Assembly: GCF_004349085.1 (NCBI RefSeq)
Contig: NZ_SMFM01000002.1
Coordinates: 62,001-126,000 of the forward strand
Direction of reading: 5' to 3'
From: Flavobacterium caseinilyticum
GTDB taxonomy: Bacteria; Bacteroidota; Bacteroidia; Flavobacteriales; Flavobacteriaceae
DNA length: 64,000 bases
Every line of letters begins with the position of its first letter. Position 1 is the first letter of the stretch. This document shows, piece after piece, positions 1-64,000 of this stretch. Under the pieces are notes generated by a model. That model searched no databases. It saw nothing but the letters and a program-made list of their open reading frames with translations, and had not been told where the DNA came from. Made by a program: the position numbers and the translations under genes.

Positions 1-612
1 TAGGAAAAAATCTTCTTCTGTAGTTAGTTTATTAACTGCAAAATAACTCGTTCCTTTTCCAGAATAATTTAAGGCTTTTAAATCGTTATAGAGTTTTAAT
101 GCTGCATCATATTCATTCGCATTTACATAAGTAGAAGCTGCATAATATAAATTTATGGTGTCTTTTGTATCTAACAAATAAGCGTCATATAGCTTTTTTG
201 CAGCAATTCCGTGTTTTTGTATTTTAGAATCCGCAATTGCAGCATTAATCAACTTAAATTTAATATCAGTAATTGAAGCTGCCGCCTGACTGGAAAATTT
301 AACCTTTCCTGAAGTTTTTTCAGCTAAAATTAAATCCTGGTATGCTTTTGCTGCAAATGAAAGATTTGAGTCAGTATCTATATTTTTATTCGCTAAATCC
401 AATAAAGCATTTCCTTTCAGGTAGAAAAATTGTGCTCTTTCAGCTTCTCCTGCATTTGCTATTAACGATTCTGCTCCCATTAAAATAGTCACCGCTTCCT
501 GCGATTTGCCAGCTTTCATGGCTTTTTCCGCAGCTTTAATTTCATTTTTTTGAGCAAAAGTAGCTACTGATATCAATAACGCTGATGCTAGTATTGCATA
601 TTTACTTTTCAT
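1..612 (-). CDS. Secreted TPR-like protein, partial (C-terminus off the left edge)
   Basis: The frame is open from an ATG at 612 down to base 1, giving 204 codons without a stop, so the C-terminus lies outside the window. The protein begins with a signal peptide (MKSKYAILASALLISVATFAQ) and continues with Ala/Lys-rich helical pairs such as KAMKAGKSQEAVTIL and ANEYDAALKLYNDLKALNY. These look like tetratricopeptide-type helix hairpins. It lies 49 bp downstream of gyrA in the same direction with no obvious terminator between, so co-transcription is likely. Export to the periplasm or envelope is inferred from the signal peptide. The exact function is not known, and a TPR scaffold is the best description. 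Confidence 0.75.
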   Translation of the reverse strand, partial: MKSKYAILASALLISVATFAQKNEIKAAEKAMKAGKSQEAVTILMGAESLIANAGEAERAQFFYLKGNALLDLANKNIDTDSNLSFAAKAYQDLILAEKTSGKVKFSSQAAASITDIKFKLINAAIADSKIQKHGIAAKKLYDAYLLDTKDTINLYYAASTYVNANEYDAALKLYNDLKALNYSGKGTSYFAVNKLTTEEDFFL

Positions 613-661
613 ATTGTAAAAATTTTTATTTAATAATTATTCTTAGTTCTCTAATTTTTAT

Positions 662-3283
662 TTAAGCTTCGTCATCTGAATCATCTTCTTCAGTTTCATC
701 CTCAATTTCCTCTTCTTCAGAGTCATCTTCGTCTTCATCGTCTTCGGTTCCATCTTCTTCAAGTACTTCTAAAACCGGTTTCACTCGTTCGATAGCTTCA
801 GTTTCTATAATATTGCCTTCTTCGTCAACAACGACTTCAGCCACATCGTCTTTCATTACTTTTGTAACTGCCGCAATCGAATCATTTCCTTTGATATTGA
901 TCAGTTTCACTCCTTGCGTGGCACGTCCCATCACTCTCAAATCTTCAACCGCCATTCTGATTGTTAATCCCGATTTATTAATAATCATCAAATCATCGGC
1001 ATCTGTAACTGCATTTATCGAAATCAATTTACCTGTTTTTTCGGTAATATTTAAGGTTTTAACTCCTTTACCACCACGATTTGTGATTCGGTACTCATCA
1101 AGGCTGGAACGTTTTCCGTAACCATTTTCGGCAACAACTAATATTTCACTGTTCATGTCATTTACAGTAACCATGCCAATTACTTCGTCCGTATCATCTT
1201 TCAATGTTATTCCACGTACACCGGAAGCTGTTCTTCCCATCGGACGAGTTTTAGTTTCTTCAAAACGAACTAATTTACCTGATTTTACTGCCAAAATAAT
1301 TTGACTTTCCCCATTGGTTAATTTCGCTTCCAATAGTTCATCACCCTCTTTGATCGTAATTGCAGCAACACCATTAACTCTAGGTTTAGAATATTTCTCT
1401 AAAGATGTTTTCTTAACCTGACCTTTTTTGGTTACCATAATAAGGTTATGGCTTTTTATGTAATCTTGATCTTTTAAATCTTGCGTACAAATAAATGCTT
1501 TTACTTTATCATCGCTTTCAATATTTACCAAGTTTTGAATTGCTCTACCTTTAGCGGTTTTACTTCCTTCCGGTATTTCATAAACACGCATCCAAAAACA
1601 TTTTCCTTTTTGAGTAAAGAACATCATGTATTGATGATTGGTTGCTACAAACATGTGCTCTAAGAAATCCTGATCTCTTGTTCCTGCACTTTTTTGTCCA
1701 ACTCCACCTCTATTCTGAGTTTTGTATTCCGTAAGATTCGTACGTTTAATGTAACCTGCATGCGAAATGGTAATTACAACATTTTCATCGGCAATTAAAT
1801 CTTCGATACTTACATCACCACCGGAATACTCAATTTGAGAACGACGCTCATCTCCATATTTATCGCGGATTTCTGTCAATTCTTCTTTAATTAAAGCAAT
1901 TCTTAAATTAACATCTGCCAATAAAGCTTTCAAATGCTCTATTAACTTCATTATTTCGTCGTATTCCGTTCTTAATTTATCTTGTTCCAGACCTGTCAAT
2001 TGACGCAAACGCATTTCTACGATCGCACGAGATTGAATATCAGACAAATTGAATCTTTCGATTAATTTTTCTCTTGCTTCTTCGGTACTTTTTGAAGCTT
2101 TGATTAAAGCAATTACTTCATCAATATTATCCGAAGCAATGATCAAACCTTCTAATATATGTGCTCTTGCTTCTGCTTTTTTCAATTCGAATTGCGTTCT
2201 GCGTGTCACCACATCATGACGGTGTTCGATAAAATAATGAATCAGATCTTTCAGATTCAACATTTGCGGACGCCCTTTTACAATGGCAATATTGTTTACA
2301 CTAAAAGAAGATTGTAATTGTGTGAATTTATAAAGTGTATTCAAAACCACGTTAGGCGTTGCATCACGTTTTAAAATATAAACGATACGCATCCCGTTTC
2401 TATCCGATTCATCGCGGATATTTGCAATTCCATCTATTTTTTTATCATTTACCAAATCAGCCGTACGTTTAATCATGTCTGCTTTATTGACTTGATAAGG
2501 GATTTCGGTTACGATAATGCATTCTCTTCCGTCCACTTCTTCAAAACCAACTTTAGCACGCATTACAATACGTCCTCGACCGGTTTTAAATGCTTCACGA
2601 ACGCCTTCATATCCGTATATAATACCACCAGTAGGAAAATCAGGAGCTTTTATATGCGTCATCAACTCGTCAATTTCAATATCAGTATTGTCCATGAAAG
2701 CTAACGTACCGTTGATCACCTCTGTTAAATTGTGAGGCGGCATATTTGTTGCCATACCTACTGCAATTCCTGTGGCACCATTTATTAATAAGGTAGGAAC
2801 ACGAGTTGGCATTACTGTCGGTTCTTCTAAAGTATCGTCAAAATTTAATTTAAAATCAACTGTCTCTTTATCTATATCAGCCAATATTTCTTCTGAAATC
2901 TTACGCATTCTAGCCTCCGTATAACGCATCGCTGCAGGACTGTCGCCATCCACAGACCCAAAATTACCCTGACCATCAATCAACAAATAACGCATACTCC
3001 ATTCTTGAGCCATACGCACCATTGCATCATAAACAGAGGTGTCACCATGTGGGTGGTATTTACCAAGAACTTCCCCGACAATTCTTGCTGACTTTTTATG
3101 AGCCGATCTGGAGTTAACACCCAAATCATGCATACCGTAAAGTACTCGTCGATGTACTGGTTTCAAACCATCTCTGACATCTGGAAGTGCTCTTGATACA
3201 ATTACTGACATCGAATAATCGATGTAAGCTGTTTTCATTTCATCTTCAATGTTAATAGGAATTAACTTTTCTCCTTCAGACAT
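662..3283 (-). CDS. gyrA: DNA gyrase subunit A
   Basis: This is the A subunit of the type II topoisomerase that introduces negative supercoils; it cuts and rejoins DNA and works with GyrB. At 873 residues it has the normal family length plus a tail. The N-terminal breakage-reunion domain contains the catalytic Tyr121 in [10 protein letters not shown]. The quinolone-determining segment reads [10 protein letters not shown], with Thr82 where E. coli has Ser83 and Asp86 matching Asp87. The C-terminal beta-pinwheel has a GyrA-box-like NRGGKGV near residue 733, plus a related NRGGVGQ near 527. The last roughly 35 residues are almost all Asp/Glu. It is transcribed divergently from clpC. The Thr at position 82 may be the natural residue for this lineage, so resistance cannot be inferred. 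Confidence 0.97.
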
Positions 3284-3446
3284 AAGTTGTTATATTAAAT
3301 AATTATATTAGTTTCAAAACGTGCCAATATACACCTTTTTGAAATTTTTAACCCAATTTTAAGTCACTTATTTCAACGATTTATTAACAAATTAAACTTC
3401 GCCTTTCGTTAATAATTTAAGGGAAATTTAACTTTAATATTATGAT

Positions 3447-3454
3447 TATTTTTG
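3447..3454 (+). promoter_or_regulatory. Probable -7 box for clpC
   Basis: TATTTTTG matches the Bacteroidota -7 consensus TAnnTTTG and lies 85 bp upstream of the clpC ATG. No clear TTG element is present at the usual distance upstream, so support is moderate. Confidence 0.4.
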
Positions 3455-3539
3455 TCTCTTAGCTGACACGACTTCTTATAGGAATGGTTTTTGTTTTTCT
3501 ATCACTAATTCACTAAATTTACGATATCAAATATATATT

Positions 3540-6086
3540 ATGGATGATAATTTTTCACCAAGAGTAAAAGACGTTATTACTTACAGCAAAGAGGAAGCTT
3601 TGCGATTAGGGCACGACTTTATAGGAACTGAACACTTAATGCTGGGTATTTTAAGAGACGGAAACGGAAAAGCAATTCAAATATTGAATAACCTGGATGT
3701 TGATTTGGACCATTTGCGCAGAAAAGTAGAGATCTTAAGCCCAGCAAGTCCAAGTGTTGAAATAAATGTTGAAAAGAAAAACCTACACTTGACACGACAA
3801 GCAGAACGAGCCTTGAAAACCACTTTTCTTGAAGCAAAAGTATTTCAAAGTTCTTCAATCAGCACTGCACACTTATTGTTGTGCATATTACGAAACGAAA
3901 ACGATCCAACAACCAAGCTACTGAATAAACTTAAAATTGATTATGACGTAGCTAAAGAACAATATCTAAACATGACGCCAAACGAAGAAGATTTTATAGA
4001 AAACTTGCCGCGAAACGAATCGTACAACGACGATTCAGGACAAGATGACAGTCTGAAAGAAGGAACTTTCAACAATCCGGCCAATAAATCCAATAAAAAA
4101 TCGAAGACTCCTGTTTTAGATAATTTCGGAAGGGATTTAACAGAAATGGCCGAAGAAGGAAAATTAGATCCTGTTGTAGGACGCGAGAAAGAAATTGAAC
4201 GTGTTTCTCAAATTTTGAGCCGTCGTAAAAAAAACAATCCATTACTTATCGGGGAACCCGGAGTGGGAAAATCAGCTATTGCCGAGGGTTTAGCGTTGCG
4301 AATTATTCAGAAAAAAGTATCGCGCACTTTATTCAATAAACGAGTGGTCACTTTGGATTTGGCCAGTCTTGTTGCGGGTACAAAGTACCGTGGACAATTT
4401 GAAGAACGCATGAAAGCGGTCATGAATGAACTCGAAAAAAACGACGATATCATTCTATTTATAGATGAAATCCACACTATTGTTGGTGCCGGTGGCGCAA
4501 CAGGTTCGTTGGATGCATCGAATATGTTTAAACCAGCATTAGCTCGTGGAGAGATTCAATGTATTGGTGCAACAACATTAGATGAATACAGACAATATAT
4601 TGAAAAAGACGGTGCACTGGAAAGACGTTTTCAAAAAATTATCGTGGAACCTACGTCAGTTTCTGAAACGATTACTATTTTGAACAACATCAAAAACAAA
4701 TACGAAGACCATCACAATGTTACCTACTCACAAGAAGCAATTGAAGCATGTGTGAAATTAACAGACAGATATATGTCCGAACGTTTCTTGCCGGACAAAG
4801 CTATTGATGCATTAGACGAAGCAGGTTCTAGAGTTCATATTACCAATATTGAAGTTCCTAAGCAAATTTTAGATCTCGAACGTCAATTAGAAGATGTGCG
4901 TGAATTGAAAAACGTTGTGGTTAAAAAACAAAAATACGAAGAGGCCGCTAAACTCCGAGATGATGAAAAACGCATCGAAAAAGATTTGGCCGTTGCTCAA
5001 GAACAATGGGAGGAAGATTCCAAAAATAACAGAATAGAAGTTACCGAAGACAATGTTGCCGATGTAGTTTCCATGATGAGCGGGATTCCGGTAAATCGTA
5101 TCGCGCAAACTGAAAGTAATAAGTTAGCAAAGCTACCAGAACTAATTGAAAATAAAGTTATTGGACAAAAGGAAGCTGTCTTGAAAATTGCCCGTTCGAT
5201 ACAAAGAAATCGTGCCGGACTAAAAGATCCAAATAGACCGATAGGTTCATTTATCTTCTTGGGACAAACCGGTGTGGGTAAAACCCAGTTGGCGAAAGTA
5301 TTGGCGAAAGAATTATTTGACTCTGAAGATGCGCTGATCCGTATTGACATGAGTGAATACATGGAAAAATTTGCGATTTCTCGTTTAGTTGGAGCGCCTC
5401 CGGGATATGTAGGTTATGAAGAAGGTGGCCAATTAACAGAAAAAGTTCGCAGAAAACCATATTGCGTAGTTTTATTGGATGAAATTGAAAAAGCGCATCC
5501 CGATGTTTTCAATATGTTATTACAAGTTTTGGATGATGGTTATTTAACAGACAGTTTAGGCCGAAAAATCGATTTTAAAAATACCATAATCATCATGACT
5601 TCGAATGTTGGAGCCAGACAATTGAAGGATTTTGGACAGGGTGTTGGTTTTGGAACGGCTGCCAAAGTAGCTCAAGCTGATGACAATTCGAAAAGCATTA
5701 TTGAAAACGCGTTGAAAAAAACTTTTGCTCCTGAATTCCTTAATAGAATTGACGATGTAATTGTTTTCAATGCATTAGAAAAACATGATATTGATTTGAT
5801 TATCGAAATCGAATTGAAAAAATTATTCGCTCGTGTTGCTGAATTAGGCTACCAATTGAATCTTTCTGATAAAGCGAAAGCTTTTATCGCTGATAAAGGT
5901 TTCGACAGACAATTTGGAGCAAGGCCATTAAAAAGAGCCATTCAGAAATATGTTGAAGATGCACTTGCTGAAGAGATTATCACTTCAAAAATTGCCTCAG
6001 GTGACGAAATTTTCATGGATATTGAGGAGGGAGCTCAAGAATTAACAGTACAAGTCCATAAGGCTGGCGAGCCAACCAATCTGTAA
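3540..6086 (+). CDS. clpC: ATP-dependent Clp protease ATP-binding subunit ClpC
   Basis: This is a Hsp100 unfoldase that feeds proteins to ClpP. The 848 residues show the full ClpC order. Two Clp-N repeats occupy about 1-145 ([16 protein letters not shown], then [16 protein letters not shown]). AAA+ module 1 has Walker A GEPGVGKS near 238-245 and Walker [14 protein letters not shown]-type coiled middle domain lies around 455-500 ([18 protein letters not shown]). AAA+ module 2 has Walker A GQTGVGKT near 574-581 and sensor motifs [12 protein letters not shown] near the end. The short middle domain separates it from ClpB. It is a single gene followed by a strong hairpin terminator and diverges from gyrA. 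Confidence 0.96.
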
Positions 6087-6109
6087 AGTATACATTCAAA
6101 TCTTGAAAT

Positions 6110-6150
6110 AAACCCGTTACGTTTTTATAACATAACGGGTTTATTCTTTA
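6110..6150 (+). terminator. Intrinsic terminator of clpC
   Basis: A perfect 10-bp stem (AAACCCGTTA at 6110-6119 with TAACGGGTTT at 6133-6142) is followed by a T-rich run, 24 bp after the clpC stop. Confidence 0.85.
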
Positions 6151-6182
6151 CATCAAATACGCTTTTTTTAAAAACAAATATT

Positions 6183-6190
6183 TACATTTG
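6183..6190 (+). promoter_or_regulatory. Probable -7 box for the RimK-type gene
   Basis: TACATTTG fits TAnnTTTG exactly and sits 33 bp before the ATG at 6224. No convincing TTG partner is visible upstream. Confidence 0.4.
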
Positions 6191-6223
6191 ATTTTTATAC
6201 AAAAGGTTTAATAAAATTAATTT

Positions 6224-7594
6224 ATGTCAGATAAAAAAATAATTCTTGGTAGTGAAGAATGGTGTTCTTTTCCAGAATTAGGAATTCCTACGATTAAAGC
6301 CCGCGTGGATTCGGGTGCAAAAACATCAGCTTTACATGCTGTAAACATTGCTCCATTCATTAAAAATGAAAATAATTGGGTGAAATTTGACATCAACCCG
6401 ATACAAAATAATCAGAAGACTGTAATACATTGTGAAGCGCCGCTTGTTGACAAGCGCATCGTTAAGAGTTCCAGTGGTTTTAGAGAGCAGCGCTACGTTA
6501 TTCAAACAAATCTTCAAATTGGCAGTTCTCAATGGCCAATAGAAATGACGTTGACTAATCGAGATTCCATGGGTTTTCGAATGCTTTTAGGCCGTGAAGC
6601 CATGAGCGGAAGAGTTCTTGTTGATCCCGAACAAAAGTATCTTTTAGGACAACCTACAACCGCTACACTAAAAGATTTATATAAGAATTCTGAGAAAGCG
6701 ACTGCCGGTTTGCGAATCGGGCTTTTGGCCAGTAATCCTGAATTATACAGCAATAAGCGTATTATGGAGGCAGGAGAGATGCGTGGCCATGAAATGCACT
6801 TTCTAAATATCAAGGAATGTTATATGAAACTTGATGCAAAAACGCCTGAAATCCATTATCGCGGTGGTAAAATACTTAATCAATTTGATGCTATTATTCC
6901 TAGGATCAGACCCAGCATTACTTTTTACGGCTGTGCATTGACCAGACAATTTGAAGCACTAAATGTTTTTTGCTTAAATTCATCTAACGCAATTACACAA
7001 TCTCGTGACAAATTATATTCATTGCAGTTACTGCTGCATAGCGGTATTGACATCCCAACCACCGGTTTTGCAAATTCTCCATTAGATACAGATGATTTGA
7101 TTAAAATGGTGGGAGGATCTCCTTTAATCGTAAAACTTCTTGAAGGTACACAAGGAAAAGGAGTCGTATTGGCAGAGACAAAAAAAGCAGCTGAAAGTGT
7201 TATAAATGCTTTCAAAAGTTTAAATGTCAACATATTAGTGCAGGAATTCATAAAAGAAGCAAACGGGAAAGATATTCGGTGTTTTGTGATTGATGGAAAA
7301 GTCGTTGCAGCTATTCAACGTGAAGCAATGCCAGGTGAATTTAGAGCCAATATCCATCTTGGTGGAACTGCATCAATTATTAAAGTTACCGCTGAAGAAA
7401 AGCGCATCGCCATAAAAGCAACGAAGGCAATGGATCTTAAAGTGGCAGGGGTAGATATTATTCGCTCAGCCAAAGGACCTTTATTACTGGAAGTAAATTC
7501 GTCCCCGGGACTTGAAGGAATTGAAGGCGCTACCAATAAAGATATAGCTGGAGAGATGATAATAGCGATTGAAAAGAATTTTAAATTAAAATAG
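6224..7594 (+). CDS. rimK: RimB-like retropepsin domain fused to RimK-type ATP-grasp ligase
   Basis: The 456 residues carry two domains that are separate genes in many bacteria. Residues about 1-150 resemble the RimK/LysX-associated retropepsin-like family (the so-called ATP-dependent zinc protease, RimB type), with the aspartyl-protease-like motif [10 protein letters not shown] at 28-37. From about residue 165 the sequence is a RimK-type ATP-grasp ligase: [19 protein letters not shown], a substrate region, the ATP-binding run [36 protein letters not shown], and the metal-site strand [18 protein letters not shown]. RimK adds glutamate residues to ribosomal protein S6 in characterised species. 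Whether this fusion acts on S6 or another acceptor is not shown. It is monocistronic by position. Confidence 0.85.
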
Positions 7595-7658
7595 CAACCA
7601 CTAGCCATTTACAATCCATTAAGAAATTTAGAAATTCTAACTTTAAAAAAAAACGCAT

Positions 7659-7808
7659 ATGTCCATCCATAACAGGAATTTGGATTTTAAAGTATTAGAA
7701 AAATTAAATATTTCTTCCGATGAATTAAAAAAGGCCATGCGTGAAGAAGGAATCGAATTTTTCAAAGATGTTAAATTGGCAATAAATAAAAGCACACGGA
7801 AATATTAA
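7659..7808 (+). CDS. Small hypothetical protein, 49 residues
   Basis: A short open frame starts ATG TCC ATC CAT and ends TAA, 64 bp after the RimK-type gene. It encodes a charged, helix-prone peptide (DFKVLEKLNISSDELKK followed by a Lys-rich end). No recognised family is visible. A second in-frame fragment starting at a GTG near 7820 also reads like protein (VKTIFVNPIVTEKLEQKL), so this stretch may be the remains of one longer gene. It is either a genuine micro-protein or decay; support is weak. Confidence 0.3.
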   Translation: MSIHNRNLDFKVLEKLNISSDELKKAMREEGIEFFKDVKLAINKSTRKY

Positions 7809-7934
7809 TAGTACATGCGGTGAAAACAATCTTCGTCAATCCCATTGTAACAGAGAAATTAGAACAAAAGTTATTAGAATTTAAACTTCATTCTTAATTT
7901 TTTTAAAGTGCTACAATATCTTAAATGCATAAGA

Positions 7935-7962
7935 AACCATTCTCAGTGAGAATGGTTTTTTT
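7935..7962. terminator. Bidirectional intrinsic terminator
   Basis: AACCATTCTC (7935-7944) pairs with GAGAATGGTT (7948-7957) around a 3-nt loop, followed by TTTTT on the plus strand. It lies just past the stop of pit on the minus strand, so it can end transcription from both sides. Confidence 0.75.
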
Positions 7963-7979
7963 ATAATTGATAATTAGCA

Positions 7980-9326
7980 TTAAATAAAAATACTGAAAAC
8001 ATAGTATATAATTGCCGCCAAAACAGCTGAAATTGGAATGGTTAAAACCCATGCCCATAATAAACTTACGGTCATACCCCATCGCACTGCTGAAACTCTT
8101 TTAGTTAGTCCAACACCAATGATAGACCCGGTAATTGTATGCGTGGTACTTACGGGCACTTTAAAATGTTCCGTAAAATATAAGGTCAATGCTCCTGCAG
8201 TTTCCGCAGCAACACCTTCGAAAGAAGTTACTTTTGTAATTTTTGACCCCATTGTTTTTACAATTTTCCAACCACCACTCAAAGTACCTGCAGCAATTGC
8301 GGAGTAACATGCCAGCGGAATCCAGTCTGGCATTTTGAAAGCTCCATTTTCATCTGGAAGAACCACATCTAACCAATCCGGTAAGCTTTCCTGTGCGATA
8401 CCACTAGTTTGAATGTAAACAGTTACAGCCGCAGCTATAATACCCATTACTTTTTGGGAGTCATTTCCACCATGCCCTAAACTAAAAGCAGCTGATGATA
8501 ATAATTGCATTTTCTTTAACCAATACGTTGACTGATAAAGATTTAAACTGCTAAAAATCAGGCAAAAAGAACTTATTGACAAAACAATAAACGCAACTAA
8601 AAACCACTTAATATTGTGTGATTCAAATACAACACTCCAAAAATGGGAGTCGAAACGTGGTTTCTTAATTTCCTCAAAGTACACCATCTGACTTTCCACA
8701 AACCAAATAGTTAGCAGCATTAATCCAGCTGTAAAAATTTTAGGATAGATACTTCTTTTAGAAGCATTAAGAAGCCAAATAGAGATTAAGTACGACATTA
8801 AAGCACCGATTAAAGGAGCCAAAACAATAAAAGCAACAATAATTAAAACCCCAGAAGGGAATCCACCATTTTTTCCTGCGGTATACCAGTTTACAGTATC
8901 ATACCAATATGCTGTATGAATTTCTGTTCCTTCAACTACTTCGTAGCCAAAAAAACCATGAACCGCAATCGCATGAGCAATGGCCGCTCCTGCAAATCCT
9001 CCAATAAGAGTATGAGAGGAACTGGATGGAATTCCTTGCCACCAAGTAAACAAATTCCAAATAATTGCAGCTATAACTCCAGCAAGGATCACAACCAAGT
9101 CAATTTCCAAAGTATTGGCAGTTTTTGCGACTGTATCCGCGACCCCAAAACCAAAAACCCAATAGGCCAAAAAGTTAAAAAAAGCTGCCCAGACTACTGC
9201 TTGAAAAGGACTTAAGACTTTTGTGGCAACAACAGTAGCTATAGCATTGGCAGCATCATGAAAACCATTGATGTAATCAAAAATTAAAGCCAGCACAATA
9301 ATAACTATAAGTAGAGTAAATTCCAT
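7980..9326 (-). CDS. pit: Inorganic phosphate transporter, PiT family
   Basis: This is a low-affinity, ion-coupled phosphate permease of the inner membrane. The 448 residues consist of about ten hydrophobic segments in an inverted-repeat arrangement. The duplicated PiT signatures are visible as NGFHDAANAIATVV near the N-terminus and LGHGGNDSQKVMG in the second half, and the paired loop motifs as GIPSSSSHTLIGG and KVPVSTTHTITGS. An extended hydrophilic insert sits between the repeats. The gene lies 30 bp downstream of a DUF47 (PhoU-like) gene in the same direction, the usual pairing in which the DUF47 protein modulates transport. It ends at a bidirectional terminator. Confidence 0.93.
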   Translation of the reverse strand: MEFTLLIVIIVLALIFDYINGFHDAANAIATVVATKVLSPFQAVVWAAFFNFLAYWVFGFGVADTVAKTANTLEIDLVVILAGVIAAIIWNLFTWWQGIPSSSSHTLIGGFAGAAIAHAIAVHGFFGYEVVEGTEIHTAYWYDTVNWYTAGKNGGFPSGVLIIVAFIVLAPLIGALMSYLISIWLLNASKRSIYPKIFTAGLMLLTIWFVESQMVYFEEIKKPRFDSHFWSVVFESHNIKWFLVAFIVLSISSFCLIFSSLNLYQSTYWLKKMQLLSSAAFSLGHGGNDSQKVMGIIAAAVTVYIQTSGIAQESLPDWLDVVLPDENGAFKMPDWIPLACYSAIAAGTLSGGWKIVKTMGSKITKVTSFEGVAAETAGALTLYFTEHFKVPVSTTHTITGSIIGVGLTKRVSAVRWGMTVSLLWAWVLTIPISAVLAAIIYYVFSIFI

Positions 9327-9356
9327 ATTTATAATTTCAGAATAAAACCGATTGAA

Positions 9357-10001
9357 TTAAGAATGTTTTACAGAAATTGATTCTAAAACACTCGCTACAC
9401 TTTTACATTTATCAGTTGCAGTTTCTAAAACTGACAATACTTCTTTGTACTTGATAATGTTTTTTGCATCAGTTTCATTTTCAAATAAATCAAGAACTGC
9501 TTTATCATAAACATTATCTGATTTATTCTCTAACTTATTAATCCGAAGACAAGCATCTGTAATGATTTTCATTTTTTTCAAATCTCTCAATTCTCTTACC
9601 GCAACATCAATGTTTTGGCATGCTTCAAGATTAATTTCGGTCAATTTTCTGATAGATTTTGTAATTTTATCGACTTGATACAATCTCATTCTACTTGCTG
9701 CACCATGAAGATTTCCGGCAACATTGTCTATTGAACTTATCAATGAATAAATATCTTCTCTATCGAATGGAGTGATAAAATTTCTGCTCAATTCAAGGTT
9801 AGTTTGACGCGTTATATCCTCCCCTTTTTGCTCTAGAACATCAATTTTCTGAAAGAGAACTTCACGCTCTTTCAACGGAAGGTTTACTGCGTCATGCAAA
9901 TTAATAGCAATTTCAATTAAATTACTTGATGCTTCTTCAAAGAGTGGAAAAAATTTCTTGTCTTTAGGAACCAAAAATTGGAAAAAATTATTTATATTCA
10001 T
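9357..10001 (-). CDS. DUF47 (PhoU-like) regulator of phosphate transport
   Basis: This is a 214-residue, entirely helical cytoplasmic protein of the DUF47/PhoU-related family. It has the charged segments typical of that fold, for example DAVNLPLKEREVLFQKID, LEQKGEDITRQTNLEL and TPFDREDIYSLISSID, with acidic patches (E/DxxxD) that bind metal in PhoU proteins. It precedes pit by 30 bp in an operon, and DUF47 proteins paired with Pit are known to affect phosphate uptake. A -7-like box TAATTTTG on the minus strand at 10022-10029 lies 21 bp before the ATG, giving the pair its own promoter separate from hutH. Confidence 0.9.
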   Translation of the reverse strand: MNINNFFQFLVPKDKKFFPLFEEASSNLIEIAINLHDAVNLPLKEREVLFQKIDVLEQKGEDITRQTNLELSRNFITPFDREDIYSLISSIDNVAGNLHGAASRMRLYQVDKITKSIRKLTEINLEACQNIDVAVRELRDLKKMKIITDACLRINKLENKSDNVYDKAVLDLFENETDAKNIIKYKEVLSVLETATDKCKSVASVLESISVKHS

Positions 10002-10021
10002 CTTATTAAAATTTAGTCCGG

Positions 10022-10029
10022 CAAAATTA
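10022..10029 (-). promoter_or_regulatory. Probable -7 box for the DUF47-pit operon
   Basis: The minus strand reads TAATTTTG (TAnnTTTG), 21 bp upstream of the DUF47 start and within the 49-bp gap after hutH. A TTG partner at standard spacing is not evident. Confidence 0.4.
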
Positions 10030-10050
10030 CTTCATTATTACCTGCTAATG

Positions 10051-11565
10051 TTAAGCCATTGTTAACAAATCATTTTCTATTTGAAAAGTATTCAGGAAAC
10101 AAACTGTCTTTTCGATGTCATAATGTAAAATCCTGTCTTCTTTAATCACGGGAACTTCTTGGCGATACGCCAGTAAGAACATTTCAATAAAATCACTTGA
10201 TAGTAGTGGTCTTCTGTATTCAATGGCCTGCGAAGCACTCATCAATTCGATAGCTAAAATGCGTTCCAGATTATCCAAAACGCGTAATGCTTTGGTAGCA
10301 GCATTTGCTCCCATACTGACATGATCTTCCTGCCCGTTGCTGGAAACTATACTATCCACACTAGCGGGAGTTGCCAATTGCTTGTTTTGGCTCGCAATGC
10401 TGGCGGCTGTGTATTGAGGAATCATCAAACCAGAGTTCAAACCCGGATTATCGACTAAAAACGCCGGAAGATTTCGAGTTCCTGAAATCAACTGAAAGGT
10501 TCTTCGCTCAGAAATACTTCCCAATTCCGCCAATGCAATCGCCATGAAATCCAGTGCCAAAGCTAACGGCTGGCCATGAAAATTTCCTCCGGAAAGGATT
10601 TGATCGCTTTCAATGAAAATATTAGGATTATCTGTCACCGAATTGATTTCTGTTTTAAACACTTTTTTGACATAATCAATCGCATCTTTTGAAGCGCCAT
10701 GAACTTGAGGAATGCATCGAAACGAATAAGGATCTTGCACATGATTTTTAGGCTGTTCCATAATTTCGCTTCCTTCAAGAAATCCTTTTATGCGCTTGGC
10801 TGTTACAATTTGTCCTTTGTGAGGTCTAATAAAATGAATTAGTTCGTTGAAAGGTTCAATTCTTCCGTCAAAACCCTCCAAAGAAATTGTTCCTATCAAA
10901 TCAGCCAAATAAGAAAATTTACTGACTTTCATCAGAATATGCGCTCCATAGGAACTCATAAACTGCGTTCCGTTTAACAAAGCCAACCCTTCTTTTGACT
11001 GTAAAACAATAGGCTCCCAATCAAAATGTTTCAAAACTTCGCTCGAATGCACTTTCTTTCCTTCAAAATGCACCTCGCCTTCTCCTAATAACGGTAATGA
11101 TAAATGGGCCAGAGGCGCTAAATCACCTGAAGCTCCCAGCGAGCCTTGTGTATAAATTACCGGTAGAATATCATTATTATAAAAAGCAATCAAGCGCTCT
11201 ACTGTTTGTATTTGAATTCCGGAATGTCCGTAACTTAAGGATTGGATTTTAAGCAACAACATCAACTTTACAATATCGATCGGCACTTCCTCACCCGTTC
11301 CGCAAGAATGAGATTTTACTAAATTTTCCTGTAGTTTTGATAGGTTCTCGTTGGATATTTTCACATTACAAAGCGATCCAAAACCTGTATTTATACCGTA
11401 TATGGGTTCTGAATGAGAAGCCATTTTTTTGTCTAAATAATCCCTGCATTTTTGAATATTTACTTTAGCTTCTTCAGAGAGTGCAATAGATTTATTTTGT
11501 ACAATAATTTCCTGTAAGACATCAAAATTCAGCAATGCAGTACTTACATAATGTATATTGGTCAT
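10051..11565 (-). CDS. hutH: Histidine ammonia-lyase
   Basis: The enzyme deaminates L-histidine to urocanate, the first step of histidine degradation. The 504 residues match the family length. The self-forming MIO cofactor triad Ala-Ser-Gly lies at 145-147 in GSLGASGDLAPLAHL. The conserved catalytic Tyr is in YGINTGFGSL (residues 56-65), and downstream family motifs QEDHVSMGANAATKAL and SGGNFHGQPLALALDF are intact. No other hut gene (hutU, hutI, hutG) is next to it, so the pathway is either dispersed or this is a solitary copy. A related tyrosine/phenylalanine ammonia-lyase is less likely but cannot be excluded by eye. Confidence 0.92.
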   Translation of the reverse strand: MTNIHYVSTALLNFDVLQEIIVQNKSIALSEEAKVNIQKCRDYLDKKMASHSEPIYGINTGFGSLCNVKISNENLSKLQENLVKSHSCGTGEEVPIDIVKLMLLLKIQSLSYGHSGIQIQTVERLIAFYNNDILPVIYTQGSLGASGDLAPLAHLSLPLLGEGEVHFEGKKVHSSEVLKHFDWEPIVLQSKEGLALLNGTQFMSSYGAHILMKVSKFSYLADLIGTISLEGFDGRIEPFNELIHFIRPHKGQIVTAKRIKGFLEGSEIMEQPKNHVQDPYSFRCIPQVHGASKDAIDYVKKVFKTEINSVTDNPNIFIESDQILSGGNFHGQPLALALDFMAIALAELGSISERRTFQLISGTRNLPAFLVDNPGLNSGLMIPQYTAASIASQNKQLATPASVDSIVSSNGQEDHVSMGANAATKALRVLDNLERILAIELMSASQAIEYRRPLLSSDFIEMFLLAYRQEVPVIKEDRILHYDIEKTVCFLNTFQIENDLLTMA

Positions 11566-11982
11566 TTGTATTTTATATTTAATGGGTAAAATTCAGTAAA
11601 TCTATATTAATACACAACATTTATTGCTGATCATTTAATTTTTGAAGCGAAAAACATATTAAAGCTACATTTCCTTAAACCTTTAACAAACCAGCGTGGA
11701 AAAGTAATATTGTTTGTTGCCCAAATAATGTTAGAAATTACAGCACAATAAGGTTACGTGCCAGTTATTTAGATCCATTACAATAAATTAAAATTCACGG
11801 AAATAATTTAATTAAAGTGATGAAATGAAATAGTAAAGATTTTTAACATTTTGCATTTATAAGAATAGCTTCAATTTATACCTCCAAAATTAAACAATAT
11901 ACAATTATGGTCTATATGCAGCTGAATTATTAAAATATTCGCAAAAACGCATTTATAAGAGCACTCTATTTCTAAAAAACTG
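11566..11982. other. Intergenic region upstream of the threonine leader
   Basis: This is the AT-rich region between divergent hutH and the threonine operon. No open frame or hairpin of note was found. The 12-mer GCATTTATAAGA occurs twice, at 11853-11864 and 11949-11960, exactly 96 bp apart. The second copy lies just upstream of the presumed promoter, so it could be a regulator-binding site or chance. Confidence 0.4.
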
Positions 11983-11990
11983 TACTTTTG
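11983..11990 (+). promoter_or_regulatory. Probable -7 box of the thr operon leader
   Basis: TACTTTTG matches TAnnTTTG and lies 10 bp upstream of the leader-peptide ATG, which would give a nearly leaderless transcript. No TTG element is visible at the usual distance, so the start site is inferred from the -7 box alone. Confidence 0.45.
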
Positions 11991-12000
11991 ATAAACAATT

Positions 12001-12120
12001 ATGATAGAAAATAGGACTACATATTACTCTTCGATAACAGCTCAAATTTGGGTTGTTATTCCTGTTATATCTATCGCTACAACAACTACAACCCCTGTGG
12101 GGTATATACTTTACATATAA
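12001..12120 (+). CDS. Threonine operon leader peptide (attenuation peptide)
   Basis: A 39-codon frame (ATG at 12001, TAA at 12118) lies 86 bp before thrA. Its end reads VISIATTTTTPVGYILYI. Five consecutive Thr codons occupy 12079-12093, and over the whole peptide Thr, Ile and Val make up 8, 8 and 4 of 39 residues. In enterobacteria, a leader rich in Thr and Ile codons controls thrABC by ribosome stalling. Here the same logic is suggested by composition, by position and by a following hairpin with a U-run. It is followed at once by a small GC hairpin (ACCCC-TGT-GGGGT, 12091-12103) that overlaps the last Thr codon. Translation of the peptide is inferred, not shown. Confidence 0.75.
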   Translation: MIENRTTYYSSITAQIWVVIPVISIATTTTTPVGYILYI

Positions 12121-12144
12121 TCCTATTTTTGTATTTTTTTCTTT

Positions 12145-12188
12145 AAAAGGAAAAGATACCACATATATAATAGTGTTTCCTTTTTTAT
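12145..12188 (+). terminator. Attenuator terminator hairpin of the thr operon
   Basis: AAAAGGAAA (12145-12153) pairs with TTTCCTTTT (12176-12184), with an inner CAC/GTG pairing at 12160-12162 and 12173-12175 and a 6-nt bulge. The 3' arm runs into a T tract. It ends about 20 bp before the thrA ATG. The segment GTGGGGTAT (12097-12105) is partly complementary to ATACCAC at 12156-12162, which offers an alternative pairing that would disrupt this hairpin. Confidence 0.6.
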
Positions 12189-12206
12189 AAAATAAATACA
12201 AACAAG

Positions 12207-14654
12207 ATGAAAGTATTAAAATTTGGCGGAACTTCTGTAGCCAATGCGCAAAATATAGAGTTAGCCTTAGCAATAGTTCAAAATCAGGCGAAACATGATC
12301 AGCTGATTGTAGTGGTATCTGCACTCAGCAAAGTAACCGATTTACTTCAGCTAGCCTCAGTTACAGCTGCGTCTAATAACGATAGTTATAAAGAGATTGT
12401 AGCTGATATTGAGAAAAGACATTTAGATGCTTTGAAAGAATTAATTCCTGTAAACGAGCAAAGCAGTTTATTGAGTCATATTAAAAGAATTATAAATCAT
12501 CTTGAAACCCTGCTGGATGGTTGCTTTCTATTGGGAGAACTTTCTCCTCGAACTTCTGACACTATTTTAAGTTTTGGTGAATTATTATCTTCTTATATTT
12601 TTGCGGAGGCACTCAAGCAAAATATGAAAAATTGCAGTTACAAAGACAGTCGTGAACTGATAAAAACAGATAATCATTTTAGCAAAGCGGCGGTGAATTT
12701 TGAAGTTTCAAATCAGTTAATTAGTGATTTTTTTGCTTCAAATGAGAGTCAGGTAGTAATTATGCCTGGTTTCATCTCATCATCAATAGACGGTATAAAC
12801 ACTACACTAGGTCGCGGTGGCTCTGATTATACAGCTGCAATTTTAGCAGCAGCACTGGATGTAACTAATCTGGAAATATGGACCGATGTCAACGGAATGT
12901 ATACCGCAAATCCAAAAATCGTAAAGCAAGCGCAGCCCATCGCTTCTATTTCCTATCAGGAAGCGATGGAATTATCTCATTTTGGCGCCAAAGTTTTGTT
13001 TCCTCCAACTATTCAGCCCGTTTTGCGGAAGAACATTCCAATACATATCAAGAATACTTTTGAGCCAGAAGCAGAGGGAACTTATATTTCAGAACAAACC
13101 ATTTCAAATACAAATCCCGTAAAAGGAATTAGTCATATTGAAAATATTACATTAATCACACTTGAAGGTTCCGGAATGATTGGGGTTTCAGGCTCATCGA
13201 AACGACTATTTGAAGTATTGTCGCTTAATGATATCAACGTTATATTTATTACTCAAGCTTCGTCTGAACATTCTATCTGTATCGGAATCTTAAATAATGA
13301 TGCCGAAATTGCGGAAAAGGCAATCAACGAAGCATTTGAAATTGAAATTTTGCAACATAAAATTGAGCCATGCATTATCGAAAAAAACCTTTGCATCATT
13401 GCATTAGTGGGCGAAAAAATGAAAAATCATCAAGGATTAAGTGGTAAAATGTTCAGTACCTTAGGAAAAAATAACGTCAATATTCGTGCGATTGCACAAG
13501 GGGCTTCCGAGAGAAATATATCAGCTGTAATCAATCAAAGAGACGTCAACAAAGCACTAAATACACTGCATGAACGATTTTTTGAAGACAATATCAAACA
13601 GCTGAACTTGTTTGTAATGGGCGTTGGGAATGTAGGGGAGAAATTTATCGATCAAATTAGTCAACAAAACAAATTCCTAAAAGATAACTTGAAGATAAAC
13701 CTTCGCGTAATTGCTTTATCTAATTCTCGAAAAATGCATTTTGACGTCGATGGAATCGATTTAAAAATGTGGCAATCTGTTTTAGATAACGGAGAAGCTG
13801 CAGACAAAGAGTCCTTTATTGAAAATGTAAAAGAGCTAAATTTACGAAATAGTATTTTTATAGATATCACAGCTAATGAAAGTATATCTAAAACATATGA
13901 AAAATTTTTAAAACAGAATATCGCAGTAGTAACTTGCAACAAAATTGCTTGTTCCTCTGCATATGATTCTTATAAAAACCTGAAAAACTTATCGCGAAAA
14001 TACAATTCTCCCTTCCTTTTTGAAACTAACGTTGGGGCTGGATTACCAATCATCGACACGGTAAAAAACTTGATTGCATCAGGTGACAAAGTCAATAAAA
14101 TTCAAGCAGTTTTATCGGGAAGTTTGAACTTTATTTTCAATAATTTTGATGAAAACAACACTTTCCATAACGTAGTTAAAGAAGCTGGAGTTCAAGGATT
14201 TACCGAACCAGATCCAAAAATTGATTTGAGTGGAGTTGATGTTGCCCGGAAGATACTAATCTTGATACGAGAAAGTGGTTATAAAATGGAAATTGAAGAA
14301 ATTGCCAACGAATCTTTTATGCCTGCTGAATGTTTGGATACCACTTCAAATGAAGCGTTTTTCGAATCCTTGCAAACACATGCAGTTCATTTTGAGACTA
14401 TTTATCAAGAAGCGTTGAGCAAAAATTCTCGTTTGAAATACGTGGCGCAATTCGAAAACGGAAAAGCGAATGTTGGTTTACAATTCATTCCCAAAGACCA
14501 TCCTTTTTACAATTTGGAAGGAAAAGACAACATCGTATTATTCTTTACAGATCGTTATGTGGACCAACCTTTATTGATAAAAGGTGCCGGCGCAGGAGCT
14601 GCAGTTACCGCATCAGGAATATTTGCTGATGTCATTAGAATTGGAAACGTATAA
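12207..14654 (+). CDS. thrA: Bifunctional aspartate kinase / homoserine dehydrogenase I
   Basis: The protein carries out the first and third steps from aspartate towards threonine. The 815 residues fit the fused ThrA architecture. The amino-acid kinase domain starts with KVLKFGGTSVANAQNIE and has the nucleotide motif TLGRGGSDYTAAILAAAL. Two ACT regulatory domains follow around 315-460 (GVSGSSKRLFEVLSLNDINV and KMFSTLGKNNVNIRAIAQ). The NAD(P)-dependent homoserine dehydrogenase domain starts with LFVMGVGNVGEKFI near 470, with the catalytic-domain segment VLSGSLNFIFNNF near 630. ACT domains imply feedback inhibition, normally by threonine. It is the first gene after the leader peptide and hairpin. 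Confidence 0.96.
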   Translation: MKVLKFGGTSVANAQNIELALAIVQNQAKHDQLIVVVSALSKVTDLLQLASVTAASNNDSYKEIVADIEKRHLDALKELIPVNEQSSLLSHIKRIINHLETLLDGCFLLGELSPRTSDTILSFGELLSSYIFAEALKQNMKNCSYKDSRELIKTDNHFSKAAVNFEVSNQLISDFFASNESQVVIMPGFISSSIDGINTTLGRGGSDYTAAILAAALDVTNLEIWTDVNGMYTANPKIVKQAQPIASISYQEAMELSHFGAKVLFPPTIQPVLRKNIPIHIKNTFEPEAEGTYISEQTISNTNPVKGISHIENITLITLEGSGMIGVSGSSKRLFEVLSLNDINVIFITQASSEHSICIGILNNDAEIAEKAINEAFEIEILQHKIEPCIIEKNLCIIALVGEKMKNHQGLSGKMFSTLGKNNVNIRAIAQGASERNISAVINQRDVNKALNTLHERFFEDNIKQLNLFVMGVGNVGEKFIDQISQQNKFLKDNLKINLRVIALSNSRKMHFDVDGIDLKMWQSVLDNGEAADKESFIENVKELNLRNSIFIDITANESISKTYEKFLKQNIAVVTCNKIACSSAYDSYKNLKNLSRKYNSPFLFETNVGAGLPIIDTVKNLIASGDKVNKIQAVLSGSLNFIFNNFDENNTFHNVVKEAGVQGFTEPDPKIDLSGVDVARKILILIRESGYKMEIEEIANESFMPAECLDTTSNEAFFESLQTHAVHFETIYQEALSKNSRLKYVAQFENGKANVGLQFIPKDHPFYNLEGKDNIVLFFTDRYVDQPLLIKGAGAGAAVTASGIFADVIRIGNV

Positions 14655-14675
14655 AAATAGTTTAAAGTTTTCTTT

Positions 14676-14723
14676 GTTTAAAGTTTCAAGTTCTACAACT
14701 GGCAACAACTTTAAACTTTAAAC
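14676..14723. repeat. GTTTAAA-heptad hairpin between thrA and thrB
   Basis: GTTTAAAGTTTCAAGTT (14676-14692) is the near-perfect inverse of AACTTTAAACTTTAAAC (14707-14723), with one mismatch and a 14-nt loop. Related heptads also precede it from 14670. The same motif recurs at 41176-41254. Within the thr operon it could act as a processing or stability element; it has no long T-run. Confidence 0.7.
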
Positions 14724-14738
14724 CTGAAATAAAACAAC

Positions 14739-15659
14739 ATGAACGAAATAAAAATATTTTGCCCCGCCACTATCGCCAATCTTTCCTGCGGATTTGATGT
14801 CCTTGGACTTTGTTTAGAAACTGCGGGTGACGAAATGATTATTCGAAAATCAAACATAAAAGGGATTCGCATCACTAAAATTGTGGGTGCCGACTTGCCT
14901 TTGGAAACCGAAAAAAATGTTGCCGGAGTATCCGCTTTGGCGATGCTGGAAGCGGTAGAAACCGAATTTGGATTCGAAATAGAAATATATAAAAATATCA
15001 AAGCCGGAAGCGGAATTGGCAGCAGTGCCGCTAGTTCGGCTGGGGCAGTTTTTGGAATCAATGAATTATTGGGACGTCCATTCACCAGAAAAGAATTGGT
15101 TTTATTCGCGATGCAAGGCGAAAAACTAGCCAGCGGAAACGCTCATGCTGATAACGTTGCTCCTGCCCTTTTGGGTGGCTTTACGCTGGTGAGAAGTTCG
15201 AATCCGTTGGATATTATCAAAATAGAAAGTCCTTCGGAATTGTACGCCACCGTGATTCATCCTCAAATTGAGTTAAAAACTTCAGATGCGCGTTCGGTAT
15301 TGAAACAAACCGTTTCCTTGAAAAGTGCTATTACGCAATGGGGAAATGTGGGCGGATTAATTGCCGGATTATATACCAAAGATTATGATTTGATCGGACG
15401 TTCGTTGCACGATGAAATCGTAGAACCGCTGCGCTCTGTTTTGATTCCCGGATTTGATTTAATCAAGAAAACAGCCTACGAAAACGGAGCTTTGGGTTCC
15501 GGAATTTCGGGTTCCGGTCCTTCGATTTTTGCTTTAAGCAAAGGAGAGGAAACCGCTGATAAAATCGCAAAAGCCATGAGCGCAGTGTACGACGAAATGA
15601 ATTTACCGTATGAAATTCACGTTTCTAAAGTCAATGATGAAGGAATAAAAATTATTTAA
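14739..15659 (+). CDS. thrB: Homoserine kinase
   Basis: The enzyme phosphorylates homoserine with ATP in the threonine branch. It is a GHMP-family kinase of 306 residues, the usual length. The phosphate-binding glycine-serine loop is KAGSGIGSSAASSAGAVF near residues 89-106, the N-terminal motif is CPATIANLSCGFDVLGLC, and the C-terminal GHMP motif is GALGSGISGSGPSIFAL. It is the second gene of thrA-thrB-thrC, 84 bp after thrA, the gap being filled by a heptad hairpin. Its codons are somewhat richer in GC than the flanking cassette at 17.3-19.2 kb. Confidence 0.95.
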   Translation: MNEIKIFCPATIANLSCGFDVLGLCLETAGDEMIIRKSNIKGIRITKIVGADLPLETEKNVAGVSALAMLEAVETEFGFEIEIYKNIKAGSGIGSSAASSAGAVFGINELLGRPFTRKELVLFAMQGEKLASGNAHADNVAPALLGGFTLVRSSNPLDIIKIESPSELYATVIHPQIELKTSDARSVLKQTVSLKSAITQWGNVGGLIAGLYTKDYDLIGRSLHDEIVEPLRSVLIPGFDLIKKTAYENGALGSGISGSGPSIFALSKGEETADKIAKAMSAVYDEMNLPYEIHVSKVNDEGIKII

Positions 15660-15744
15660 GAATTATGATTAATGATTTTTGATTATAGATATAAATCTTG
15701 TTGCGAAAAAATCAAAAATAAAATATCTTCAATCAAAAATACAA

Positions 15745-17034
15745 ATGAAATATTACAGTTTAAACCACAAAGCACCCAATGTTTCTTTTAAAGAAGCCCT
15801 TATCAAAGGACTAGCCACTGATAAAGGTTTGTATTTCCCGGAAACAATAACTCCTTTAGCTCCAACTTTTTTTGATGCAATTGAGAATATGAGCCATGAA
15901 GAAATTGCTTTTGAAGCGATTCAACAATTTGTGGGCGATGAAATTCCTGAAGAAACCTTAAAGCATATCATTGCCGAAACTTTATGTTTTAATTTTCCAG
16001 TTGTCCAGGTGGAAAAAGACATTTATTCCCTAGAATTGTTTCATGGTCCAACAATGGCTTTCAAGGATGTAGGCGCGCGTTTTATGTCACGTTGTTTGGG
16101 TTATTTCAATAAAGATAATAAAAACAGTAAAAACACTGTTCTTGTAGCGACTTCTGGTGATACTGGTGGTGCTGTAGCCAGCGGTTTTCTTGGTGTGAAA
16201 GGCGTTGAAGTGATTATCCTTTATCCATCGGGAAAAGTGAGCGATATTCAGGAACGCCAATTGACTACTTTAGGTCAGAATATTAAAGCGCTGGAAGTAG
16301 ATGGTGTTTTTGATGATTGTCAGGATATGGTGAAAAAAGCATTTTTGGATGAAAGTCTAAAACATAAAAACCTGACTTCAGCAAATTCTATTAATATTGC
16401 GCGCTGGTTGCCACAAATGTTTTATTTCTTCTTTGCGTATAAAGCCTTAAAGAAAGAAAACAAACCAATAGTTTTTTCTTGTCCAAGCGGGAATTTTGGA
16501 AATATTTGCGCAGGTATTATTGCTAAAAAATTGGGATTGCCTATCGAACATTTTGTAGCTTCCACCAATGTAAATGATACGGTTCCGAGATTTTTAGAAA
16601 ACGGCATTTACGATCCGATGCCTTCAATCGCCACAATTTCGAATGCGATGGATGTCGGAAATCCAAGTAATTTTATCCGAATTCAGGAAATGTACCAAAA
16701 TGATTTGGAGCAGTTCAAAAAAGATTTTTCTTCGTTTACGTTCTCTGATGCAGAAACGATTGAAGCCATGAAAACCATTTACAATACCGAAGGATACATT
16801 GCTGAACCACACGGGGCTGTTGGATACCTGGGATTAAAAAAAGAATTACAAAATCATCCGACTGCGATTGGTATTTTCTTAGAAACCGCTCACCCAATTA
16901 AGTTTTTAGACACCGTGGAACAAACATTAAACGTAAAACTGCCGATTCCAACACAAATTGAAAGTGTTTTAGGAAAGGTAAAAGTAAGCGTAAAAATTAA
17001 AACTTATGAGGAATTGAAAGTGTTTTTGGGATAA
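15745..17034 (+). CDS. thrC: Threonine synthase
   Basis: This PLP enzyme converts phosphohomoserine to threonine and ends the pathway. The start is placed at the ATG at 15745 (MKYYSLNHKAPNVSFKEAL), which matches the family N-terminus. An upstream in-frame ATG at 15679 would add an AT-rich, unconserved 22-residue extension. The resulting 429 residues contain the PLP lysine in FHGPTMAFKDVGARF and the phosphate-binding run LVATSGDTGGAVASGF, followed by SANSINIARWLPQMFYFF. It belongs to the operon with thrA and thrB and is closed by a strong hairpin. Confidence 0.95.
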   Translation: MKYYSLNHKAPNVSFKEALIKGLATDKGLYFPETITPLAPTFFDAIENMSHEEIAFEAIQQFVGDEIPEETLKHIIAETLCFNFPVVQVEKDIYSLELFHGPTMAFKDVGARFMSRCLGYFNKDNKNSKNTVLVATSGDTGGAVASGFLGVKGVEVIILYPSGKVSDIQERQLTTLGQNIKALEVDGVFDDCQDMVKKAFLDESLKHKNLTSANSINIARWLPQMFYFFFAYKALKKENKPIVFSCPSGNFGNICAGIIAKKLGLPIEHFVASTNVNDTVPRFLENGIYDPMPSIATISNAMDVGNPSNFIRIQEMYQNDLEQFKKDFSSFTFSDAETIEAMKTIYNTEGYIAEPHGAVGYLGLKKELQNHPTAIGIFLETAHPIKFLDTVEQTLNVKLPIPTQIESVLGKVKVSVKIKTYEELKVFLG

Positions 17035-17059
17035 AAATTTAACGAATATTTTAAAATAC

Positions 17060-17095
17060 AAACCGACTGAGAAGTAATTTTCAGTCGGTTTATTA
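17060..17095 (+). terminator. Intrinsic terminator of the thr operon
   Basis: AACCGACTGA (17061-17070) pairs perfectly with TCAGTCGGTT (17081-17090) and is followed by TTATTATT. It begins 26 bp after the thrC stop. Confidence 0.8.
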
Positions 17096-17341
17096 TTGTG
17101 GCAATTCGTCAGATTTTTTTTATAGTTAAATTAGCTTTTTGAGAGTAAATTTGTTAGGTTTGTTGAGGATAAAAAACAAAATATTGTGCAAATCTATCTT
17201 ATTTGGGCTTATAGTCACTACTTTCTATCAATGCAAGTTGTCTACCATCATGAAAAATTTCATAACGATTGCGAATGGTTACAAAATATTAATAATAATA
17301 ATTTAAAATGTTTATTTTTGTAAAATAAATTTTAAAAACAA
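17096..17341. other. AT-rich gap upstream of the ATPase cassette
   Basis: No gene was recognised here. Just before the ATPase, TATTTTTG at 17313-17320 fits the -7 consensus and lies 21 bp before the ATG at 17342. A TTG partner at the usual spacing is missing. Confidence 0.4.
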
Positions 17342-18478
17342 ATGAAACTTCTTTCAATAAAATATACGAATACAGAACAAGAATGGGGATTTGAAGAAAT
17401 TAATTTCTTTGATTTAACATTATTAGTTGGCGTATCCGGAGTTGGAAAAACTCAAATACTTCGTTCAATTTATACTTTAAAACATATTGCCGACGGAAGT
17501 AGCCAAAACGGAGTAAAGTGGGAAGTTAATTTTCAAACTTTAAGTGGCAACACATATTTATGGAAAGGAGAATTTGAAAATGTTAAATTAAAAAACGAAT
17601 TTATTCCTGACATTTTTGATGACGAAAAAGACAAAATTAAACCCAAAATCATTTCTGAACAAATATTATTAAATGGTGAAGAAATAATTTTTAGAGATAA
17701 TAATGTTTTTAACTTTAGTGGAAAAGAAATGCCAAAACTTATCTCCACTGAAAGTGCTATTAATATTTTAAAAGAAGAAGAATTAATTAAAGAAATTTAT
17801 GACAGTTTCAAATTAATCATCTTTAGAGATCATACACAAAAAGAAGGTATAAGATATAGCCATTTAAGTATTGAAAAACTTAAAAATAAATACAAAACAT
17901 TTGACCAAATAAAAGAAAGTGATTTAGACACATTTCATAAATTTGCTTTAGTTTATGATATTTCTAAGCCAACTTTTGAAGAAATTAAATCCAGATTTAT
18001 TGAAGTATTTCCTCAAATTGAAGACTTAAAAGTTGAACCAATAGTTGACAATGATTTTTCAAGTTTTATATTTGAAGCAACAGTTATTCAAATAAAAGAA
18101 ATTGGAGTTGAGAAATGGATTCCACACAATAGAATGTCATCAGGTATGTTAAGAACACTAATACATATTGCAGAAATGTATCTGTGGAATGAAGGTACAG
18201 TAATCTTAATAGATGAATTTGAAAATAGTCTCGGTCTAAACTGTATTGATGTTCTTACGGAGGATTTGATTTATGACAACAATAATATTCAATTTATTGC
18301 AACAAGTCATCATCCATACATAATTAACAAAATTCCATACGATTATTGGAAAATTGTAACTAGAAAAGGAAGTATAATTAAAACCTTTGATGCAAAGGAT
18401 TTTGATTTTGGAAAATCACATCACGATAGGTTTATGAGTTTAATAAATCATCCTTTTTATAAGCAAGGTATTTCTTAA
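17342..18478 (+). CDS. AAA/ABC-type ATPase of a two-gene cassette
   Basis: This is a 378-residue soluble ATPase of the AAA_15/AAA_21 (OLD/RecF-like) type. Walker A is GVSGVGKTQ at 30-38, an ABC-signature-like stretch is RMSSGMLRTLIHIAEMYLW near 260-280, and Walker B is VILIDEFEN at 287-295. A His-switch-type motif follows in ATSHHPYIINKI near 320. The frame is strikingly AT-rich (Lys, Asn, Ile, Glu codons) compared with the thr genes. It is followed after 3 bp by a TOPRIM-like gene. ATPase plus TOPRIM-nuclease pairs occur in anti-phage systems (OLD, Gabija, Rlo/AbiL-like), so a defence role is inferred by analogy. The family is not certain. Confidence 0.75.
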   Translation: MKLLSIKYTNTEQEWGFEEINFFDLTLLVGVSGVGKTQILRSIYTLKHIADGSSQNGVKWEVNFQTLSGNTYLWKGEFENVKLKNEFIPDIFDDEKDKIKPKIISEQILLNGEEIIFRDNNVFNFSGKEMPKLISTESAINILKEEELIKEIYDSFKLIIFRDHTQKEGIRYSHLSIEKLKNKYKTFDQIKESDLDTFHKFALVYDISKPTFEEIKSRFIEVFPQIEDLKVEPIVDNDFSSFIFEATVIQIKEIGVEKWIPHNRMSSGMLRTLIHIAEMYLWNEGTVILIDEFENSLGLNCIDVLTEDLIYDNNNIQFIATSHHPYIINKIPYDYWKIVTRKGSIIKTFDAKDFDFGKSHHDRFMSLINHPFYKQGIS

Positions 18479-18481
18479 TTT

Positions 18482-19165
18482 ATGAATTTATACTTCATTT
18501 TAGAGGGTGAAAAAACCGAAATTCTACTTTATCCAAAATGGATAAGCTATGTTTTACCTGATTATTCTCAAGTTGATTTTGAAAATCAAGTTATTAAAAA
18601 TAATTTTTATATATTTTCTGGTGGAGGTATCCCATCTATATATAATCATACTGTAAATGCAATTAAAAACATAAATGACAATCCTGTATTTGATAGATTA
18701 ATAGTTTGCTTAGATGGGGAAGAAATAGGTATTGAGGGAAGAATTAAAGAAATAAAAGATTACATTGAAAAATCTAAAGTAATATTAAATGAAAATTGTA
18801 AATTAGATTTTGTTGTTCAAAATGTTTGTGTAGAGACCTGGTTTTTAGGTAATAGAAAAATAGTTAAGAAAAACCCTGATGGCACTCTTCTAAAAGAATT
18901 TAAAATATTCTATGATGTTAGTACAAACGATCCAGAAGAACTTGATTTAATGAAAGGATTTAGAAATAAAGCACATTTTCATTATTCGTATTTTAGAGAA
19001 ATTTTGAAAGAACATTATAATTTAGTTTATAAAAAATCACAACCAAAAGTTGTTCTAGAGAAAACTTTTTTTGATGAATTAGAAATTAGAATAACTGAAA
19101 CAAATCATCTTTCTTCTTTTAAACAACTAATTACTTTACTTTACCAAATCAAATCTGAAAAATAA
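18482..19165 (+). CDS. TOPRIM-like protein (DUF4276/RloB-like) paired with the ATPase
   Basis: The 227 residues start with the pattern MNLYFILEGEKTEILLYPKW, which matches the hydrophobic-strand then EGxxTE signature of small TOPRIM-type proteins (DUF4276 or RloB-like). An acidic pair follows 70 residues later in RLIVCLDGEEIG (Asp78, Glu80). Glu8, Asp78 and Glu80 would form a TOPRIM-like metal site. The segment VCVETWFLGNRKIV resembles the conserved W-F stretch of RloB/DUF4276 proteins. The ATG lies 3 bp after the ATPase stop, so the two are almost surely co-translated. Nuclease activity is an inference from the motif spacing; no experiment or search supports it here. Confidence 0.65.
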   Translation: MNLYFILEGEKTEILLYPKWISYVLPDYSQVDFENQVIKNNFYIFSGGGIPSIYNHTVNAIKNINDNPVFDRLIVCLDGEEIGIEGRIKEIKDYIEKSKVILNENCKLDFVVQNVCVETWFLGNRKIVKKNPDGTLLKEFKIFYDVSTNDPEELDLMKGFRNKAHFHYSYFREILKEHYNLVYKKSQPKVVLEKTFFDELEIRITETNHLSSFKQLITLLYQIKSEK

Positions 19166-19289
19166 CGATATACTATCCTTCTAGTGACCAACAAAAGGCA
19201 ATAAGAGATCATGATATAAATTTAATAGGCCTTCTTCAGACTCATGCGCTAGCAAATTAAATTATCAAACAATACTAAAAAACAAAAAT

Positions 19290-19324
19290 AAGCTACTGAC
19301 TTAAAAGGATGTAGCTTTTTTTAT
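19290..19324 (+). terminator. Intrinsic terminator downstream of the ATPase cassette
   Basis: AAGCTAC (19290-19296) pairs with GTAGCTT (19311-19317), followed by seven T. It is the first hairpin with a T-run after the TOPRIM-like gene. Confidence 0.7.
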
Positions 19325-19352
19325 ACCTTGGCTCTATCAAAACCAAAAAACG

Positions 19353-19545
19353 ATGAACGAAACAGAGCAAGTCTCACCAGAGCAGAAACAAACCAAGTTC
19401 AGTATCAAAAATATTTTTCTTCCTGATCACTAAAAATTACGATGGCTTTCGCCGAGTCAATATTTATTTGATGCGGTCGTTCTTCGGGGTAATGTTTGAT
19501 TTTGTTGCCGCTACTTCTTGGTTGCAACAATTTTTCCTTAGTTAA
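19353..19545 (+). pseudogene. Truncated, frameshifted copy of a flavobacterial membrane-protein gene
   Basis: An ATG at 19353 opens MNETEQVSPEQKQTKFSIK followed by NIFLPDH and then a stop. One extra T at 19431 causes this stop: removing it restores KNYDGFRRVNIYLMRSFFG followed by VMFDFVAATSW, after which the copy diverges and ends at 19545. The same gene is present in another decayed copy at 20614-21099, whose 3' half is also preserved. The two copies bracket the fasciclin gene. The intact relative is a small membrane protein of unknown function that I recognise only by its general pattern. Confidence 0.65.
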
Positions 19546-19834
19546 CTTTCAATGCATGACCTTAAATTCCTTTGTTGGTTTGTGCATCAATAAATTCTTA
19601 AAATTAATGTTTAACTACTAAATTTATTATTTTTATTACAATATTTTTGTAAAGCGCCAGAAAACCGCACTATTTTTTTCAATAAAAAAAAGCATTTTTA
19701 TGTCGTAACTATCACATAGTCAATCAATTGTTAAATTACAGTTAAACAATTCTACTGTCAATTATATTTGTTTAACTTTATATTATAACAATTAAACAAA
19801 AAAAACAATTTCATTAATTTAAAAAAAAACAACC
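19546..19834. other. AT-rich region upstream of the fasciclin gene
   Basis: No gene was seen. TATATTTG at 19763-19770 fits the -7 consensus and gives a 5' untranslated region of roughly 60 bases for the gene at 19835. The region also holds several GTTAAA/TTTAAC direct and inverted motifs, too short to classify. Confidence 0.4.
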
Positions 19835-20461
19835 ATGAAAACAAATTATTTTAAATTATTCCGTACGCTAAAAGCATTCCTTTTGATTGCTGCAGTATCA
19901 ATTTTAACCATTTCTTGTGATAATGAGGAAACTGAAGGAATGGATGTGATGAATTCCTCTAAAAATTTAACCGGCGAAAGCTTTAAATCTACAAACAGTG
20001 CGCCTAAACCAGGTGACACGCCTATTGCAGGGATTGCTATAAATGCCGGATTCAATGAACTTGTAGGAGCTCTAGTTTACGTTGATAATGAATTAAATGC
20101 TGGTTTGGTAAACCTTTTTTTAAATGGAAAAGATCAATACACTGTATTTGCTCCGACAGATGCCGCATTTAAAAATCTTTACGCTGCTTTGGGAGTGAAT
20201 AAAATCACCGATCTTCCTGCACCATTGGTATTGGATGTGTTAAAATATCATGTTGTAGAGGGCCGTCGTGCCGCCAATAGCGTGGTTCCTAAAAACGGTT
20301 CCCGAGAAATTACAACCTTACTCGGATCTACTTTCTCAGTTAATAGTAATGGAATAATCACTGCTGTAGGTAATACTGCAGGTATAGCAGCAGCGAACAT
20401 TTCGGCTTCAAACGGAATCATTCATGTAGTGAATGCGGTGTTATTACCAATTAATCCATAA
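19835..20461 (+). CDS. Fasciclin (FAS1) domain lipoprotein
   Basis: This is a 208-residue envelope lipoprotein. The N-terminus has a hydrophobic segment ending in the lipobox-like LTISC, so Cys28 should be lipidated. After a short linker, one FAS1 domain fills about residues 65-207. It contains the H1 motif DQYTVFAPTDAAFKNL, the middle YHVVEGRRAANSVV and the H2-like end NGIIHVVNAVLLP. FAS1 domains mediate adhesion or surface interactions in other organisms; a substrate cannot be named. It stands alone between two decayed copies of another gene and is closed by its own hairpin. Confidence 0.9.
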   Translation: MKTNYFKLFRTLKAFLLIAAVSILTISCDNEETEGMDVMNSSKNLTGESFKSTNSAPKPGDTPIAGIAINAGFNELVGALVYVDNELNAGLVNLFLNGKDQYTVFAPTDAAFKNLYAALGVNKITDLPAPLVLDVLKYHVVEGRRAANSVVPKNGSREITTLLGSTFSVNSNGIITAVGNTAGIAAANISASNGIIHVVNAVLLPINP

Positions 20462-20508
20462 AACTTAGTTTGTAATGAAGGTCTTGTCATTTTCGATTGA
20501 TTTATAGA

Positions 20509-20540
20509 ATGCTGTTCCAAAAGAGCAGCATTTTTTTTTA
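20509..20540 (+). terminator. Intrinsic terminator of the fasciclin gene
   Basis: ATGCTGTTC pairs with GAGCAGCAT (one G-T wobble) around a short A-rich loop, then a run of nine T, about 50 bp after the stop. Confidence 0.8.
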
Positions 20541-20613
20541 TCTTAGTTTTAAAAATAGCCCAAAATGGACCTCTAGAATTGGACTTTTTCTATTAACCGA
20601 GACACAAAAAACT

Positions 20614-21099
20614 ATGAATATAAAAGAGTAGCTGCGTTAACAGTTGAGTAAATCAAAATTTATTTTCAAAAACATTTTCGTTCCTGACTGCAAACATTCG
20701 TGCTGAGTTTGCTAAATTAATATTTATATAATACGATAATTTATTTCTTAAATGTTCGTTTTTGTTGCAACTAATTCATGGCACATCATTCATACCCATG
20801 GTAGCGTTTGGAATCGTTTAAGGACTACTGATTGGTGCAGTTAGATCCTGCACTAAATACTTGTTTTTCAAAGGGTTTTAAATTCGCTGCCCGTATAACC
20901 CATTATGCTTTTTAAAAGAAACTTAGGATTATAGTTGTGGTCTGTATTTTATTGCCCCGCAGGAAGTTTAAAATCTGTACTAACCCCAAAAATGGCTTAC
21001 ATATTTCCGGCAACTATCATTCTAATACTCTCAATGTCTTGGAAATATTTTTTTGAAAAATACTTTTTTACAGAGAAGAAAAGAAGTGCTGGTTATTAA
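20614..21099 (+). pseudogene. Heavily degraded paralogue of the 19353 pseudogene
   Basis: An ATG at 20614 in the same context as the copy at 19353 is followed by several stops and shifts. SKFIFKNIFVPD aligns with TKFSIKNIFLPD of copy 1. DNA near 20726-20790 matches copy 1 closely (AATATTTAT..., TTTTTGTTGCAACTAATTCATGG). The 3' part, absent from copy 1, still reads PIMLFKRNLGL, stop, LWSVFYCPAG, then MAYIFPATIILILSMSWKY ending in a TAA at 21097. It suggests a membrane protein of about 160 residues with several hydrophobic spans. The gene is dead; a function is not known. Confidence 0.6.
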
Positions 21100-21170
21100 T
21101 TTAGAATTAGTTTCCTTAGAAAAATCAATTGGAATACTTTGTAGTGTAACAATTCAATGCACATCATAAA

Positions 21171-21206
21171 AAAACGGCTAAAAAATATTTTTTTAACCGT
21201 TTTGTT
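21171..21206. terminator. Hairpin terminator of the SYLF gene (both strands possible)
   Basis: AAAACGG (21171-21177) pairs with CCGTTTT (21197-21203), with an inner A/T stem, just downstream of the SYLF stop on the minus strand. T-runs exist on both strands. Confidence 0.7.
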
Positions 21207-21211
21207 TTTCA

Positions 21212-21751
21212 TTAAAATCTATTAAACTTGAACTTCTGTCCGCCAATAGCTGCCTCGTACATGAGACCACCCTTTAGCATGGTGAATACCATAACACCAT
21301 CCGTGTACTTTACATTTGCTGAGGCGCCAGCGGTTACAGCTACTGCGGAGGCTTGTGCAGAAAATTCAAATCGACTTTCTTTAAACCGGTCCAAATCCTT
21401 TTTTGATTCAAAAAATATTACCTCGCGATAGACTTGCGCACCAGCCTGAAATCCTATGCTTACTTGCGTCAACTTTGCCATTCCGACTACCTTGTATTTT
21501 TCATAGACAGTCCCATTGCCAGCTGCACCTCCAATACCAAATCCTCCTTTGCCAACATTGGGAAAGATGACATAGCCATAGGCGTTTTCAAAAAGCTCTT
21601 TCATGAGAGCATCTTTTTCAATAAACTCAGCCTTTGCTAAATTGCTATCAGCAATAATTTTATTCTTTTTAGCTTTCGATTGACCAAATACAGGCGATAT
21701 ACACAGTAAACCAACCAATCCGATCATGCAAATAATCCTTAATTTTTTCAT
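21212..21751 (-). CDS. SYLF/YSC84-type lipid-binding domain protein
   Basis: This is a 179-residue secreted protein. The signal peptide is MKKLRIICMIGLVGLLCIS followed by PVFGQ. The remainder is a SYLF domain with FENAYGYVIFPNVGKGGFGI, a Gly-rich turn GGAAGNGTVYEKYK, VSIGFQAGAQVYREVIFF and the terminal MLKGGLMYEAAIGGQKF. SYLF domains bind lipids, and in bacteria they are secreted or outer-membrane-associated proteins of unclear role. A minus-strand -7 box TATCTTTG is present at 21790-21797, with a TTG 23 bp further out. Confidence 0.88.
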   Translation of the reverse strand: MKKLRIICMIGLVGLLCISPVFGQSKAKKNKIIADSNLAKAEFIEKDALMKELFENAYGYVIFPNVGKGGFGIGGAAGNGTVYEKYKVVGMAKLTQVSIGFQAGAQVYREVIFFESKKDLDRFKESRFEFSAQASAVAVTAGASANVKYTDGVMVFTMLKGGLMYEAAIGGQKFKFNRF

Positions 21752-21961
21752 AACCTATATTTATTAAATTATTTTAAAATTTCTTTATCCAAAGATAAAA
21801 AAAATTCCTTACTTAATAATCAAATATACTGATTATCAAACATATGAAAAACACCAACGTATGTATACAGCAATTATTTGACACAAAAAATGAAGTGATC
21901 ACTGTCTTTTTTCTACCTTTGAAAGACATAAAGTAATAATCTTAGAATACACGAATAATCC

Positions 21962-22471
21962 ATGATTACAAAAGCAACTATAGAAAATATTTCGCATTTA
22001 AATAAATTAATCAATTCAGCATACCGTGGGGAATCGTCTAAAAAAGGATGGACTACTGAAGCTAACATTTTAGAAGGACTCAGAACTACCGAGGAGGAAC
22101 TGGCAGAAACGATTCAAGACCCAAAAAACACCATTCTGAAATTTACGGAAAACAACCAGATTATAGGCTGTGTATTGTTGGCTGAAAAAGAGCAGCAATT
22201 GTATTTAGGTATGCTGACCGTTTCACCGGAATTACAAAACAGTGGCGTTGGAAAAAAATTACTGCGACAGGCAGAAATTCATGCTTTGGAATTAGGATTG
22301 CCAAAAATTGTAATGACTGTAATATCTGTGCGGGACGAATTAATTGCTTGGTACAAACGCAACGGTTATGAGGATACCGGAGCAAGAGAGCCCTTTCCGG
22401 CAAGCGATGTTCATATTCCAATTTCGGAAGAGCCCTTGGAATTTATTGTTTTGGAAAAAAAAATTAGATAA
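21962..22471 (+). CDS. GNAT-family N-acetyltransferase
   Basis: This 169-residue cytoplasmic protein has the GNAT fold. The acetyl-CoA-binding motif A is LGMLTVSPELQNSGVGKKLL near 82-101, with the R/QxxGxG/A-type loop present as QNSGVGKK. The C-terminal motif B reads LIAWYKRNGYEDTGAREPF, where the Tyr and Gly are typical. The substrate is not deducible. Upstream TACCTTTG at 21914-21921 fits the -7 consensus, with TTG at 21888-21890 (23-bp spacing). It is monocistronic. Confidence 0.88.
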   Translation: MITKATIENISHLNKLINSAYRGESSKKGWTTEANILEGLRTTEEELAETIQDPKNTILKFTENNQIIGCVLLAEKEQQLYLGMLTVSPELQNSGVGKKLLRQAEIHALELGLPKIVMTVISVRDELIAWYKRNGYEDTGAREPFPASDVHIPISEEPLEFIVLEKKIR

Positions 22472-22512
22472 GTTTTATTGCTTAATTGTAAGCTAAATAT
22501 ACGTATTAATTC

Positions 22513-22538
22513 CTTGATTTCAATTCAAGTTTTTTTTA
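22513..22538 (+). terminator. Weak terminator after the GNAT gene
   Basis: A short stem CTTGA (22513-22517) with TCAAG (22525-22529) is followed by eight T. The stem is only 5 bp, so this is tentative. Confidence 0.4.
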
Positions 22539-22823
22539 ACGCTTAGATTGATAGATTTTATATGTTTTCTGAAAACCCTTCACTTTAAAATAGTAAATAA
22601 TAGCTTTGTAGAGCCAAGAATTGGGCTATCCTTATCTTTTTTTCTATGTTTCTTTTTGTTTATTTTTTGTCCTTTTTTGGGAATTCTGGATTTTTAATAA
22701 TTACAGCCAACAGTATTTATTTAAATAAAATTAACTAACTTTAATAGTTGATTTTTATTAACGCACAAAAGAATAAGAAACGATACAATTGACTAAATAC
22801 TATCAATCTTAAATCGAATTAAA
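22539..22823. other. Gene-free AT-rich gap
   Basis: No open frame or repeat was recognised. TAGCTTTG at 22601-22608 fits the -7 consensus but lies over 200 bp before the next ATG and lacks a TTG partner. Confidence 0.3.
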
Positions 22824-23327
22824 ATGGCAACCACTTCCAAAACACTTGTTGTAAAAGATTTCCAAGAAAAATCAATTCTGGTTTCGAGAACATTTTCTGC
22901 CCCGCTTGTAAAAGCTTGGCGAGCGTACACGGAAAGTGGACTACTTGAATTATGGTGGGCACCAAAACCTTGGAAAGCCGAAACCAAAACGATGCATTTT
23001 ACGGTTGGCGGTTATTGGCTTTACGCGATGGTGGGTCCTGAAAATGAAAAACATTGGGGACGAATGGACTACACAGCCATAACGCCACATTTAAGTTTTG
23101 AAATTAAGGACAGTTTTTGTGATGAAGAGGGAACTGTAAATAGTTCGCTACCAGTTTCTGAAGGAATTATTGTTTTTACAACAACTGAATCGGGGACTTT
23201 AGTAGAATTCAAGATGTTTTATTCCAATGAAAAAGAGATTGAAACCATGATTGAAATGGGCTTTGAACAAGGCATTACCGCATGTTTGGAACAATTGGAA
23301 ATGTTATTTGAAGAGAAGAAGATCTAG
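22824..23327 (+). CDS. SRPBCC / AHSA1-like domain protein
   Basis: The 167 residues form a single START-like hydrophobic-pocket domain of the activator-of-Hsp90 homologue (AHSA1) type. Typical landmarks are VSRTFSAPLVKAWRAYTE, then LLELWWAPKPWKAETK, GGYWLYAMVGPENEKHWGR, and the C-terminal helix EMGFEQGITACLEQLEML. Such bacterial proteins bind small ligands, and their roles are mostly unknown. It is followed by a REP-like palindrome instead of a standard terminator. Confidence 0.88.
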   Translation: MATTSKTLVVKDFQEKSILVSRTFSAPLVKAWRAYTESGLLELWWAPKPWKAETKTMHFTVGGYWLYAMVGPENEKHWGRMDYTAITPHLSFEIKDSFCDEEGTVNSSLPVSEGIIVFTTTESGTLVEFKMFYSNEKEIETMIEMGFEQGITACLEQLEMLFEEKKI

Positions 23328-23352
23328 CGATAAGCAAAAGATCGTTTAATCT

Positions 23353-23426
23353 TCGGGCAGCTCGCGTAAGGGATTGCGGCGGTATCCCACGCTTTTTAGC
23401 GTGGATAAAGACAAAAGCCCGACCCC
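23353..23426. repeat. REP-like intergenic element, copy A
   Basis: This is a GC-rich island in AT-rich DNA: GGGCAGCTCGCG, then GGGATTGCGGCGG, a hairpin (ATCCCACGC at 23384-23392 with GCGTGGAT at 23399-23406), and AAAGCCCGACCCC. The plan of conserved flanks around a variable hairpin is shared with elements at 29535-29669 and 59557-59636, though the flanks here are a different subtype. Confidence 0.6.
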
Positions 23427-23718
23427 AAAGCTGCAGATACGGGAATGGAAAAGGGAATTTTCTGTTTTGGGGTTACGCCCAAAATTCCATGCTCAAAATT
23501 TATTTTACTGCTAATTTCGCTCCAACTTTCTAAAAACACAAAACACTGTATTTCAATTAATTAAGCGCATATTAATGATTTTATTTGTTGATTTAAGTTT
23601 TATTTTTATGTATATTTACTTAAACTATTGAATAGATTTCCGCCCCTTTAAATCTTACCATTTTCTTGTTCAGCCTACTTCCAAATTTTAAAAATATAAA
23701 TTTTAAAAACGAAGCATC

Positions 23719-25713
23719 ATGGCAAAAAATTACAAAAAAGGTATATTGCTTGTGTTAACCATAGCAATGTTACTAACTGCAATCGCAGACGTTCAATGTC
23801 AGGCACTCTTGAGCCCTTCTTCACAACGGAAATTCGTAAATCCCTTACCGATTCCATCAGTTATCCAGCCCACGACTCCAAACGGAACTCATTACGAAGT
23901 GAGCATGACCCAGTTTACGCAGGATTTGGGTTTGAAAGATGGTTTTGGAAATCCAATTTTGACAACGGTGTGGGGTTACAATGGCAGTTATCCGGGCCCG
24001 ACCTTTGAAGCAAGAAGAAATGTACCCATCACGGTAAGATGGAAAAATGAATTGCGAAATGGAAGCGATTTTCTGCCGCATTTGTTACCTTTAGACACCA
24101 CTATCCATTGGGCTATGCCAGAAAGTTGGCCGTACAGCGGGGTACCGCTGGTTACACACCTGCATGGAGGACATGTTGAATCTGCCAGCGATGGAAATCC
24201 TGATGCTTGGTTTACTCCCGGCTTTAGCCAAAAGGGTTCCTATTGGTCTCAACAAATTTACCATTATCCCAATGACCAAGAGCCGGCAACAATATGGTAT
24301 CACGATCATGCTATAGGAATTACGCGATTAAACGTCTATGCCGGACTTGCGGGTTATTATATACTGCGCGACGACTGGGAAGATAACCTGAACCTGCCAT
24401 CGGGCAATTATGAGATTCCAATCGCCATACAAGACCGAATGTTTACTGACGACGGACAATTGTATTATCCTTCGATGCCTGAAAAAGCTGGACAACCTAA
24501 CCCGAACGTATTGCCCGAAATGTTTGGGGATTTTATTCTTGTAAATGGAAAAACCTGGCCGGTATTAAACGTAGAACCCCGTAAATACCGATTTCGTTTT
24601 TTGAATGGCTCCGACTCTCGTTTTTATAAACTATTTTTTGGGAATTCAATACCATTTGTTCAAATTGGCACCGACGGCGGTTTCCTGAATACTCCTGTTA
24701 TATTAAGCCAGATGACACTTGGTCCGGGAGAACGTAAAGATGTGATTGTTGATTTTTCGAATCCTGCACTTTCAGGCCAAACCATCATCCTGCAAAATAA
24801 TGCGCGTTCTCCTTTCCCAATGGGAGAAACTGTTAACCCACAAACTGCAGGACAAATAATGGCGTTTCGCGTTACTGTTCCGCTTAACGGAATTGATAAT
24901 AGTGTAATTCCGATGCAATTGAGACCTGCTCCCATTGCGCTTCTTGGAACACCTGAAAAAACGCGTCAGCTGCTTTTGATTGAAACTGAGGATGAGTTTG
25001 GACGTTTAAAACCGCAATTAGGAACGTCTGCCCTAGGTCCATTAAACTGGTATGATCCAATTACAGAAAACCCTATGCTTGATGCCGTTGAAGAATGGGA
25101 AGTCATCAACTATACCGAAGATGCACATCCGATTCATCTGCATTTGGTAAACTTCCAGATAGTAAACCGACAAAAATTCAACACATCGCGTTATGTTGTG
25201 GGTAACCCTAATTCACTGCAATTGCTCGGGCAACCCAAACCTCCGACAATGGATGAAAGCGGATGGAAAGATACTGCTATAATGTATCCCGGAGAGGTGA
25301 CTCGCATAAGAGCAAAATTTGATACCGAGGGTTTGTATGCGTGGCACTGTCATATCCTTTCACACGAAGATCATGAAATGATGCGCCCTTTCTATGTGGG
25401 TACAATGCCGTCTAATCTTGTAACGCATAAGAATAATGGAACATTTGATGCCAATATTGCTCCCAATCCGTTCAGTAATCAGACTATTGTAAAAATGGAA
25501 GCAGGCATAAGCGGAAATTATAAAGTCGAGATTTATGACATCTTAGGGCAGCATATTTCAACGATTGCCGATGCACATTATGAAAAAGGAAATCATGATT
25601 TATCATGGAATGGAACAGGAATGGAAAACAATAAGGTAGGAAACGGAATTTACTTTTTGCTCATAAAGGGAGTTGATGGCAATCGTACTTATAAAATTCT
25701 TTTGGAACGCTAG
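23719..25713 (+). CDS. Secreted multicopper oxidase with T9SS sorting domain
   Basis: The 664-residue exported enzyme resembles CotA/bilirubin-oxidase-type multicopper oxidases. A signal peptide occupies about residues 1-29. The copper ligand motifs are THLHGGH (146-152), WYHDHAIG (193-200), HPIHLHLVNF (470-479) and WHCHILSHEDHEMM (542-555). Cys544 should be the type 1 Cu ligand and Met554 the axial one. From about 577 to 664 a separate domain begins with APNPFSNQTIVKME and ends in NGIYFLLIKGVDGNRTYKI followed by LLER. This is a type A T9SS C-terminal domain, so the protein should be carried across the outer membrane and released or anchored. The substrate (phenolics, bilirubin, metals) is unknown. 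Confidence 0.93.
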   Translation: MAKNYKKGILLVLTIAMLLTAIADVQCQALLSPSSQRKFVNPLPIPSVIQPTTPNGTHYEVSMTQFTQDLGLKDGFGNPILTTVWGYNGSYPGPTFEARRNVPITVRWKNELRNGSDFLPHLLPLDTTIHWAMPESWPYSGVPLVTHLHGGHVESASDGNPDAWFTPGFSQKGSYWSQQIYHYPNDQEPATIWYHDHAIGITRLNVYAGLAGYYILRDDWEDNLNLPSGNYEIPIAIQDRMFTDDGQLYYPSMPEKAGQPNPNVLPEMFGDFILVNGKTWPVLNVEPRKYRFRFLNGSDSRFYKLFFGNSIPFVQIGTDGGFLNTPVILSQMTLGPGERKDVIVDFSNPALSGQTIILQNNARSPFPMGETVNPQTAGQIMAFRVTVPLNGIDNSVIPMQLRPAPIALLGTPEKTRQLLLIETEDEFGRLKPQLGTSALGPLNWYDPITENPMLDAVEEWEVINYTEDAHPIHLHLVNFQIVNRQKFNTSRYVVGNPNSLQLLGQPKPPTMDESGWKDTAIMYPGEVTRIRAKFDTEGLYAWHCHILSHEDHEMMRPFYVGTMPSNLVTHKNNGTFDANIAPNPFSNQTIVKMEAGISGNYKVEIYDILGQHISTIADAHYEKGNHDLSWNGTGMENNKVGNGIYFLLIKGVDGNRTYKILLER

Positions 25714-25738
25714 TTCAAAGAAGTTACATGTTTTGTTA

Positions 25739-25777
25739 AAATGCTCCGTCGTTGCATCAGCGGAGCATTTTTTTTGT
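25739..25777 (+). terminator. Intrinsic terminator of the multicopper oxidase gene
   Basis: AATGCTCCG (25740-25748) pairs perfectly with CGGAGCATT (25761-25769) and runs into eight or more T. Confidence 0.85.
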
Positions 25778-25917
25778 ACGAAATTCGACGTCTACTCTTT
25801 TTAATTTATTAAACCAATTCATCAAACGGTTGCGATTTTATTTGTTTTTTAAAATCTTATACTACGAGATCCGTTAATATAAACATCCATATCAGCGTTT
25901 ACGGGTAAAACAAAACC

Positions 25918-25925
25918 TATTTTTG
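25918..25925 (+). promoter_or_regulatory. Probable -7 box 4 bp before a GTG start
   Basis: TATTTTTG fits TAnnTTTG perfectly and ends 4 bp before the GTG of the flavoprotein gene. If used, transcription would begin at or next to the start codon, giving a leaderless mRNA. Confidence 0.45.
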
Positions 25926-25929
25926 TGGC

Positions 25930-27120
25930 GTGAAAAAATCAGTTTCAATTATTGGAGGAGGACCCGCAGCGCTCATACTTGCTGCATTATTGGATTGCAA
26001 TAAATTCAAGGTTACTGTTTACGAGAAAAACAAAACACTGGGAAGGAAATTTTTGGTGGCTGGAAAAGGAGGATTCAACCTCACCCATTCGGAACCTATT
26101 GGGGAGTTAATTGCGCGCTATACACCGCCTGATTTTCTGGAACAAGCATTGCTTGATTTTGATAACGAAGACTTTAGACATTGGATTGATTCAATCGGTA
26201 TTCCAACCTACATTGGTAGTAGCAAACGCGTATATCCCGAAAGTGGTATCAAACCTATTACTGTTCTAAACGCAATTCTAAATGTTCTGGATAAACAAGG
26301 CGTTGCGATTGAGTACCTACGCACTTGGACAGGTTGGATGAGCGACAATTCTCTTGTTTTCAATTCAAATACAATACTAAATTCCGACTATACCATTTTT
26401 GCCATGGGCGGCGGAAGCTGGAAAGTTACCGGTTCTGATGGTTCTTGGCTAGATTTATTTGAAAGGGAAAGTATTCCTATTGTTCCTTTTCAATCTTCAA
26501 ATTGTGCGTATCGTGTGAACTGGCCAGAAGATTTTATCTTGGAACATGAAGGCAGTCCTCTTAAAAATATTGCGATTAGCTGTTTGAATAAAAAACAAAA
26601 AGGCGAAGCGGTCATCACCCGCTTTGGATTAGAGGGAAATGCCATTTATGCGCTGAGTCCTCAAATTCGGCAGGAATTGGACAGCCAGCAAAAAGCGACA
26701 GTTTTCTTGGATATGAAACCAACCTTGCGTTATGATGATTTGCTTGATAAAATTAGAAAATCAACTTTCAAAAAGACAAGCGCGACGTTACAAAAAGAAG
26801 TTAAATTGAGTTCCGCACAGATTGGACTTTTGAAAAAATACCTTTCAAAAGAAACCTACCTGAATCCAGAATTATTAGCCCAAAACATAAAAAAACTACC
26901 TATTGAAATCACCGGCAGTGGCCTCGTGAACGATGCCATATCCACAACAGGCGGTGTTCAGCTGCATGCCGTAGATGAAAATTTCCAACTAAAAAATAAA
27001 AATCGTAATTATTGTATCGGTGAAATGCTGGACTGGGATGCGCCCACTGGTGGTTATTTGCTACAAGCGTGTTTTAGCATGGGGATGCATCTTGCACGTC
27101 ACCTGAATAAAGTTCCTTAA
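25930..27120 (+). CDS. HI0933/TIGR03862-type FAD-dependent flavoprotein
   Basis: This is a 396-residue NAD(P)/FAD-dependent oxidoreductase-like protein. The N-terminal dinucleotide-binding strand is SVSIIGGGPAALILAALL (GxGxxA-type). It is followed by the family motif KFLVAGKGGFNLTHSE, the middle AMGGGSWKVTGSDGSW, and the C-terminal FAD motif STTGGVQLHAV with GEMLDWDAPTGGYLLQACF. This order is that of the HI0933-like group; the substrate is not known. The start is a GTG at 25930 (MKKSVSIIGG), required by the family N-terminus. It is monocistronic. Confidence 0.88.
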   Translation: MKKSVSIIGGGPAALILAALLDCNKFKVTVYEKNKTLGRKFLVAGKGGFNLTHSEPIGELIARYTPPDFLEQALLDFDNEDFRHWIDSIGIPTYIGSSKRVYPESGIKPITVLNAILNVLDKQGVAIEYLRTWTGWMSDNSLVFNSNTILNSDYTIFAMGGGSWKVTGSDGSWLDLFERESIPIVPFQSSNCAYRVNWPEDFILEHEGSPLKNIAISCLNKKQKGEAVITRFGLEGNAIYALSPQIRQELDSQQKATVFLDMKPTLRYDDLLDKIRKSTFKKTSATLQKEVKLSSAQIGLLKKYLSKETYLNPELLAQNIKKLPIEITGSGLVNDAISTTGGVQLHAVDENFQLKNKNRNYCIGEMLDWDAPTGGYLLQACFSMGMHLARHLNKVP

Positions 27121-27182
27121 ATTATTTTACAATATTTTCCTCAACTAATAACAATTAAATCTCGCATCAACGTTTTTAAAAA

Positions 27183-27269
27183 TTAGCCACAGATTCACAG
27201 ATTAAAATTAGATTTTTGGCAAAAAAAACATAGCTATGCAACAATTTATAAATCTGTGAATCTGTGGCA
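27183..27269. repeat. GCCACARATT inverted repeat, copy 1
   Basis: GCCACAGATTCACAGATT (27186-27203) and AATCTGTGAATCTGTGGC (27251-27268) form a perfect 18-bp inverted repeat around 47 bp. Each arm contains a tandem CACAGATT. Related elements are at 45032-45086 and 62392-62439. Confidence 0.8.
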
Positions 27270-27379
27270 AAAAAACACTTGGTATGTTTTGAGGACAGTC
27301 ATAAATTTTTATCTTCTAATATTAACAGCATAAAAGTATTTTGATTACGAAATGACTTTCTTTCAGTTTTAAAATTTAT

Positions 27380-27763
27380 TTACAATACCATTTCTTCAAA
27401 TAATCTCTGTGTAGTTTGCTCCAAATCATCACACAATCCCGGATGTGGTCTTGAGGTTTGAATGGCAGAGCTGCGAAGCGCTGTCAACCAACGGAAACGC
27501 GATGGAATATCAAATTGCGCTATAGGTCCACCTGATTTTTCGCCATGCGCCACTTTAGCAAATGCCTTTACATTTAAATGCAGTTGTTCTACATCCAAAT
27601 CATCAGAAAAAAGATGGAGTTTGGCTTCATTTACCGAATATAAAACTTTAATAAACTTCGCTTTTTTACAAAAAAGAATAATACCCACATTGAGGAATTC
27701 TTCGCGTTCTACCCTTGGCACAACACGGATTACGGCATACTCATATAAGTGCTTTTCTTGCAT
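27380..27763 (-). CDS. DUF3037 domain protein
   Basis: The 127 residues match the DUF3037 pattern: an N-terminal strand HLYEYAVIRVVPRVEREEF, then NVGIILFCKKAKFIKVLYS, and a C-terminal SRPHPGLCDDLEQTTQRLF. The function is unknown. Its start overlaps the end of the upstream HipA-like kinase gene by 23 bp, which indicates translational coupling. The pairing of a HipA-like kinase with DUF3037 points to one functional unit, but neither partner is characterised as far as I can tell. Confidence 0.85.
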   Translation of the reverse strand: MQEKHLYEYAVIRVVPRVEREEFLNVGIILFCKKAKFIKVLYSVNEAKLHLFSDDLDVEQLHLNVKAFAKVAHGEKSGGPIAQFDIPSRFRWLTALRSSAIQTSRPHPGLCDDLEQTTQRLFEEMVL

Positions 27764-28535
27764 TTTGTGCTTCGTTTATAAAAATTTCGGAATGGTTCAA
27801 ACGTGTTCTTAAAAACTGAAAATAGACTTCTCGAATGGCTTCGGGAGTTTCATCGGTATCTTCCCAATGCAGCCATACTTCCGGAATCAGATTTACGATA
27901 TTTTGCAATACATCCTCAGATAATATTTTTTTGAAACTTGCGTCTATTTCTGGCAAAAAAGAAGCCTGAGGCAATAATACATGGTCTTTTATCAATGCAA
28001 AAGGACTTTGCGCGTGCTTTTCCCAATTGGTCCAAGAATGATGAAAATAAAAACTTGCCCCATGATCGATCAGCCATAATTCTTTATGCCAGATCAACAT
28101 ATTGGTATTTCTAAAGGTTCTGTCGACATTAGTGATAAAAGCATCTAACCAAACAATTTGGGAAGCTAGTTTCGGGTCAACCAAAGTGACAACAGGATCA
28201 AAATTTATGGCTCCCGATAAATAATGCAGCGCCAAATTAAGGCCTTGACTTCCTTGGAGCAAGTCCTGAATTTCTTCGTCGGCTTCACTGCGTCCGAAAG
28301 CTTCGTCGAGATTAGCATAAACGAGTTCTGGCATTTTCAAGTTTAATGCACGGGCTATTTCTCCGCCTATTAATTCGGCTATTAAAGCTTTTACGCCGTG
28401 TCCGGCACCTTTGAATTTCAATACATATTTAAAATCATCATCGGCTTCTGCGAGCGCGGGCAAAGAACCGCCTTCCCGCAGCGGAGTGATGTATCGCGTA
28501 ACATTTACGGTTCTAAGATGGGGTGTTTTTTCCAT
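27741..28535 (-). CDS. HipA-family kinase-like protein
   Basis: The 264 residues show the catalytic layout of a HipA-type (phosphatidylinositol-kinase-like) kinase. YVLKFKGAGHGVKALIAEL holds the ATP-contacting Lys, IVWLDAFITNVDRTFRNTN is the catalytic loop (D..N type), and LIDHGASF is the metal-binding Asp motif. The N-terminal HipA-N1 domain is absent, so this is a minimal kinase core. The ATG at 28535 (MEKTPHLRTVNVTRY) is preferred. An alternative ATG at 28571 lies inside the minus-strand -7 box TAAGTTTG (28569-28576). It overlaps the DUF3037 gene. Confidence 0.8.
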   Translation of the reverse strand: MEKTPHLRTVNVTRYITPLREGGSLPALAEADDDFKYVLKFKGAGHGVKALIAELIGGEIARALNLKMPELVYANLDEAFGRSEADEEIQDLLQGSQGLNLALHYLSGAINFDPVVTLVDPKLASQIVWLDAFITNVDRTFRNTNMLIWHKELWLIDHGASFYFHHSWTNWEKHAQSPFALIKDHVLLPQASFLPEIDASFKKILSEDVLQNIVNLIPEVWLHWEDTDETPEAIREVYFQFLRTRLNHSEIFINEAQNARKALI

Positions 28536-28568
28536 AATCGAATTGGATAAAGCAATTTTGCTTTGATA

Positions 28569-28576
28569 CAAACTTA
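28569..28576 (-). promoter_or_regulatory. Probable -7 box for the HipA-like/DUF3037 operon
   Basis: The minus strand reads TAAGTTTG, matching TAnnTTTG, 33 bp before the ATG at 28535. This argues against the start at 28571. Confidence 0.45.
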
Positions 28577-28612
28577 CAAATAAGTGGGGTAAAATTCATT
28601 TAGGAATGTTAT

Positions 28613-29467
28613 TTACTCCAATTTTTCTAAACTCAAAAAGGCTTTCCCAATATTCGCAGTCACATCTGAAGCGATAAAAGACTGGTAACCCGTTTCCGGC
28701 AAAGCAATATCAGCGGTTAATCCGTGAAGATAAACGCCAAGAATTGCAGCGCTTACAGGTTCATAGGATTGTGCCAATAAACTGCTAATCATTCCTGTTA
28801 AAACATCTCCAGTTCCGGCGGTTGCCAGTGAAGCGTTTCCGGTGGTATTTTCATAAACAGTTTCGCCATCGATGATTCGGGTAGGTGCTCCTTTCATTAC
28901 GATTATAATTTGGTATTGTTTGGAGAAAGAGACTGCTTTACTCATTTTCTCCTCTTCGGAATCCCATTTTCCTATTAATCGTTCCAGTTCTTTAGGATGT
29001 GGCGTAATGACTGTTTTAGGTTGTAATAAAGCTAATGATTTCTTGTTTTTGGAGATGATATTCAATGCATCAGCGTCTATAACTAAAGGAGTTTTATTCT
29101 TTTTCAAAAATTGAAACAATGCGTTTTGGGTTTCTACCGCCTGACCTAATCCGGGACCAATTCCGATGGCTTGTGGTTTAATGTCAAAAGTGATATTAGA
29201 AATTATTTGTTCCTGATTATCTGTAAGAACCATGACTTCGGGAATCGCGGTTTGCAGAATTGTGTAGCCACATTTTGGAATAAAAACGCTTACTAATCCG
29301 CAACCAGTTTTCAAACAGGCTTTAGAGGATAAACTCACTGCTCCTATTTTGCCATAACTTCCGCCAATGATTAAAGCGTGTCCCTGAATTCCTTTGTGCG
29401 TATGCTTGTCCGGTTGTTTGTAATGTTTCAGGATTTCTTTTTGGTCGATATAAATAGGATTCGTCAT
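28613..29467 (-). CDS. nnrD: NAD(P)H-hydrate dehydratase (CARKD domain)
   Basis: The enzyme repairs hydrated NAD(P)H using ADP or ATP. The ribokinase-like CARKD domain fills the protein: [20 protein letters not shown] near the start, [33 protein letters not shown], and the nucleotide/anion motif [18 protein letters not shown]. The start at 29467 ([16 protein letters not shown]) gives 284 residues. An upstream ATG at 29524 would add 19 hydrophobic, unconserved residues. The N-terminal epimerase (NnrE) domain that is often fused is absent, so the epimerase would need to be encoded elsewhere. Confidence 0.9.
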
Positions 29468-29534
29468 GAAAATTTGTTTGTCTAAAATTACGGATTTTAT
29501 AGGAAACAAAATTGTTAATTGCACCGAAATTCCC

Positions 29535-29669
29535 TAGCCCTGATTACTTCACTTTACTTCAATTTTAAAAGGAGTTCAGTGAACTTCGTTTGTAACGGAA
29601 ATCCTTTTTATACGCCTTTTTGGCGGATAAAAAGATTGCAGTGAAAAGCAGGAAATAGCTCCTAAAAAA
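29535..29669 (+). repeat. REP-like intergenic element, copy B
   Basis: The element begins TAGCCCTGAT and ends AGCAGGAAATAGCTCC. The core is a long hairpin (29600-29637) in which AATCCTTTTTAT pairs with ATAAAAAGATT and an inner CGCC with GGCG. Copy C at 59557-59636, in the opposite orientation, has the same borders (TAGCCCCGAT and AACAGCTCC) and a hairpin at the same place with different sequence. It sits between divergent nnrD and gcvT. Confidence 0.75.
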
Positions 29670-29797
29670 ATGGATGCAAATTCTATAATATGAATTGTTT
29701 CGAAAACGTTTGAAACTTTAAACTTTGCTTCACTCTGCCTTTGTCACCCGAAATAAAATCAATAAATTAGCGACTTCAAATTTTATATAAAAACACA

Positions 29798-30886
29798 ATG
29801 AAAAATACTGCGCTTACGCACATACACGAGAGTTTGGGAGCAAAAATGCTTCCGTTTGCCGGATACAATATGCCTATTTTATATGAAGGAGTGAATGCGG
29901 AACATGAAACGGTGCGCAATGCCGTGGGTGTTTTTGACGTATCTCACATGGGTGAATTCCTGCTTACGGGTCCAAATGCATTGGCATTAATCCAGAAAGT
30001 GACTTCAAATGATGCTTCGACTTTGACTATTGGAAAAGCGCAATATTCTTGCTTACCAAACAATGATGGTGGAATTGTAGACGATTTGCTGGTTTATAAA
30101 ATGAAAGACGAGCAGTATTTATTAGTCGTAAATGCGTCGAATATTGACAAAGATTGGGATTGGATTTCGGCTCAAAATGATTTGGGTGTAGAGATGAAAA
30201 ATCTATCGGATGATTATTCTTTATTGGCCATTCAAGGACCAAAAGCGGTTGAAGCAATGCAATCGTTGACTTCAAAAGATTTATCTGCGATTCCCTATTA
30301 TCATTTTGAAGTGGGTGAATTTGCGGGTATTGAAAACGTAATTATTTCAGCGACAGGATATACAGGTTCTGGAGGTTTTGAGATTTATTGTAAAAATTCA
30401 GAAGTAGAACAAATTTGGAATAAAGTTTTTGAAGCGGGTGCGGCTTTTGGCATCAAGCCAATTGGTCTTGCGGCTCGTGACACGCTGCGATTGGAAATGG
30501 GTTTTTGTTTGTATGGAAATGACATCAACGACACGACATCTCCACTGGAAGCCGGTTTGGGATGGATTACAAAATTCACGAAAGAATTCACGAATTCAGA
30601 AAATCTGAAAAAACAAAAAGAAGCCGGAGTTACTAAAAAATTAGTCGCTTTTGAAATGCAAGAACGTTCAGTGCCAAGACATGATTATGAAATCGTAGAT
30701 GCGGCTGGAAATGTAATCGGGATTGTAACTTCAGGAACGATGTCACCATCGATGAATAAAGGAATTGGTATGGGTTACGTAACTGTTGAAAATAGTGCTT
30801 TGGAAAGTGATATCTTTATCAGAATCCGTAAAAATGATGTTCCTGCCAAAGTGGTGAAATTACCTTTTTACAAGAAATACAACTAA
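29798..30886 (+). CDS. gcvT: Glycine cleavage system T protein (aminomethyltransferase)
   Basis: The enzyme transfers the methylene group from the aminomethyl-lipoyl H protein to tetrahydrofolate. The 362 residues are the standard length. Motifs seen include [34 protein letters not shown]-type folate contacts (present as [14 protein letters not shown]), [34 protein letters not shown] and the C-terminal [17 protein letters not shown]. Its stop codon abuts the ATG of the S41 protease gene with no spacer. Other gcv genes are not in the window. Confidence 0.96.
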
Positions 30887-32929
30887 ATGAAGAAACTTTC
30901 ACTTGCATTTTTGCTGACTACATTTTCACTTTTTGGTCAAAATGAAGCAAAAACTTGTGAAACACTTTCTAAAATAAACGCACTAATACAACGCGAACAT
31001 TATCAACCTAAACCGGTAGACGACAGTTTATCGGTTTTTGTTTTTGATGGTTTTATGGATGCTTTGGATTCGAACCGAAACTTATTCACCAAGATTGAGT
31101 ACGTAAAACTTCGCGAACACAGACTCGAGCTGGACAATTACATTTTGCAAAATAATTGTTCTTTTTTGAATGATTTTGTTGCTGTTTACACTTTGGCTTT
31201 GAACAGAAAAAAGAAAGTTTTAGAAAAAATACAAAAGGATTCTTTTGATTATACTTCCAATGACTCTGTAAAATTTTCGAAGAAAAAATTTCCTTTTGAT
31301 TTAGTTGCAACTGATTTAGAACGAGTTTGGAAAAAGAGAATTCGCTATGATATCCTCGAAGATATTTCGAAATTGAGCACTAATTTGGATTCTTTGAATC
31401 AACACTTTACAGACCTTGAAAAAACAACCAAAACAAAACTATTTGACGCTAATTTGTGTCAGGTAAACAGTATTTTGGAAACCAAAGACCGAATAGCAAG
31501 TGATCTTCAAAACACTTTTATGAATTTGTTTTGTACTTATTTTGATCCACATTCTAATTATTTTTCGTTAGCCGCAAAATCCAGTTTCATGTCGGGTTTG
31601 TCCACCAGTTCGCTTTCTTTAGGATTGAATGTTGGATTTAATGACAAGGAAGAAATCGTCGTACAGGAAATTGTTCCGGGCGGGCCAGCTGCAAAGACTG
31701 GTAAGTTTGAAAAAAATGACATCATTCTAGCCGTTTCCAATACCAAAGGAATCAGCTATACTGTTTCCTGTTCTTCTATTGAAAAAATTGGAGAATTGAT
31801 TTTTTTAGATTCCAATACTGACATTGAATTAACCATTCAGAAAAAAAATGGCGCTATCGTTACCGTATTTCTTCGAAAGCAAGTAATGAAAGCAACTGAT
31901 AATGCCGTTTACAGTTTCATCGCCGAAAAAGAATCAAAAATTGGCTACATCAATATCCCCAGTTTTTATTCCAATTTTGATGGAAACACTGTCCAAGGTT
32001 GTGCTGATGATGTTGCCAAAGAAATTATAAAACTTCAAAAAGACAACATCAAAGGTTTGGTGATTGATCTCCAGAATAATGGTGGCGGCTCTATCCAGGA
32101 AGCAATAAAATTAGCCGGAATGTTTATAGATATTGGTCCAGTATCCGTTTTAGTAGACAGTAAAGACCAACAAACTATATTAAAAGATTACAATCGTGGC
32201 AGCGTTTACAGCGGACCTTTAGTCCTCTTAATGAATGGAAACTCTGCATCAGCGAGTGAATTTTTTGCGGCTGCCATTCAAGATTACAACCGAGGAATTA
32301 TCATAGGAAGCACCTCATTAGGAAAGGCGAGCATGCAGGCTATAGTGCCATTAGATGAAAATAATCAAGAAGATTTTGTGAAAGTAACGATTGAAAAATT
32401 CTATAGAATTACCGGTGACAGCCATCAGATAAAAGGAATTGTACCAGATATCATGCTCCCAGTTTTATTTGATAGTATAAATCCTCGTGAAAGCAGTTAC
32501 AAAACGGCCCTTAAAAACGATATCATTACTACAAAAGCCAGATTTAGTCCATTGCCTAGAACTTATTTCCCACAACTGACAATATTAAGCCAAACAAGAG
32601 TAAAAGCTAATGTTCGTTTTAATGAAATCAATATGGCTAACCAACAGATTAATGCCCTTTATAACAATCCTAAAATGCCAACCCGATTGGTTCTCAAAGA
32701 TGTATTTGATGACGTACATGAAATTGATTCTCTTTGGGGAAAAGTCAAAAAAATAATTGATAGTAAAAGTAATTTCACGATTTCGAACACCACTTATGAT
32801 TTAGAAAAATTGCAATTTGATACTTTTCAACAAGACAGTAATACGTATAAAATTGAAAATCTAAAAAACAGCCCCTATTTAGAAGAAGCAATTGCGATAC
32901 TGAATGATTATACTACGCTAACCAAATAA
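30887..32929 (+). CDS. Prc/CtpA-like S41 carboxy-terminal processing protease
   Basis: This is a periplasmic serine protease of 680 residues with a signal peptide ending near SLFGQ. A helical N-terminal domain (about 25-215) precedes a PDZ domain with VVQEIVPGGPAAKTGKFEKN near 265-285. The S41 catalytic domain contains the Ser in NGNSASASEFF (Ser455) and the Lys in TSLGKASMQ (Lys480). The 25-residue Ser-Lys spacing matches tail-specific protease Prc. The C-terminal 120 residues resemble the Prc-associated extension. It starts immediately after the gcvT stop, so expression is probably linked although the functions differ. Confidence 0.9.
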   Translation: MKKLSLAFLLTTFSLFGQNEAKTCETLSKINALIQREHYQPKPVDDSLSVFVFDGFMDALDSNRNLFTKIEYVKLREHRLELDNYILQNNCSFLNDFVAVYTLALNRKKKVLEKIQKDSFDYTSNDSVKFSKKKFPFDLVATDLERVWKKRIRYDILEDISKLSTNLDSLNQHFTDLEKTTKTKLFDANLCQVNSILETKDRIASDLQNTFMNLFCTYFDPHSNYFSLAAKSSFMSGLSTSSLSLGLNVGFNDKEEIVVQEIVPGGPAAKTGKFEKNDIILAVSNTKGISYTVSCSSIEKIGELIFLDSNTDIELTIQKKNGAIVTVFLRKQVMKATDNAVYSFIAEKESKIGYINIPSFYSNFDGNTVQGCADDVAKEIIKLQKDNIKGLVIDLQNNGGGSIQEAIKLAGMFIDIGPVSVLVDSKDQQTILKDYNRGSVYSGPLVLLMNGNSASASEFFAAAIQDYNRGIIIGSTSLGKASMQAIVPLDENNQEDFVKVTIEKFYRITGDSHQIKGIVPDIMLPVLFDSINPRESSYKTALKNDIITTKARFSPLPRTYFPQLTILSQTRVKANVRFNEINMANQQINALYNNPKMPTRLVLKDVFDDVHEIDSLWGKVKKIIDSKSNFTISNTTYDLEKLQFDTFQQDSNTYKIENLKNSPYLEEAIAILNDYTTLTK

Positions 32930-32944
32930 ACCAACCCATAAAAC

Positions 32945-33979
32945 ATGAAACCAACCTTTACCTTGCTCTTATTTTTATTAACTATAACCATTTCTACTGC
33001 GCAGGAATTTAAAACGCCCGTTGACTATTTGAATTATATCAGTAAGGAAACCGATATTATTTCTCGAACAACTTGGAAATACACCTCGGCAGTTGCACAT
33101 AGCAAAAATGCCCGGAAAATTGATGTTACTCGAAAAACATTGGTAAAAAGCATACAAACCGCAGCTAAAAAAATAGAAGCTTTGAAAGACGGTTACAAAG
33201 GTGATGTAGAATACAAAAACCAGCTTCTAGCCTATTTAGCAATTTCTGAAAAGCAAATTAATCAGGAATATGACAAAATAATAAACATGCAGGAAGTCGC
33301 TGAACAATCCTATGACTTTATGGAAGCGTTTATTATGGCCAGAGATTTAGTCAATGCTAAAATCAATGAAGAAGTCGATAAATTGAATGCCAACCAAAAA
33401 ATATTTGCCAATAAATATGGGATTCAAATTGGAGACGATCAAAGCGAATTGGGCAAGAAAATGAAAATATCTAACGAGGTTTTCGAAAATCACACCCAAT
33501 TATATCTGATCTTTTTTAAAGTGAATTTTACAGAATCAGTTTTAATGAAAGCGATTGCTCAAAATGATTTGAATGCCATACAACAAAACAGTAACGCACT
33601 GGAACAATATTCGAATGAAGGTTTAGAAAAACTAAAGACCTTTAAAGCCTACAAAAATGATGTAATGCTTGTGAATGCTACCAAAAAAGTATTGGAATTC
33701 AGTAAAAAAGAAGCGGTAGAATTCGCTCCGGGAGTTGTTGTTTTTATGATGCTGAACCAAAAATTTCAGGAAAGTAAAAAAATAATGGATGATAAAAAAG
33801 CTGGTGCGAGATCAAAAGCAGAAATTGATAATTACAATGCGTTGGTAAATACATTGAATAAAGAAGTAGGAACGTATAATAAACTCAATACAAAGTTTAA
33901 TACGGAGCGCTCCATCGCTATCAATAACTGGAATACAACCGGAACTAATTTTATTTCGAAACACGTTCCAATTGATTAA
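32945..33979 (+). CDS. Secreted helical protein, possibly LIC11966-like surface family
   Basis: The 344 residues begin with a signal peptide (MKPTFTLLLFLLTITISTAQ). The rest is rich in amphipathic helices with many Lys/Glu/Asn and no Cys pair, for example KAGARSKAEIDNYNALVNTL. The stretch YLNYISKETDIISRTTWKYT recalls the LIC11966 surface-protein family, but I am not sure of that assignment. It lies 15 bp after the protease gene in the same direction, so it may be a partner or substrate of that envelope protease. The function is unknown. Confidence 0.6.
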   Translation: MKPTFTLLLFLLTITISTAQEFKTPVDYLNYISKETDIISRTTWKYTSAVAHSKNARKIDVTRKTLVKSIQTAAKKIEALKDGYKGDVEYKNQLLAYLAISEKQINQEYDKIINMQEVAEQSYDFMEAFIMARDLVNAKINEEVDKLNANQKIFANKYGIQIGDDQSELGKKMKISNEVFENHTQLYLIFFKVNFTESVLMKAIAQNDLNAIQQNSNALEQYSNEGLEKLKTFKAYKNDVMLVNATKKVLEFSKKEAVEFAPGVVVFMMLNQKFQESKKIMDDKKAGARSKAEIDNYNALVNTLNKEVGTYNKLNTKFNTERSIAINNWNTTGTNFISKHVPID

Positions 33980-33988
33980 CAAAAATAT

Positions 33989-34018
33989 TTGAAAAAATAA
34001 CTAATAACTGTATTTTTG
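33989..34018 (+). promoter_or_regulatory. Promoter of the YebC-family gene
   Basis: TTG at 33989-33991 and TATTTTTG at 34011-34018 are separated by 19 bp, an excellent match to the Bacteroidota consensus. The ATG at 34041 is 22 bp further on. Confidence 0.75.
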
Positions 34019-34040
34019 CAGTTCAAAATAAGAAATAGAA

Positions 34041-34754
34041 ATGGGAAGAGCGTTTGAGTTTAGAAAAGGAAGAAAAATGAAACGTTGGTCAGCAATGGCC
34101 AAAGCATTTACCAGAATTGGAAAAGATATTGTAATGGCCGTAAAGGAAGGTGGACCAAATCCTGATGCCAACTCCAGATTAAGAGCCGTTATTCAGAACT
34201 CGAAGGCTGTAAATATGCCTAAAGAAAATGTGGAACGCGCCATAAAAAAAGCAACTGATAAAGACACAGCCAATTATAAAGAAGTTTTATTTGAAGGATA
34301 CGCGCCTCATGGAATCGCAATTCTGGTTGAAACTGCCACGGATAATAATAACAGAACGGTAGCTAATGTCAGAAGTTATTTCAACAAATGCAATGGAACA
34401 ATGGGAACACAAGGTTCTGTTGAATTCATGTTTGACCACACTTGTAACTTTAGAATTCCAGCAAACGGAATGGATCCGGAAGAATTAGAGCTGGAATTAA
34501 TCGATTTTGGTGCTGAGGAAGTTTTTGAAGACGAAGACGGCATATTGATTTATGCGCCTTTTGGAAGCTTTGGAACCATCCAAAAAGAATTAGAAAACAG
34601 AGGACTTGAAATTCTTTCTTCAGGATTTGAAAGAATACCCCAAATTACAAAGAAAGTAACGGAAGCTGAAATGGCTGATATCGAAAAACTGATTGAAAAA
34701 TTAGAAGAAGATGATGATGTTATGAACGTTTATCACACGATGGAAGAAGCTTAG
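34041..34754 (+). CDS. yebC: YebC/PmpR-family DNA-binding / translation regulator
   Basis: The 237 residues have the family start MGRAFEFRKGRKMKRWSAMA, then FTRIGKDIVMAVKEGGPNPD and AVIQNSKAVNMPKENVERAI, the most conserved segment. Domains 2 and 3 follow, with GYAPHGIAILVETATDNNNR and NGTMGTQGSVEFMFDHTC. YebC-type proteins have been described as transcriptional regulators, and more recently as factors that relieve ribosome pausing at proline stretches. Which role applies here is not shown. It has its own promoter and terminator. Confidence 0.94.
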   Translation: MGRAFEFRKGRKMKRWSAMAKAFTRIGKDIVMAVKEGGPNPDANSRLRAVIQNSKAVNMPKENVERAIKKATDKDTANYKEVLFEGYAPHGIAILVETATDNNNRTVANVRSYFNKCNGTMGTQGSVEFMFDHTCNFRIPANGMDPEELELELIDFGAEEVFEDEDGILIYAPFGSFGTIQKELENRGLEILSSGFERIPQITKKVTEAEMADIEKLIEKLEEDDDVMNVYHTMEEA

Positions 34755-34774
34755 ACTTCATTACAATTATATCT

Positions 34775-34805
34775 AAAACTCTAGCTTTGGCTGGAGTTTT
34801 TTTGT
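34775..34805 (+). terminator. Intrinsic terminator of the YebC-family gene
   Basis: AAACTCTAGC (34776-34785) pairs with GCTGGAGTTT (34790-34799) with one G-T wobble and a 4-nt loop, followed by a T run. Confidence 0.8.
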
Positions 34806-35381
34806 TTTATAATGTATGAATTAAGGATAAAACCTCTTGTATTCCTTGTTTAAAGTATTCTCTTTTGAGCAACTGCAGCGTTATTTTTTAAAATCGGCCG
34901 AAAGCATATTTTAAACACAAACGAGATACTTTTTTGGAATTATGTGTTTGCGCAACTGCTAATCCCTTTTTCTGAAGTTTTCAAGTACTAAATCAATAGT
35001 GTATCAATGCAGTTTTTCATCAGCGTTTGCCTTCAAATTATTTTATAAAAACCTTTTAAACAACGGACTTTAATTAAAAACAGTAAATTTAGCAAGCGAG
35101 TATTTTTCAATATCTTTTTTACTGCTCTCAAGTTTCATATATTTGCTAACTTTTGCGAAATGCAACGCCCTAAAAACAAACAATACATAAAAATATTGAG
35201 AGTACAATTATTTTACAATTTGAATTTCATTATTTGAAACAAAAAATACAAAATGAAAATTTGGTTTTTGTGACAATTTTTTTTTAGAAAATATAGTCCG
35301 TAATTGAATGAGTTTAGATTGAAAGCAAATTATTCCCAATACAGAATATCGTTCTAAGGAACGCTTAAAATTATAACATAT
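34806..35381. other. Gene-free AT-rich region upstream of the PLP enzyme
   Basis: No convincing frame, hairpin or repeat was seen. The DNA is strongly AT-rich. No clear TTG/TAnnTTTG promoter could be picked for the gene starting at 35382. Confidence 0.4.
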
Positions 35382-37454
35382 ATGACAAACAATATTCTTA
35401 TTGAAAATCAATATAAAAGAACCAGTTTATTTGAAAAAGAAAATGTAGACTATTTAGTTCGCATTTTAAAAAGATTTAATACCGTACCAAAGATAAATAA
35501 CATCAATATTATCACGTCAACCAGTTCGCCTACTATTTTCAAAATTGTCCCTAACAAATCAATTATAATTGGTTCCTCTTTTTTGAATAAACCCATTTTA
35601 GCTTTAGTCTATTTAAGATATGGAATCGAATGGCAACTATGGTACAAAGCTTTGAATACCGAAAAACAGGATGTAGTTTTATGTGATATTGCAGCTCTTG
35701 AAGTAACTCGGATATTTTATAATTTACTACCTAAAGATGATAAAGAAAAATTAGAAAATCTTGATTATGTTCTAATTAATTTAATCAAAAATGATATTGA
35801 TTTAAATGCTAAATCTTCATTAATAAACGATGAGCTCCAATCATTTCATGGTTTACAAAATTCAGACACTGAAATCAAAGAATCTTGGAAACCTATTATC
35901 GAAAATCTTGCAAAACCCACAGAATATATGTTGATGTCTGGAGGAGATCTTAGATTGAATATAGACGAAATACATTTGCTAAATAAATACGGATGTCGTC
36001 CATTCCCAAGACCTGATGCATTTACTTTTGCTTCATCTACAGCGTCCAGCGTTTCTAATTTTGCTTTTGATAAGACCGATAAAGTGAGAAGCATACTAAT
36101 TAGAAATAGCTTGAAAAATGGTTTTAAAAATACTACTATCGAGTTTTCTGAATTACTAAAAAATAACCTTAGAAAAATATTTAAATTAAATGAGGAATGT
36201 GAAATAATTTTTTCACCATCAGGCACTGATTCTTCACTTCAAATAGCAGCTATAACCCAAATTATTTCCGATAAAGATATTACACATATTCTGGTTGCCT
36301 CTGATGAAACTGGTAGCGGCGTAGCGGCGGCCTTAAAAGGATGCCATTTTGAAAATACCACTGCTTTAAATCATCCAATTAAAAAAGACACTAAAATTGA
36401 AGGTTTTAGAGATGTTGATTTAATTCAAATCCCTTTTAGAGATCAAAATGGCGCATTAAAATCTTCTGCTCAATTAGACAAGGAAGTATTTGATGCCGTT
36501 GTTAGAACCAAAAATCTTGGAAGGCACATTGTATTACACACTATGGACCAATCAAAATTAGGATATCAATCTCCCAGTGATGAATTTATTAAAAAACTAA
36601 ATACACTAAAAGATTTATCAATTCAGATAATTGTAGATGGTTCTCAGCTACGATTAGATCCAAAAGACATACAAAATTATTTGAACAAAGGATATATTGT
36701 TACCATAACAGGTAGTAAATTCTTCACAGGACCTCCATACTGCGGTGCATTAATTTTACCTAAAAATGTCAATAAATTAATTCATTCTGTAAAAAATACA
36801 TTACCCAAAGGATTAACCCAATATTATAATCGTTCTGATTGGCCGACTTCCTGGTTTTGTTCCAATGAATTATGTGACGGCTATAACTATGGTTCCTATA
36901 TGCGCTGGAATGCCGCTGTGGTTGAAATGGACAGGTATTACAAAACACCCATTTTATATCGAAATATGGGTATTGAGATGTTTTGCAATTTTGTGGATGA
37001 ATCTATAAAAGAGGCTACTTTTTTACAGCCTATTTATGGGGATGAAACAATAACGAAGAGTTACAACAGTAAGGAATTTGGAATACGAAACATCCGTACC
37101 ATTTTTCCTTTCTTTATTTTTACAAACAATGAAGTCTTAACTGTTGATAAAGTAAAAAAATTATATACTTTATTGAATTCGGATTTATCAGATCAATTTG
37201 AAGGTTCTTCTTTAGAAATCATTCGGCTTGCTGCGCAAAAATGTCATATTGGTCAAGCAGTGAACGTAAAATATACTACAGAAATTGAAAGCGCTATTTT
37301 AAGAATTAGTTTGGGTGCCAGAGTTATTTCAGAAAGTTGGGTTAATAGAGATATTAGTCTCTTTTTTAGAAACATAGAATTACAAATGAGTCAGATCACA
37401 ATCACTATTAAAAAAATTGAATTGATACTTAATAATCCTGAGTTACTAGATTAA
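35382..37454 (+). CDS. Unassigned PLP-dependent enzyme, aminotransferase class V-like fold
   Basis: The 690 residues end in or contain a fold-type I PLP domain. Glycine loop IFSPSGTDSSLQIAAI lies near 275-290. VDGSQLRLD holds Asp419, the likely partner of the pyridine nitrogen. TGSKFFTGPPYCGALI holds Lys446, the likely Schiff-base lysine, 27 residues later as expected. A long N-terminal region (about 1-190) has no recognised motif, and a C-terminal 180 residues follow the PLP domain. The length is well above usual class V enzymes (350-450). The codons are AT-rich. It is convergent with a cysteine-synthase-like PLP gene. Substrate and pathway are unknown; cysteine desulfurase- or kynureninase-like chemistry is conceivable. 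Confidence 0.7.
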   Translation: MTNNILIENQYKRTSLFEKENVDYLVRILKRFNTVPKINNINIITSTSSPTIFKIVPNKSIIIGSSFLNKPILALVYLRYGIEWQLWYKALNTEKQDVVLCDIAALEVTRIFYNLLPKDDKEKLENLDYVLINLIKNDIDLNAKSSLINDELQSFHGLQNSDTEIKESWKPIIENLAKPTEYMLMSGGDLRLNIDEIHLLNKYGCRPFPRPDAFTFASSTASSVSNFAFDKTDKVRSILIRNSLKNGFKNTTIEFSELLKNNLRKIFKLNEECEIIFSPSGTDSSLQIAAITQIISDKDITHILVASDETGSGVAAALKGCHFENTTALNHPIKKDTKIEGFRDVDLIQIPFRDQNGALKSSAQLDKEVFDAVVRTKNLGRHIVLHTMDQSKLGYQSPSDEFIKKLNTLKDLSIQIIVDGSQLRLDPKDIQNYLNKGYIVTITGSKFFTGPPYCGALILPKNVNKLIHSVKNTLPKGLTQYYNRSDWPTSWFCSNELCDGYNYGSYMRWNAAVVEMDRYYKTPILYRNMGIEMFCNFVDESIKEATFLQPIYGDETITKSYNSKEFGIRNIRTIFPFFIFTNNEVLTVDKVKKLYTLLNSDLSDQFEGSSLEIIRLAAQKCHIGQAVNVKYTTEIESAILRISLGARVISESWVNRDISLFFRNIELQMSQITITIKKIELILNNPELLD

Positions 37455-37482
37455 ATAAAAAATATTCTTCTTTATGTTCCAT

Positions 37483-37522
37483 AAAAAAGTCCCATTCGCA
37501 AAAGCAAATGGGACTTTTTTAT
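37483..37522. terminator. Bidirectional terminator between convergent genes
   Basis: AAAAAAGTCCCATT (37483-37496, with one offset base) pairs with AATGGGACTTTTTT (37507-37520). A and T runs on both sides allow use in both directions, for the PLP enzyme and for the gene ending at 37540. Confidence 0.85.
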
Positions 37523-37539
37523 TTATTTATATTTTCAAC

Positions 37540-38580
37540 TTATTTTATCATTTCAATTTTTTGAACTTCTTCTTCATTGATGCTGTCGAAGAAACCTTGT
37601 TCATTCATCCAATCATCGCTAAATACTTTACTCATATAACGAGAACCGTGATCCGGGAAAATTGCGATAACATTACTGTTTTCGTCAAATTCACCTTCTT
37701 CTGCGTATTGTCTTATCGCTTGCATTACTGCTCCTGAAGTATATCCTACAAATAAACCCTCTTTTCTGGTAATTTCTCGGGCAGCATGAGCGCTTTCCTC
37801 ATCCGTCACTTTCATGAACTTATCAATAATATCAAAATCCGTTGCAGATGGAATTAAATTTTTCCCCAGACCTTCAATTCTGTATGGATAAATTTCATCA
37901 TTATCGAATTCTCTAGTTTCATGATATTTTTTCAATACAGAACCAAAAGCATCCACTCCAAGAATTCTAATATTTGGATTTTGCTCTTTTAAGTATTTTG
38001 CAGTACCTGAAATAGTTCCACCTGTTCCACTACAAGCAATTAAGTGAGTGATTGCACCATTAGTCTGTTTCCAAATTTCCGGACCGGTAGACTTATAATG
38101 CGCGTCAACATTCAACTGGTTGAAATACTGATTGATATAAACTGAACCTTTCGTTTCTTCGTGCAAACGTTTAGCCACGTTATAATAAGAACGTTCATCA
38201 TCGGCAGATACATGCGCCGGACAAACATATACTTTAGCGCCTAAGCTGCGAAGCATGTCTATTTTATCTTTAGAAGATTTCGAACTAACCGCAAGAATAC
38301 AGTTGTAGCCTTTTATGATACTGACCATTGCCAAACTAAAACCAGTGTTTCCGGACGTAGTTTCAATAATAGTATCACCAGGAGATAAAATGCCTCTCTT
38401 TTCAGCTTCTTCAATAATGTATAATGCAATTCTATCTTTTGATGAATGTCCCGGATTAAAAGCTTCTACTTTAGCGTAAAAATTTCCTCTTAAATCCTCA
38501 GTAACTTTATTTAGCTTAATAAGCGGAGTATTACCTATTAATTCTAAGACATTGTTATAAGCTGTTATTTCTTTTTTCAT
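37540..38580 (-). CDS. Cysteine synthase / cystathionine beta-synthase family PLP enzyme
   Basis: This is a fold-type II PLP enzyme of 346 residues. [14 protein letters not shown] is the family start, and [19 protein letters not shown] carries the PLP lysine (SSKDR). [19 protein letters not shown] is the substrate loop and [16 protein letters not shown] the phosphate-binding loop. The N-terminus and the C-terminal extension ([19 protein letters not shown]) resemble cystathionine beta-synthase cores more than plain CysK, but without CBS domains. It probably makes or uses cysteine from serine or O-acetylserine. A -7-like box TAACTTTG is on the minus strand at 38618-38625. Confidence 0.88.
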
Positions 38581-38648
38581 AAAAAAATAGTTAGTCGTGG
38601 CAATTTAATTAAACCACCAAAGTTACAAATCTAACAAAAAATATCTAT

Positions 38649-40784
38649 TTAGTTTTTAATTTTCTCTAAATCTAGTAAAAAACTAAATTCTTTAGCTAAT
38701 TCCTTTATGGCTTCAAACCTACCTGAAGCACCTCCATGACCTGCATCCATGTTAGTATCAAGGTATAGGAGATTGGTATCTGACTTCAGGGTACGTAATT
38801 TTGCAACCCACTTTGCAGGCTCCCAATATTGTACTTGTGAATCATGAAGTCCCGTAGACACATACATATTAGGATAATGCTGTTTCTTGACATTATCGTA
38901 CGGCGAATAAGATAACATGTACTTAAAATATTTCTTTTTATTTGGATTTCCCCACTCGTCGTATTCTCCCGTGGTCAGCGGAATACTATCGTCAAGCATC
39001 GTTGTAATTACATCCACAAACGGAACCTGTGCGATTACACCATGGTATAACTCAGGCGCTAAATTGACCACAACGCCCATTAACAAACCTCCGGCAGAAC
39101 CTCCTTCAGCATAAAGATGTTCCGGTGACGTATATTTTTGTTCGATAAGAAATTTAGAACAATCGATAAAATCAGTGAATGTATTTTTTTTATTCAGTAA
39201 TTTTCCGTCTTCATACCATTGTCGTCCTAAATCTTCGCCACCTCGAATGTGCGTAATTGCAAATATAAATCCCCGGTCTAATAATGATAATCGTGTAGAT
39301 GAAAAAGTAGCGTCCATCGAATGTCCATAAGAACCGTAAGCATATTGCAGCAATGGATTACTTCCGTCTTTTTTTAATTCTTTGCGGTACACCATCGAAA
39401 TGGGAATTTTGGTGCCGTCTTTCGCTGTTGCCCAAACGCGTTCTTCTTTATAGTTGTTTTTATCAAATTTTCCGCCAAGTACCTGTTGCTCTTTTTTGAC
39501 TTCTTTGGCTTTGGTTCTCATATTAAAATCGATAATAGAAGAGGGCGTGGCCAGCGATTGAAACCCGTAACGCAAAATTTCAGTATCAAAATCAACATTG
39601 GTTGTAGCGTAAGCGGTGTAGGTTTCGCTTTCAAAAGGCAGGTAATATTCCCCTTCTCCGCTCCAAGGCATAATTCTGATTCTGTTCAAACCATTTGAGC
39701 GTTCTTCGACCACTAAATAATTGGCAAAAATTTCGATATCTTCTAATAAAACATCTTCTCTGTGCGCTACCACTTCAGTCCAATTTTCTTTTGAAGTAGC
39801 GCTTTCAGCTGTTTTCATTAACTTGAAATTTTCAGCCTTATCCGCATTGGTCATTATGTAAAAACTATCCTTATAATGATTAATGCTATATTCAACTCCG
39901 CGAATTCGTTTTTGAAAAATTTTGAATTTTCCATCCGGATCGTCAGCATTTAAAATTCTATACTCTGTCGTCAGCGTACTTCCAGATTCAATCGCGAGAT
40001 ATTTTCTGGATTTAGTTTTAGCGATTTCTACATTATAAGTATCGTCTTTTTCAAAATAAACTAAGACATCATCCGTTTGACTTGAACCTAATTTATGCTT
40101 AAAAATCTTGTCCGATCGCAAGGTAACTTCGTCTTGCGAGGAATAAAAAATAGTACGATTGTCATTTGCCCAAACAGCGGAGCCTGTCACCTTTTCTATT
40201 TTATCTTCTAAAATTTCATTGGTTTCCAGACTTTTTACCTGAATAGTAAATATCCTTCTTCCAATAGTATCTGTACTAAAAACAGCCAATTTATTATCCG
40301 GGCTTATGCTTAAACCTCCTAATTGAAAATAGGACTGATCTTTAGCCAATTCATTACAATCAAACATGATTTCCTCTTTTGCCGAAAGACTGCCTTTTTT
40401 TCGAGAATAAATAGGATAACCTTTTCCTTTCTCAAAACGGGTTATGTAATAATACCCGTTATATAAATAAGGAACAGATTCGTCATCCTCCTTTATTCTA
40501 CCTTTCATTTCTTCAAATAATTCTTTTTGGAAATCTTTGGTATGAGCGGTCATTTCATGATAATACTCATTTTCTTTAGTCAAGTAATCAATAACTTCCG
40601 GATTTTCCCTGTCATTCAACCAATAATAATTATCGATTCTTTCAACGCCGAAATTTTCTAAATTTTTAGGGATAATTTTGGCAAAAGGTGGTTGTAAATT
40701 TTTTGGCATTGTTTGCGCGTTTATTTTAATAAGTCCAGTTACAAAAATAATATAAAGACATTGCAAAACGATTGTATTTTTCAT
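38649..40784 (-). CDS. ptrB: S9 family oligopeptidase (oligopeptidase B type)
   Basis: The 711 residues form a prolyl-oligopeptidase-type enzyme with an N-terminal beta-propeller (about 45-430) and a C-terminal alpha/beta-hydrolase. The nucleophile motif is [13 protein letters not shown]. The acid is expected in [18 protein letters not shown], and the His in [14 protein letters not shown]. Oligopeptidase B-type signatures include [19 protein letters not shown] and [17 protein letters not shown] hydrophobic N-terminus ending at NAQ suggests export. It cleaves short peptides after basic residues in studied enzymes. It is transcribed divergently from the ybaB-like gene. Confidence 0.92.
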
Positions 40785-40851
40785 CTATTTTAAAATTGTC
40801 AATTACAATGAAAGTAGTAAATTCGTAGTTCAATTATTAAAATTTCTTAAA

Positions 40852-41172
40852 ATGGATTTAATGGGAATGATGGGCAAACTTAAAGAAACCCAACAAAAAA
40901 TAGAAGACACTAAAAAACGTCTAGACACGGTTCTTATAGACGAGCAAAGTACTGATGGTCTATTGAAAATTACTTTGACGGCCAATAGAAAAATAAAATC
41001 AATCACAATTGATGATTCTTTGTTAGAGGACAAAGAACAATTGGAAGATTATTTGATTTTAACGCTGAATAAAGCCATCGAAAAAGCGACTAAAACAAAT
41101 GAAGCGGAACTTGATGCAGTTGCAAAAATGGATATGCCAATGATTCCTGGAATGGATAATTTGTTTAAGTAA
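40852..41172 (+). CDS. YbaB/EbfC-family nucleoid-associated protein
   Basis: This is a 106-residue small DNA-binding protein. The family start is [18 protein letters not shown], followed by the beta strands [20 protein letters not shown] and the helical end [18 protein letters not shown]. The usual recR/dnaX neighbours are absent. The dimeric tweezers-like fold is known to bind DNA broadly. It lies 67 bp from the divergent oligopeptidase start. Confidence 0.88.
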
Positions 41173-41175
41173 AAA

Positions 41176-41254
41176 AGTTTAAAGTTTAAAGTTTAAAGTT
41201 TAAGGTTTAACGTTTTTTGATCGAGCTAAAAACTTTAAACCTTAAACTTTAAAC
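41176..41254. repeat. GTTTAAA-heptad array and hairpin, probable bidirectional terminator
   Basis: GTTTAAA is repeated four to five times from 41177. The segment 41191-41217 is the inverse of 41228-41254 (27-bp arms, one mismatch, 10-nt loop). It fills the gap between the convergent YbaB and threonine aldolase genes and has T-rich and A-rich flanks, so it can form a very stable hairpin on either transcript. The same heptad makes the hairpin at 14676-14723. Confidence 0.8.
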
Positions 41255-41271
41255 AAATTTCCCAAGAACAT

Positions 41272-42294
41272 TTACACTAACTTTTGCAGCGTTTCCAATA
41301 CATAAGTATGCATCACCTCTTTGTAATCCAGATGAGTAACGATTCTCAGTTTTCCATGTCCCATAGAACTGATTAAAATATTTTTTTGTTTCAATAATTC
41401 AATTAAGTTCTTTTCGATACAATTTGGAACCAATGAGAAAATCAAAATATTAGTTTCAACGGGCTCCACTGATGCAACCCAGCTTACATTTTTCAAAACT
41501 TCAGCAATTTCTTTCGCTCTCCGATGATCTTCAGCAAGGCGTTCTACGTTATTATCTAAAGCATAAATTCCGGCTGCCGCCAAATAGCCTACCTGACGCA
41601 TTCCGCCACCTAGAATTTTTCGAATTCGCAGCGCTCTGTGAATCGTCGCTTTGTCAGCCAACAAAACGGAACCAATCGGTGCTCCCAATCCTTTTGACAA
41701 ACAAACAGAAATAGTATCGAATAATTTTCCAAATGCTTTTGGATCTTGATTTTTGGCTACCAAAGCATTCCAGATTCGGGCACCATCCATGTGAAATTTC
41801 AAATTGTTAGCATCACAAACCATCTTTATTTTTTGCAAATCTTCCAGTTCATAACAAGCGCCACCGCCTTTATTTGTAGTGTTTTCTACACAAACTAAAC
41901 TCGTTAGCGGACTGTGGTAAAATTCCGGGTCATTAATCGCACCAGCCACTTGTTCCGCAGTAATCATTCCGCGGTTTCCGTCTAATAAACAACAAGAGAC
42001 ACCGCTGTTAAAGGAAACACCACCGCCTTCGTAATGATAAACATGCGCATATTTGTCGGCAATCAATTGTTCTCCAGGCTGTGTATGTAATTTTATTGCC
42101 GTTTGGTTTGCCATCGTACCTGAGGGAAAGAAAAGTCCTGCTTCCATTCCGAACATTTCGGCAACTTTGGCTTCAAGTTCAATAACCGTAGGATCTTGTT
42201 TGTAAACATCATCACCAACCACAGCATTTAACATGTGTACCAACATTTCGCGTGAAGGTTTTGTAATTGTATCGCTAACTAAATTTATTTCCAT
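41272..42294 (-). CDS. ltaE: Low-specificity L-threonine aldolase
   Basis: This PLP enzyme splits threonine (and allo-threonine) to glycine and acetaldehyde. The ATG at 42294 (MEINLVSDTITKPSREML) gives 340 residues and the correct family N-terminus; an upstream frame to 42441 is unconserved and overlaps the prfB promoter. Motifs seen include LFFPSGTMANQTAIKLH, a Asp/His substrate region in NLKFHMDGARIWNAL, the PLP lysine in VCLSKGLGAPIGSVL and ILGGGMRQVGYLAAAG. It is divergent from prfB, and its promoter region overlaps that of prfB (minus-strand TAAATTTG at 42367-42374). Confidence 0.93.
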   Translation of the reverse strand: MEINLVSDTITKPSREMLVHMLNAVVGDDVYKQDPTVIELEAKVAEMFGMEAGLFFPSGTMANQTAIKLHTQPGEQLIADKYAHVYHYEGGGVSFNSGVSCCLLDGNRGMITAEQVAGAINDPEFYHSPLTSLVCVENTTNKGGGACYELEDLQKIKMVCDANNLKFHMDGARIWNALVAKNQDPKAFGKLFDTISVCLSKGLGAPIGSVLLADKATIHRALRIRKILGGGMRQVGYLAAAGIYALDNNVERLAEDHRRAKEIAEVLKNVSWVASVEPVETNILIFSLVPNCIEKNLIELLKQKNILISSMGHGKLRIVTHLDYKEVMHTYVLETLQKLV

Positions 42295-42331
42295 ATTATT
42301 TTTTTTATTTTTGATAAGGAGAAGCCGTGAC

Positions 42332-42361
42332 TTGTCCCTGCGTAAAATTTTTCTATTTTTG
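42332..42361 (+). promoter_or_regulatory. Promoter of prfB
   Basis: TTG at 42332-42334 and TATTTTTG at 42354-42361 are 19 bp apart, an excellent Bacteroidota match. Its -7 box is only 6 bp from the opposing TAAATTTG of the threonine aldolase gene. Confidence 0.7.
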
Positions 42362-42486
42362 TGCCACAAATTTACACAATACCGTTTGTTAATTCCAACT
42401 AGTTCCGTTAAAACTAAACTAATTGTAGCCGACAGCGGCATTTTTGATAAATATTGAAAACAGACCTATCAAATTAATATAATTTT

Positions 42487-43582
42487 ATGACAACTACCGA
42501 ACAAATTAAAGGTATTGTAGAGCGCCTTGGTGCGTTGAGGAGGTATCTTTGACGTTGATGCCAAGCTAATTGAGATTTCAAACGAAGAAGAAAAAACTTT
42601 TGCGCCTGATTTTTGGAACAATCCAAAAGAAGCTGAGCTTATTGTAAAAAACCTTCGAAACAAGAAAAAGTGGATTGAAGATTACAATAAAGCGGTCGAA
42701 ATGACGGACGAATTGCAACTCGCTTATGATTTTTACAAAGAAGGAGAGCTTACCGCAGAAGAATTAGACGAACATTATAACGCTACTCAAGCGCATATTG
42801 AAGGCATCGAATTCAAGAACATGCTTTCGGATGAAGGCGATACTTTGAGTGCTGTGGTACAAATAACCGCTGGCGCCGGAGGAACAGAAAGTTGTGATTG
42901 GGCCGAAATGCTCATGCGTATGTACATGATGTGGGGCGAAAAATACGGATTCAAAATAAAAGAGCTGAATTTCCAGAAAGGAGAAGCTGCCGGTATCAAA
43001 ACCGTAACACTCGAATTTGAAGGCGATTATTCTTTTGGTTATTTGAAAGGAGAAAACGGCGTGCATCGATTGGTTAGAATATCACCTTTTGACAGCAATG
43101 CCAAACGTCATACTTCGTTTGCTTCTGTTTATGTGTATCCGCTAGTAGATGACAGTATAGAAATTGAGATAAATCCTGCTGATATCGAAATTACGACTTC
43201 ACGATCTAGTGGTGCGGGAGGACAAAATGTAAATAAGGTGGAAACCAAAGTGCAATTGTTTCACAAACCAACCGGAATTCAAATACAATGTTCTGAAACC
43301 CGTTCGCAGCAAGATAACAGACAGCGCGCGATGCAAATGTTACGCTCTCAATTATACGAAATTGAGTTAAAAAAGAAACAGGCACAACGCGCGGATATTG
43401 AAGCCGGGAAAATGAAAATAGAATGGGGATCCCAAATCAGGAATTATGTGATGCAACCTTATAAATTAGTCAAAGATGTTCGTACCGGATATGAAACCAG
43501 TAATGTTGATGGTGTCATGAACGGAGAAATTGACGAATTTCTGAAAGCCTATTTAATGATGATGGGACAAAAAGAAGAATAA
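42487..43582 (+). CDS. prfB: Peptide chain release factor 2, expressed by programmed +1 frameshift
   Basis: RF2 terminates translation at UAA and UGA. Translation starts at ATG 42487 and meets an in-frame UGA at 42550-42552, right after CTT. The site reads AGGAGG-TAT-CTT-TGA-C: an internal Shine-Dalgarno-like AGGAGG (42538-42543), three bases later the slippery CUU, then UGA with a C following. Shifting +1 continues [18 protein letters not shown] and gives about 364 residues, the normal length. The release motif GAGGQ occurs in [16 protein letters not shown], and the tripeptide anticodon SPF in [13 protein letters not shown]. This is the known self-regulation of RF2, low RF2 raising the frameshift. 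Confidence 0.97.
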
Positions 43583-43600
43583 ATTTATCCTACATTTAAA

Positions 43601-43647
43601 AAAATATCCTACAATGAGCAAACTGCTATATTGTAGGATATTTTTAT
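43601..43647 (+). terminator. Intrinsic terminator of prfB
   Basis: ATATCCTACAAT (43604-43615) pairs perfectly with ATTGTAGGATAT (43630-43641), followed by TTTTATTA. Confidence 0.85.
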
Positions 43648-43674
43648 TACTTTCGACCAAAAAATCACATCCCC

Positions 43675-44373
43675 ATGAAAAAATTACTTTTATTATTCGT
43701 CCTGTTTTTTTCGGTACAAATTTTTTCTCAGGATAAAGTATATTTTACCGAGGATTTTAAAGAATTACCATCTGCGGATAATGCGATTTATTATACTATT
43801 TACGAAGATAGTCCAGAAGGAACATTACGAACAACTTACTACCTTGATAATACCGTTTATTCCAAAGATCAATTTTCGAATTACAAAAGACGAATTTTAA
43901 ACGGAACATCTGAAAAGTGGTATAAAAATGGTGTAAAAGAAATGCATTCAATTTATATTAAAGGCAAACAAGAAGGTATTCAAACTCGGTATTTTGAAAA
44001 TGGCAAAATAAAACGTACCGAAAATTTTAAAAATGGAGAATTTGTTGACGGAAATTGTTTTGATGAAAACGGAACCGAAATTGATTTTTTTCCGTATTTC
44101 ATTAAGCCCGAATTTCCTGGAGGAATGAAAGCTTTTTATGATTACGTGGCGAATAATTTTAAATCTCCAAACAGTGCTAAAGGTGAAATAAAAATTGGAT
44201 TTTTTGTTGAATTAGATGGAACTCTAAACCACTTCGAAGTTTTAAAAAGTATAAATAAAGAGATGGATTTGTCAGCTATAAGATTATTAGTTAACAGTCC
44301 CAAATGGACTCCCGGTAAGGTAGACGGAAAAAATGCACGTGTGAAATTTAGTATACCACTTACTGTAAAATAA
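43675..44373 (+). CDS. Energy-transducer TonB C-terminal domain protein with MORN-like repeats
   Basis: This is a 232-residue secreted protein with a signal peptide (MKKLLLLFVLFFSVQIFSQ). MORN/YwqK-like repeats around 75-130 read TSEKWYKNGVKEMHSIYIKG and RYFENGKIKRTENFKNGEF. A TonB C-terminal domain occupies about 145-232, with KPEFPGGMKAFYDYVANNF, EIKIGFFVELDGTLNHFEV and the end WTPGKVDGKNARVKFSIPL. There is no N-terminal transmembrane anchor as in classical TonB, so it is probably periplasmic or lipid-free. A role in coupling energy to an outer-membrane receptor is possible but not shown. Confidence 0.85.
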   Translation: MKKLLLLFVLFFSVQIFSQDKVYFTEDFKELPSADNAIYYTIYEDSPEGTLRTTYYLDNTVYSKDQFSNYKRRILNGTSEKWYKNGVKEMHSIYIKGKQEGIQTRYFENGKIKRTENFKNGEFVDGNCFDENGTEIDFFPYFIKPEFPGGMKAFYDYVANNFKSPNSAKGEIKIGFFVELDGTLNHFEVLKSINKEMDLSAIRLLVNSPKWTPGKVDGKNARVKFSIPLTVK

Positions 44374-45031
44374 TTTGCTTCCTGTACGTAAAGCCATTCA
44401 CTCAAAGAAACACCTATCCCAATAGTTGTTGCAAATTATTTCAATCGATCAGTGTTTCCCCAAAAGCAAAAGAGATTATTAAACATGCAGTAAGATTATT
44501 TTTTATTTGATTAGACAGGATAAAGAAAATGATAAAGTCCCTCTTGCTTTTAAAGTAAAATTCCATTGAAAACTGCAAAAAAAAGAGGATAGAGGACCAT
44601 TTTTGGTATCGATAACTTTCATTTCTCCACGTCAACAAATTTTTAAATATTTGGATAATCATCTTTAACTGCTGGACTACGAAGCCACGTCCTAAAATAG
44701 CTTATACCGTTCTTACATTCCAATCCGGCATAAAGAATGATTCTGTTCCAACTTATTGAAAAAGATTCGCTTTTTCCAGCAGATTGGCTATTGAATATCA
44801 CTCCATTCATTGGTACTTTAAAAAATACAAAAATAAAAATTTTAGGAACATTCCGAATCAGTTCGTGTTCTTAATTAACTTTTTCACAGGGTTGCAAAAA
44901 ATCTGTATTATTTATTAGCCAGGCAACTTAAAGTAAAAGGAAGACTACTGCAAACCGCACAAAATCATCTGTACTAGAAGTCCGTAAATATGTTATTAAA
45001 CTTAAAGTCTGCACTGTTGTATCTCTAAACA

Positions 45032-45086
45032 TTAGCCATAAATTAGGACAAATTGCTGTGAGGAAATTTGTAAAATTTGTGGCTAA
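45032..45086. repeat. GCCACARATT inverted repeat, copy 2
   Basis: TTAGCCATAAATTAGGACAAATT (45032-45054) is the degenerate inverse of AAATTTGT followed by AAAATTTGTGGCTAA (45064-45086), with a 9-nt loop. A run of nine T follows the right arm after TTT, so it could also terminate transcription on the plus strand. Confidence 0.65.
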
Positions 45087-45561
45087 TTTTTTTTTGAAGG
45101 AAAAAGTAAAATATAATTATAAACGGCTAGCACTTAGATCCCATTTTCTATGCTAATTTGATACTGTTGGGTATTTCACAGTAATTTGAAGTAAATTAAT
45201 TTACAAAAACAGCAAACTAATTTGGTGCTTTTTCTGAAATTTTCAGCTTGTCAACGATATTCTCTTCAATTAATTAAAGCTCTTTTTCTATTATTTGTCT
45301 CTAAAGATTTATTCAAAGCGCAAAAATCAGCAAAATCGAGCACAAAGTAAAATCAAAATCCTTAAAAAATTATGGCTCTTGGAATGTTAACTACACATAC
45401 AAAAAAAAGTTAATGTGGAAATTATGTAAGTCTTATTCCTTATTCAATTTTTATCTTTGTGACTCAATGATTTTTATTACAAACCAGAACAGTTATTAAA
45501 AAAAAAAATCTGATTTGTAAAATTCCCCTAATTATTCTTGAATATTATCAATGCCAAAACA

Positions 45562-45589
45562 TTGTGTTTTGCATCATAAGTTATTTTTG
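45562..45589 (+). promoter_or_regulatory. Promoter of the aldehyde dehydrogenase gene
   Basis: TTG at 45562-45564 and TATTTTTG at 45582-45589 are 17 bp apart, and the ATG is 38 bp further. This is one of the best promoter matches in the window. Confidence 0.75.
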
Positions 45590-45627
45590 GCGGATGCCAA
45601 AATATTAATCTTTTTAATACATAAATT

Positions 45628-47010
45628 ATGTCCATACAAACAACGAATCCGGCTACTAATAAAGTCATTAAATCATTTGACGAAATGACGGATAAACAAT
45701 TAGATCAGGCAGTTTCAAAAGCTGAAACCGCGTTTCAACTTTGGAAAAAAACAACTTATCCCGAAAGAACAGCTGTTTTAAATAAAGTTGCTTCTTTGAT
45801 GAGAGAGAAAAAAACAGCTCTTGCGACATTAATTACACTCGAAATGGGAAAAATCTTTTCTCAGGCCGAAGGTGAAATAGAATTAAGCGCTAATATCTTA
45901 GAATATTATGCTAAAAATGGCGAAACATTTTTAGCCGATAAAAAATTAGAGCCTGAGTTAGGTGAAGCCATTATTAGATCAAGCCCAATAGGCGTTTTAT
46001 TAGGAGTTCAGCCTTGGAATTTTCCTTTTTATCAAGTGGCGCGTTTTATAGCACCTAATATGATGGTAGGAAACACTATTCTATTAAAACATGCCTCAAT
46101 GGTTCCTCAATGTGCAATTGCTATTGAAGATTTATTCAAAGAAGCACAGGCGCCAGTCGGATTATATACCAATTTGTTACTATCAGGAAAAAGGGCATCA
46201 ATGCTTATTTCTGACAAGAGAATTAAAGGTGCTTCCCTGACCGGGAGTGAAGCCGCTGGTGCAAGTTTAGCCTCAGAAGCAGGTAAAAACCTTAAAAAAT
46301 CAGTATTAGAATTAGGAGGTAACGATGCCTTTATTGTTCTAGAAGATGCTGATATTGACAAAACTGTTGAATGGGCCGTAATAGGTCGAATGAACAATAA
46401 TGGCCAAAGTTGTATTGCCTCTAAAAGAATTATTGCTGTGGAGGCTATTGCCGATGAGTTTATTGAAAAATATACCGCCAAATTAGCAAAATTAAAAGTA
46501 GGTGATCCAATGGATCAAAATACAGAGTTAGGTCCTTTAAGTAGTGAAGAAGCTTTAATACATTTATTAGATCAAGTTGATAGATCCATTGCAGCGGGAG
46601 CTACCGTTTTATTAGGTGGTAAACGCGTTGATGGGCCGGGAGCTTTTATGGAACCTACCATTTTAACGGATTTAAACCCTAAAATCCCTGCCTATTATGA
46701 AGAGTTATTTGGACCAGTTTCTTCTTTCTACAGAGTTAAAGATGAGGAGGCGGCAATTATATTAGCAAATGATTCTGATTTTGGTTTAGGTGGTTCCATA
46801 TTTACCAAAGATATTGAACGTGGAAAACGAATTGCAGATCAAATTGATTCTGGAATGGTGTTTATCAATCACCCAACCTGGACACAAACCGATTTGCCTT
46901 TTGGTGGAACTAAAGGTTCTGGTTACGGGAGAGAGCTTTCTGAAATAGGAATTCATGAATTTGTAAATAAAAAATTAATTCGTGTTAGTGGATTATCTGA
47001 TCCGTTCTAG
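45628..47010 (+). CDS. NAD(P)-dependent succinate-semialdehyde-type dehydrogenase
   Basis: This 460-residue member of the aldehyde dehydrogenase superfamily has the catalytic Cys in NNNGQSCIASKRIIAVE, the general-base Glu in KKSVLELGGNDAFIVLEDA, and the cofactor-binding WNFPFYQVARFIAPNMMVG. The overall start MSIQTTNPATNKVIKSFDE resembles succinate-semialdehyde dehydrogenases (GabD/Sad type), which oxidise succinate semialdehyde to succinate. The substrate is a guess from similarity. It has its own promoter and a strong terminator; the next gene is a separate oxidoreductase. Confidence 0.9.
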   Translation: MSIQTTNPATNKVIKSFDEMTDKQLDQAVSKAETAFQLWKKTTYPERTAVLNKVASLMREKKTALATLITLEMGKIFSQAEGEIELSANILEYYAKNGETFLADKKLEPELGEAIIRSSPIGVLLGVQPWNFPFYQVARFIAPNMMVGNTILLKHASMVPQCAIAIEDLFKEAQAPVGLYTNLLLSGKRASMLISDKRIKGASLTGSEAAGASLASEAGKNLKKSVLELGGNDAFIVLEDADIDKTVEWAVIGRMNNNGQSCIASKRIIAVEAIADEFIEKYTAKLAKLKVGDPMDQNTELGPLSSEEALIHLLDQVDRSIAAGATVLLGGKRVDGPGAFMEPTILTDLNPKIPAYYEELFGPVSSFYRVKDEEAAIILANDSDFGLGGSIFTKDIERGKRIADQIDSGMVFINHPTWTQTDLPFGGTKGSGYGRELSEIGIHEFVNKKLIRVSGLSDPF

Positions 47011-47024
47011 AAAATACTAATTAG

Positions 47025-47084
47025 GTAAAGCCTATCTACTCTATTACCAATTTTAAATTAGTAGATTAGATAGGCTTTGGCTTT
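47025..47084 (+). terminator. Intrinsic terminator of the aldehyde dehydrogenase gene
   Basis: AAAGCCTATCTA (47027-47038) pairs with TAGATAGGCTTT (47067-47078), followed by GGCTTTT. The loop is long (28 nt) with its own inner ATTTTAAAT pairing. Confidence 0.7.
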
Positions 47085-47122
47085 TGTAGGTATTTAAAAT
47101 ACTCACTTTTAAAGAAAAAATT

Positions 47123-48121
47123 ATGACAACCAAACAAATCGTATTAGCAGCAAGACCTAATGGAACTCCAATATTGAATGATTTCAGATTTGAAGATATA
47201 GAATTAGACGAACTGCAACAGGGAGAAGTACTGCTGCAAGGAATGTATTACTCCGTAGATCCTTACATGCGGGGCCGAATGAATGAAGGAAAGTCTTATG
47301 TCCCGCCATTTGAATTAAACAAAGCCATAGAGGGTGGTGTTCTGGCAACTGTGTTAGAATCAAAATCGGATCTCTTTAAAACGGGAGATGTTGTATTGGG
47401 GTCTTTGCCTTGGAGCGAAAAAATGATTGCTTCGGATAAAAACCTGCAAAAAATTGAATCGACAGTAGAATCGCTGACGTATTATTTAGGAATCCTGGGA
47501 ATGACCGGATTAACCGCTTATTTTGGTCTCATGCACATTGGAAAACCAAAAGCAGGTGAAACTGTAGTGGTTTCAGGAGCTGCAGGAGCAGTTGGGATTG
47601 TAGTTGGCCAAATTGCAAAAATCCATGGAGCCCGTGTAATCGGAATTGCCGGTTCTGATGAAAAAGCATCGCTGCTAAAACAAGAATTTGGATACGATGA
47701 TGTCATCAACTATAAAACAACTGGCAATATAAAGAACGCAATCGCTAATTTATGTCCAAATGGAGTTGATGTCTATTTTGACAATGTGGGGGGAGAAATT
47801 TCTGATGCAGTCATCCAAAACCTGAATTTTCACGCTAGAATTGCTTTGTGTGGGCAGATTTCCTTATACAATAGTACCAAAATTCCTCTGGGACCGCGTA
47901 TTCAACCCATGTTATTAACCCGAAGTGTATTGATGCAGGGCTTTATTATCAGTAATTTTCAAAAGGACTTTCCAGAAGGAATCGCTCAATTATCAAAATG
48001 GGTAAATGAAGGAAAATTGAAATTCACAGAAACCATAATAGAGGGTTTTGATCAGTTACCGGCTGCCTTACTTGGTTTATTTAAAGGGGAAAACAAAGGA
48101 AAAATGATTGTCAAAGCATAA
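47123..48121 (+). CDS. NADP-dependent medium-chain oxidoreductase (CurA / PTGR type)
   Basis: The 332 residues form a zinc-free medium-chain dehydrogenase/reductase. The family start is QIVLAARPNGTPILNDFRF, with VLLQGMYYSVDPYMRGRMNE typical of prostaglandin reductase/CurA-type enzymes. The NADP-binding loop is VVSGAAGAVGIVVGQIAK with FDNVGGEISDAVIQNLN, and ARIALCGQISLYN follows. It reduces alpha,beta-unsaturated carbonyls in studied members. It sits alone between two terminators. Confidence 0.9.
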   Translation: MTTKQIVLAARPNGTPILNDFRFEDIELDELQQGEVLLQGMYYSVDPYMRGRMNEGKSYVPPFELNKAIEGGVLATVLESKSDLFKTGDVVLGSLPWSEKMIASDKNLQKIESTVESLTYYLGILGMTGLTAYFGLMHIGKPKAGETVVVSGAAGAVGIVVGQIAKIHGARVIGIAGSDEKASLLKQEFGYDDVINYKTTGNIKNAIANLCPNGVDVYFDNVGGEISDAVIQNLNFHARIALCGQISLYNSTKIPLGPRIQPMLLTRSVLMQGFIISNFQKDFPEGIAQLSKWVNEGKLKFTETIIEGFDQLPAALLGLFKGENKGKMIVKA

Positions 48122-48146
48122 AATTCGAATCAAATAAATACAAATT

Positions 48147-48182
48147 AGCCGGTACTTTAAATTAAGTATCGGCTTTTTTTTA
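48147..48182 (+). terminator. Intrinsic terminator of the NADP oxidoreductase gene
   Basis: AGCCGGTACTT (48147-48157) pairs with AAGTATCGGCT (48164-48174) with one wobble pair, followed by a T8 run. Confidence 0.8.
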
Positions 48183-48414
48183 AAGTTAAATACATCCATA
48201 CAATTAAGGAAACCCCTACTCCTATAGTACTCTGTATTTATTAAAATCAATTAGCTCTTCTCCATATCCTTAAAAGAATAACTATCATCGAATTGCGTTC
48301 AAAAGTATATAACTTCTTTTTTCATGCATATTAAAGAAACAGGAACATTAGGAATTTCAAACCTAAATTCTTTTATTTGAAAATTAGCAGACAACCAAAT
48401 CCAAACAATACGTT

Positions 48415-49413
48415 ATGAAATCTTACACTATTGAAGAAATAAATGAGATTCTTAAGGGAGAAATTATTGGGAACACTACCCAAAAAATAACAGCTCCTGA
48501 ACAATTAGAAATGGCCAATATTTCCGAAATTTCTTTTATTGGAAATAAAAAATATGAAAAATTATGGGCTACATCCAAAGCTGGTGCTGCAGTCGTAAAC
48601 AAAGATATTTCAATCGAACCAGGGGAAAATAGAGCTTTCATTAAGGTAAAAAACGCTGATTTAGCGATGTCTCAGGTGCTGGAACTTTTTGCTCCTCCTG
48701 CTCCAATATTTGCAGTTGATATTCACCCGACCGCTGTGATTGATCAAAGTGCAACGGTTTGTAACGGAGTACGAATTGGTCCTGGTTGCTATATAGGTCC
48801 AAAAGTTGTCATTGGAGATAACGCAACAATTTATCCAAATGTGACAATTATGGATGAATGCACAATTGGAAAAAACACGACAATCTGGCCCGGAACTGTC
48901 ATTAGAGAACGCTGTCATATTGGGAATGATTGCATTTTACATCCTAATGTAACGATTGGTGCCGACGGTTTTGGTTTTCGCCCCGATCCGGAAAGAGGGT
49001 TGGTCAAAATTCCGCAAATTGGAAATGTAATTATAGGAAATAGTGTTGAGATTGGAGCCAACTCTTGCGTTGACAGAGGAAAATTCAGTTCAACCATTGT
49101 GGGTGATGGCTGTAAAGTCGATAATATTGTACAAATAGGTCATAACTGTAATATCGGGAAATTTTGTATCATAGCAGGACACAGCGGTCTGGCTGGTTCC
49201 ATAACCATAGGAAATGGAGTAATTATAGGAGGAAACGCAGCTGTAAAAGACCATGTTACTATAGGTGACGGCGCCATTGTAGGCGGCGGATCTGGCGTTA
49301 TAGCAGATATTCCTGCAGGCAAAACTGTATTAGGTTATCCAGCTGTAGAAGCACGAGATGCATTAAAACAATGGGCTATTTTGAAAAGACTGGCAAACGA
49401 ATCCAAAAAATAA
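48415..49413 (+). CDS. lpxD: UDP-3-O-acylglucosamine N-acyltransferase
   Basis: This is the third enzyme of lipid A synthesis, adding the amide-linked acyl chain. The 332 residues comprise an N-terminal uridine-binding domain (about 1-100) and a left-handed beta helix of hexapeptide repeats (GVRIGPGCYIGPKVVIGDNA, NVTIMDECTIGKNTTIWP and so on), ending in a C-terminal helix. The catalytic-His region reads GHNCNIGKFCIIAGHSGLAG. It is not next to lpxC or lpxA. Flavobacteria commonly carry an extra, solitary lpxD, which could be the case here. No clear promoter was identified. Confidence 0.92.
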   Translation: MKSYTIEEINEILKGEIIGNTTQKITAPEQLEMANISEISFIGNKKYEKLWATSKAGAAVVNKDISIEPGENRAFIKVKNADLAMSQVLELFAPPAPIFAVDIHPTAVIDQSATVCNGVRIGPGCYIGPKVVIGDNATIYPNVTIMDECTIGKNTTIWPGTVIRERCHIGNDCILHPNVTIGADGFGFRPDPERGLVKIPQIGNVIIGNSVEIGANSCVDRGKFSSTIVGDGCKVDNIVQIGHNCNIGKFCIIAGHSGLAGSITIGNGVIIGGNAAVKDHVTIGDGAIVGGGSGVIADIPAGKTVLGYPAVEARDALKQWAILKRLANESKK

Positions 49414-49580
49414 AAAGTCATTTTATTATTAAATTCATAAAAAAACAACTGGTGACTTCTGTTTTTTTGTTTTAACAATAAACATACATTCAATTCTCTG
49501 AATAAACGACTTAAATTAACAATAGTTATTTAGTTGGATTTTGTATTTTAGCACAAAAATTTTTAAAATACTATTTCATC

Positions 49581-51209
49581 ATGGATTTGAACTTCAACAA
49601 AAACGAAGACCACAATAAACTTTTACTTTCCGCTTTGCGTCAAAAATTAAGCGTAGTTAAATTGGGCGGCGGCGAAAAACGCATCCAAAAATTACATGGT
49701 GAAGGCAAAATGACCGCACGTGAACGTATCGATTATTTATTAGATCCAAAAGCGAAATGTATAGAAATTGGGGCATTTGTAGGTGAAGGAATGTATACCG
49801 AACATGGTGGCTGCCCATCTGGAGGTGTTGTTGTTAAAATTGGATACATCCGAGGAAAACAATGCATTGTAGTCGCAAATGATGCAACTGTAAAAGCAGG
49901 TGCTTGGTTTCCGATAACTGCGAAGAAAAATCTGCGTGCACAGGAAATTGCAATGGAAAACCGTCTGCCAATTATTTATTTAGTCGATAGTGCCGGAGTT
50001 TATTTGCCTTTGCAAGATGAGATTTTCCCGGATAAAGAACATTTTGGACGTATTTTTAGAAATAATGCACAAATGAGCAGTATGGGAATCACACAAATAT
50101 CAGCTGTTATGGGAAGTTGTGTAGCTGGTGGCGCTTATTTGCCAATCATGAGCGACGAAGCTTTAATCGTTGAAAAAACTGGAAGTATTTTCCTGGCAGG
50201 AAGCTATCTGGTCAAAGCTGCTATTGGCGAAAGCATTGATAATGAAACGCTGGGAGGAGCAACAACACATTGCGAAATTTCGGGTGTTACGGATTACAAA
50301 GCCAAGGATGACAAAGACGCATTAGATAAAATTAAAAATATAGTTGATAAAATAGGTGATTTTGACAAAGCAGGATACAGCCGAATTAAAGCGGTAAAAC
50401 CCGCATTAGACGAAAACGAGATATATGGTGTGTTGCCAAAAGCCAGAAACGAGCAATACGACATGATGGAAATCATCAATCGTTTAGTTGATAATTCTGA
50501 ATTTGAAGCGTACAAAGACGGTTACGGTCAAACCATTATAACAGGTTACGCCAGAATTGACGGTTGGGCTGTAGGAATCGTTGCCAATCAGCGAAAAGTG
50601 GTAAAAACTAAAAATGGTGAAATGCAGTTTGGAGGAGTAATCTACTCTGATAGCGCTGATAAAGCCACTCGTTTTATAGCCAATTGCAACCAGAAAAAAA
50701 TTCCTTTGGTATTCGTCCAGGATGTTACCGGGTTCATGGTGGGATCCAAATCTGAACATGGCGGAATTATAAAAGACGGCGCTAAAATGGTAAATGCTGT
50801 TTCCAACTCCGTTGTTCCAAAATTTACTGTAATCGTAGGGAATTCTTATGGTGCAGGAAATTATGCTATGTGTGGAAAAGCGTATGATCCACGATTAATT
50901 TTTGCGTGGCCAAGTGCGGAATTAGCCGTAATGGGCGGAACACAAGCTGCAAAAGTACTCGCCCAAATTGAAGCATCTTCGCTTAAAGCAAAGGGAGAAC
51001 TGGTTGACGAAACGAAAGAAAAAGAATTGTTCGATAAAATAAAAGCCAGATATGACGAGCAAGTTTCGCCATATTATGCTGCTTCCCGACTATGGACTGA
51101 TGCTATTATCGATCCAAAAGATACCAGAACCTGGATCTCGATGGGAATCGAAGCGGCAAACCACTCACCTATTGAAAAGAAATTTAACCTTGGCGTCATT
51201 CAAGTGTAG
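49581..51209 (+). CDS. Acyl-CoA carboxylase beta (carboxyltransferase) subunit
   Basis: The 542 residues form a biotin-dependent carboxyltransferase of the methylcrotonyl-/propionyl-CoA carboxylase type. The N-domain has KLGGGEKRIQKLHGEGKMTA with RERIDYLLDP, the acyl-CoA-binding ITQISAVMGSCVAGGAYLP, and the C-domain GFMVGSKSEHGGIIKDGAKM and YGAGNYAMCGKAYDP. The last two resemble the methylcrotonyl-CoA (MccB) group. No biotin carboxylase or biotin carrier subunit is adjacent, so the partner subunit must be encoded elsewhere. A strong hairpin closes the gene. Confidence 0.9.
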   Translation: MDLNFNKNEDHNKLLLSALRQKLSVVKLGGGEKRIQKLHGEGKMTARERIDYLLDPKAKCIEIGAFVGEGMYTEHGGCPSGGVVVKIGYIRGKQCIVVANDATVKAGAWFPITAKKNLRAQEIAMENRLPIIYLVDSAGVYLPLQDEIFPDKEHFGRIFRNNAQMSSMGITQISAVMGSCVAGGAYLPIMSDEALIVEKTGSIFLAGSYLVKAAIGESIDNETLGGATTHCEISGVTDYKAKDDKDALDKIKNIVDKIGDFDKAGYSRIKAVKPALDENEIYGVLPKARNEQYDMMEIINRLVDNSEFEAYKDGYGQTIITGYARIDGWAVGIVANQRKVVKTKNGEMQFGGVIYSDSADKATRFIANCNQKKIPLVFVQDVTGFMVGSKSEHGGIIKDGAKMVNAVSNSVVPKFTVIVGNSYGAGNYAMCGKAYDPRLIFAWPSAELAVMGGTQAAKVLAQIEASSLKAKGELVDETKEKELFDKIKARYDEQVSPYYAASRLWTDAIIDPKDTRTWISMGIEAANHSPIEKKFNLGVIQV

Positions 51210-51221
51210 TTGTCAGTGTTC

Positions 51222-51264
51222 AGCGATCAGAGGATAATTTTCTGATCGCTACTATTTTTTTAAG
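51222..51264 (+). terminator. Intrinsic terminator of the carboxylase beta-subunit gene
   Basis: AGCGATCAG (51222-51230) pairs perfectly with CTGATCGCT (51242-51250), and a T run follows four bases later. Confidence 0.7.
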
Positions 51265-51286
51265 AATCCTTTGTTGCAGATATAAA

Positions 51287-52849
51287 ATGAAAAAAATAAT
51301 ATTATTTTTCTTTACAGTTTTATTATTTGTGCACTGTACTTCGATAAAAAGACACAACGCGCAATTGAACAATTTAATTTCCGCTGAAAAGCTAAAATCC
51401 GACGTAGATTTTACATACAGAAAACTACAGGAATTACACCCAAAATTATACTGGTATAGTAGCGAAAAAGATCTGGACTATAAATTTGACAGTATAAAAA
51501 CAACTATTACCGAACCAATGACTAGTTTTAAGTTTTTTAAAAAACTGAGTCCAGTCGTTGCTGCTGTTCGGCAAGGGCATGTGGTCGTTTATCCGCCAAC
51601 CAAAAAAATGAGAAAGAAAGAAACCAAAGCACTCCTTGAAAAAGGCATTGGTCCTCTTTCTCAATTTGATTTTGAACTTTTCAATGAAAAATTGTATGTT
51701 ATAAAGAATAATTCCCATGATAAATCAATCAAAATAGGAACGGAAGTAGTTACAGTAAACGGAACAAAGCCTATTGACTTAATAAAGGAATACAGTCATT
51801 TTTACAGCTCGGACGGTTTTAATACAACTTTAAAAACCAGCACTTCTGGCAAACGTTTTTCATCATTTTTCACTACCGCAAATGGACTTAAAGATAGTTT
51901 ACACTATAATTTCAAATATAATGATAGCTTAAAAACCATTACGATTCGAAGAACAAAAGAGGACACTACTGGAAATCAGGCTAAAAAAATTGAAAAAAAA
52001 CTGTTATTCAAGGATAAAGCAAAATTGAAAGCGCTTCGAAAAAAGAAAAGGGTAAACGGTTATTATTCCGTTGAAAAAAATTACAATCGAAACCTGAATT
52101 TCTTGGAAAAAGACAGCAGTGTGGCAGTCCTGAAAATTAGAAGTTTTAAAATTGGTGACTACAAATCATTTTATCGAGAAAGCTTTGCCAAAATAGCAGC
52201 ATATAATTCCAAAGCACTTATTCTGGATCTTAGAAATAACGGCGGTGGCCGCGTTACTGAAATTGCCGATTTATATTCTTATTTAACATATTCTACTTTT
52301 GTATTTCTGGATAAATCTGAAGTAGTTTCAAAATCCAGTTTATTCAAAGGAGCTTATTTTTATGGCGGTTCCGTTGGAGTCAAAGCTTTAAAAACTATTT
52401 TTTCTCCAATAATATATAGCTATATATTGTTTACTGTTAATAAAAAACAGGATGGCAAAAAATACTTTAAAACGCAAACTAAGCCTCGTACAATGAATAA
52501 AAATGCTTTCAAAGGGAAAGTATATGTTCTTATCAATGGAGGAAGTTTTTCGGCGTCTAGTATAATTTCTTCTAATTTAAAAGGTTCTAAAAGAGCATTG
52601 TTTGTAGGCGAAGAAACTGGTGGAGCATTTAATGGAACCGTTGCAGGGTTTATGCCTCGGGTTAAATTGCCACACAGTAACATCCAAATTCGCATGGGTG
52701 TAATGTATATGGCTCCTCATTTCAAAACTACCACAGACGGGCGCGGCATTTTTCCCGATATGCAAATTATCCCAACCATTGAAGATCGTATAAAAGAAAA
52801 CGATCCTGAAATTAACTGGATCCTTACTGATCTGCGATCGGGCATTTAA
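51287..52849 (+). CDS. S41-family lipoprotein, probably not a classical Ser-Lys protease
   Basis: This is a 520-residue envelope protein with a lipoprotein-type signal (MKKIILFFFTVLLFVHC) and Cys17 as the expected lipidated residue. A helical N-domain is followed by a PDZ-like segment (KIGTEVVTVNGTKPIDLIKE) and an S41 domain with LILDLRNNGGGRVTEIADL and the nucleophile region INGGSFSASSIISSNL. Aligned to Prc-type enzymes, the residue 25 after the Ser is Ala (GEETGGAFNG), not Lys. It may therefore use a tricorn-like Ser/His/Glu site or be inactive. It stands 77 bp after the carboxylase gene. Confidence 0.8.
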   Translation: MKKIILFFFTVLLFVHCTSIKRHNAQLNNLISAEKLKSDVDFTYRKLQELHPKLYWYSSEKDLDYKFDSIKTTITEPMTSFKFFKKLSPVVAAVRQGHVVVYPPTKKMRKKETKALLEKGIGPLSQFDFELFNEKLYVIKNNSHDKSIKIGTEVVTVNGTKPIDLIKEYSHFYSSDGFNTTLKTSTSGKRFSSFFTTANGLKDSLHYNFKYNDSLKTITIRRTKEDTTGNQAKKIEKKLLFKDKAKLKALRKKKRVNGYYSVEKNYNRNLNFLEKDSSVAVLKIRSFKIGDYKSFYRESFAKIAAYNSKALILDLRNNGGGRVTEIADLYSYLTYSTFVFLDKSEVVSKSSLFKGAYFYGGSVGVKALKTIFSPIIYSYILFTVNKKQDGKKYFKTQTKPRTMNKNAFKGKVYVLINGGSFSASSIISSNLKGSKRALFVGEETGGAFNGTVAGFMPRVKLPHSNIQIRMGVMYMAPHFKTTTDGRGIFPDMQIIPTIEDRIKENDPEINWILTDLRSGI

Positions 52850-53060
52850 ATTTCTTCAATTTTTCCCACACCAATGACATTAATCAAAACGATGTTGAAA
52901 TATTCAATAGTTCGTATGTCATTGATTAATAATAATTTGTATCTTTAATTGTGTTTGCAAATTTTAAATTTTTAAATACTATTCATCTCTGCCTTATTCT
53001 TTTTTTTTTAATTGCATTAAAAGTATTCATCCTCATTTGACTATTTAATTATTTTAAAAA

Positions 53061-53645
53061 ATGAAAATTATTCAGATTCTATCCTCGATTATTATGCTGT
53101 TGGTGTTTCAATTTGTATCGGCGCAGGAAAGTGAGCCCAATACTATTTCATTAAAAAAGGACAATTTAATTCACCTCGAAACGAGTATTAATCTATCACT
53201 GCCTGTTCACATTATGATGTATCGTGTCTACAGGCTTTCTATTGGCGTTAATTTGATGCCATAGAAATAAAATTCTCCGAGAAGGGAATTAGGAATAAAA
53301 TCCGATTACGATTAACGTTTTATAAAATAAAACATCGGAATCATGACACCTGAAAGTAGTTTGAAAAAAAGGGCTCTTCCTAGTTACTTTAGTTTAATTT
53401 ATATATAACCCAATGTACAATTCAATTTAAACTCGAAATGGTATTGGGGTGCCAAAACAGGAGTTGGTTGTACCATTTCCGATGAAGATAATGATTTTGG
53501 ACTGGGATTTATTTCCAAATTTGCAGTTCCGCAATAATTTGGGATATGCTCGGGTTTATTTCTGGGGAACTATTTTAGAATAGGCCCAAACAAAAAAAGA
53601 ACTCAGTTTATCATATATCTATTAAAATCAGAGACTTATTATTAA
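53061..53645 (+). pseudogene. Broken gene for an outer-membrane beta-barrel-like protein
   Basis: An ATG at 53061 gives a signal peptide (MKIIQILSSIIMLLVFQFVS followed by AQ), then the frame ends at 53264. Further on, other frames keep protein-like text: NLNSKWYWGAKTGVG with CTISDEDNDFGLGFISKF and AVPQ ending at a stop, LGYARVYFWG, and RIGPNKKRTQFIIYLLKSE ending TYY and a stop at 53643-53645. The alternating aromatic/Gly strands resemble a small outer-membrane barrel. At least two frameshifts and several stops are required. It lies just upstream of doxX. Confidence 0.6.
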
Positions 53646-53664
53646 TTTCAAAAGCTTTATTATT

Positions 53665-54088
53665 ATGAATAATGTAAAAAAAATTAAATAAATGGGCAAA
53701 CGCGCACACTTATTTACCGGTAGATTTAGCACGTATCGCGCTTGGGGTATTTTTGTTTATGAAGGGTATTTTTTTTGTGACAAATATCCAATATTTACAC
53801 GATTTAATTTCACCGATTGACAAACTTGGGGGTGGGATGTTCCTTATTCATTATATTGCTCCAGCGCACATGGTAGGCGGCATAATGATCATTTTTGGTT
53901 TACTGACAAGATGGGCGATAATTGCACAACTGCCAATTTTGATAGGAGCTGTAATCGTGAATTTCATGGGTGAGATGTATTCTCAAAATTTGCTGTTGGC
54001 ATTACTCACTTTAAGTTTTTGTGTAGCTTTTTTATTTTATGGCAGTGGGAAACATTCAGCGGATTATTTTTTTAAAATGGAACAATAA
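53665..54088 (+). pseudogene. DoxX-family gene with a frameshift in a poly-A run
   Basis: An ATG at 53665 encodes MNNVKK and then hits a stop at 53689 because of eight consecutive A (53676-53683). With seven A the frame continues as MNNVKKLNKWANAHTYLPVD, then LARIALGVFLFMKGIFFVTN, and joins the long frame to 54088 (about 140 residues). That product has four hydrophobic spans and the DoxX motif GIMIIFGLLTRWA. The choices are a sequencing or assembly error, natural slippage (phase variation) or recent inactivation. An alternative start at a TTG (53753) or ATG (53759) would remove the first transmembrane segment. The function of DoxX proteins is poorly defined (quinone- or redox-linked membrane proteins). 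Confidence 0.8.
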
Positions 54089-54095
54089 CTAAATT

Positions 54096-54140
54096 AAAAA
54101 AAGCATCTATTATTTTCTAATAAGATGCTTTTTTTTTTTA
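54096..54140. terminator. Bidirectional terminator between doxX and menE-like genes
   Basis: AAGCATCT (54101-54108) pairs with AGATGCTT (54123-54130), with A and T runs on both sides, between convergent genes. Confidence 0.8.
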
Positions 54141-54143
54141 AAA

Positions 54144-55193
54144 TTATAGGCTGTCAATTATTTCTTTTCTTTTTATTTTTCCATTTTCTGTCTCGCTAAA
54201 TTTCGAAACATAGAAAATTTCTTTCGGTTTTTCATATTTGTCCAGGCCTTCAAATATAATTGTGTCTACTGATTGTATTTCACCTTCAATTACCAAAACC
54301 AATTTTTCTCCTAAAACAGGATCTTGTTTTCCGGTTACGAAAAATCTTGAATTAATTTTATCAGATAATTTAGCTTCGATTTTTTCGGGGATCAATTTAA
54401 TTCCTCCGCTATTTATGACATTATCTATTCGTCCCAAAAAAACAAATTGATTATCATTACGTAAATCCACTATGTCATTGGTAATTATTGCTTCATTAGA
54501 AATTTTAGGCGCATGAATAACCAAACAACTCCTATCGTCACAGCTGATTGTAATGTCCGGTAAAACGGAAAAAGCGTCCTCTCCTACTTCCTTGGCCGCA
54601 ATATGAGTAATAGTTTCCGTCATTCCATACGTTTCATAAACCTTCGTTTTCAATTTAGAAAGTTTTTTTTCAAGTGTAGTATTCATTTTGGCACCGCCAA
54701 CAATCATCTTTTTGACATTTTCCAATTGTTTTAAAGAATTTTGAGCTTGCAGTGGGACCATGGCTACAAAATCATATTTAACAATGTTATTCGTCATAGG
54801 ATGCGAACTTGGAGCAACAAAATCTATATCGAGACCCAAAATAAAACTTCGCACAAACATCATTTTTCCCGCTATGTATTTAGTAGGCAAACAATGCAAT
54901 GCTTTATCTCCGGGTTGCAGGTCAAAAAAATTGCCCGTTGCGATTGCTGAATTCACCATCGCTTGTTTTTCGATTCGAATCAATTTTGGAGTTCCTGTAG
55001 TTCCGGATGTACTCAAATCAAGGTATGATTTATTATCAAACCAATCGAGTAGAAAATCGCCTACCGATTTTTCATACTCATCTCCTTCTTTTATAAAACT
55101 GTAAGCTACTCGACATAAATCGTTCCGATTTAAATGAAATCCATTCAATTTAAAAAGATTGTGAACGTTATTATAGGTTAAAGTATTCTTCAT
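54144..55193 (-). CDS. menE: AMP-binding enzyme, short MenE-like (o-succinylbenzoate-CoA ligase type)
   Basis: This is a 349-residue, compact adenylate-forming ligase. The P-loop-like LSTSGTTGTPKLIRI lies near 57-71, YGMTETITHIAAKEV is the A5-type motif, and the C-terminal lid begins at FLGRIDNVINSGGIKLIPEK and ends with the catalytic-Lys region NGKIKRKEII. The short length fits the MenE-like ligases of Bacteroidota, which would make o-succinylbenzoyl-CoA for menaquinone. No other men gene is adjacent, so the substrate is inferred. It is the second gene after a CPBP-type gene on the minus strand, 35 bp apart. Confidence 0.75.
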   Translation of the reverse strand: MKNTLTYNNVHNLFKLNGFHLNRNDLCRVAYSFIKEGDEYEKSVGDFLLDWFDNKSYLDLSTSGTTGTPKLIRIEKQAMVNSAIATGNFFDLQPGDKALHCLPTKYIAGKMMFVRSFILGLDIDFVAPSSHPMTNNIVKYDFVAMVPLQAQNSLKQLENVKKMIVGGAKMNTTLEKKLSKLKTKVYETYGMTETITHIAAKEVGEDAFSVLPDITISCDDRSCLVIHAPKISNEAIITNDIVDLRNDNQFVFLGRIDNVINSGGIKLIPEKIEAKLSDKINSRFFVTGKQDPVLGEKLVLVIEGEIQSVDTIIFEGLDKYEKPKEIFYVSKFSETENGKIKRKEIIDSL

Positions 55194-55228
55194 AATTAAT
55201 TGTTTTTTTATAGGTAACTTACGCTAAT

Positions 55229-56143
55229 TTAATAAATTTTACCAGATAATTTTTCCTGCCAGTCCGTCCATTTGTACTTTTTACTAAAGATAAATAAAAG
55301 TATCGGGTAAATGATAACTACCGGTAAAATAACATCCACTCCCGCTGAAGGATCTGATATATCCTTGAAAATAGAATGTGTTTGAAAAGCAGACCAATCA
55401 GAAGTAATCAGTAAAGCCCCCACTAAGTTATTAGCAGCATGAAATCCCAAAGCCAGTTCCATTCCTTCATCCATTAATGTAATAACTCCCAGCAATAGCC
55501 CCGTTCCTATATAATAAACTAACACTATGTATCCAATTTTTGAGACTTCCGGGTTAAAAATATGCATTCCGCCAAAAATTATTGATGTCATTAGTAAAGG
55601 AAACCATTTATTCTTGGCAAGGTTTGCAAATCCCTGCATCAAATAACCCCTGAAAATATATTCTTCGGAACTGGTCTGAACAGGAATCAAAACAATTCCT
55701 ATTAATGCTAAAATAGCAAATGGAACAGGCTTAAAATTGAAAACAAAATCAGCAGGATTTGAGAAGTAAAAAGATAATGTGGAAACAACTGTGAAAATAG
55801 ACCAAATTGAAAATGAAAATCCGACTCTTCGCCAATCAATTTTAGTTCTTGATGTCGTCACGGACAGCATCGTTTGGTTGTGTAAATAACGCACCACTAA
55901 TATTATCCCAATCATTATAAAAACAAAAGAAATTAAGATCAACAGCAAAGTAAGATTCGGCTCAAAAAAACGCATTATTGATTCATTGCTAGTAGGATAC
56001 GGTTTACCGTTTACAAAAGTTTCATACAGTAAGGCAATTAGAAGTGGCAATTGCCCTGCAAATGAAGCGAAAATTATCAGTATGGATCCTAAGATGTATT
56101 TCCAAAATTTATTTTCTGATTTTATTCCTTGTTCTATAAACAT
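55229..56143 (-). CDS. CPBP-family intramembrane glutamic endopeptidase
   Basis: The 304-residue polytopic membrane protein has about eight hydrophobic segments. The Abi/CPBP motifs are present in the expected order: SSEEYIFRGYLMQG (EExxxR), IIFGGMHIFN (FxxxH-type) and LGFHAANNLVGALL (HxxxN/D). The EE pair near residue 157 should form the active site in the membrane. In other bacteria such proteins process prenylated proteins or confer bacteriocin immunity; the role here is unknown. It lies in an operon with the menE-like gene and is divergent from an ArsC-like gene. Confidence 0.88.
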   Translation of the reverse strand: MFIEQGIKSENKFWKYILGSILIIFASFAGQLPLLIALLYETFVNGKPYPTSNESIMRFFEPNLTLLLILISFVFIMIGIILVVRYLHNQTMLSVTTSRTKIDWRRVGFSFSIWSIFTVVSTLSFYFSNPADFVFNFKPVPFAILALIGIVLIPVQTSSEEYIFRGYLMQGFANLAKNKWFPLLMTSIIFGGMHIFNPEVSKIGYIVLVYYIGTGLLLGVITLMDEGMELALGFHAANNLVGALLITSDWSAFQTHSIFKDISDPSAGVDVILPVVIIYPILLFIFSKKYKWTDWQEKLSGKIY

Positions 56144-56188
56144 GTATTTTTTTGGTTTAATTTAAATGCTGATTAGTTTGACAAATGC

Positions 56189-56196
56189 TATTTTTG
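56189..56196 (+). promoter_or_regulatory. Probable -7 box for the ArsC-like gene
   Basis: TATTTTTG matches TAnnTTTG and sits 41 bp before the ATG at 56238. Confidence 0.4.
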
Positions 56197-56237
56197 TTAC
56201 AAATTAAAGAACCTTAAACATTTAATTTCATATCAAT

Positions 56238-56582
56238 ATGATACAAATATACCATAATTCCCGCTGCGGAAAATCAAGAAATTGTGTTGCACTTTTGGAA
56301 CAATCAGAAAAAGAGTTTGAAGTAATCAATTATTTGACCAACCCACCTTCTTTTAAAGAACTGTCTGCTATCCTTCAAAAACTAAATTTGAAACCTATTG
56401 AATTAGTTCGCGTAAAAGAAAAAATTTGGGTCGAAAATTTTAAAGATAAAAAATTGGACGACCTAGAAATTATCGAAATATTAATTTCAAATCCTATCCT
56501 CATTGAACGACCTATTGTTATTAGGGGGAACAATGCAATAATTGGTCGGGATTTACAAAAAGTAGCCGAATTTATTTTGTAA
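56238..56582 (+). CDS. arsC: ArsC-like (glutaredoxin-type) arsenate reductase family protein
   Basis: This 114-residue thioredoxin-fold protein has the active-site Cys10 in YHNSRCGKSRN. The following ArsC motifs include YLTNPPSFKELSAILQKL and the anion-binding Arg in LIERPIVIRGNNAIIGR. The last fits the RP(I)V..GxxAxIGRP pattern in shortened form. The Spx relatives lack this layout, so ArsC/YffB is the better reading. It may reduce arsenate with glutathione-like thiols or act on another substrate. No ars operon partners are present. Confidence 0.85.
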   Translation: MIQIYHNSRCGKSRNCVALLEQSEKEFEVINYLTNPPSFKELSAILQKLNLKPIELVRVKEKIWVENFKDKKLDDLEIIEILISNPILIERPIVIRGNNAIIGRDLQKVAEFIL

Positions 56583-56616
56583 GATCATATTTTTTTAATT
56601 AACATTTATTTGTGAT

Positions 56617-56645
56617 TTGTTACGTTAAACCAAATCATACTTTTG
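56617..56645 (+). promoter_or_regulatory. Promoter of the beta-barrel receptor gene
   Basis: TTG at 56617-56619 and TACTTTTG at 56638-56645 are 18 bp apart. Because the -7 box covers 56643, translation cannot begin at the TTG there and must use the ATG at 56679. Confidence 0.75.
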
Positions 56646-56678
56646 CATTCTAAAGTGCGCAACCCTATTTTAAATAAA

Positions 56679-59132
56679 ATGAAAAAAACAAAACCCTTTT
56701 TAATTCTTGTTCTATTTCTTACAACTCTATTCAGTTTTGCACAGCAAGGCCCTGCTGTTCCAAAAATCAAAATCACAGGAAAGGTTGTTGAAAAAATCAG
56801 CAAACAACCACTTGAATATGCTACAATCACTTTTTACAATCCAAACAATCCTAAAGCAGTTGCTGGTGGAATTTCTAATCCAACCGGTGAATTTTCTATT
56901 GATATCACACCGGGAGTTTACGATATAAAAATTGAATTTATATCTTTTAAAGTAAACGAAATCAAACAGAAAACACTTCAGGCAAGCACTAGTTTAGGTT
57001 TAATTAGCTTAGAAGAGGACATTAATCAATTAAATGAGGTTATTATTCGTTCTGAAAAAACGACCGTTGAAATCAAACTAGATAAAAAAGTTTACAATGT
57101 AGGAAATGACCTTATGGTAAAAGGCGGAACTGTAAGTGATGTTTTAGACAACATTCCTTCTGTTGCAGTAGATATTGAAGGAAACATTAGCCTTCGTGGA
57201 AATGACAATGTACGAGTGCTTATTGACGGAAAACCTTCTAATGCTATTAACATTGCTGAAGCGTTGCGATTGATTCCGGCCGATGCAATTGAAAAAGTAG
57301 AAGTGATTACCAATCCATCTGCGAGATATGATGCTGAAGGTGGTGGAGGTTTATTGAACATCATTTTGAAAAAAGGAAAAAACCAAGGTTTAAATGGAAC
57401 ATTTATTGCCTCGGCAGGATATCCTGAAAATTATGGTTTGAGTGGTACATTAAATTACAAATCAAAAAACTTTAATCTTTTTACTACGCAAGGATACAAT
57501 GACCGTAGTAATCCGGGTAATGCATTTACAAATTCAAGATATTTAAATGCTGATAACACAACTCGAAATTATGTAAATGAAACTAGAGAAAATGAAAGAG
57601 ATAGTAAAGGATATAATGGAAACTTTGGAATCGAATGGTATTTAAGCGAGAGTCTTTCTTGGACTAATACATTCAATTATAGAAAAAGTGATGGAATCAA
57701 TGTGGATGACATTTTCCAAAATAACTATGATGCAGGATTTAATTTTGACTACACCCGAAATCGTATCAATTTAGAGAATAGCGATAGTGAGAATATAGAA
57801 TACGCAACTAACTTCACTAAAAAATTTAAAAAAGATGGTCATAAATTAACATTTGATGGTTCCTTCTCTACTAATGATGATGTAAACATTGCGTTAATTA
57901 CGGATACAGCCACTAATACAAGTCTGGTAAAATTCGATAATACAATCAACAATCAAACTCAAAGCAGAAATTTACTTCAAATGGATTATGTGCTGCCTAT
58001 TGGAAAAGGAAGCCAGTTTGAAGCAGGTTACCGTGGCGATTTCTCCGAACTACTTACAGATTACAGAGTTGAAAATGATGGAGTAGTCAATAACAATTTC
58101 ACCAATACTTTAGAGTACAAGGAGAATGTAAATGCAGTCTACACACAATATGGTGTGAAGATTAGCAAATTTTCTGCCCTTTTCGGATTGCGTTTTGAGG
58201 ATTCTAATATTGAAATTAATCAATTAGCAACCAATGATTTCAATACTAAAAAATACAATAACTTTTTTCCAAGCGCTTTTTTCACTTATGAAATCTCAGA
58301 CAAAAGCAGTACTTCAATAAGCTATAGCCGAAGAATTCAAAGACCGAGAGGAAGAATGTTGAATCCGTTCAGTAATTTGTCAAGTAACATCAATATTTTC
58401 GTTGGAAATCCAGATTTAGATCCAGCTTTTTCAGATGCTATTGATTTCGGTTACATCAAAAGATGGGAGAAATTAACCTTTAATACTTCCCTTTATTTAA
58501 ATAAAACTACGGATGTATTTCAATTTGCAAGAAGAGAATCAGGAGATTTCGTAAATGGAATTCCCATAATAATTAGTTCACCGATCAACTTGGCTACTGA
58601 ATACAGAACTGGATTTGAATTTACATTAAATTTTTCTCCATACAAATGGTGGAAATTAAACAGTAATTTCAATTTCTTCAGAAGCGAAACGCAAGGAGAT
58701 TTTACTTATACTGATTTTAACAATAATGAAATTGTACAAAATTTTGATAACATAGCAACATCATGGTCTACAAGACTGACTTCAAAAATCACGTTGCCGT
58801 ACAAAATCGAGTGGCAGACTAATGCAACCTATAACGGTCCGCAAAATAATGCACAAGGAAGAAGCTTAGGTATTTTTGCGGCAAACCTTGCCTTCAGTAA
58901 AGACATCTTAAAGGATAAAGGTACTCTTTCATTCAACGTGAGTGATGTACTGAACTCCAGAAAAAGAATGATGGAAACGTACCTTCCGGGAATTGTTGAT
59001 TCTTACAGCGAAATGCAATGGAGAGTAAGACAATTTAATTTATCATTCACCTATCGTTTCAACAAACCTAAGAACGAAAGAGAACAGCCTAAGCGAAACC
59101 AAAATGATAACGAAGGTGATTATCAAGGATAA
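56679..59132 (+). CDS. Outer-membrane beta-barrel receptor, TonB-dependent type
   Basis: This is an 817-residue outer-membrane protein. Signal peptide: MKKTKPFLILVLFLTTLFS followed by FAQ. Next comes a carboxypeptidase-regulatory-like beta-sandwich (KITGKVVEKISKQPLEYATI, about 30-110). A plug domain (about 120-240) contains RGNDNVRVLIDGKPSNAI and SARYDAEGGGGLLNIILKKG. The remainder is a barrel rich in aromatic strands, ending SFTYRFNKPKN and a charged tail. It belongs to the outer_membrane_beta-barrel (OMP_b-brl_3) type without an evident TonB box. The ligand is unknown. It has its own promoter and terminator. Confidence 0.9.
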   Translation: MKKTKPFLILVLFLTTLFSFAQQGPAVPKIKITGKVVEKISKQPLEYATITFYNPNNPKAVAGGISNPTGEFSIDITPGVYDIKIEFISFKVNEIKQKTLQASTSLGLISLEEDINQLNEVIIRSEKTTVEIKLDKKVYNVGNDLMVKGGTVSDVLDNIPSVAVDIEGNISLRGNDNVRVLIDGKPSNAINIAEALRLIPADAIEKVEVITNPSARYDAEGGGGLLNIILKKGKNQGLNGTFIASAGYPENYGLSGTLNYKSKNFNLFTTQGYNDRSNPGNAFTNSRYLNADNTTRNYVNETRENERDSKGYNGNFGIEWYLSESLSWTNTFNYRKSDGINVDDIFQNNYDAGFNFDYTRNRINLENSDSENIEYATNFTKKFKKDGHKLTFDGSFSTNDDVNIALITDTATNTSLVKFDNTINNQTQSRNLLQMDYVLPIGKGSQFEAGYRGDFSELLTDYRVENDGVVNNNFTNTLEYKENVNAVYTQYGVKISKFSALFGLRFEDSNIEINQLATNDFNTKKYNNFFPSAFFTYEISDKSSTSISYSRRIQRPRGRMLNPFSNLSSNINIFVGNPDLDPAFSDAIDFGYIKRWEKLTFNTSLYLNKTTDVFQFARRESGDFVNGIPIIISSPINLATEYRTGFEFTLNFSPYKWWKLNSNFNFFRSETQGDFTYTDFNNNEIVQNFDNIATSWSTRLTSKITLPYKIEWQTNATYNGPQNNAQGRSLGIFAANLAFSKDILKDKGTLSFNVSDVLNSRKRMMETYLPGIVDSYSEMQWRVRQFNLSFTYRFNKPKNEREQPKRNQNDNEGDYQG

Positions 59133-59138
59133 CAAAAT

Positions 59139-59170
59139 TAAGGACTCATGAAAATGGGTCCTTTTTTTAT
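59139..59170 (+). terminator. Intrinsic terminator of the receptor gene
   Basis: AAGGACTCAT (59140-59149) pairs with ATGGGTCCTT (59154-59163) and a T run follows. The minus-strand hairpin at 59213-59243 has nearly the same sequence. Confidence 0.8.
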
Positions 59171-59212
59171 ATAAATCATTTAATATATCTGAATAAAAAA
59201 GTATAAGCATAA

Positions 59213-59245
59213 AAAAAAGGGCCCATAAATGAGTCCTTTTTTTAT
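59213..59245 (-). terminator. Intrinsic terminator of the small membrane protein gene
   Basis: On the minus strand AAGGACTCAT pairs with ATGGGCCCTT around a 2-nt spacer, followed by T. It is a mirror of the plus-strand terminator about 50 bp away. Confidence 0.6.
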
Positions 59246-59257
59246 TTAACAAAAAGA

Positions 59258-59428
59258 TTAAACTGATTGTTCTTGCTTCTTTTTTGCTCTTTTCTCCTTG
59301 TATGCCTCCCAAGTTGCTCCACCTATCCAATAAGATACGAAACCAACTAGAAAAAACATCAACCAAAATCCTATAGTAAGAATGGTTAAGAAAAGTAAAA
59401 AGCCTAAGTACTGTGAAAATTCAAACAT
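59258..59428 (-). CDS. Small membrane protein, 56 residues
   Basis: From the ATG at 59428 the product reads MFEFSQYLGFLLFLTILTIG then FWLMFFLVGFVSYWIGGATW and ends in a positive tail EAYKEKRAKKKQEQSV. It has one or two transmembrane helices and a cytoplasmic basic end. An in-frame TTG at 59512 would extend it by 28 residues. No family was recognised. It is conserved-looking by codon use and has a terminator of its own, so it is probably real. Confidence 0.6.
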   Translation of the reverse strand: MFEFSQYLGFLLFLTILTIGFWLMFFLVGFVSYWIGGATWEAYKEKRAKKKQEQSV

Positions 59429-59536
59429 GTTTTCCGGAATTTTGAATGTAGCCACAAATGTAAGTTTAATTCCTTTTCGTACCAATAAAAAAGCATAAAA
59501 ACTATCAATCAATTTTTATAAAAAAGGAATTATCCG

Positions 59537-59544
59537 TATTTTTG
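59537..59544 (+). promoter_or_regulatory. Probable -7 box for fumC
   Basis: TATTTTTG fits TAnnTTTG. If used, the transcript would carry REP-like copy C (59557-59636) in its 5' untranslated region. Confidence 0.4.
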
Positions 59545-59556
59545 AAAACAGAATTT

Positions 59557-59636
59557 GGAGCTGTTTCCCGCTGTTCACTCCAATCTTTTCTTTTTTAAAG
59601 AAAAAAAGAAAAGGATTTCCATTTCCATCGGGGCTA
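59557..59636 (-). repeat. REP-like intergenic element, copy C
   Basis: Read on the minus strand it starts TAGCCCCGATGG, continues GGAAATCCTTTTC, forms a hairpin (AATCCTTTTCTTTTTTTC with AAAAAAGAAAAGATT) and ends GAACAGCGGGAAACAGCTCC. Borders and spacing match copy B at 29535-29669, whereas the hairpin bases differ but still pair. Confidence 0.75.
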
Positions 59637-59677
59637 AAAAGTACTAATCGACATAATTATTCCTAAATAACAACAAA

Positions 59678-61075
59678 ATGAAATTCAGAATAGAAAAAGA
59701 CACCATGGGTGAAGTGCAGGTTCCAGCTGACAAATATTGGGGCGCACAAACAGAACGTTCCAGAAACAATTTCAAAATAGGCCCATCGGCTTCGATGCCT
59801 AAAGAAATCATCGAAGGTTTTGCTTATCTTAAAAAAGCAGCGGCATATGCCAATTGTGATCTAGGTGTTTTGCCAGTCGAAAAACGCGATGCTATCGCAG
59901 CCGTTTGTGATGAAATCCTAGCCGGAAAATTAGATAACGAATTTCCATTGGTGATTTGGCAAACCGGTTCAGGGACGCAAAGTAACATGAACGTAAATGA
60001 AGTTGTTGCCAATCGTGCTCAAGTATTAAAAGGATTCAACATTGGCGAAGGCGAACAATTCATCAAAGCCAATGATGATGTGAATAAATCACAATCTTCA
60101 AATGACACCTTCCCTACCGGAATGCACATTGCGGCTTACAAAGCAGTTGTAGAAGTTACTATTCCCGGAGTTGAAAAGCTAAGAGACACGCTTCATGCAA
60201 AAGCTGTTGAATTCAATACTGTGGTAAAAATAGGTCGAACGCACTTGATGGATGCTACTCCACTTACATTAGGACAAGAAATTTCAGGATATGTGGCACA
60301 ATTAAACTACGGTTTGAAAGCGGTTAAAAATACATTGGCACACTTATCAGAAGTGGCTTTAGGGGGAACTGCTGTTGGTACCGGATTAAATACACCAGAA
60401 GGATATGATGTAAAAGTAGCGGAATATATTGCTGAATTTACAGGACATCCATTCGTAACTGCTGAAAATAAATTTGAAGCACTGGCCGCACACGATGCCA
60501 TTGTAGAAACACACGGAGCATTAAAACAACTGGCGGTTTCATTGAATAAAATTGCCAATGACGTTCGTATGTTAGCTTCTGGACCACGTTCCGGAATTGG
60601 AGAAATCCTTATCCCGGAAAATGAGCCGGGTTCTTCCATCATGCCAGGAAAAGTAAACCCAACACAATGTGAAGCATTGACTATGGTTTGCGCACAAGTT
60701 ATGGGGAATGATGTTGCCATCTCTGTTGGAGGAATGCAAGGTCATTATGAATTGAATGTTTTCAAACCATTAATGGCTGCAAATTTCTTGCAATCAGCGA
60801 GATTATTGGGTGACGCATGCATGTCTTTTGACGAACATTGCGCTCAAGGTATCGAACCTAACTACAAACGCATCAAAGAATTGGTTGACAATTCATTGAT
60901 GTTGGTTACGGCTTTGAATACTAAAATCGGATACTACAAATCAGCTGAAATTGCTCAAACTGCACATAAAAACGGAACAACTTTAAAAGATGAAGCTGTT
61001 CGCTTGGGATATGTAACTTCAGAAGATTTTGATGCTTGGGTTAAACCCGAAGATATGGTGGGAAGCTTGAAATAA
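59678..61075 (+). CDS. fumC: Class II fumarate hydratase
   Basis: The enzyme interconverts fumarate and malate in the citric acid cycle. The 465 residues begin [20 protein letters not shown] and contain the superfamily signature [16 protein letters not shown] near 315-330. The active-site regions are [38 protein letters not shown] and [18 protein letters not shown]. The length and motifs are those of iron-independent FumC and not of aspartate ammonia-lyase, although the two are related. It is closed by a 19-bp perfect hairpin. Confidence 0.96.
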
Positions 61076-61111
61076 TTAATTATAAATGATGAATTGTTAA
61101 TTATGAGTTAT

Positions 61112-61158
61112 AAACCAAGAAACCCTGCAATTTAACGTTGCAGGGTTTCTTGGTTTAA
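61112..61158. terminator. Strong bidirectional terminator between fumC and the LLM gene
   Basis: AAACCAAGAAACCCTGCAA (61112-61130) pairs perfectly with TTGCAGGGTTTCTTGGTTT (61138-61156), 19 bp with a 7-nt loop. Confidence 0.9.
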
Positions 61159-61219
61159 ATTTCTTTCAGCAGCAGATTTAATAATTTAGCTTTGAGTAGA
61201 AAAACTTACATAGTTTCTT

Positions 61220-62224
61220 TTACTTATTAATAACATCCATAACTTCCTTCATGATTTGAATGTTTTTCAATTTATCGTCATGATTAAAAATCGGGCTGGT
61301 AATCATCAGTTCATCTATTTTAGTGTAATCAATAAACTGCTGCAATTCGGTCACTAATTTTTCTTTACTTCCTACAAAAGAACAAGCAGTCATCTGGTTG
61401 ACATGAAAATGCTCTTCTTCACTCATAATTCCATCAAGGGAATCAACCGGCGGCTGTAAAGGTTTTCTATCATTCCGAATCAAATTCAGAAACATTTGAG
61501 TTAAACTCGTTGATAGTTTTTCAGCTTCATCATCCGTATCCGCAGCTATTGCGTTGACGCAAGCCATCGTTTTGGGTTGGTCTAAATATTTTGAAGGCTC
61601 AAAATTATCTCGATAAAACTGAAATGCCTGATACATTTGTTTCGGTGCAAAATGTCCCGCAAAAGCATATGGCAATCCATTGGCAGCAGCCAAAGCGGCA
61701 CTGTCCATACTAGAACCTAAAATCCAAATAGGAACATTCGTCCCTTCGGCAGGAAAAGCACGCACTTTTGCAGTAGCATTATCTTCTGAGAAAAATTCCT
61801 GAAGCGCAGCAACATTTTGAGGAAATCGATGCGATTGCTCGAAGAAATCTTTCCGAATCGCTTGCGCAGTTAAGCCATCTGTTCCAGGAGCTCTTCCTAA
61901 TCCTAAATCAATACGATTTGGATATAAAATTTCAAGGGTTCCAAATTGTTCCGCTACAATTAACGGAGCATGATTTGGTAACATAATGCCACCGGAACCT
62001 ACGCGTATATTTTGGGTTTGACCGGCAATATAACCAATCAATACAACCGTTGCAGTGCTGGCTACGTGCGCCATATTGTGATGTTCGGCCAGCCAAAATC
62101 GTTTGTATCCTAAACTGTCAGCCAATTGCGCCAGTTCTTTTGTTTTTTGTAATGTTTCGCTCGCATTACTATTTTGGGTAATAATCGCTAATTCTAATAG
62201 GGAAATCGGAATATTTTTATCCAT
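61220..62224 (-). CDS. Luciferase-like (LLM class) flavin-dependent monooxygenase
   Basis: The 334 residues form a TIM-barrel flavin enzyme of the bacterial luciferase-like group. The start at 62224 (MDKNIPISLLELAIITQNSN) is backed by the promoter just upstream and by the conserved beginning; a longer frame to 62332 is not supported. Motifs: FWLAEHHNMAHVASTATVVL, IRVGSGGIMLPNHAPLIVAE, LEILYPNRIDLGLGRAPGTD and WILGSSMDSAALAAANGLPY. The single-gene type (as in E. coli YhbW/alkanal monooxygenase-like) has unknown substrates. Confidence 0.92.
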   Translation of the reverse strand: MDKNIPISLLELAIITQNSNASETLQKTKELAQLADSLGYKRFWLAEHHNMAHVASTATVVLIGYIAGQTQNIRVGSGGIMLPNHAPLIVAEQFGTLEILYPNRIDLGLGRAPGTDGLTAQAIRKDFFEQSHRFPQNVAALQEFFSEDNATAKVRAFPAEGTNVPIWILGSSMDSAALAAANGLPYAFAGHFAPKQMYQAFQFYRDNFEPSKYLDQPKTMACVNAIAADTDDEAEKLSTSLTQMFLNLIRNDRKPLQPPVDSLDGIMSEEEHFHVNQMTACSFVGSKEKLVTELQQFIDYTKIDELMITSPIFNHDDKLKNIQIMKEVMDVINK

Positions 62225-62244
62225 TATAAATTTCAAATTTTGAA

Positions 62245-62272
62245 CAAAATTAATCATTTCCCATCGAGCCAA
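62245..62272 (-). promoter_or_regulatory. Promoter of the LLM gene
   Basis: On the minus strand TTG (62270-62272) and TAATTTTG (62245-62252) are 17 bp apart, 20 bp before the ATG at 62224. Confidence 0.7.
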
Positions 62273-62391
62273 AAATTCTGTGCTGTTAATTGATTTATAA
62301 TGTTTCTGATAAAATAAATCATTATGAACCAAAAGTTAATAGTTCTGGTTCCAATAGTTAAAGTCTCCATGACGATTTAACCTATTTACCT

Positions 62392-62439
62392 GCCACAAAT
62401 TTCACAAATTATCACGAATTAATTTGTGAAAATTTGTAG
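62392..62439. repeat. GCCACARATT inverted repeat, copy 3
   Basis: GCCACAAATTTCACAAATT (62392-62410) is the near inverse of AATTTGTGAAAATTTGTAG (62421-62439), with one inserted base. It is the third copy of the family at 27183 and 45032. Confidence 0.7.
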
Positions 62440-62520
62440 ACCCTGACAAGTAAATGCACTACTACGCATATTTTTAACTATTTCTTTGAACAATGAATTT
62501 TTAATCATTTTGAAATCTAC

Positions 62521-62556
62521 AAAAAAACCTGCAACTTTAGGTGGCAGGTTTAATTA
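62521..62556 (-). terminator. Intrinsic terminator of the Lys1/alanine-dehydrogenase-like gene
   Basis: AAACCTGC (62525-62532) pairs with GCAGGTTT (62544-62551); on the minus strand the hairpin is followed by a T7 run, about 25 bp past the stop at 62576. Confidence 0.75.
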
Positions 62557-62575
62557 GTATTTAAGGTGTTAGGAA

Positions 62576-63778
62576 TTATTTCCCATCAACATAATCTTGT
62601 AAATAGCTAAATCTTGGCGTCAGTTTTCCTTTCTCGGTAATTTTAGCTCTTTGCAAAATACCGTCTTTATCGACATTGAAAAACGCTGGAATAACATGCT
62701 CTAGAAACATTTCTCCAAAGCCTTCACTTGCATCTTTGGGCAATTCACAAGGTAAATTATCAACTGCCATCACTACAACTGCTGCAGGATGAAAGACATC
62801 AACTTCTTTGTCTTCTCGTGGAAAATATCCGTATAAAGGTTCCGCAATTGTTGATGAACGCAGCGTACAAGCTATTGGACCATTGACATCGCAGGAAACA
62901 TCAGCAACAACTTTGATCTTGCAATCATTAGACTGCAGCATTTCTCGAGTAAGAATCACCGGCGCTTCATTGGCATGAAAATGCCCTGTAATGTAAATAT
63001 CAGATACTTTTGTAAATCTTTCGAAATCAGAAACGTATTCTTTTGGATTGCGATAAAAATCAGTAAAGTCTAATACTTGTCCGTCCTTGCGTTTGTTGTA
63101 ATCCAAGACATCAATTTGGGTATAAACGGGCTGCGTGTAGTTTTTTGATAAATAATTCTCTACTGAAACTTCCTTTATTTTTATGGCATCCAGTACTTCT
63201 TTTGCACCATTACCCACTTTTCCTGTGCCTGTAATAACAAATTTTAAAGGAGGCAATACCAATCGTTTCAAATGGGTTATCAATGCCTCTTTGCCCGAAA
63301 GTGTTTCTGCTTTTGGTAATTTAAACAATTCAAATTTGATTCCAAAAGCACGAATACTGTTATAAGCACCTACAATTCCTGCATATCTCCCAAAACCAAT
63401 TAACCTACGATTGTTAGCATCTACAATCGTTTCGTAATCGTACAAATCGATATTTTTTTCTAAAATAGCCTGTAACAATTTTCGATTATAAGGCTGTTTT
63501 TTTATCGTGTGCGAAAAAAAGAAATAGGTTTTATTTGGAATCAAATTATCTATCGGCACTTCTTTTACACCAAACAAAATATCACAATCGCTAATATCAT
63601 TTGTTATTTTAATTCCGAGATCTTCATATTGTGAATCGGTAAAAACTCTAATATCAGATGCTTCCACTTTTACAGAAACGTTTTGATGCAACTGTTTTAG
63701 CCTAACCAATTCATCGGGGGAAAAAACAACTCTTCGGTCCGGCGGGCTCTTTCTTTCTTTTAAAATTCCAAATTTCAT
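62576..63778 (-). CDS. Alanine-dehydrogenase/saccharopine-dehydrogenase-like NAD(P) oxidoreductase
   Basis: The 400 residues begin MKFGILKERKSPPDRRVVFS, the N-terminal domain pattern shared by alanine dehydrogenase, the transhydrogenase alpha subunit and lysine-forming saccharopine dehydrogenase. A Rossmann segment KFVITGTGKVGNGAKEVLDA lies near 182-201, and VVADVSCDVNGPIACTLRSS and the His-rich ITGHFHANEAPVILT follow. The Ser-Cys-Asp stretch and the long insert are more like eukaryotic-type Lys1/AASS dehydrogenase than bacterial Ald. The substrate is not settled: lysine degradation or alanine oxidation are both possible. It is monocistronic on the minus strand with its own terminator. Confidence 0.8.
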   Translation of the reverse strand: MKFGILKERKSPPDRRVVFSPDELVRLKQLHQNVSVKVEASDIRVFTDSQYEDLGIKITNDISDCDILFGVKEVPIDNLIPNKTYFFFSHTIKKQPYNRKLLQAILEKNIDLYDYETIVDANNRRLIGFGRYAGIVGAYNSIRAFGIKFELFKLPKAETLSGKEALITHLKRLVLPPLKFVITGTGKVGNGAKEVLDAIKIKEVSVENYLSKNYTQPVYTQIDVLDYNKRKDGQVLDFTDFYRNPKEYVSDFERFTKVSDIYITGHFHANEAPVILTREMLQSNDCKIKVVADVSCDVNGPIACTLRSSTIAEPLYGYFPREDKEVDVFHPAAVVVMAVDNLPCELPKDASEGFGEMFLEHVIPAFFNVDKDGILQRAKITEKGKLTPRFSYLQDYVDGK

Positions 63779-63913
63779 ATATGTATTTCTATTTATTTGT
63801 TTAATATAACTTTAGGGCACTTATTTGTTACAAATGTAACAATTTAAAGTAAATTATTTTTAATTTTTGATCTTGATTTCTAGGCTAAAAATCACTATTC
63901 ACTGAGGTACAAA

Positions 63914-64000
63914 ATGATACAAAAAATGTCATTACAGACTTTTGATAAAATAGTGTTAAGGTTTAAAAAAAACACAACATTAGAAGACATTGATTCTATA
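63914..64000 (+). CDS. Partial open reading frame at the right edge
   Basis: An ATG at 63914 (MIQKMSLQTFDKIVLRFKKN, then TTLEDIDSI) stays open to the last base, giving 29 codons. An alternative start is the ATG at 63926. The product resembles no family that I can name from so short a piece, and the gene may be real because the frame reads smoothly. Confidence 0.4.
   Translation, partial: MIQKMSLQTFDKIVLRFKKNTTLEDIDSI

Follow-up and report, generated by a model that had tools for sequence, protein, structure and literature searches.

A threonine leader peptide upstream of thrABC in Flavobacterium with conserved ACAUAU boxes and no conserved intrinsic terminator

In this study, we examined a window of 64,000 nucleotides (the whole stretch of DNA analysed) and relate the region ahead of its thrABC operon to the corresponding regions of relatives. 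Sequence comparison indicates a threonine leader peptide before thrABC, which we regard as well supported, and we propose, at a probability of about 0.5, that the leader would act as a ribosome-sensed threonine attenuator with a read-out other than an intrinsic terminator. The elements backed by comparison are a near-leaderless mRNA (as judged from the promoter box), a first frame that ends in a run of threonine codons, folding of this frame before the run, a hairpin over the last threonine codon (hairpin 1), a sequence box 9–11 nt further on (box 2), and a second hairpin that seldom has a U-run (hairpin 2). The conserved structure within the frame, the two boxes of the ACAUAU type and hairpin 2 were absent from an earlier reading of this DNA made from its letters, referred to here as the sequence-only reading.

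The genes behind the leader, all on the plus strand, were identified by NCBIfam equivalog models above their cut-offs: thrA, bifunctional aspartate kinase/homoserine dehydrogenase I, at 12207–14654 with its ATG start codon at 12207 (NF006959, 1046.4 bits against a cut-off of 726); thrB, homoserine kinase, at 14739–15659 (NF002288 and TIGR00191); and thrC, threonine synthase, at 15745–17034 (TIGR00260, 300.6 bits against 167.1, searched from 15736), whose frame opens with TTG at 15679 and has its first ATG at 15745. The host lies in or adjoining the genus Flavobacterium, its best relatives being Flavobacterium records with at most 87% protein identity. An aspartokinase paralogue on another contig of the same genome (C21), upstream of which another ORF ends at a distance of about 25 nt, has no leader. 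Adjoining the thr leader is a divergent gene on the minus strand (10051–11565), presumably similar to histidine ammonia-lyase by its motif, and elsewhere the window holds two Flavo-1 RNAs (RF01705, Rfam class sRNA) at 29578–29659 (+, 56.0 bits) and 59560–59639 (−, 80.3 bits). Ten nucleotides before the leader ATG, at 11983–11990 (+), stands a perfect Bacteroidetes −7 promoter box of the form TAnnTTTG, TACTTTTG. As a passage of PMC6847099 places the start sites judged probable in F. johnsoniae 4–5 nt after the −7 element, the leader mRNA would be expected to start about 5–6 nt before the ATG, and the position of the box thereby supports the near-leaderless transcript surmised by the sequence-only reading. 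The same TAnnTTTG motif is found 4–21 nt before the ATG in 183 of the 194 leaders with an in-frame ATG, and 146 of these have it at 9–11 nt.

For comparison, regions of about 500 nt before thrA were taken from the genus (105 loci; 150 genomes searched, 148 with a match, some of them not true orthologues), from 80 named relatives and from the phylum (198 genomes, 190 with a match, the 69 better-scoring loci being used). A single regular expression for hairpin 1 and the box matched 95 of 105 genus regions, 78 of 80 named relatives (all except L156 and L187) and 32 of 69 phylum regions, the last leaving 19 of 61 outside the genus once eight genus loci and five chance matches are subtracted. Of the ten genus regions without a match, two have variant boxes (L047 and L087) and two a degenerate leader copy (L077 and L098), and in L090 an inserted ORF separates thrA from a leader some 700 nt upstream; no leader was found upstream of thrA in L066, L067, L069, L099 and L104. 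Regarding insertions, in G067 an ORF (L330:473–889), which we take to be possibly of the GxxExxY family, sits between thrA and a leader that is intact about 700 nt upstream, and at least two kinds of repeat-like insertion, about 75 nt long, separate hairpin 2 from the start of thrA in many Flavobacterium loci (L034–L057, L009, L020, L025 and L028). The counts have to be read with their samples in mind. The genus sample (L001–L105) and the named loci (L111–L190) overlap in genomes with each other and with part of the phylum sample, and counts of 184–204 hold near-duplicates; the sets called non-redundant (44, 50, 66 and 68) are free of close duplicates. Because most counts rest on loci retrieved with an expression that requires an ATAT box along with G/C runs, how often these loci show hairpin 1 and the box is partly given by construction. 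Chance rows (L205, L231, L220, L258 and L202) were dropped from the hairpin 2 z, the 66-locus terminator, the stem, the duplex-screen and the box 1 counts, are still contained in the U-run, box-spacing and 204-locus terminator counts, and may be in those of 194 leaders. When its places are set against those of the thrA matches, a strict pattern of hairpin 1 plus box is nearly confined to thrA, with 64 matches in 61 of 101 genus genomes (60 at thrA, the others three times in G071 and once in G056) and 26 matches in 24 of 198 phylum genomes (21 at thrA); a reversed control pattern matched twice in the phylum and three times in the genus sample. Autoregulation of the ThrRS type was rejected as a candidate, the box CATAT[AC]A being present upstream of thrS in one and hairpin 1 in none of 13 genomes, at least five of which have an unresolved start codon.

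The leader ORF, MIENRTTYYSSITAQIWVVIPVISIATTTTTPVGYILYI, covers 39 codons at 12001–12120 (+). It agrees with the frame described by the sequence-only reading: 20 of its 39 residues are Thr, Ile or Val, and five consecutive Thr codons, the control codons, lie at 12079–12093 (+), so that a short frame carries a codon run for the product of the operon. That reading would have been contradicted by a run restricted to this genome, and the run is kept in relatives, with a longest stretch of at least five Thr in 142 of 194 leaders. Within the 136 distinct 30-nt segments before hairpin 1, Thr counts by frame are 680, 4 and 1, and the final four codons are 85–93% Thr. The third base varies as Thr is retained (ACA 833, ACT 752, ACC 342, ACG 64). 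Outside the genus, Ile often accompanies Thr in the leader and some loci have Met, and the sequence outside the Thr run varies widely among loci. Differences between close leaders number 693, 669 and 1212 at codon positions 1, 2 and 3. The stop codon falls 6 nt after the A of ACCCC, in the loop of hairpin 1, in 143 of 194 leaders. The N half of the ORF contains 21.4% C and 9.2% G (162 leaders, box 2 being mis-set in a few), compared with 14.2% and 14.7% in the first 45 nt of 40 long ORFs of the window, a bias that is confounded by the Thr codons.

Folding of 11995–12206, which the sequence-only reading had suggested, gave a whole-leader structure beyond chance (z −4.0; 1 of 200 shuffles equally good), and a screen for duplexes between segments, with box 2 mis-set in a few loci, gave its only strong signal for one half of the ORF against the other (33 of 50 below −1.5, with a mean z of −2.38). 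The arms of hairpin 2 reached −1.29 and the other eight segment pairs 0.13 to −0.36. The fold of the ORF outperforms codon-order shuffles (mean z −2.31, 33 of 44 below −1.5) as well as synonymous recoding (mean z −1.54, 22 of 44). Structurally, it consists of an outer stem, P0 (12003–12016 with 12060–12075, +), with two-sided changes in three of the six pairs counted for the genus helix, and an inner hairpin, P0′ (12034–12059, +; ATAACAGCTCA/TGGGTTGTTAT), in which all six counted pairs show two-sided changes. When 54 of 57 prepared sequences were aligned (L002, L060 and L186 left out) and tested against a structure named after one member, two-sided changes were counted in 10 pairs, where shuffles gave 4.5 (sd 1.4) and slid versions of the structure 5–9, and 45 cells were two-sided, against 16.3 (sd 3.0) and 7–19. 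RNAalifold recovered the inner hairpin and hairpin 1 unaided.

Also within the ORF lies box 1, ACATATTACTC (12019–12029, +), whose CATAT is found in 88 of 184 leader ORFs, an exact copy of the box thus missing in about half. Its position is nearly fixed, 87 of 89 CATAT occurrences being 16–20 nt from the A of the ATG, and 78 of the 87 placed copies are in one reading frame, with 9 in the other two. Among 44 non-redundant leaders, 23 have box 1, against a mean of 6.6 (maximum 14) in codon-order shuffles and 5.2 (maximum 12) in dinucleotide shuffles. Boxes 1 and 2 have a common core, ACATAT[CA]A, with a pyrimidine-rich end, and a hairpin comes after each. We rejected DNA looping between the boxes, as their spacing of 71–106 nt (one 143) follows no single helical phase, box 2 having been mis-set for this count in loci with GGGGTATAT, including the window, where the true distance is 94.

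Hairpin 1 (12091–12103, +; ACCCC-UGU-GGGGU) confirms the GC hairpin that the sequence-only reading had seen to overlap the last Thr codon. Among 204 loci, which had been selected for G/C runs at this position, 200 form all five pairs, with stems ACCCC/GGGGU (174), ACCCU/GGGGU (17), ACGGG/CCCGU (5) and ACCCU/AGGGU (4), the last two being compensatory forms; within the 54-sequence alignment, one of five pairs changes on both sides and four are invariant. Box 2, ACATATAATCC (12113–12123, +), of the ACAUAU/CATAT type, follows hairpin 1 by 9–11 nt in 191 of 200 loci, where the search expression permitted 4–24 nt after the G run. Hairpin 2, GTATTTTTTTCTT-TAA-AAGGAAAAGATAC (12131–12159, +), has no U-run after it. 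It begins 13–19 nt after box 2 in 169 of 200 loci, its sequence differs greatly between lineages, and its signal is moderate (mean hairpin z 1.6; fold z below −1 in 37 of 68 non-redundant loci); at least five T occur in the 8 nt after it in 5 of 170 loci. Further pairings of these elements were considered. A pairing of GGGGUAUA with UAUAAUCC when the 5′ arm is covered, possible in the genus, was rejected because branches with GGGGUAAA keep the same box, leaving it without covariation support. Box 2 could also form a helix with GGAUGUAU, located behind hairpin 2; 85.4% of cells pair and no pair changes on both sides, and the window lacks this helix. Between the hairpin 1 region and downstream segments, the screen gave no long-range duplex signal (mean z −0.09 and −0.28), so that an antiterminator pairing mutually exclusive with a terminator was not found.

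The terminator named by the sequence-only reading, a hairpin with a T-run before thrA (12145–12184, +), is present in the window but weak (−6.2 kcal/mol), and it is not conserved. Hairpin 2 overlaps its 5′ arm and is preferred in a fold of 12091–12195, and the minimum-energy fold of 11995–12206 holds the T-run hairpin inside a longer hairpin that includes the 3′ end. A simple terminator scan of the window did not list it. A scan for hairpins followed by a U-run, applied to 66 non-redundant thr leaders with dinucleotide shuffles as the chance level, reached −5 kcal/mol in 10 (9.7% of shuffles), −6 in 8 (6.1%, a small excess) and −8 in 3 (1.7%), and in L204, L224 and L246 the scored T-run hairpin is hairpin 1 itself. 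Nine of 204 thr loci reach −8 kcal/mol, three of them chance rows and two from one genome, and among the best 25 rows listed only L115 (−8.0) has a recognisable counterpart of the window's T-run hairpin. On the basis of scan and shuffles, a conserved terminator downstream of hairpin 2 was rejected. The conservation expected upstream of thrA was therefore found in part: the Thr run and hairpin 1 are kept, with two-sided change in one hairpin 1 pair, but the T-run hairpin is not.

As applied to other amino-acid operons, the same scan was positive throughout. Leaders were recognised in 24 of 32 his, ilv and trp loci (19 genus, two of these from this genome, and 5 order), and all 24 have terminators of −10.9 to −21.7 kcal/mol between leader and first gene, where the thr leaders showed no conserved one. 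The control leaders (L260–L291; L264 and L285 from this genome) encode His peptides with HHH(H), Ile/Val before ilvD and Trp with WWW. In this genome, CUCAAGCG of the his leader can pair with CGUUUGAG of the terminator, and GUCGUGA of the trp leader with UCACGAC; the trp leader (L285), located before trpE, is Rfam RF01692 (80.3 bits) and has a terminator of −16.2. No Rfam match at gathering score was obtained for L264, L271 and L274, the his and ilv loci tested. Given these strong terminators, the thr leader stands apart from the other leaders of this genome. A related division is seen for threonine itself. Six Bacteroidota loci outside the genus (L206, L225, L227, L237, L245 and L251) combine a Thr-rich, mostly Thr/Ile leader with a terminator scoring −16.0 to −24.7, and CATAT does not occur in the stretch that was scanned; none of the 19 box-bearing loci outside the genus reaches −10. 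In the loci compared, of which the six were picked by eye and the 19 by the expression, strong terminator and box thus appear as read-outs that exclude each other. Four loci fit neither class: L211, L213, L219 and L232 carry Met or Ile codons in their Thr leaders, show hairpin 1 in inverted form (ACGGG/CCCGU; imperfect in L211), lack the ACAUAU box and score at best −3.2, L219 having in addition a short hairpin ending in six T that the scan does not score.

To accommodate these findings, we propose that with plentiful threonyl-tRNA the ribosome would clear the Thr run, upon which hairpin 1 would form in the RNA exit channel and hold the polymerase paused at box 2, and a factor, the likeliest candidate being Rho with NusG, would end transcription at box 2 or hairpin 2. 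With scarce threonyl-tRNA, the ribosome would stall in the Thr run and cover leader and hairpin 1, pausing or factor loading would fail, and transcription would continue into thrA. Pausing at box 2 is suggested because its distance of 9–11 nt from a 5-bp hairpin is close to the geometry of the E. coli his pause, in which 11–12 nt separate hairpin and pause site. A C-rich, G-poor ORF would suit Rho, but equally follows from the Thr codons. Further points speak against this mechanism: a ribosome stalled early in the Thr run would not cover hairpin 1, the duplex screen showed no prominent long-range pairing of the hairpin 1 region with downstream sequence, and the genus sample includes five regions showing no leader and two with degenerate ones.

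Classical attenuation as in E. coli thrL, with 12145–12184 as the intrinsic terminator and 12097–12105 pairing with 12156–12162 as the antiterminator, was the layout favoured by the sequence-only reading. The hairpin and T-run do exist in the window, within the minimum-energy fold of the whole leader, L115 has a similar hairpin, and the his and trp leaders of this genome show strong terminators with readable antiterminator pairing; in a variant of this explanation, hairpin 2 could serve as antiterminator, overlapping as it does the 5′ arm of the terminator. Nevertheless, the terminator is weak, T-run hairpins are little commoner than in shuffles, and a strong terminator is missing from the 19 box-bearing loci outside the genus. 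The antiterminator pairing itself is present, with 5 bp and a further 2 bp separated by a 2-nt bulge, but the partner is not conserved, and the alignment shows no ATACC partner behind hairpin 2 of L115. As neither terminator nor partner is conserved and the his, ilv and trp leaders of relatives have strong ones, this layout is not supported, and we consider classical attenuation rather improbable here.

It is also conceivable that the main regulator, a trans-acting RNA-binding protein or an antitermination or termination factor, acts at the two ACAUAU boxes, which the peptide would only expose or hide. Consistent with this are the shared core of the boxes, each followed by a hairpin, the nearly fixed distance of box 1 from the start in three reading frames and the recurrence of box 2 outside the genus. 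However, exact box 1 copies are limited to 88 of 184 leaders, their predominance in one frame, with only 9 in the other two, is explicable by conserved residues (Thr-Tyr), no candidate protein emerged, and the single box upstream of thrS in 13 genomes lacks hairpin 1, which makes such a regulator unlikely. Control of mRNA decay or of thrA translation by the leader structure, without transcription termination, would agree with conserved hairpins in the absence of an ordinary terminator, and with Bacteroidota mRNAs described in a passage of PMC6847099 as being without Shine-Dalgarno signals. The distance between leader stop and thrA, which ranges among loci from 60 to 206 nt and amounts to about 700 nt in G067 with its inserted ORF, argues against direct control of the thrA start, and we judge this explanation quite improbable. 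A functional peptide with no regulatory role as the product of the small frame is highly improbable: conservation of the frame and the excess of third-position differences between close leaders would fit it, but the sequence outside the Thr run varies widely, the ORF is under constraint at the RNA level, and the pattern matches almost only before thrA.

Compared with known systems, the Flavobacterium leader resembles E. coli thrL (RF00506, Thr_leader) in having a short leader peptide with a Thr run before thrABC and a hairpin at the control codons, but differs in the lack of a conserved intrinsic terminator, in its conserved sequence boxes and in its near-leaderless start. In the window leader, Rfam gave no match at the gathering threshold, and RF00506 was also not among the five matches up to E 10 (best E 0.85; Phe_leader, E 3.5, included). 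Two terminator-bearing loci from this phylum, L225 and L237, do match RF00506, at 36.1 and 31.7 bits, which stay under the cut-off of 55. Another known system is E. coli tnaC, a Rho-dependent leader attenuator with stalling at the stop codon under excess tryptophan. There too, translation of a leader peptide controls termination without an intrinsic terminator, whereas the signal proposed for thr is stalling on control codons under shortage, with a putative role of Rho. Attenuators in Bacteroidetes/Chlorobi were reportedly covered by a comparative study of 2004. Within the phylum, the Bacteroid-trp leader RF01692, presented in passages by Weinberg et al. 2010 (PMC2864571) and noted in F. psychrophilum in a part of PMC6414381, is likewise a peptide-leader RNA before an amino-acid operon, but has Trp codons and a strong U-run terminator (−16.2), and its covariance model gave no match to the window thr leader at the curated cut-off, with L285 matching as positive control. 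Small frames resembling leader peptides appear for Bacteroides thetaiotaomicron in a portion of PMC7366714, and a section of PMC9723704 reports strong clues that amino-acid operons of F. psychrophilum are preceded by attenuators of the leader-peptide type. The general notion of such control of flavobacterial amino-acid operons has thus already been published; that section names no thr element, box or missing terminator. Within titles and the beginnings of abstracts, a scope that leaves aside subscription journals and supplements, no published description of a thr element of this type was found.

In conclusion, surveys of bacterial attenuators often begin from terminators, and a switch without an intrinsic terminator would escape a survey such as that of PMC2965389, a part of which states that its own protocol misses Rho-dependent cases. 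Tentatively, we suggest that in much of the Bacteroidota the intrinsic terminator may have been exchanged for an RNA module (a 5-bp hairpin, 9–11 nt, an ACAUAU box and a second hairpin, frequently joined by a further box within the ORF) that would be read by polymerase and a trans-acting factor, a sequence-specific and factor-dependent read-out. One kind of sensor with two read-outs in one phylum, beside classical leaders in one genome, makes the read-out step directly testable, and should the box prove to be where polymerase pauses or a factor acts, it would provide a defined sequence for studying the control of RNA polymerase in Bacteroidota.
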